Shown one piece after another: positions 1-20,152 of a DNA stretch of 20,152 bases. The DNA comes from a virus. Under the pieces are notes generated by a model. That model was not told the origin of the DNA. It saw only the letters and a list, made by a program, of their open reading frames with translations, and made no database searches. The stretch is taken from positions 1 through 20,152 of IMG/VR virus record IMGVR_UViG_3300027906_001643; one strand, 5' to 3'. The position numbers and the translations under genes are program-made. Each line of letters opens with the position of its first letter. The stretch's first letter is position 1.

Positions 1-288
1 ATTCCAAGGTTTTCCCTGAAACACCATCTTCTTAACGATTTCCATAAACTCACCACCTTCAGCACTAATCCCAACAGCAGCAGTGGTAAGACGATTAATA
101 TTGGAACCCTGTTTATCAAGAAGTTCAAGACTGGCAATAAACGATTTATAATCTTTACTGGGATCGGATGTGACACCATCCACGAAATTAAGGTACTTAT
201 CCAGGTCAACTTTTTTTGGTAAATCTTGGACTATTGGTTTTTCTTTTTTATTAAAGATGTTTGATACAACACTTGGTAAATTAATCAT
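1..288 (-). CDS. mazG: MazG-like nucleotide pyrophosphohydrolase, C-terminus beyond window
   Basis: This is the first 96 codons of a gene that runs off the left edge. The translation starts MINLPSVVSNIF. After a low-complexity leader, residues 66-95 read NRLTTAAVGISAEGGEFMEI followed by VKKMVFQGKP. This matches the first helices of the MazG/all-alpha NTP pyrophosphohydrolase family, where the E-x-G-E-x-x-E-x-x-K pattern (here AEGGEFMEIVKK) binds Mg2+. The family hydrolyses (d)NTPs or alarmones; T4-like cyanophages often carry a MazG-like gene. Its role in changing host ppGpp or nucleotide pools is proposed in the literature, not shown here. The ATG overlaps the gp41 stop by one base (TAATG), which fixes the start. 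The second metal-binding half is outside the window, so activity cannot be judged. Confidence 0.7.
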   Translation of the reverse strand, partial: MINLPSVVSNIFNKKEKPIVQDLPKKVDLDKYLNFVDGVTSDPSKDYKSFIASLELLDKQGSNINRLTTAAVGISAEGGEFMEIVKKMVFQGKPWN

Positions 289-1664
289 TAGAATTTAAAT
301 TCAGCAAAAGATGTTTTAGGTTTCTTTTCTTCAATATTATACCCTTCTTCGTGTCCACTGTCAACTATATCTTCTTGTGCTTTTTGTTCACAGTCATATA
401 ATCTCATTTTTGCACGATCAATACCAACAACAAATCTCTTAAACAATGTAGGATCATTATACCTATTCTTCAATTGTTTAACCATGATTTGATTTAACCC
501 TTCCAACTCCTCAGTACTAATAAGAGCAAACATGAGATCAGCAGTGGCAGGAAGCCCGAAGGATTCAGATGTGTCAGTGAGATCAACATCGCTACTACCA
601 AAACCACTACGAGTAGTCTGGGTAGCCGATACAATAGGGAGATTAGTTTCAACCGCAAGACCCCTAAGCTCTTCAGCAATGGCTTTAATATATGAGTATG
701 AATTAACACCACTATTTGCTCTGTATCTGGACGACGCACAAATATTTAAATAATCTATGAATATTATATCAGGTTTAAAAGATTTTTTCAATGCAAGTTC
801 ATTAAGTAAAGTTTTAAAATGTCCTGAATGAGCAGATGCAGTAGGATACTCTTTTATAATTAATGTTCCTTGAGTCTTCTTAGATAATGCAGTTACCTTA
901 TTCTCAAACATAGGTCTAGGTAAATCTGTAATATCTTGTATGTTTACATTTAAAAGATTAGCATCAATTCTTTCAGCAATTTTCTCCTCAGCCATCTCAA
1001 GCGTGATGTATAATACGTTCTTGCCTTGGAGTAACACACTACTTGCGACATGACACATAAACAAAGACTTACCAACACCAGTGCCAGCGAGAGCAATATT
1101 GAGTGTTTTATTTGGAAGGCCACCCTTTGTAATCTTGTCAAAATATTCTAAATCAAATGGAATTTTGTCTTCTTTTCTATGATAAGATTCATACCTACCT
1201 TCATAATCTTCAAGATAATCATGTCCTATATTATTATCAAAGGATACAGAAAGTGCATCAGATAATATTGATGGAATAGCATCACGATTTTTATTATCAT
1301 CATTTCCGTCTGCAATATGTATAGATTCCATAAGTGCAAGATAGATTGCTCTATCTCTACACCATTTCTCTGTGCAATCTAATAACCATTGATGATCTAC
1401 AGGAGAATCGTTTAAAGAAGTATTGATTTCTCTAATACCCTTAACTTCCTCTTCTGTTAAATCAGTACGATTTTCAACTTCAATATTTAAAGCTTCTATC
1501 GTTATAGCAGATCCATACTTAACAATAAAAGAAGTTATCTCCTCAAAGATAACTTTCTCTGATCTTTGTTCAAAGTATTCTGGTTCAATAAAAGGTATAA
1601 CCTTTCTAGAATAATCTTCACTGAAGATTAAGTTCCTGAGAATTGTAGTCTCAAGTCTTTCCAT
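288..1664 (-). CDS. gp41: Replicative DNA helicase, T4 gp41 type (DnaB family)
   Basis: This 458-residue protein is the 5'-3' hexameric replicative helicase that unwinds the fork and partners with primase. Walker A, GTGVGKS, lies at about residues 194-200. Walker B, DIIFIDYLN, lies at about 299-307, in the usual DnaB/gp41 spacing. Residues 168-187 (the IPFDLEYFDKITKGGLP region) form the typical linker before the RecA-like ATPase core, and the helical N-terminal domain occupies roughly residues 1-140. The length is close to that of T4 gp41 (about 475). The start overlaps the uvsX 3' end by 14 bases, so the two are probably co-translated. The stop overlaps the MazG-like ATG. The C-terminus ends in a short acidic/aromatic tail. 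Confidence 0.93.
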   Translation of the reverse strand: MERLETTILRNLIFSEDYSRKVIPFIEPEYFEQRSEKVIFEEITSFIVKYGSAITIEALNIEVENRTDLTEEEVKGIREINTSLNDSPVDHQWLLDCTEKWCRDRAIYLALMESIHIADGNDDNKNRDAIPSILSDALSVSFDNNIGHDYLEDYEGRYESYHRKEDKIPFDLEYFDKITKGGLPNKTLNIALAGTGVGKSLFMCHVASSVLLQGKNVLYITLEMAEEKIAERIDANLLNVNIQDITDLPRPMFENKVTALSKKTQGTLIIKEYPTASAHSGHFKTLLNELALKKSFKPDIIFIDYLNICASSRYRANSGVNSYSYIKAIAEELRGLAVETNLPIVSATQTTRSGFGSSDVDLTDTSESFGLPATADLMFALISTEELEGLNQIMVKQLKNRYNDPTLFKRFVVGIDRAKMRLYDCEQKAQEDIVDSGHEEGYNIEEKKPKTSFAEFKF

Positions 1665-2661
1665 AAGAGAATACCGATTTTGCTATTTTATCTAACTTAC
1701 TCATTATATCATCTGTAAAATACTGTTGTGGATTCTTTAGTATTTCTTTACCATATATTTTCTTTCCATCTATTTCATATCTACCAGCAACATTTTTCCA
1801 CATACCACCATACTCGCCAAGCTCCAATAGACCGTAATAACGATCTAATCCTCTTTCATCATAGTAAAGGCGAATTTCTACTTGTTGATTTTCTCTAGAG
1901 AGCCTTGACTTTGCCGTCTTAGCTTTAATAATGTTACCAACAACTTCCGTCTTATCCTTTTCCTTTTTCTTTGAAAGATAAATGATTGTACTGCTGGCAT
2001 ATTTGAGACCAGAGCCGCCTCCCATTTCTTTAGTAGGGACATAAGACCCGATGACATCATAGGTGTGATTTGTGACTATTAGTGGAATATTTGCTTGACC
2101 AAGCTTGAGAGTAAGCATTCTGAACGCTCCCTTTACAAGTTGAGATTTGGTCATGTCTCTTACTTGTTTATCATCCAATGCGTCACGAATTTCTTTCTCC
2201 GTAGAAAGCATACCTAAAGAGTCTAACACAAACATACATGGTTTGCGTTCATCTTCAGATTTTTTTAAGTATATATCAACTGCTTTGAGTGCCTTACTTC
2301 GGAACTCTTCAATTGTTACAACATTAACAACTACAACTCTATTTAGATCAAGTCCACGGGATTCAAGTAATCCTTTATTAACAGCAGCTTCAGTATCGAA
2401 ATAGAGACAGTAACCATCAGGATTAGAATCCAAAAAGTTCTTGACGACAGCAAGGGAGAAAAAAGTCTTACCAGTACTGCTTTCACCAGCGATGGCAGTA
2501 ATCTTATTACTAGAAACACCACCATAAATGGAACCCGAAACCAATCCATTAAAGATATATGATCCTGTGTCGATGAATCTTTCTTCTTCTTGGATGTCTG
2601 CTGCGAGTTGGGTGTAGTCATCCCCTATTTCTTTTACTATTTCTTTAAGAAAGTCCATCAT
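1651..2661 (-). CDS. uvsX: UvsX recombinase (RecA-like)
   Basis: This 336-residue protein is the phage RecA/Rad51-type strand-exchange protein used in recombination-dependent replication and repair. Walker A, GESSTGKT, is at residues 59-66. Walker B, MFVLDSLGML, is at about 144-153. The segment TEAAVNKGLLESRGLDLNRV after the first ATPase strand is typical of T4-like UvsX. It is somewhat shorter than T4 UvsX (about 390 residues), as is common in cyanophages. Two ATGs are adjacent (2659-2661 and 2656-2658), preceded by AAAGAGGTAT, a good ribosome-binding site. The start lies inside the 3' end of a 47-codon gene (2645-2788), so translation is probably coupled. The 3' end overlaps gp41. Confidence 0.94.
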   Translation of the reverse strand: MMDFLKEIVKEIGDDYTQLAADIQEEERFIDTGSYIFNGLVSGSIYGGVSSNKITAIAGESSTGKTFFSLAVVKNFLDSNPDGYCLYFDTEAAVNKGLLESRGLDLNRVVVVNVVTIEEFRSKALKAVDIYLKKSEDERKPCMFVLDSLGMLSTEKEIRDALDDKQVRDMTKSQLVKGAFRMLTLKLGQANIPLIVTNHTYDVIGSYVPTKEMGGGSGLKYASSTIIYLSKKKEKDKTEVVGNIIKAKTAKSRLSRENQQVEIRLYYDERGLDRYYGLLELGEYGGMWKNVAGRYEIDGKKIYGKEILKNPQQYFTDDIMSKLDKIAKSVFSYGKT

Positions 2662-2788
2662 ATACCTCTTTCAATTTTAAATAAATGTTATGTTTAAAGT
2701 CTCTTTTGTTCCAATCCCAATGCTCCTTATGAGTAGCATCAACAACTTCAAAAAATTCTTCTTTAGTTAAATCAAGTTCAATCTTCAT
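2645..2788 (-). CDS. Small hypothetical protein, 47 aa
   Basis: This small ORF is inferred from the frame and its coupling. The protein begins MKIELDLTKEEFFEVVDATH and ends LKLKEVYDGLS, and is acidic to neutral and probably helical. Its ATG overlaps the TGA of the upstream zinc-ribbon gene (ATGA), and its stop lies 17 bases inside uvsX. The uvsX ribosome-binding site falls in its last codons. No family is recognised. The support is dense packing and overlaps identical in style to the confirmed neighbours. Confidence 0.6.
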   Translation of the reverse strand: MKIELDLTKEEFFEVVDATHKEHWDWNKRDFKHNIYLKLKEVYDGLS

Positions 2789-2934
2789 TTTACGATCTTA
2801 TGATAAACTTCAACGTATGATTCACAGTTAGGACATGATAAATTTGTAACTATATCATACTCCATGTCTTCATAATCGTCAAGGTCATGATCACCTCCCC
2901 AGATTAGTTCGGTGTTACAGTGCCAACAATTCAT
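2785..2934 (-). CDS. Small zinc-ribbon protein, 49 aa
   Basis: The 49-residue product starts MNCWHCNTELIWGG and contains two CxxC knuckles, CWHC at residues 3-6 and CPNC at 34-37, separated by a very acidic stretch (DHDLDDYEDMEYD). Two CxxC pairs about 27 residues apart form a treble-clef or rubredoxin-like zinc ribbon. This is a frequent design for small phage proteins that touch nucleic acid or RNA polymerase, but no function can be assigned. The ATG overlaps the stop of the upstream gene (TAATG at 2932-2936), and its TGA overlaps the next ATG. Confidence 0.7.
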   Translation of the reverse strand: MNCWHCNTELIWGGDHDLDDYEDMEYDIVTNLSCPNCESYVEVYHKIVK

Positions 2935-3125
2935 TAAATTACCATTCCATGCTGTTCACGAAGTATTTTCTTATAAGGTCCATCAGGGTTAGCATCCCTA
3001 ACTTCCTTAACAAGTTTCAACTTCTCATATAAAGATTTGCATTGAGGTTCACCTGTATTCTTACGACACTTCCATAGTGCAGTAACAATATAAGCAAACT
3101 CTTTATCATCAATTGGTAGATCCAT
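2934..3125 (-). CDS. Small hypothetical protein, 63 aa
   Basis: The protein starts MDLPIDDKEFAYIVTALWKC and continues as a basic helical protein rich in Lys and Glu. Its first 20 residues closely parallel those of the adjacent 52-residue gene at 3109-3267 (MELPITDKDLDTIVNALALG), so the two look like tandem paralogues. The start is the ATG at 3123-3125, inside the 3' end of that upstream gene. The function is unknown; the position between gp43 and uvsX suggests early or replication-phase expression. Confidence 0.65.
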   Translation of the reverse strand: MDLPIDDKEFAYIVTALWKCRKNTGEPQCKSLYEKLKLVKEVRDANPDGPYKKILREQHGMVI

Positions 3126-3267
3126 TAGATTTCACACTGTTTAGTTTTAAATTAAGTTCCCTATCACTTCTAACACTTTTTAGAAGATGATATAATCTAG
3201 CATCACCGCCAAGTGCAAGAGCATTGACTATTGTATCTAAATCTTTGTCTGTGATAGGTAATTCCAT
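3109..3267 (-). CDS. Small hypothetical protein, 52 aa, paralogue of next gene
   Basis: The ATG at 3265-3267 overlaps the polymerase TAA (TAATG), so it is probably translated by ribosomes finishing gp43. The 52 residues begin MELPITDKDLDTIVNALALG and end VKSNGSTN. The N-terminal motif MxLPIxDKxxxxIVxAL is shared with the downstream 63-residue protein, and a weaker LYxxLKxVxxxR-like match follows in both. No known domain is recognised. Confidence 0.6.
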   Translation of the reverse strand: MELPITDKDLDTIVNALALGGDARLYHLLKSVRSDRELNLKLNSVKSNGSTN

Positions 3268-5762
3268 TAGATGAAAAACGATTCTAAGTTTGCGGTTTTT
3301 TCAACATTCCAACCAACTGCATCAAGAATAGCTTTGACTGGTTTCACAAAACTCTTCTCGAATTGTAAGTCATAATCAATGTATTTGTCAAGTCCTAATT
3401 CCACAGGAAAATCCTGTATGAAAGAAATAACATCTTCGTGAATAATGTTTGGTTCTTTCAAATAAATGAACTTAACTTTTTCTCCATTGCCGATAAGTGA
3501 ATACTTATTATTCAACTTATTCTTCTTGATGTAGTGATTGAACAATAATGCACCACGTATATGTATAGGAGTTCCTTTGGAGTAAATTTGAGACTTTGAT
3601 GACCACTTAATAATATCAGATGCAGTTCTTGGAAATGCAATTTCTTCTGGTGGTAAAGACTTAAATTCTTTACGACACTTATCAACAAAATCAATCACAT
3701 CATCTTCTGTTGCAGTAATAATTAACTTAAGTGCATCCTTAATCATCTGACGACAAGGTGCAGGAGTTGAAGACTTGATTGCTTCAAGTCCCATAATCTT
3801 CATCTTAGGTTGTTCATATCGAACACCCTCACTATCCCATACGTTTAGAATATATCTTTTCTTAGCAGTCCATATACCACGATCAGCAATGTTCTCACGT
3901 TTCATGAACATCTTCTGATCATAAGCATTTACGTAGCTGGCCAACGCTTCATAAGAACTCTCAATATAAGGCTCAAATTCATCTTCACACACCTTGTTAA
4001 GGAACGAGACAATGCTTTCATTAGTCGTCTCTCTGCTTTTGTATACAGCCTCAACCAAAGGACCCAAATTAAGATAAATGGAATCAGTATCTGAAGCAAT
4101 AACATAATCAATTTCCTCCGTTTTTAAAATCTTATTCATCTTTCGATTCATTCTATCCTCTATCCAGCGAATAGATACTTGACCTGATAAGGTAATTGCT
4201 TCTGCATTAGCAAGTTTATAATACCTGAAGTACTGATTGCCGATAGCACCATAAGCAGAGTTAAGTTGAATCTTCCTCGCCATTTGAATGTTATTACATC
4301 TAGCGATCTCTTTTTCAAGAGTCTTTGTCTTCTTCTTCTCATACTGCTGTTTTGCAGTAAGCATTTTTTTCTTAAAGATAGTTCGTTCATTGTAAATCTT
4401 CTCCATCAACTCTGGAAGGAAACCACGTACATCCTTCCTATATTGTGCTCCATTAGCACAAACAGCAAACTCACCATCAATCTTAATATCTTGATTTAAG
4501 AGCCCCTCAACGCTCGCACTGGGATGTCTAGTCTCCCAGAGGGTTTCTGGACTGATATTGTACTGCATAATAAGATGAGGATACAGGCTATTAAGGTCAA
4601 AAGAGACCACCCAATCATACTTTCCTGGAATCGGTTCTTTGACATAAGCTCCTGCGTACTTTGCGTCTTTATCAGATCTTTCTTTTGGTGGAATTGCAAT
4701 ATTCCGTTTCTTTAAATAATTATAAATTATAGCATCCCAAGTACGTACTTGTGAATATACATCTTCATAATTAACCTTAGCGTCATACGCCATAACAATG
4801 GCGAGTTCGATAAGTTTCATCTTGTCTTCCATACGGTCAACAAGTTCAACGTCAATTATATTATACTCTACAAACTTTTGCCAACCCTTTGTGTAAAAAT
4901 CCTTAAAGGTATCAAACTCAGAGTGATCTAATTTCTTCTGTCCTAATTCTACACTAGCAATATAATCCAAACGATATGATTCCTGTGCTTTATAAGTAAA
5001 CTTCTTATATAAGTCTAAGTAGTCTAACTGTGATACACCACCAATATCATAAGATATATTTCTACGACCAGCAATATAAATCTCATCCTCAGTAACCAAT
5101 CCCCAAGGTGACATTCTCTTCATTAACTTCTCACCAAGGACTCTTTCAATCCTACGGCACATATATGGAATATCGTATAACTTACTATTCCAACCAGTAA
5201 TAACTTCTGGAGTATTCTCCTCAATCATCCACCAGTTAATGAAATCAGTTAGAAGTTCATACTCCGTTCTGAATGCTTTGTATATAACATTATCTTGTTT
5301 ATTATTGAATTCACCTAAACCCCAAGTACGAATCTGTTTAGTAGTATAATCCTGAATAGATATCAGAAGTATCTCCTCTGCAGCAGATTCTACATCAGGG
5401 AATCCATTCTCTGACTTAACCTCAATATCAAGTGTAGTTATTTTAATCTGACTTACATCAAACTTTATCTCATCTTCTGGATACTTATCAGAAATATATT
5501 GATAGATAAATCTTTCATTCCCGTAAATATTAAAATTATCAATCTCTCTATACTTCTTGATAAACTCTCTACTCTCACGAACAGTACCAGGTTCAATGGC
5601 TTCTACAAAATCCCCATTAAGATTTCTATACTTACTCTTCTTTTTTGAATCAACAAAAAGGGTTGGATAAAACTTCTCACGGGTTGCGAAGTGTTTTCCA
5701 TCCTCGTAACCACGTACCAAGAAGTTGTCTCCAACCATCTGGACATTAGTATAGAATCGCAT
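3267..5762 (-). CDS. gp43: DNA polymerase, T4 gp43 type (family B)
   Basis: This 831-residue replicative polymerase has its own 3'-5' proofreading exonuclease. Exo I contains D112 and E114 in TTLDIEVKSENG, the same numbering as T4 gp43. Later exonuclease signals include GWNSKLYDIPY (about 190-200) and a YNIIDVELVDR region (about 300-310). Polymerase motif A is SFDLNSLYPHLIMQYN with D389. Motif B is KIQLNSAYGAIGN at 497-509. Motif C is ASDTDSIY with D558 and D560. KKRY follows in the thumb region. The C-terminus ends NLESFFI, which resembles the short hydrophobic tail by which T4-type polymerases bind gp45. No intein or split is present, unlike some relatives. The ATG overlaps the stop of the upstream 87-residue gene. 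Confidence 0.97.
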   Translation of the reverse strand: MRFYTNVQMVGDNFLVRGYEDGKHFATREKFYPTLFVDSKKKSKYRNLNGDFVEAIEPGTVRESREFIKKYREIDNFNIYGNERFIYQYISDKYPEDEIKFDVSQIKITTLDIEVKSENGFPDVESAAEEILLISIQDYTTKQIRTWGLGEFNNKQDNVIYKAFRTEYELLTDFINWWMIEENTPEVITGWNSKLYDIPYMCRRIERVLGEKLMKRMSPWGLVTEDEIYIAGRRNISYDIGGVSQLDYLDLYKKFTYKAQESYRLDYIASVELGQKKLDHSEFDTFKDFYTKGWQKFVEYNIIDVELVDRMEDKMKLIELAIVMAYDAKVNYEDVYSQVRTWDAIIYNYLKKRNIAIPPKERSDKDAKYAGAYVKEPIPGKYDWVVSFDLNSLYPHLIMQYNISPETLWETRHPSASVEGLLNQDIKIDGEFAVCANGAQYRKDVRGFLPELMEKIYNERTIFKKKMLTAKQQYEKKKTKTLEKEIARCNNIQMARKIQLNSAYGAIGNQYFRYYKLANAEAITLSGQVSIRWIEDRMNRKMNKILKTEEIDYVIASDTDSIYLNLGPLVEAVYKSRETTNESIVSFLNKVCEDEFEPYIESSYEALASYVNAYDQKMFMKRENIADRGIWTAKKRYILNVWDSEGVRYEQPKMKIMGLEAIKSSTPAPCRQMIKDALKLIITATEDDVIDFVDKCRKEFKSLPPEEIAFPRTASDIIKWSSKSQIYSKGTPIHIRGALLFNHYIKKNKLNNKYSLIGNGEKVKFIYLKEPNIIHEDVISFIQDFPVELGLDKYIDYDLQFEKSFVKPVKAILDAVGWNVEKTANLESFFI

Positions 5763-6025
5763 TATTTAATAAGATCTTGATACTTTTCAAGTAGTGTTGG
5801 GCTAGGATCGACTATAGTAAGTATACTATCAGAATGCATCATATATTCATTCTGTGTAGTAAAAGTTAGCCAAGGTTCTAGATAAAACTCACCATCAACC
5901 TCATTTAATTTAAATGGGTTAATAAGTTTACAATCTGGTTCTCCTAATTCAGAACCAACTTCAATAATCTCTGTTATCAGAACTTTATCTGTTTTCAGTA
6001 GAAGGCACTTTATAGTCCTTTCCAT
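5762..6025 (-). CDS. Conserved phage hypothetical protein, 87 aa
   Basis: The start is set at the ATG at 6023-6025 because AGGAG lies seven bases upstream (6033-6037). An in-frame ATG at 6040 would place that signal inside the gene. The protein starts MERTIKCLLLKTDKVLITEI and contains PWLTFTTQNEYMMHSDSI then TIVDPSPTLLEKYQDLI. It shares a layout with the next gene upstream (5985-6314): IKxxLLK near the start, a Trp-containing middle strand, and TVVDP or TIVDP followed by a helix with LxxY. It is likely a small beta-barrel (Sm-like) fold, but this is a guess from the strand pattern. Its stop overlaps the gp43 start (TAATG). Confidence 0.7.
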   Translation of the reverse strand: MERTIKCLLLKTDKVLITEIIEVGSELGEPDCKLINPFKLNEVDGEFYLEPWLTFTTQNEYMMHSDSILTIVDPSPTLLEKYQDLIK

Positions 6026-6314
6026 TAACTTTCTCCTCATACATTTTTAATACACTATCTATGGGATCCACGACAGTAACGACCCAATCAGTTGGAACAG
6101 CCATCTCTCTATCATCAGATAATAATATCCAAGAACTAAGAGAGACTTCTACTGAATTGTCTATAACATCTTCTTGAACTAAGAAGGGTTTGTTTATTGC
6201 AATTTTTTCAGGATCTTTAAAAAGATATCCTACTGGTTTATCTTCTGATAGTAATTCCTTAATATCAGTAACAACTTGCTCACCAGATTTGAGTAAAGCA
6301 ATCTTAATCGACAT
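5985..6314 (-). CDS. Conserved phage hypothetical protein, 109 aa
   Basis: The protein starts MSIKIALLKSGEQVVTDIKE and has SSWILLSDDREMAVPTDW and VVTVVDPIDSVLKMYEEKV. It is a paralogue of the neighbouring 87-residue product, with the same order of motifs. It extends about 15 residues at the C-terminus (NGKDYKVPSTENR), and this tail overlaps the next gene by 41 bases. The upstream gap to purM is 23 bases and contains an AAAGG about 14 bases from the ATG, a weak signal. Related proteins are common beside gp43 in T4-like cyanophages. Their function is not known to me. Confidence 0.75.
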   Translation of the reverse strand: MSIKIALLKSGEQVVTDIKELLSEDKPVGYLFKDPEKIAINKPFLVQEDVIDNSVEVSLSSWILLSDDREMAVPTDWVVTVVDPIDSVLKMYEEKVNGKDYKVPSTENR

Positions 6315-6337
6315 ACTTCAAATTATTAACCTTTATA

Positions 6338-7330
6338 TTATACCACAACTTTTCCAATTGTCCATGATTTCAAACCATGTCCAGTTATTCTTGAATGAAT
6401 ATCTGTTTCTACCTCTTCAGGAACAACTAAACAATATCCAATACCAAGATTGAATACATTCTTCATTTCTTCTGGTGGGATCTCACCAGCGAGTTGAATC
6501 TTAGAAAATATTTCTGGTAAAGGCCACGAATCATAGTTAACATATGGTCGTAAACCCTTTGGAAAACATCTGGGAAGATTCTCAGGTATCCCACCACCAG
6601 TGATATTTGCCATACCAAGAATAGGAAATTCATTTAATAAATCCTTTATTAGCTCTGCATATATTATAGTAGGATTAAGTAATTCTGGCATTTCTTTAAG
6701 TATTATCACCTGTCTCCATAACATATCTCTAATCAAACTAAACCCATTACTATGAATTCCACTACTTTCTATACCAATAATAATATCATTCTCTCGTATT
6801 AAACTACCATCAATAATCTCATTCTGCTCCACAATACCAGTACAAAATCCTGCAAGATCTTTAATAGAATCTACCATTCCTGCTCTTCTTGGATGCTCTG
6901 CAGTTTCACCACCTAGTAAAGAACATCCAGATTGTTTACATCCTTCTGCTATACCATTAACCAATTCTGTTACTAACTCTCCATATAGTTTTATATCTGA
7001 CGTACAAATATAATCCAAGAAATATAATGGTTTTGCACCACAGGTAATTACATCATTCACACACATAGCAACAAGATCAATACCTATCCCACGCATTACG
7101 GATGGATTACCAGTTGCATTCAATTCAGCAACATGTGTTTTAGTTCCTACACCATCAGTACCCGAAACCAATATAGGATTCTCATACCCAGAAGGAATTT
7201 TAGTCATACCATTGAAACCACCAAATCCACCCATGACCTCAGGCCGATGAGTGGATTTAACGGTGTCTTTAATTTGATCTACAAAAGATCTTCCAGCTTC
7301 AATGTCAACTCCAGAAGTTTTATAATCCAT
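6338..7330 (-). CDS. purM: Phosphoribosylformylglycinamidine cyclo-ligase (AIR synthetase)
   Basis: PurM converts FGAM to AIR using ATP, the fifth step of purine synthesis. The 330-residue sequence aligns along its length with bacterial PurM (about 345). It has GVDIEAG near the start, RPEVMGGFGGFNG at 29-41, the ATP-binding loop SGTDGVGTK at 56-64, and GIDLVAMCVNDV at 83-94. Further on come the FLDY segment, SGCSLLGGETAEHP, and the late NITGGGIPENLPR. All are family hallmarks, so the enzyme looks intact. It is separated from hsp20 by only 29 bases, which hold a promoter-like sequence. With purS and purC in this window it supports phage-driven purine synthesis; purM is a known cyanophage auxiliary gene. 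Confidence 0.96.
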   Translation of the reverse strand: MDYKTSGVDIEAGRSFVDQIKDTVKSTHRPEVMGGFGGFNGMTKIPSGYENPILVSGTDGVGTKTHVAELNATGNPSVMRGIGIDLVAMCVNDVITCGAKPLYFLDYICTSDIKLYGELVTELVNGIAEGCKQSGCSLLGGETAEHPRRAGMVDSIKDLAGFCTGIVEQNEIIDGSLIRENDIIIGIESSGIHSNGFSLIRDMLWRQVIILKEMPELLNPTIIYAELIKDLLNEFPILGMANITGGGIPENLPRCFPKGLRPYVNYDSWPLPEIFSKIQLAGEIPPEEMKNVFNLGIGYCLVVPEEVETDIHSRITGHGLKSWTIGKVVV

Positions 7331-7353
7331 TATATAAACATAACAATAAGAAT

Positions 7354-7362
7354 ATTATATCA
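7354..7362 (-). promoter_or_regulatory. Candidate extended -10 promoter upstream of purM
   Basis: On the minus strand the bases read TGATATAAT, a perfect extended -10 (TGnTATAAT) in the short gap between the hsp20 stop and the purM ATG. The -35 position at 17-base spacing (7377-7382, ATGCAA) is poor, but extended -10 promoters tolerate this. It would start transcription about 17 bases before the purM ATG. The region is AT-rich, so a chance match is possible. Confidence 0.4.
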
Positions 7363-7794
7363 CAAATATTCTTTTCTTGCATGATGTTCTGGAACTATCT
7401 TGTTTAACTCCACAGATAGGAGTCCATCTTCAAACTTGACCGATCCAACCTTTGTATCATCGGTGACCGTCCAAATACGTTGGAAGGAACGTTGGGCCAG
7501 TCCTTTATGGAGAAATTCTCCAACATCTTCTGATTCTTCTTTTTTGCCCTCGACATATAGTTTTCCAAACTCCGTATAGACTTTGAGTTCATCTTCCTTG
7601 AACCCTGCCAATGCGATTTCCAATTTTGACTCATGATTATTTAATTGTATCAAATTATATGGTGGATAGTTGGATTGTGGGAAATCAGAATTGAAAAAGT
7701 TATTAAAATAATCATCCAATCCTATGCTGTTCTTATTAATCTTCTCCATTAAGTCTGGAAGATTAGCAGCGTGATAGCGTTGTAGTGCGTTCAT
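7360..7794 (-). CDS. hsp20: Small heat shock protein, Hsp20/alpha-crystallin family
   Basis: This 144-residue protein is an ATP-independent holdase chaperone. The alpha-crystallin domain runs from about residue 46 to 130. Recognisable parts are KLEIALAGFKEDELKVYTE, the LYVEGKKEE strand, GLAQRSFQRIWTVTDD and the closing KFEDGLLSVELNKIVPE. The G-L-L-S-V-E-L strand is the most conserved part of the family. The N-terminal arm (NALQRYHAANLPDLMEK...FNNFF) is variable, as usual. AAAGGAGAA sits just before the ATG, a strong ribosome-binding site. Hsp20 genes are near-universal in T4-like cyanophages and may aid virion assembly. The 78-base leader contains a hairpin and a late-promoter-like motif. Confidence 0.92.
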   Translation of the reverse strand: MNALQRYHAANLPDLMEKINKNSIGLDDYFNNFFNSDFPQSNYPPYNLIQLNNHESKLEIALAGFKEDELKVYTEFGKLYVEGKKEESEDVGEFLHKGLAQRSFQRIWTVTDDTKVGSVKFEDGLLSVELNKIVPEHHARKEYL

Positions 7795-7823
7795 AGTTCT
7801 CCTTTAAAAGCGAGTGTAAATTG

Positions 7824-7842
7824 TGTACCCTTGTGGCGTACA
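7824..7842 (-). promoter_or_regulatory. Hairpin in hsp20 leader
   Basis: An inverted repeat TGTAC/GTACA plus CC/GG closes a 4-base loop, with one bulged base (7837), giving a seven-pair stem. It lies about 30 bases before the hsp20 ATG. Just upstream on the minus strand is GTTAAATAG (7846-7854), loosely similar to a T4-type late promoter. No U-run follows the stem, so it is not a classic terminator. It could protect or regulate the hsp20 leader, or be an operator. Confidence 0.35.
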
Positions 7843-7872
7843 TTACTATTTAACCATAAAGACTTAATAACG

Positions 7873-8580
7873 TCAGTGTTGGAAACCCTCTAATATGGTT
7901 CTGGTTTCCCTCCAATCTTTTACATTATACACTGTTCCCATCATATTATCTAAAATTCCCATTGATAAGGTGTGGTCATTACCACCTTCATCTATCTTAT
8001 CACCAAAGAAATGGATTTCATCACCCTTAGAGAAATCTCTCAGTATTTGACTCTTATCTCTACCATGTGGTGCAATGTCAAGACCTGTTTGACCACCTAC
8101 AGTAGCATGTAAATCAGGAAACCTTTCATTAAATCTTCTAGCAATCATTTCTCTCTCATGCTCATCCTTATCCCATTGAATATATGTTTCTCTCTCCTCC
8201 CAATTAGCACCCCTACCTAATACACTAAAGTTTATACAACCTGGTCTTTCTTCTATATGAGGATCAGTTCTTATTCTAAACTGACTATAATCTAATTCAT
8301 CTTGCAGAAATTGTCTTACTTCATCAGATGGTTTCCATGTATCTCTATAAACATTCTTATCTCTCTCATACACATCACAACCAGAACAATTATATACTCT
8401 TTTAGATCTATAACATATATCCAATCCTAATTGTTCTACAGTCTTCTCTCTATCACTTCCAGTAACAAGATAAACATCATTACTACAACAAAATTTTAAA
8501 AAGAAAGCCCAAAATGAATGCTCTATTTGTTTCCTACTAGGAGTTAGAGTTCCATCAACATCAAATATAAATTTATTCAT
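7873..8580 (-). CDS. Alpha-phosphomannomutase-like HAD-family enzyme
   Basis: This 235-residue protein matches the eukaryotic-type phosphomannomutase (PMM1/PMM2) group of the HAD superfamily. The N-terminus FIFDVDGTLTPSRKQI carries the catalytic aspartates D7 and D9. TGSDREKTVEQLG is the equivalent of motif II. RPGCINFSVLGRGANWEER is the cap-domain substrate region. VGGQTGLDIAPHGRDKSQIL supplies the motif III Lys, and FFGDKIDEGGNDH supplies the metal-binding acidic residues. These enzymes interconvert mannose-6-P and mannose-1-P, and several also accept glucose-1-P/glucose-6-P. It could feed GDP-mannose synthesis, or process the product of the nearby glycogen phosphorylase. The start overlaps the purS stop (ATGA). 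Confidence 0.87.
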   Translation of the reverse strand: MNKFIFDVDGTLTPSRKQIEHSFWAFFLKFCCSNDVYLVTGSDREKTVEQLGLDICYRSKRVYNCSGCDVYERDKNVYRDTWKPSDEVRQFLQDELDYSQFRIRTDPHIEERPGCINFSVLGRGANWEERETYIQWDKDEHEREMIARRFNERFPDLHATVGGQTGLDIAPHGRDKSQILRDFSKGDEIHFFGDKIDEGGNDHTLSMGILDNMMGTVYNVKDWRETRTILEGFQH

Positions 8581-8900
8581 GTATCAAACAAATGGTGTTT
8601 AGATGTACCAGCATTATCATTTGTAATTTTTCCTATTCCAGTTTCTTCAGTCTCATGGAATTCAAAATCCCAATCTTCTATCACAGTATTTGCTAATAGT
8701 AAATCACTAAGTTTATACAACTCTTTCTCTGCTGTTTCATGATCTTTTGCTTCAAACCAATAATCAATATGCTTACCAAGTCGTAACAAATTTGATTTAA
8801 GATTAGGAGCAACCCTATGAGTATTATTCATTACAGCATTACCAGCAGCATCTGATACAGACGCTCTTAATTTTACAGCAATAGTTGCTTTAAACTTCAT
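8577..8900 (-). CDS. purS: FGAM synthase PurS subunit
   Basis: PurS is the small structural subunit of the three-part phosphoribosylformylglycinamidine synthase (PurL, PurQ, PurS), which makes FGAM from FGAR. The match rests on KATIAVKLRASVSDAAGNAV near the start, the central LGKHIDYWFE strand, and LLANTVIEDWDFEF at 68-81, where LLANxVIEDY/W is the family signature. At 107 residues it is longer than typical PurS (about 80-85). The extra tail after residue 87 is polar with no known match. No purL or purQ lies in this window, so they must be elsewhere in the phage or supplied by the host. The ATG overlaps the stop of a 50-residue membrane protein. Confidence 0.85.
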   Translation of the reverse strand: MKFKATIAVKLRASVSDAAGNAVMNNTHRVAPNLKSNLLRLGKHIDYWFEAKDHETAEKELYKLSDLLLANTVIEDWDFEFHETEETGIGKITNDNAGTSKHHLFDT

Positions 8901-9049
8901 TTATTAACTACCTCAACCTGTACAGGGTTGCTTAGATAGTCAGCGATTCTATGATATGCAATTGCTCCAAAAACTTGTGGAGCAATAAAAGCAATCATTG
9001 CTACTATCCAAAAAATGTAATAATTATTTTCCTTGATTTGTGTTCTCAT
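8897..9049 (-). CDS. Small single-pass membrane protein, 50 aa
   Basis: A 50-residue product begins MRTQIKENNYYIFWIVAMIA, with one hydrophobic helix at about residues 10-31 and a polar C-terminus. The ATG overlaps the glgP stop (TAATG at 9047-9051), and its TGA overlaps the purS ATG (ATGA), so it is coupled on both sides. A charged N-terminus before the helix suggests a membrane anchor. The function is unknown. Confidence 0.65.
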   Translation of the reverse strand: MRTQIKENNYYIFWIVAMIAFIAPQVFGAIAYHRIADYLSNPVQVEVVNK

Positions 9050-11460
9050 TAGATACTCCATATTTTAGAACAATAATCTCTGATAGATCTATCAGAAGAA
9101 AAGAAACCAGATCGTGCTGTGTTAATAATAGACATTCTATTCCATCTTTCCCTATTTGTCCATGCCCTACTAACACGATCTTGTGCATCCAAATAATCAG
9201 AAAAATCTGCAAAAACACAGAAAGGATCATGGTATAAAAGATTATTAATTAATGGTTCAAACATTTCTTTATCACCATGACTAAAATGACCACCCTTAAT
9301 TAAGTTTATTACTTCCCACAATTCTGAACTCATATGTTGTTTAGGATCATATCCATGTTCCCACAAATCTTCTATACCCTTTTCATCATGTCCGAATAGG
9401 AAGAAGTTATCTTCACCAACTAAATCACGTATCTCTACGTTTGCACCATCAAGTGTACCAATAGTTAAAGCACCATTCATTTGGAACTTCATATTACCTG
9501 TACCTGATGCTTCCTTACCAGCAGTAGAAATTTGTTCAGATAAATCAGCAGCAGGATATACAAGTTCTCCTAACTTAACACTATAGTTTGGTAAGAATAC
9601 TACATGTAACTTACCATCCATATCAGGATCATTATTAACAACCTCTGCTATATGACAAATAAACTGAATAATCAATTTAGCCATATAATATCCAGGTGCT
9701 GCTTTACCACCAAAGATTACAGTTCTAGGAACTATATCTGCACCATTCTTAATGCGAAGATATTGATTAACAATCCAAAGAGCAAGTAAATGTTGTCTCT
9801 TATACTCATGTATTCTCTTAACTTGCACATCAAAAATACTAGAAGGATCTACTGCTATACCAAGATTATTAAAAATATAAGTTGCTAAATTATGCTTTCC
9901 TACAATCTTTGCTTCTCCAAATTTATCCAATAGTTCTGGATCATTTAAACCTGTCTCCAATGTATTAAGAGCATCCATGTTAGTAATCCAATCTAAACCA
10001 ACATAATCATCAAGAACTTCAGTAAGTCCTGAATTACAAGATGCTAACCATCTTCTTGGTGTTACACCATTGGTAACATTAGTAAATTTATGTGGCCAAA
10101 GATCATAGAACTCAGGCATTAATTTAGTTTTAACTAATTCAGAATGTAATGCAGCAACACCATTAACATGATGAGATCCTACAGTTGCAAGATGAGCCAT
10201 ACGAACTGCCTTATTACCATGTTCATCTATAATAGACATCTTCTCTAACTTACTATCATCACCAGGATAATGCAGACGTACTACTTGTAAGAATCTTCTA
10301 TTAATCTCATAGATAATTTCCATGTGTCTTGGTAAAAGATTCTTGAATAATTTCAAGTCCCACTTTTCAAGTGCTTCTGGTAATAATGTATGATTTGTAT
10401 ATGCAACAGACTTAGTTGTAATCTCCCATGCCTGATCCCACTCTATATGTCTTTCATCTACAAGCAATCTCATCAACTCTGCAACTGCAACGGCAGGATG
10501 AGTATCATTTAATTGTACTTGCCAATAATGTGGAAAATCTTCTATCTTATATCCACGCTTATCAAGACTTCTAAACATATCTTGAAGAGAAGCACTAACA
10601 AAGAAGAACTGTTGTTTTAATCTTAATTCCTTACCCTGATCAGTTCCATCATTAGGATAAAGAACCTTAGAGATAGTTTCTGATGTAACACTCTGTTCTA
10701 CTGATCCCATATAGTCACCTATATTGAATGCATAGAAGTCAAATGTTTCAGTAGCATCTGCTCTCCATAATCTCAATCTATTACAACTATTAACTTTATA
10801 ACCTAACTGTAGTACATCATAAGGAACAGCAATAACCTGTTCTTCAGGAACCCACCTGACTCTATAATTTCCTCTATCTGATACATAATTTTCAACTCTA
10901 CCACCAAAACCAACAGTAACAGATTCATCAGGACGACAAAGTTCCCATGGCCATTCTCCATGTAACCAATTATCAGTAACTTCTATCTGCTGATTATCCC
11001 TTATTTGCTGCTTGAATATACCATACTTATATCTTATACCATAACCAGTAGCAGGTACTTCTAGTGTAGCAAGAGACTCCATATAACATGCAGCAAGACG
11101 ACCAAGACCACCATTACCCAATCCAGGTTCTTCTGCTACATCTAATATTTGATTTAGAGTATATCCGTATGCTTCTAATGCTTCCTTTGCTTCATCCCTT
11201 ATACCTAAACTAATAAGATTAGTATTAAGTTGAGGACCAATTAAAAATTCTGCAGAAAGATATGCTACCTCTTTATTGGTAGGTGGTTTCATATCTAACC
11301 AATAAGTCATCATCTGATCTCTAACAGCATAACTTAATGCCATATAAAAATCATGTAGTGATGCTTTGTCTGGACGTTTTCCTAATGTGTAGAAAAGACG
11401 TTCAGTAATACCATTGTATAAATTATTATTTTTCGTCAACTTTTTTCTTCTTGGCTCCAA
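9049..11460 (-). CDS. glgP: Glycogen/starch phosphorylase
   Basis: This enzyme cleaves alpha-1,4-glucan with phosphate, releasing glucose-1-phosphate; pyridoxal phosphate is the cofactor. The 803-residue chain covers the whole family (bacterial GlgP about 815). AYLSAEFLIGPQLNTNL is at about 66-82, PGLGNGGLGRLAACYMESLA at about 112-131, QLNDTHPA in the middle, and TNVTNGVTPRRWL later. QVKRIHEYKRQ, the KAAPGYYMAK phosphate site and the PLP box EASGTGNMKFQMNGALTIGT with K658 follow. All active-site blocks are intact. No ATG start exists: the first usable codons are TTG at 11460 or 11439, both inside regA. Codon 1 at 11460 keeps homology upstream of the first conserved helix; 11439 gives a shorter overlap. 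It is an unusual cargo for a phage. Confidence 0.95.
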   Translation of the reverse strand: MEPRRKKLTKNNNLYNGITERLFYTLGKRPDKASLHDFYMALSYAVRDQMMTYWLDMKPPTNKEVAYLSAEFLIGPQLNTNLISLGIRDEAKEALEAYGYTLNQILDVAEEPGLGNGGLGRLAACYMESLATLEVPATGYGIRYKYGIFKQQIRDNQQIEVTDNWLHGEWPWELCRPDESVTVGFGGRVENYVSDRGNYRVRWVPEEQVIAVPYDVLQLGYKVNSCNRLRLWRADATETFDFYAFNIGDYMGSVEQSVTSETISKVLYPNDGTDQGKELRLKQQFFFVSASLQDMFRSLDKRGYKIEDFPHYWQVQLNDTHPAVAVAELMRLLVDERHIEWDQAWEITTKSVAYTNHTLLPEALEKWDLKLFKNLLPRHMEIIYEINRRFLQVVRLHYPGDDSKLEKMSIIDEHGNKAVRMAHLATVGSHHVNGVAALHSELVKTKLMPEFYDLWPHKFTNVTNGVTPRRWLASCNSGLTEVLDDYVGLDWITNMDALNTLETGLNDPELLDKFGEAKIVGKHNLATYIFNNLGIAVDPSSIFDVQVKRIHEYKRQHLLALWIVNQYLRIKNGADIVPRTVIFGGKAAPGYYMAKLIIQFICHIAEVVNNDPDMDGKLHVVFLPNYSVKLGELVYPAADLSEQISTAGKEASGTGNMKFQMNGALTIGTLDGANVEIRDLVGEDNFFLFGHDEKGIEDLWEHGYDPKQHMSSELWEVINLIKGGHFSHGDKEMFEPLINNLLYHDPFCVFADFSDYLDAQDRVSRAWTNRERWNRMSIINTARSGFFSSDRSIRDYCSKIWSI

Positions 11461-11863
11461 TATTATACTTGGTTTCTAGAATCCAGTCACCTTTATCCTT
11501 ATATGCTAACACTTTGATTTGATTCAAAGGAGCAATATCTTGAATTCTGGTGGAGTCTACTATACCTACTAGTCCCCAATCAACAAGAAGTTGAGCAATA
11601 CGATTACGACGTTGTACATCATTAACAGTAAGATTTGCTTTCTTACCATCTAATGCAAATAATTCTTTAAAGTGAACTACAAAATATCTTCCTTGCTTAT
11701 GCAATATATGACAAGATTGATAGATCTTCTTTTCCTTTCTTGACGCTACTCCGATACGAGTCAAAGTCTCACGTACTTTCAAAAAATCATCAGGTTCAGT
11801 AAGAGTAACTTCCACCATCTGATCAGGTGACCACTTCACCTCAGGCTCTTGCACCACGCTCAT
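11426..11863 (-). CDS. regA: RegA translational repressor
   Basis: RegA binds mRNA around initiation codons of early genes and blocks translation, including its own in T4. The 145-residue product (T4 about 122) has MVEVTLTEPDDFLKVRETLT near the start. RIGVASRKEKKIYQSCHILH and GRYFVVHFKELFALDGK follow. DVQRRNRIAQLLVDWGLV, the best-conserved block of phage RegA, comes next. The tail is basic, with KKKK. The start has GGAGGAAGACA before ATG, a strong ribosome-binding site, and overlaps the gp62 stop by ATGA, as in T4's 44-62-regA order. The 3' end carries the start of glgP. Confidence 0.9.
   Translation of the reverse strand: MSVVQEPEVKWSPDQMVEVTLTEPDDFLKVRETLTRIGVASRKEKKIYQSCHILHKQGRYFVVHFKELFALDGKKANLTVNDVQRRNRIAQLLVDWGLVGIVDSTRIQDIAPLNQIKVLAYKDKGDWILETKYNIGAKKKKVDEK
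11462..11490 (-). promoter_or_regulatory. Possible sigma-70-like promoter inside regA, ahead of glgP
   Basis: The minus strand has GTGACT, 17 bases, then TATAAT. The -10 is perfect and the -35 matches TTGACA at four of six positions. Transcription would begin near 11455, upstream of the TTG at 11439 but downstream of the TTG at 11460. It could give glgP its own transcript. The element is within regA coding sequence, so chance similarity is a real possibility. Confidence 0.25.
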
Positions 11864-12243
11864 TGTCTTCCTCCAGTTTCAAATTTCGATTTTATAAAAT
11901 TAAGTTGTTCTTTAGTTAGGATTTTCAAAGCCTGTTGTGCCTTCTCATTACTATACCCATAGTAACGTTTTACATAATCAAGATCTTTGATTGTATCTTT
12001 ACGGAGCCAAGGAGAAAATCTCTTCTTAGGTCTCAAGATATTTATAAAAAAGTCGTATTGCATTTTCTTTGGAAGAAAATGATATGTGTTCATTTCATTA
12101 GCAAACAATACTGCATCAAGATGTCCAGAGAAAATCTTATTAACAATATATGGAGAATAGTCTTTTTCTATAGAAGGATCTTCATCAATAAGATTATTCT
12201 TTGTTTTATTAATGGAATTTAACCAGTCTTTTAATTCAGGCAT
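11860..12243 (-). CDS. gp62: Clamp loader small subunit, T4 gp62 type
   Basis: The small subunit of the gp44/gp62 complex helps load gp45 on DNA. The 127-residue product starts MPELKDWLNSINKTKNNLID and has HFLPKKMQYDFFINILRPKK, then WLRKDTIKDLDYVKRYYGYS. These are features of cyanophage gp62 proteins, which are shorter than T4 gp62 (about 187). Position directly before regA supports the call. It is separated from its partner gp44 by about 4.4 kb of accessory genes, whereas the two are adjacent in T4. A TATAAATA octamer (12039-12046, minus strand) lies inside the gene and is probably incidental. Confidence 0.8.
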   Translation of the reverse strand: MPELKDWLNSINKTKNNLIDEDPSIEKDYSPYIVNKIFSGHLDAVLFANEMNTYHFLPKKMQYDFFINILRPKKRFSPWLRKDTIKDLDYVKRYYGYSNEKAQQALKILTKEQLNFIKSKFETGGRQ

Positions 12244-12607
12244 TTTCTTTAAGATAATTAAGTGCGTTCATAACTCCATCAATATCATCACCCAAATTAC
12301 TCAACCCCCTATTACAACTATCACATATCCATCCCCTAAACTTACCAGTTTTATGGTCATGATCAAAAACTATTCTTGAGTTTTTTTGTTCTATAATATT
12401 TTCTATTCTACCACACATATCACAATGAGTTGATTTGGGAACTGTACATCTTTTCTTTGCATCACGAGTAACTTTATCAATCATTCTTTCACATTGCCTA
12501 CAATGTTGATAACGAAGTTTGCCATATGAACTACCTTCACCTCTTGTACGAAAAGACTCAATAGGTTTTTTTTGATGACACTTAGTACATTTTTTTAATT
12601 CAATCAT
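12236..12607 (-). CDS. Endonuclease VII-like HNH nuclease
   Basis: The start is taken at the ATG at 12605-12607, giving 123 residues beginning [19 protein letters not shown]. An upstream in-frame TTG at 12667 would add 20 residues without homology. The N-terminal zinc ribbon has C7/C10 and C36/C39. A second Cys set, C62/C65 and C95/C98, flanks VFDHDHKTGKFRGWICDSCN, whose DHDH and following Asn match the beta-beta-alpha metal nuclease core of T4 endonuclease VII (gp49). It could resolve branched DNA, or be a free-standing homing-type nuclease; the size and the place beside gp62 leave both open. The start overlaps the upstream membrane protein's end, and the stop overlaps gp62. Confidence 0.82.
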   Translation of the reverse strand: MIELKKCTKCHQKKPIESFRTRGEGSSYGKLRYQHCRQCERMIDKVTRDAKKRCTVPKSTHCDMCGRIENIIEQKNSRIVFDHDHKTGKFRGWICDSCNRGLSNLGDDIDGVMNALNYLKENA

Positions 12608-12803
12608 TATTAATAGTATAGGAGGGTGGTATGTGATGATCATTCCAGTGTCGAATGTTTCCTGCAATGATAAAGCAGTTTGTAATCACAAGTTGTAAGA
12701 AGATAAAAGATCTTATAACACAGATAATATCATCATACTTTTTGGTAGTTTCATCTTGGAATGAACCAAGTGCATACTTCCATATTCTCCATAGTTTAGT
12801 CAT
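12600..12803 (-). CDS. Small membrane protein, 67 aa, cyanophage-conserved
   Basis: The protein begins [20 protein letters not shown], then a charged stretch, then a hydrophobic helix at about residues 27-48 ([20 protein letters not shown]), ending with a His/Pro-rich tail. Proteins starting with this Trp-rich pattern recur in T4-like cyanophages in my memory, with no known function. Its ATG overlaps the apt stop by eight bases, and its stop overlaps the endonuclease VII-like start. Confidence 0.72.
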
Positions 12804-13308
12804 ATTTAATCAATGATGTAATAGGAATATTGGGAATATTATCTCTACCATTCAATCCTAACAGTTCTATCACAAAAGCACAACCTACAAGTCTTCCACC
12901 TGCTTTATCAATTAATTGAGCAGCAGCATTTACTGTACCACCAGTTGCTAGTAAATCATCAACCAATAATATCTTTTGATCCTTTACAATATCAGATTGT
13001 ATTTCTAACCTATCTTGACCATACTCTAAACTATAATCAACACCGATTACATCACCAGGCAATTTACCTTTCTTTCTTATAGGAATAAATCCCATTCTTT
13101 GTCTTGTTGCTAGAGCAGTTCCAATAATGAATCCTCTAGATTCAATACCAACAATATAATCAGGTATTAATCTATCAGAAAAATTTCCTAACGTAGTTAA
13201 CATTGAAGTCATTGCTGAAGGACTTCTCAATATAGGAAACATATCTCTAAAAAGTATCCCTTTTTTAGGAAAATCAGGATAACTAGAAACTAGTTCTTCA
13301 ATCATCAT
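12796..13308 (-). CDS. apt: Adenine phosphoribosyltransferase
   Basis: Apt salvages adenine with PRPP to give AMP and pyrophosphate. The 170-residue product matches bacterial Apt (about 170-183): [19 protein letters not shown] near the start, [17 protein letters not shown] at 51-67, then [27 protein letters not shown] follows, and the PRPP-binding loop [13 protein letters not shown] is at 113-125. The key acidic pair DD and the ATGGT are intact. Two Met codons are adjacent at the start (13306-13308, 13303-13305). It sits beside purC and draws on the same PRPP pool as de novo synthesis. Phage-encoded apt is uncommon. Confidence 0.93.
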
Positions 13309-13846
13309 AAAATTTATAAGCTAAAGACACTCTCAATCCACTATAAAGAGAATGAGGTGCATCTGCATAGTGTAACATATTTGCTGGAAATAATACAGCC
13401 CTATTTGGTTTATATGTTACTATTTCAGAAATTTCATCTTCATCTTGATTATAATCATATGTCCAATCATACCATACCTTATCTCCTTCTTTATATGAAG
13501 GTCCTAACTTATTAATAAACATCAAATGACCTTGCCAATTAATCTTCCATTCTGGATTTACAAAATATAAAAATGTAGTAGTACCATCATCAGTATGCGG
13601 ATCACCATATTGTCCTGCTGTCTGACCATTAGCATATATCCTTAGACATTTGCTATTAATATTTAAATTGTCTTTAATTATTTCTAGAAGATACTCACTA
13701 AAAAATTTATCTTTTTCAAGTCCATCCATATGCCAAAATGGATGATCAGGAATACCACCATTCAAACACCATCCTGATCCTCTAAGTATATTCCAAATTT
13801 TATTATGAAGTTCTTCTGAAAAGAAATTATCAAAAACTTGAATCAT
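13298..13846 (-). CDS. 2-oxoglutarate/Fe(II)-dependent oxygenase (prolyl 4-hydroxylase-like)
   Basis: This 182-residue protein shows the double-stranded beta-helix oxygenase signature. H84 and D86 sit in [15 protein letters not shown], and the distal His is most likely H159 in [16 protein letters not shown]172 in [11 protein letters not shown] binds the 2-oxoglutarate carboxylate. The WQGHLMFI strand (about 104-111) matches the GGEL/F strand of P4H-like enzymes. Such enzymes are common in cyanophages; substrates are mostly unknown, with protein residues or nucleic acid as candidates. It sits between purC and apt, coupled to purC by ATGA, so it is transcribed with purine genes, but no link in function is implied. 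Confidence 0.88.
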
Positions 13847-14541
13847 ATAATTTTTTTAATTTCACTCAAAATAATATTATATGCTTCTACAATATCTCCC
13901 TCACCTTTTCTAAAAAGATCTTTATCGAAACTTTCTTTTGTTCCTTTCTTCCAGAGTCGCATTCCGTCAGGTGATAGTTCATCAGCAAGGAGTAAATTTT
14001 GTTCAGAATCATAACCAAACTCCAATTTAAAATCAACAAGTGTAAGATCTATCTTATTAAAGATATCCTGTAGTATAGCATTAATTTCTCTAGCAGCAAA
14101 CTGCAATGGTCTTATAGACTCACCATAACCCATCAAATTAATACGATCTTCTGTAAGTAGAGGATCATCTTTAGCATCATCCTTCAAATAAAACTCAACC
14201 AAAGGCCAATTAATAATCCTACCTTCTTCTAAGGTAGTCTGCCTAACTATAGATCCAGCAGCAACATTTCTTACTACAACTTCTATTGGAATAATATCAA
14301 CCTTCTTACAGGACATAATCCTTTCAGGAATTGAATTAATATAATGAGTTCTAATTCCTACTTTCTCTAACTCCTCAAATAAAATTGTAGAAATTTCCAT
14401 GCAGACTTTTCCTTTTCCTTGAGGAAAATCTATCTTCTTACCATTACCAGCAGTAACTCTATCCTCATATTGTATGAGAACTTTATCAGGTTCAGATGTA
14501 GTGAATACAGTCTTTACCTTCCCCTTTGTAATTTGAGTCAT
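13843..14541 (-). CDS. purC: SAICAR synthetase
   Basis: PurC joins aspartate to CAIR with ATP, giving SAICAR. The 232-residue product fits bacterial PurC (about 237). GKVKTVFTT near the start is the family's KGKxKxxY-like glycine loop. The first SAICAR signature is IPIEVVVRNVAAGS at 84-97. LVDFKLEFG, the second signature, is at 169-176. LADELSPDGMRLW, the substrate and metal site, is at 185-197. The sequence is intact. The gene is coupled to both neighbours by ATGA. PurC extends the route beyond PurM: CAIR, its substrate, is made by PurE/PurK, which are not seen here and presumably come from the host. Confidence 0.96.
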   Translation of the reverse strand: MTQITKGKVKTVFTTSEPDKVLIQYEDRVTAGNGKKIDFPQGKGKVCMEISTILFEELEKVGIRTHYINSIPERIMSCKKVDIIPIEVVVRNVAAGSIVRQTTLEEGRIINWPLVEFYLKDDAKDDPLLTEDRINLMGYGESIRPLQFAAREINAILQDIFNKIDLTLVDFKLEFGYDSEQNLLLADELSPDGMRLWKKGTKESFDKDLFRKGEGDIVEAYNIILSEIKKII

Positions 14542-14786
14542 TTTTTATATTTTTTTATACTCTCTTCCCATTGCTTCATACTACTTTGACATTGACCTTC
14601 ATTTTCTTTAGGATCAAGTTTATTATACCCCTTTACTTTCTTCCACTCATTATAGAGTGCTTGCAGTATCCATGACTGCGATAAGCTTTTAGGTCCGTTT
14701 TCAAGTAGTTCAAGGTACTTTTTGTTACTGGTGTAACTTTTGTACTCTTCTCTCCAGTTGGAGTCATCATAAAGTTTAGTTGTCAT
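14538..14786 (-). CDS. Hypothetical protein, 82 aa
   Basis: The ATG at 14784-14786 is chosen over a GTG 33 bases upstream because GGGAAGA lies about ten to fourteen bases before it and the overlap with the preceding gene is then 11 bases. The protein begins MTTKLYDDSNWREEYKSYTS and is polar, Lys/Glu-rich and probably helical, ending ESIKKYKK. No domain is recognised. It is coupled to purC by ATGA. Confidence 0.65.
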   Translation of the reverse strand: MTTKLYDDSNWREEYKSYTSNKKYLELLENGPKSLSQSWILQALYNEWKKVKGYNKLDPKENEGQCQSSMKQWEESIKKYKK

Positions 14787-15288
14787 AAGTGTAGGTCTTC
14801 CCTTTGATTTGAGTTTCACCTTCAGGATTTTTTCCTTGTGGTTTAAATTTTCCTAGTTTAATATTCTTTTTGGGTAATCCACCCTTTCTAGTTCTTTTAA
14901 GAGTTGCTTTTCCTCCTGGTTTAGATTGTGTAATGACAGAATCCTGTCCATACTTTTTACCTAATTTCTTAACTTCTTTCTTAAACTTCTTCTTACCCAT
15001 CTTACCAGAAGTCACAACATGACTTCTTTCCTTTACTCTAGTTTCTTTACCAGTTTTATCATCCTTCTCAGTGTATTTACCAGTAACCTTAGTAGCACCT
15101 TTACCAAACTTACTACGAATATCTTTATCTAAACTCTTTGCTCTTGCCTTATTTTCTTTATTAGATTTATCACCACGACTTCCTGAGAGAACTGCCACTC
15201 CTCCCTTATCGTGCTTTGATTTAAGACGGCTTAAACTACTCTCCTCTAACTGAGAGCATTCTAACATAAAATTCTGAAATGTCTTCAT
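14776..15288 (-). CDS. Lys-rich basic protein with capsid-targeting-like N-terminus; candidate internal head protein
   Basis: The ATG at 15286-15288 is used; a TTG 12 bases upstream would add MSQA before the conserved-looking start. The 170-residue product begins MKTFQNFMLECSQLEE, close to the T4 internal-protein capsid-targeting sequence MKTYQEFIAE, with a possible prohead-protease cleavage after E10. The rest is strongly basic: I count 39 Lys and 8 Arg against 18 acidic residues. It is low in hydrophobics and rich in GK-type repeats, which suits DNA binding or an unfolded, ejected protein. A late-type promoter motif (CATAAATA, 15312-15319) lies just upstream, unlike the early genes around it. 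The function is inferred; it could also be a ribosomal-like nucleic-acid-binding protein of other use. Confidence 0.6.
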   Translation of the reverse strand: MKTFQNFMLECSQLEESSLSRLKSKHDKGGVAVLSGSRGDKSNKENKARAKSLDKDIRSKFGKGATKVTGKYTEKDDKTGKETRVKERSHVVTSGKMGKKKFKKEVKKLGKKYGQDSVITQSKPGGKATLKRTRKGGLPKKNIKLGKFKPQGKNPEGETQIKGKTYTYDN

Positions 15289-15311
15289 CGCTTGTGACAA
15301 TATTTTAATTG

Positions 15312-15319
15312 TATTTATG
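15312..15319 (-). promoter_or_regulatory. Candidate T4-type late promoter
   Basis: The minus strand reads CATAAATA, seven of eight matches to the T4 late consensus TATAAATA, 24 bases before the ATG of the basic protein gene. Position and spacing fit a late start a few bases downstream, leaving a short leader. It overlaps the dam stop codon, so it may give the next gene independent late expression. Confidence 0.45.
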
Positions 15320-16214
15320 AAGCGAGTCCTTCCTGCTTCAATTTGTCGTAATTATAACATCCATCAAAACTAAATTTAATCTTTGGATTAAGACCATAAT
15401 TAAAGAGTACTAGTTCTTTTCTATCTTGTTGTTCTTTCATATACTCACCAACAGATCTCATAGTATATGTAAGATTAAATTCTGCTGTATTCCAATTGTT
15501 AAAACGATCTCTTATAAGTTGACTAGAGTTATATGAAATTAACTGATGCCCTGCACAATTATCACATTCTTTAGCAAATTTATCATGATCAAATTTCTTA
15601 TGCAATGATCCTTTCTTACCATAAAGATTAGAACCAATCTCATAAGGAGGATCTGAGTATATAAAAACATCTCTACTATCTGTTAATAGATCTGTATAAT
15701 CACTATTAGTAAACTTCCAATTCTCTACTAAATCTGAATATTCTGGTAGTTTTTCAATTCCCCTCATAGAGAAATTAGATACAGATGCTTGACTAGAAAA
15801 TGATGAACTCTCAGTTAATCCACTAAAAGAACATTTATTAACAATATAAAAAGCAACAGCTCTTTCTAAATTATCCTTATCTTCATTATTAACAATATCT
15901 TTAGCCTCTAAGAATAAACATCTTGCAGAATCTTCATTAGGATGAGCGATCTTAAGATTGTTTAATTCTTTCTTCAATTCTGAACCATCATGTTGTAACT
16001 CAGTCCAAAAGTTAATAAGTGGTTCATATAAATCATTGACCCAAATTTTTAAATGAGGGTACTTTTTAGTAATATGTAAAGCAACACTACCACCACCCAA
16101 AAAGGGTTCACGAAATTCTGTATACCTGTTTAAATCAGGTAAGAATTGATCCATCTTAGAACAAGCACGAGACTTGCCTCCAGGATATCTAAGGGGTGTT
16201 TTGAGTGCCTTCAT
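15315..16214 (-). CDS. dam: DNA adenine N6-methyltransferase, Dam/D12 class
   Basis: This enzyme transfers methyl from S-adenosylmethionine to adenine N6. The 299-residue chain has LRYPGGKSR at 8-16, EPFLGGGSVAL (the SAM-binding FxGxG type) at 36-46, WVNDLYEPLINFW at 58-70, and the catalytic DPPY at 188-191. SYNSSQLIRDRF lies later. This order is that of class D12 (alpha) methylases such as T4 Dam. GATC is the likely but unproven target. No partner restriction enzyme is seen, so it is an orphan methylase that could protect phage DNA from host restriction. The start overlaps a small membrane protein by 26 bases. Confidence 0.92.
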   Translation of the reverse strand: MKALKTPLRYPGGKSRACSKMDQFLPDLNRYTEFREPFLGGGSVALHITKKYPHLKIWVNDLYEPLINFWTELQHDGSELKKELNNLKIAHPNEDSARCLFLEAKDIVNNEDKDNLERAVAFYIVNKCSFSGLTESSSFSSQASVSNFSMRGIEKLPEYSDLVENWKFTNSDYTDLLTDSRDVFIYSDPPYEIGSNLYGKKGSLHKKFDHDKFAKECDNCAGHQLISYNSSQLIRDRFNNWNTAEFNLTYTMRSVGEYMKEQQDRKELVLFNYGLNPKIKFSFDGCYNYDKLKQEGLAS

Positions 16215-16389
16215 CGTTGATTAATCTATAAGTTCCTTCTTTATGAGAATGTGCTATACCTAATTCATGCATCTTTGAATGTTCATCAATAGGATCTCTT
16301 AAATCTTTCTTTCCTGGCCCTACTGTTAACCATAGTCCATAACCCATAATAAAAAATAGTAATCCTACTATAATGAATACAACAATCAT
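16189..16389 (-). CDS. Small N-terminal-anchor membrane protein, 66 aa
   Basis: The ATG at 16387-16389 is chosen because AAGGAGG sits seven bases upstream; an in-frame ATG at 16407 would include this signal in the gene. The product begins MIVVFIIVGLLFFIMGYGLW, a single hydrophobic helix over about residues 1-22. A polar tail with GPGKKDLRDPIDEHSKMHEL follows, which resembles a protein conserved in T4-like cyanophages. The ATG overlaps the preceding TGA (TGATG). Confidence 0.75.
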   Translation of the reverse strand: MIVVFIIVGLLFFIMGYGLWLTVGPGKKDLRDPIDEHSKMHELGIAHSHKEGTYRLINDEGTQNTP

Positions 16390-16652
16390 CAGAATGCCTC
16401 CTTCCATATAATAATATCATTACTATTATCTAATATCTTACCAGATCTATATGGTGATATCATTGGATGATCGGGTTCCATTAACTCTAACGTAACAGCA
16501 TCTAAAATACGATTAAAAGATCTCGACATCTGACGATATCCAGATCCAACATACATTTGTCCTGCAAAGACAGATACAGTTGCTGCACCCCAAAAAATAT
16601 AATACCACCTAGATTTAACTTGATGTCTTTGCTTTTTTGTTAATTTAGTCAT
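16389..16652 (-). CDS. Small membrane protein, 87 aa, cyanophage-conserved
   Basis: The start is the ATG at 16650-16652; the longer frame would need a GTG inside gp44. The protein begins MTKLTKKQRHQVKSRWYYIF, a basic stretch before one hydrophobic helix at about residues 22-40 (YYIFWGAATVSVFAGQMYV). The soluble tail ends DIIIWKEAF. The positive N-terminus predicts N-in topology. It is seen repeatedly next to gp44 in related phages as I recall; the function is unknown. Confidence 0.72.
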   Translation of the reverse strand: MTKLTKKQRHQVKSRWYYIFWGAATVSVFAGQMYVGSGYRQMSRSFNRILDAVTLELMEPDHPMISPYRSGKILDNSNDIIIWKEAF

Positions 16653-16659
16653 TGTTCTT

Positions 16660-17601
16660 TTATTTGAATTCACATTCTACCATAATCTCAGTGAGACACG
16701 CAAGTAGATTTATCTCTTGGTCAGCAACGAAGGCGGTTTGATATTGGTACTTCGCAATAACAAGAACGGCAGCAGGAATAGAATTAGAAACCAAGGATTC
16801 GTAAAGACTATCGTAGATACGACGAAATAGTACAGTAGTATCATTGTCCAAGTTATCGACACACCATTTACGTACTTCCGAAAAGTTCTTCGCTTTGAGG
16901 TTTTTAATGAGATCATTTACTGAAACATCCGTGAATGTAGCTAGTATACCACTATCTATAATTCCTGCAACAGAATATCTTTGACATTCATTTAAAACTC
17001 TTCTCCAGTCTGGAAAATGTTTATTAACTAATTCTGCAAGAACTTTCTTATCAAACTTAATCTTCTCTTGTTCTAAAATATTTACAAGTCTATTAAAAAA
17101 TTCTACCGCAATCGCCTGTTTATACTTTTTCTGAATACCAAACTCAACCACAACGCATCTCGAATGGAGGGGTTCAATGATTTTATTTTTGTAATTGCAA
17201 GTGAAAATGAATCTGCAGTTGTTGGAGAACTCCTCAATACTCGCTCTAAGAAGGAGTTGTACGTCGGAAGTGGTATTGTCTGCTTCGTCAATGATGATGA
17301 CTTTATGTTTCGACTCGCTTGTAAGAGAGACTGTAGATGCGAAGTTCTTTGCGTTGTTCCGAACAGTGTCGAGAAACCTGCCTTCATCCGATCCATTAAT
17401 GACATAATAATCTACCCCCAATTCCTTACAGAGTGCCTTTGCTACAGTAGTCTTACCAATACCTGGAGGACCAGAAAGTAACATATTAGGTATTTCACCC
17501 TTATTTAGAAATTCACTAAAGGTTTTCTTAATATTCTCTGGGAGAATACAATCTTCAATTTTTTGGGGTCTGTATTTTTCAACCCATATAAAGTCACTCA
17601 T
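16660..17601 (-). CDS. gp44: Clamp loader large subunit, T4 gp44 type (AAA+ ATPase)
   Basis: This subunit uses ATP to open and load the gp45 clamp. The 313-residue chain (T4 319) opens WVEKYRPQKIEDCILPE, typical of RFC/gp44. Walker A GPPGIGKTT is at 44-52, Walker B IIIDEAD at 102-108, and the SRC arginine finger at 147-149. The C-terminal collar region ends ECEFK. The start overlaps the stop of a 24-residue microprotein (ATGA). The middle of the gene uses more G/C-ending codons (positions 16680-16920 and 17150-17420) than its flanks, a patchy pattern that may reflect recombination. Confidence 0.95.
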   Translation of the reverse strand: MSDFIWVEKYRPQKIEDCILPENIKKTFSEFLNKGEIPNMLLSGPPGIGKTTVAKALCKELGVDYYVINGSDEGRFLDTVRNNAKNFASTVSLTSESKHKVIIIDEADNTTSDVQLLLRASIEEFSNNCRFIFTCNYKNKIIEPLHSRCVVVEFGIQKKYKQAIAVEFFNRLVNILEQEKIKFDKKVLAELVNKHFPDWRRVLNECQRYSVAGIIDSGILATFTDVSVNDLIKNLKAKNFSEVRKWCVDNLDNDTTVLFRRIYDSLYESLVSNSIPAAVLVIAKYQYQTAFVADQEINLLACLTEIMVECEFK

Positions 17602-17672
17602 TTCTTTTTAAAAACACCAAGTTGAGATAATAACCATAATGTAACTATCGTCCATAATATAACATACCACAT
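17598..17672 (-). CDS. Single-helix microprotein, 24 aa, coupled to gp44
   Basis: A 25-codon frame starts at the ATG at 17670-17672, with AAGGAAG upstream as ribosome-binding site, and ends TGA overlapping the gp44 ATG (ATGA). The product begins MWYVILWTIVTLWLLSQLG and ends in FKKK: one hydrophobic helix with a basic C-terminal cap. It fills an otherwise empty 73-base gap exactly. Its function is unknown; it may be a membrane microprotein or a leader that sets gp44 translation. Confidence 0.55.
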   Translation of the reverse strand: MWYVILWTIVTLWLLSQLGVFKKK

Positions 17673-17674
17673 AA

Positions 17675-17863
17675 TTAATCTTCCTTCTTATTTGGTCTGG
17701 GATTAGTTCTTCTATTAATAATAGAAATGAACTTATCAGCAGCAAATGTACCACCTAAACACACTTCAAGTTCATCACCATCTTTCCAGTTGGTTTCACC
17801 ATTCATTTTGGTGTGTTGCATTGCTAATTGAATTTCATCAATTACTTTTTGAGTTAGTCTCAT
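17675..17863 (-). CDS. Hypothetical protein, 62 aa, cyanophage-conserved
   Basis: The product begins MRLTQKVIDEIQLAMQHTKM and has NWKDGDELEVCLGGTFAADK, ending in a basic and acidic tail (NKKED). The predicted helix-strand-helix layout has no known domain. Its ATG overlaps the stop of the upstream membrane protein (ATGA). Its last codons supply the ribosome-binding site of the microprotein that follows. Confidence 0.68.
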   Translation of the reverse strand: MRLTQKVIDEIQLAMQHTKMNGETNWKDGDELEVCLGGTFAADKFISIINRRTNPRPNKKED

Positions 17864-18084
17864 ATTTGTGAAAGTTGAATAATTTTAGTAATATCAATTA
17901 CTGCAAAGAATGATGAGACAAAAGCAATATCATATGCTTTACAATTAATTGAAAATGGTAATACTAATAAATTACCAAAAAGACGAGCAGTACATCCAAA
18001 TTTAACATCGACATACAAAACAAGGAAGTATCCAATTATAAGTAGAATACTTCCAACGAATCGACATCTGTTTATAGTAATCAT
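17860..18084 (-). CDS. Two-helix membrane protein, 74 aa
   Basis: The product begins MITINRCRFVGSILLIIGYF, with two to three hydrophobic segments at about residues 8-26, 35-46 and 52-65. It is coupled by ATGA to gp45 upstream and to the 62-residue gene downstream. Similar short membrane proteins sit between gp45 and gp44 in cyanophages as I recall. The function is unknown. Confidence 0.7.
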   Translation of the reverse strand: MITINRCRFVGSILLIIGYFLVLYVDVKFGCTARLFGNLLVLPFSINCKAYDIAFVSSFFAVIDITKIIQLSQI

Positions 18085-18767
18085 TCAAATGTAGAATCAG
18101 GTTCTAACGCAATATAATAAGTTAGAGGAATAGAAGTGCATGTAAATCGTGATAACAATTTAGATGATATCACAACATCATATGCACCTGTAATTATCTT
18201 AATATTTTCTACTCTAAAGTTAAAGGTAAACTTCTTATCAGTCTCACCAACTACAATAGCAAATTCATTAGTAGTATCATTCTTCTTATCACTAACTACT
18301 AATTTAATAACACCTGCATCACCAACTGCTGATAAATCAGGAAGTTGATAAACTGCTGCTGCCTTAAGTAATTTTTCTAAAGTAACACTTTCCAACTGGA
18401 AACAAACATCTTCAGTTGGAAGAGTAATCTCCTTCTCAGGTGGAGAAACAATCACATTAGGATCTGCATAGAAATACTTAACTCTACGTTTACCCTCACG
18501 AATATTAAGATAGGTTTCTCCAGAAAAATCTAAATCAGGATCCTGATGAAGACTTAAACCATTAAGAAATTGATTCAAATCATAGATAGCAAATTCACGA
18601 GGAAAATCTTCTTCAATCTGTGCTTCTGCAAGAATATTCTTAGCAACAGACATTGTACGAAGTTGATTACCCTCCTTTACAAGTATAGAGTTGTTAATAC
18701 CAGCAAAGTTCTTTAGGATACCTAAAGTATTATCACATAAGTTCATAGTTTTTGGTCGAAGTTTCAT
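18081..18767 (-). CDS. gp45: Sliding clamp, T4 gp45 type
   Basis: gp45 is the trimeric ring that tethers the polymerase and also activates late transcription in T4-like phages. The 228 residues equal T4 gp45 in length. Family features are the opening TMNLCDNTLGILKNFAGINN, the central YDLNQFLNGLSL, VTLEKLLKAAAVYQLPDL (the inter-domain segment), and the late FNFRVENIKIITGAYDVVIS. The order gp45 then gp44 supports the call. The start overlaps the upstream stop (TAATG), and the end is coupled by ATGA to the membrane protein. Confidence 0.92.
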   Translation of the reverse strand: MKLRPKTMNLCDNTLGILKNFAGINNSILVKEGNQLRTMSVAKNILAEAQIEEDFPREFAIYDLNQFLNGLSLHQDPDLDFSGETYLNIREGKRRVKYFYADPNVIVSPPEKEITLPTEDVCFQLESVTLEKLLKAAAVYQLPDLSAVGDAGVIKLVVSDKKNDTTNEFAIVVGETDKKFTFNFRVENIKIITGAYDVVISSKLLSRFTCTSIPLTYYIALEPDSTFE

Positions 18768-19441
18768 TAAGGCATGTTGTGGTCAATATTACCACTGGTT
18801 ATTGATGGTTTGCCGTAGTGCTCATCAAAATGTAATAGTAGCATAGCATAATGTATCACTTTCATCAAGTCCTTCTTATTTCTTCCATCCTTACTCCCAT
18901 AGCGACTACCATACTTAAGTATGTTTGCTTGACAGAAATCGGATGCAAGATCTCTAGAAGCCATGAGATCTATTGTTTGAACATTACGAAACTCATGCTT
19001 AGTTCCTGTATAATGTCCATTATAAGTACTTGATACGTAATCCTCAATATCACTCATAATTTCTTTTTCGTGATACTTGTTCCTACTATCAGTCATTTTT
19101 GCAAGTTCCTCCTTTGCTGCTTGTTGTGTCCACCCATCATTGTATGGCGAATTTGCATGTATATTTAGATTTAACTCATCATAACCCATACCACCTTCTA
19201 CATGATGTGCAATTTGATCATCATTGTCTGATAAAGTATTGAATGAACCTGGATTGTACATATAATCTGGTGGATATTCTGTAATACCAGTTGCATCATC
19301 AGTCATTGGTTTTCCTTGTTTTAGTTGCTCCTCTTTCCATGCTTTAAGATTCGCTTCATCATCTGGTCCATACATAATCGGATAATCCTCATCAAGTGTT
19401 CCGTTTAATACTGAGTATGCTAAACTCCAAGCATTAACCAT
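18767..19441 (-). CDS. DUF3310-like protein
   Basis: The 224-residue protein has a C-terminal block, about residues 150-205: EFRNVQTIDLMASRDLASDF, then CQANILKYGSRYGSKDGRNK and KKDLMKVIHYAMLLLHFDEH. This matches the phage DUF3310 layout (a helix with ID, then FCxxNxxKYxxRxGxK, then DLxKxxxYxxLL). The longer N-terminal part, about 145 residues, is acidic and Asn/Asp/Tyr-rich and shows no known domain. DUF3310 has been described as nucleotide-kinase-like in some annotations, but its activity is not established to my knowledge. It overlaps pebS by eight bases at the start. Confidence 0.6.
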   Translation of the reverse strand: MVNAWSLAYSVLNGTLDEDYPIMYGPDDEANLKAWKEEQLKQGKPMTDDATGITEYPPDYMYNPGSFNTLSDNDDQIAHHVEGGMGYDELNLNIHANSPYNDGWTQQAAKEELAKMTDSRNKYHEKEIMSDIEDYVSSTYNGHYTGTKHEFRNVQTIDLMASRDLASDFCQANILKYGSRYGSKDGRNKKDLMKVIHYAMLLLHFDEHYGKPSITSGNIDHNMP

Positions 19442-20057
19442 ATTGGAATAAAAAATCGTTTACTAAACTATCTGCTTTTTCTTTCCCAAACTTACCTTTA
19501 AGGTATCCACTTACTGGATCAAGTCTGGTCATGTAAGCATCAAAGTCTTTATACTCGCTAGTATCAGTACCAGTCGGTTTTGCCAATTCTAGCATATCTT
19601 TGAACTTAGTCAAGTATTGTTTAAATGTAGATAGATGAACATTAACTTCTTCCATCTTACAATACCTAACAAAAATATTTTCAGAAAAGTGATTTCCTTT
19701 TTCAAAAAATCTATAATCTTTTTCTGCTTTTGGTAAGTCATCAAAAGATAGTAAATAATTTTCCACAGGATGTTGAAAATCAAATACCATAATAACTCTC
19801 TTTTCATTGAAAGCCATTAAATCTATACCAAAAGAAGGAAGATTAGATCCAGTTTTGGGATAGAGAATATTATTGTAGATACATGAAGTATCACTCCATA
19901 TCTCCACTTCTCTAGATTTAATAAGATACTTATTAGTATAAGTCTTTGCTGTAAGGTGGGTTCCCTTACTTTTCCAATTTGCCCAGACACTACCTACCCC
20001 ATTATGGAGTGAGATAGTGTCGTGTAGGACATTCTTGTATTCTTCCCAAAGGTTCAT
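19434..20057 (-). CDS. pebS: Ferredoxin-dependent bilin reductase, phycoerythrobilin synthase PebS
   Basis: PebS reduces biliverdin IX-alpha to phycoerythrobilin in two ferredoxin-dependent steps. The 207-residue product has ILYPKTGSNLPSFGIDLMAF at 64-83, VIMVFDFQHP at 88-97, FFEKGNHFSENIFVRYC at 117-133, and RLDPVSGYLKGKFG at 178-191. From memory of the P-SSM2 enzyme, D79 and D180 correspond to its catalytic D105 and D206 with a constant offset of 26, so the core has no gap. The N-terminus is 26 residues shorter. PcyX/PcyA are alternatives in the same family, but the similarity to PebS is strongest. AGGAGG precedes the ATG closely. It marks a phage of cyanobacteria. Confidence 0.9.
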   Translation of the reverse strand: MNLWEEYKNVLHDTISLHNGVGSVWANWKSKGTHLTAKTYTNKYLIKSREVEIWSDTSCIYNNILYPKTGSNLPSFGIDLMAFNEKRVIMVFDFQHPVENYLLSFDDLPKAEKDYRFFEKGNHFSENIFVRYCKMEEVNVHLSTFKQYLTKFKDMLELAKPTGTDTSEYKDFDAYMTRLDPVSGYLKGKFGKEKADSLVNDFLFQYG

Positions 20058-20152
20058 GCATCCTCCTGATACGCTTGATCTTCTGCTTTATTAAAATCAA
20101 AGTCAGCATCTACTTTATCATAAAGTTCTAAGAATGATTACTTAGTCTCATC
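20054..20152 (-). pseudogene. C-terminal reading frame cut by an in-frame TAA, upstream of pebS
   Basis: The frame ending in TGA at 20054-20056 overlaps the pebS ATG (ATGA), as true genes here do. Read backwards it encodes SFLELYDKVDADFDFNKAED and QAYQEDA, an acidic tail. It is preceded in the same frame by TAA (20138-20140) and DETK at the window edge. No ATG, GTG or TTG start exists after that TAA, so the 27-codon piece cannot be a normal gene. It may be the end of a gene with a nonsense change, a sequencing error, or a frameshift product. The gene family is not recognised. Confidence 0.4.

Follow-up and report, generated by a model that had tools for sequence, protein, structure and literature searches.

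Glycogen phosphorylase genes of T4-like cyanophages and their probable role in feeding the host pentose phosphate pathway

Judged from its sequence and distribution, glgP is carried by T4-like cyanophages as an intact auxiliary metabolic gene, real and widespread among them, and our preferred reading, to which we assign a probability of about 0.6, is that its product would feed host glycogen to the pentose phosphate pathway, the pur and apt genes nearby being independent cargo. The window analyzed here, 20,152 bases in length, is an entire contig, a 20 kb genome fragment of an uncultured T4-like cyanophage, a virus of ocean cyanobacteria whose nearest relatives are the Prochlorococcus phages P-SSM2 and P-SSM5. 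The initial annotation had joined glgP, a PMM/PGM-like HAD enzyme, purS, purM, purC and apt into a single route from glycogen to purines. Curated models confirmed each of these family calls, and the genes lie among replication genes at or very near the positions first given, with an adjusted start for glgP, whereas the joined route was not borne out.

The assignment to the T4-like cyanophages follows from the gp43/uvsX/gp41/gp44/gp45/gp62/regA module and from the cyanophage relatives, and the order of the backbone genes is that of P-SSM2. The cargo is surrounded by gp45, gp44, gp62, regA, gp43, uvsX and gp41, among which the clamp-loader subunit gp62 (11860..12243; PF16790, phrog_225) and regA (11426..11863; PF01818, phrog_242) are on the minus strand, as is hsp20 (7360..7794; PF00011, phrog_432); regA is the upstream and hsp20 the downstream border of the cargo slot. 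The six genes named above are open reading frames, all of them also on the minus strand. The replication regions of P-SSM2 and P-SSM5 share this gene order (gp44..gp62-regA-purS-hsp20-purM..gp43-uvsX-gp41, with gp43 at 81-82% identity) but lack glgP, PMM, apt and purC, and carry purH downstream of gp41. The arrangement in the window is not an assembly artefact, since matching arrangements were found in contigs L163 (2OG-apt-gp62-regA-glgP, 97-100% identity), L002 and L003 (regA-glgP-purS, 73-99% identity) and L165 (regA-purS-PMM-hsp20). No Rfam families or tRNA were found in the window, and promoter-like sites were fewer than in shuffled sequences.

The glgP gene (9049..11460, minus strand) encodes a member of the GT35 glycogen/alpha-glucan phosphorylases, with full-length matches to TIGR02093 (1146 bits, cut-off 553) and PF00343 (1047 bits). 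The residues H357, H551, K554 and R555, as well as the PLP-lysine K658 in the motif GNMKF, are invariant in all 80 of the close phage copies studied, which were taken from a scan of viral contigs. The listed start, a TTG at 11460, overlaps regA, and the true start is more likely another TTG in the same frame, downstream near 11439; alignments with relatives begin no earlier than about residue 4-14. Downstream, a small membrane-peptide ORF of about 50 aa (8897..9049, minus strand), recognized from its sequence, shares bases with the stop codon of glgP (TAATG) and with the start codon of purS (ATGA); it is a paralogue of the orf at 16389-16673, and similar ORFs follow glgP in L002, L003, L009 and L056.

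Far from being absent in relatives, glgP was detected in 204 stretches of that scan. The phage copies form a single clade of 46 sequences with a support of 100, apart from the 54 sampled cellular genes. Recent capture of a host gene was rejected because cyanobacterial (54-56%) and proteobacterial (54-57%) copies are equally distant, a comparison in which the cyanobacterial genes came from Nostoc and Acaryochloris plasmids, with no Prochlorococcus or marine Synechococcus glgP in the tree. An apparently cellular match of 79% in an Actinomycetota bin was also discarded, being a cyanophage contig with regA, gp43 and uvsX around glgP. Separately, enteric or fecal "phage" records with glgP are at most 46% identical and mostly unannotated. 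Among the classified copies, 57 are located after regA, 15 after nrdB and 7 elsewhere; the regA-hsp20 interval, which is the site in the window, is the main one, and other sites lie after nrdAB or near psbA.

The regA-hsp20 slot is a cargo hotspot with highly variable contents; in those relatives where it holds no cargo it spans only about 117-129 b. Such variability, together with the nine changes of glgP presence on the tree of neighbour genes, would be expected if the slot simply gathered foreign genes and glgP were transient cargo of no regular benefit. We consider this highly improbable, however, given the dN/dS of about 0.08 (with the nearest copy, dN is 0.047 and dS is 0.58), the invariant catalytic residues and the long persistence of one clade at several sites. 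These values indicate strong purifying selection on phage glgP, and since the gene is intact, conserved and selected, it is very likely that phages do possess an enzyme opening host glycogen. The view that glycogen breakdown by phages had not been established still applies to the function; the gene had been noted earlier, as an alpha-glucan phosphorylase in phages (PMC10452541) and as a phage GT35 (PMC6460857).

The purine and salvage genes of the window all exceeded the cut-offs of their curated equivalog models. These are purM (6338..7330, minus strand; TIGR00878, 342.6 bits, cut-off 236; phrog_1207), purS (8577..8900, minus strand; TIGR00302 and PF02700, both above cut-off), which occupies the same position in P-SSM2, purC (13843..14541, minus strand; TIGR00081, 203 bits, cut-off 190; PF01259, 231.9 bits; phrog_1112) and apt, encoding adenine phosphoribosyltransferase (12796..13308, minus strand; TIGR01090, 189.5 bits, cut-off 185.9). 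The pur genes are long-known accessory genes of cyanophages, and two studies describe an increase of cyanophage purS, purM, purC and purN with depth and in low-light or oxygen-deficient waters (PMC9983427, PMC3037559); the families are the same as in the window, and they are not linked to glgP there. Unlike in the window, apt is absent from the gene list shown in PMC9983427, and its relatives number 22 in IMG/VR and 0 in deposited cyanophage genomes.

If glgP, the PMM/PGM-like gene, purS, purM, purC and apt had been assembled and kept as one dedicated route, they should occur together, and their location on one strand within 8 kb agrees with this idea. Co-occurrence in cyanophages, a check proposed at the outset, gave a divided answer. 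The purS gene was found beside glgP in 6 of 46 cases and in 1 of 58 without it (p = 0.042), and purM in 6 of 33 against 1 of 42 (p = 0.039), both p values being uncorrected and not tree-corrected, so that purS and purM are weakly commoner beside glgP. In contrast, PMM is no more frequent in the regA-hsp20 slot with glgP (4/46) than without it (6/58; p = 1.0), and a tree-aware pair test, of low power, gave no association of pur genes or PMM with glgP. Moreover, most glgP phages have no PMM or pur genes adjoining glgP, while pur genes are kept in regions lacking it, as in P-SSM2. The dedicated programme thus seems improbable to us.

The HAD enzyme (7873..8580, minus strand) is a putative phosphomannomutase/alpha-phosphoglucomutase of the alpha-PMM/HAD-IIB family, matching PF03332 with 89.8 bits (cut-off 22.4). 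Its AF2 model has a pLDDT of 94.1, and the best 24 PDB fold matches all belong to the PMM family, including the alpha-PGM 4BND. The HAD motifs (DxDGT, S/T, K, GD..ND) and the cap/phosphate-binding arginines are present; D6, D8, S41, K175, G192, D193, N200, D201, R111, R122 and R129 are invariant in 28 sequences, and the phage enzymes have GG(Q/E)TGxD where eukaryotic PMM has GGQISFD. The 4BND protein, PgmH, is an atypical alpha-phosphoglucomutase of Lactococcus lactis that shares the PMM-type HAD fold and, as a bacterial member of the PMM family, interconverts glucose-1-phosphate and glucose-6-phosphate; its identity to the phage enzyme is 20% across the fold match, eukaryotic PMMs being nearer (about 30%). 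Because the family includes this bona fide bacterial alpha-phosphoglucomutase, conversion of glucose-1-phosphate to glucose-6-phosphate by the phage enzyme is possible. To this extent the initial proposal is supported, whereas an excess of PMM beside glgP was not found.

Direct adjacency might still suggest a shared pathway. PMM lies immediately 3' of glgP, with overlapping stop and start codons, in several unrelated copies and at two genome sites; the PMM tree requires at least four changes of glgP linkage, and in one contig with the order nrdB-glgP-PMM, talC follows about 6 kb further on (G007, L041). We nevertheless do not take this adjacency to prove a joint pathway, because PMM is equally frequent in the same slots without glgP; after nrdB it stands without glgP at 8 of 68 loci with enough sequence, and among 20 long contigs with PMM there are 19 that carry no glgP.

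PMM is carried by many phages that lack glgP, often near sugar-nucleotide epimerases, and many PMM phages, S-SSM7 among them, have such epimerases nearby, which raises the alternative that glucose-1-phosphate from GlgP goes to nucleotide sugars (UDP-glucose, UDP-glucuronate or mannose derivatives) decorating the virion, host envelope or DNA, with PMM serving GDP-mannose or related sugars. The cultured phage S-SCSM2R (PQ898602; host Synechococcus WH7803), the one complete genome with glgP here, bears on this possibility. Its carbohydrate phosphorylase belongs to the same clade as the window GlgP (72% identity) in a T4-like cyanophage, but the gene is outside the regA-hsp20 slot, adjoining petF/peroxiredoxin and abutting a GT24-like glycosyltransferase and KdsA/KdsB, with UGDH in the same region. 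Since glgP (at 207442) is some 20 kb from zwf and gnd (TalC, Zwf and Gnd at 182852-187079) and beside these glycosyltransferase/Kds genes, its product could feed sugar nucleotides. We regard this alternative as rather doubtful, however, because in the window and most relatives the neighbours of glgP are genes for replication or nucleotides, or nrdAB, and genes for sugar nucleotides are missing there, and host glucose-1-phosphate could be used for sugar nucleotides without opening glycogen.

The same genome carries glgP together with zwf, gnd, talC and CP12, which upholds the suggested connection of glgP with the pentose phosphate pathway; it lacks PMM, purM, purC and apt. Neither gnd nor zwf turned up in 16 contigs with glgP that are long though not complete, and talC was present in only 4 of these. 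The route from glycogen through glucose-1-phosphate and glucose-6-phosphate to the pentose phosphate pathway is the stronger one compared with a glycogen-to-purine programme. In the model of Thompson et al. 2011, cyanophage talC, zwf, gnd and CP12 reportedly redirect host carbon to this pathway, for NADPH and nucleotides. Phage GlgP would come in a step before these, by giving access to stored glycogen. The four genes are listed as cyanophage genes (PMC10452541, PMC4053976), and the text of PMC4053976 names glgA, for synthesis, and not glgP. Besides, Prochlorococcus draws on its glycogen store at night for NADPH (PMC3430701), and a review places host glycogen phosphorylase, along with Gnd, TalC and CP12, among 12 host proteins whose synthesis continues in cells infected by S-SM1 (PMC10452541).

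In the reading we prefer, glgP would have been acquired once, long ago, and later shifted among a few cargo slots, regA-hsp20 included. Phage GlgP would phosphorolyse host glycogen to glucose-1-phosphate, which host phosphoglucomutase, and in some phages possibly the PMM-family enzyme, would convert to glucose-6-phosphate for the oxidative pentose phosphate pathway, favoured by phage zwf, gnd, talC and CP12. The pathway would yield NADPH and ribose-5-phosphate, to be used in reducing ribonucleotides and making nucleotides; purS, purM, purC and apt would serve the same end, phage DNA nucleotides, as independent replication-region cargo and not as a dedicated cassette. The substrate, direction, flux and benefit of GlgP are in this account what we infer. 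More tentatively, an old phage glycogen phosphorylase lineage, free of host regulation and coupled in several phage lineages to an overlapping PMM-type alpha-phosphoglucomutase gene, might empty glycogen into this pathway to sustain ribonucleotide reduction and the nucleotide supply, chiefly when light is dim or absent.

Overall, the carbon source of a phage-driven pentose phosphate pathway when light is short had no phage gene, and with a phage glycogen phosphorylase that is widespread and under selection, the glycogen store of the host becomes the candidate for it. With S-SCSM2R on Synechococcus WH7803, the idea that glgP supplies the pentose phosphate pathway is directly testable in culture.

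The window is an entire virus record, 20,152 bases long, whose genes all lie on one strand. By its replication genes it groups with the T4-like cyanophages, and its gp43 is 81-82% identical to those of P-SSM2, P-SSM5 and the AG-345-series single-cell marine viruses. It also carries a cyanophage pigment gene, the ferredoxin-dependent bilin reductase (PF05996; 19434-20057, minus strand). All genes named in the initial annotation were found, each over curated cut-offs. The backbone follows the order of P-SSM2 (gp44, dam, gp62, regA, purS, hsp20, ferredoxin/purM, gp43, uvsX, gp41, ..., purH), from which the window differs by the insertion of glgP between regA and purS, of a PMM-family gene between purS and hsp20, and of purC-2OG-apt-EndoVII ahead of gp62. 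This arrangement is no assembly error, since parts of it recur in independent contigs (L163, L002, L003, and L165). Besides, the region 14776-15300 (minus strand), adjoining a Dam-type methylase (15315-16214), matches PF23780 with 64.8 bits; this S-adenosylmethionine lyase family includes phage enzymes depleting SAM against restriction-type defences.

Close relatives of glgP (9049-11460, minus strand) are encoded in 204 viral-contig stretches. Among the classified copies, 57 follow regA (window counted), 15 follow nrdB and seven have other locations, such as a site near psbA or, in the cultured phage S-SCSM2R, one between peroxiredoxin and glycosyltransferase genes; nrdA, nrdB, and psbA were named by reading translated sequences. 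In a tree of 100 sequences, built without Prochlorococcus or marine Synechococcus copies, all 46 phage copies were separated from the rest by a branch supported at 100. Residues H357, H551, K554, R555, and the PLP lysine K658 were invariant in 80/80 sequences, and comparing the window's glgP with the nearest copy gave a dN/dS of about 0.08 (0.047/0.58). Conserved residues, low dN/dS and a single clade therefore identify glgP as an intact enzyme gene maintained in phages by selection. The gap between regA (11426-11863) and hsp20 (7360-7794) is often only ~117-129 bases in regA-selected relatives and otherwise holds varied cargo, and thus represents a cargo slot.

Several observations accompany these loci. 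In 15 contigs (L017, L023, L033, L039-L043, and others) glgP lies directly 3' of nrdA-nrdB, an adjacency absent from the window itself that links glycogen use with ribonucleotide reduction. An ORF for a membrane peptide of ~50 aa (8897-9049, minus strand) lies between glgP and purS, overlapping both; it is a paralogue of the ORF at 16389-16673, and ORFs like it also come after glgP in L002, L003, L009, and L056. Just upstream of gp62-regA-glgP in L021 is a 917-aa ORF (cluster c34), presumably resembling glycine dehydrogenase from reading of its sequence, with family members in L022, L047, and L048. The sequence L184 (PBPX01000015.1), filed in an Actinomycetota bin, is not cellular; it is a contaminating cyanophage fragment with gp62, regA, glgP, hsp20, gp43, and uvsX.

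The initial annotation regarded a phage enzyme opening host glycogen as unestablished. For function this stands, but earlier papers already mention the gene. A search lying mostly outside the subscription literature found no paper that treats phage glgP as a lineage conserved among cyanophages and occupying defined sites. According to PMC10452541, drawing on its reference 124, host glycogen phosphorylase belongs to a set of 12 host proteins whose synthesis continues in S-SM1 infection. The same paper states that eight such host proteins, among them glycogen phosphorylase, have homologs in phage genomes or viral fragments, and alpha-glucan phosphorylase (GT35) is listed among mangrove virome genes (PMC6460857). 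Phage glgP is therefore placed among the cyanophage carbon-metabolism auxiliary genes, a known kind.

The HAD enzyme (7873-8580, minus strand) matches PF03332, and the best 24 PDB matches of its AlphaFold2 model (pLDDT 94.1) were phosphomannomutase-family structures only, including 4BND, an atypical Lactococcus alpha-phosphoglucomutase. The HAD motifs show no variation, nor do the cap arginines, and the eukaryotic motif GGQISFD reads GGQTGxD or GGETGxD in phages. Family, predicted fold, and invariant motifs thus make the enzyme a likely mutase for glucose- or mannose-phosphates, either of which it may prefer. The Lactococcus enzyme is unrelated to usual phosphohexomutases, by a title cited in PMC9537760, and phosphoglucomutase activity also occurs in a Plasmodium PMM (PMC8808168).

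A single programme running from glgP through the mutase and pentose phosphates to the purine genes had been proposed. The tie between PMM and glgP was not borne out, as PMM occurred in 4/46 complete regA-hsp20 slots with glgP vs. 6/58 without (p = 1.0), and 19/20 long PMM contigs lacked glgP. After nrdB, PMM without glgP was also common (8/68 cases with enough sequence), and it accompanied glgP in 4/15, L041/L042 and L027/L030 among the latter being near-copies. Adjoining glgP and PMM often overlap (TAATG, TGATG, ATGA) in unrelated copies, a packing usual in phages. The proposed co-occurrence of glgP with pur genes fared better in raw counts, with purS in 6/46 complete slots with glgP vs. 1/58 without (p = 0.042) and purM in 6/33 vs. 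1/42 (p = 0.039), both uncorrected and from sets unlike in phage make-up. A pair test on the regA+hsp20 tree showed no association but had only four usable pairs and little power. For apt (adenine salvage; 12796-13308, minus strand), IMG/VR contains 22 close relatives, of which nearly all adjoin gp62/regA, but deposited cyanophage genomes gave no match. Purine genes are widespread in cyanophages (PMC9983427, PMC3037559). The slot counts, the occurrence of PMM without glgP, and this wide distribution make parallel cargo with a shared purpose a better reading of the purine genes than a single programme.

S-SCSM2R, cultured on Synechococcus WH7803, combines glgP with TalC, Zwf, Gnd, and CP12 in one genome, in which PMM, purM, purC, and apt were looked for and none was found. 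In addition, contig L041 carries nrdB-glgP-PMM followed by talC ~6 kb on, and the contig of L068 holds glgP, talC, and CP12. Phage GlgP would release glucose-1-phosphate from glycogen, and its conversion to glucose-6-phosphate would feed the oxidative pentose phosphate pathway. This route is the better supported one and the likely mechanism, and we infer its substrate, flux, and benefit.
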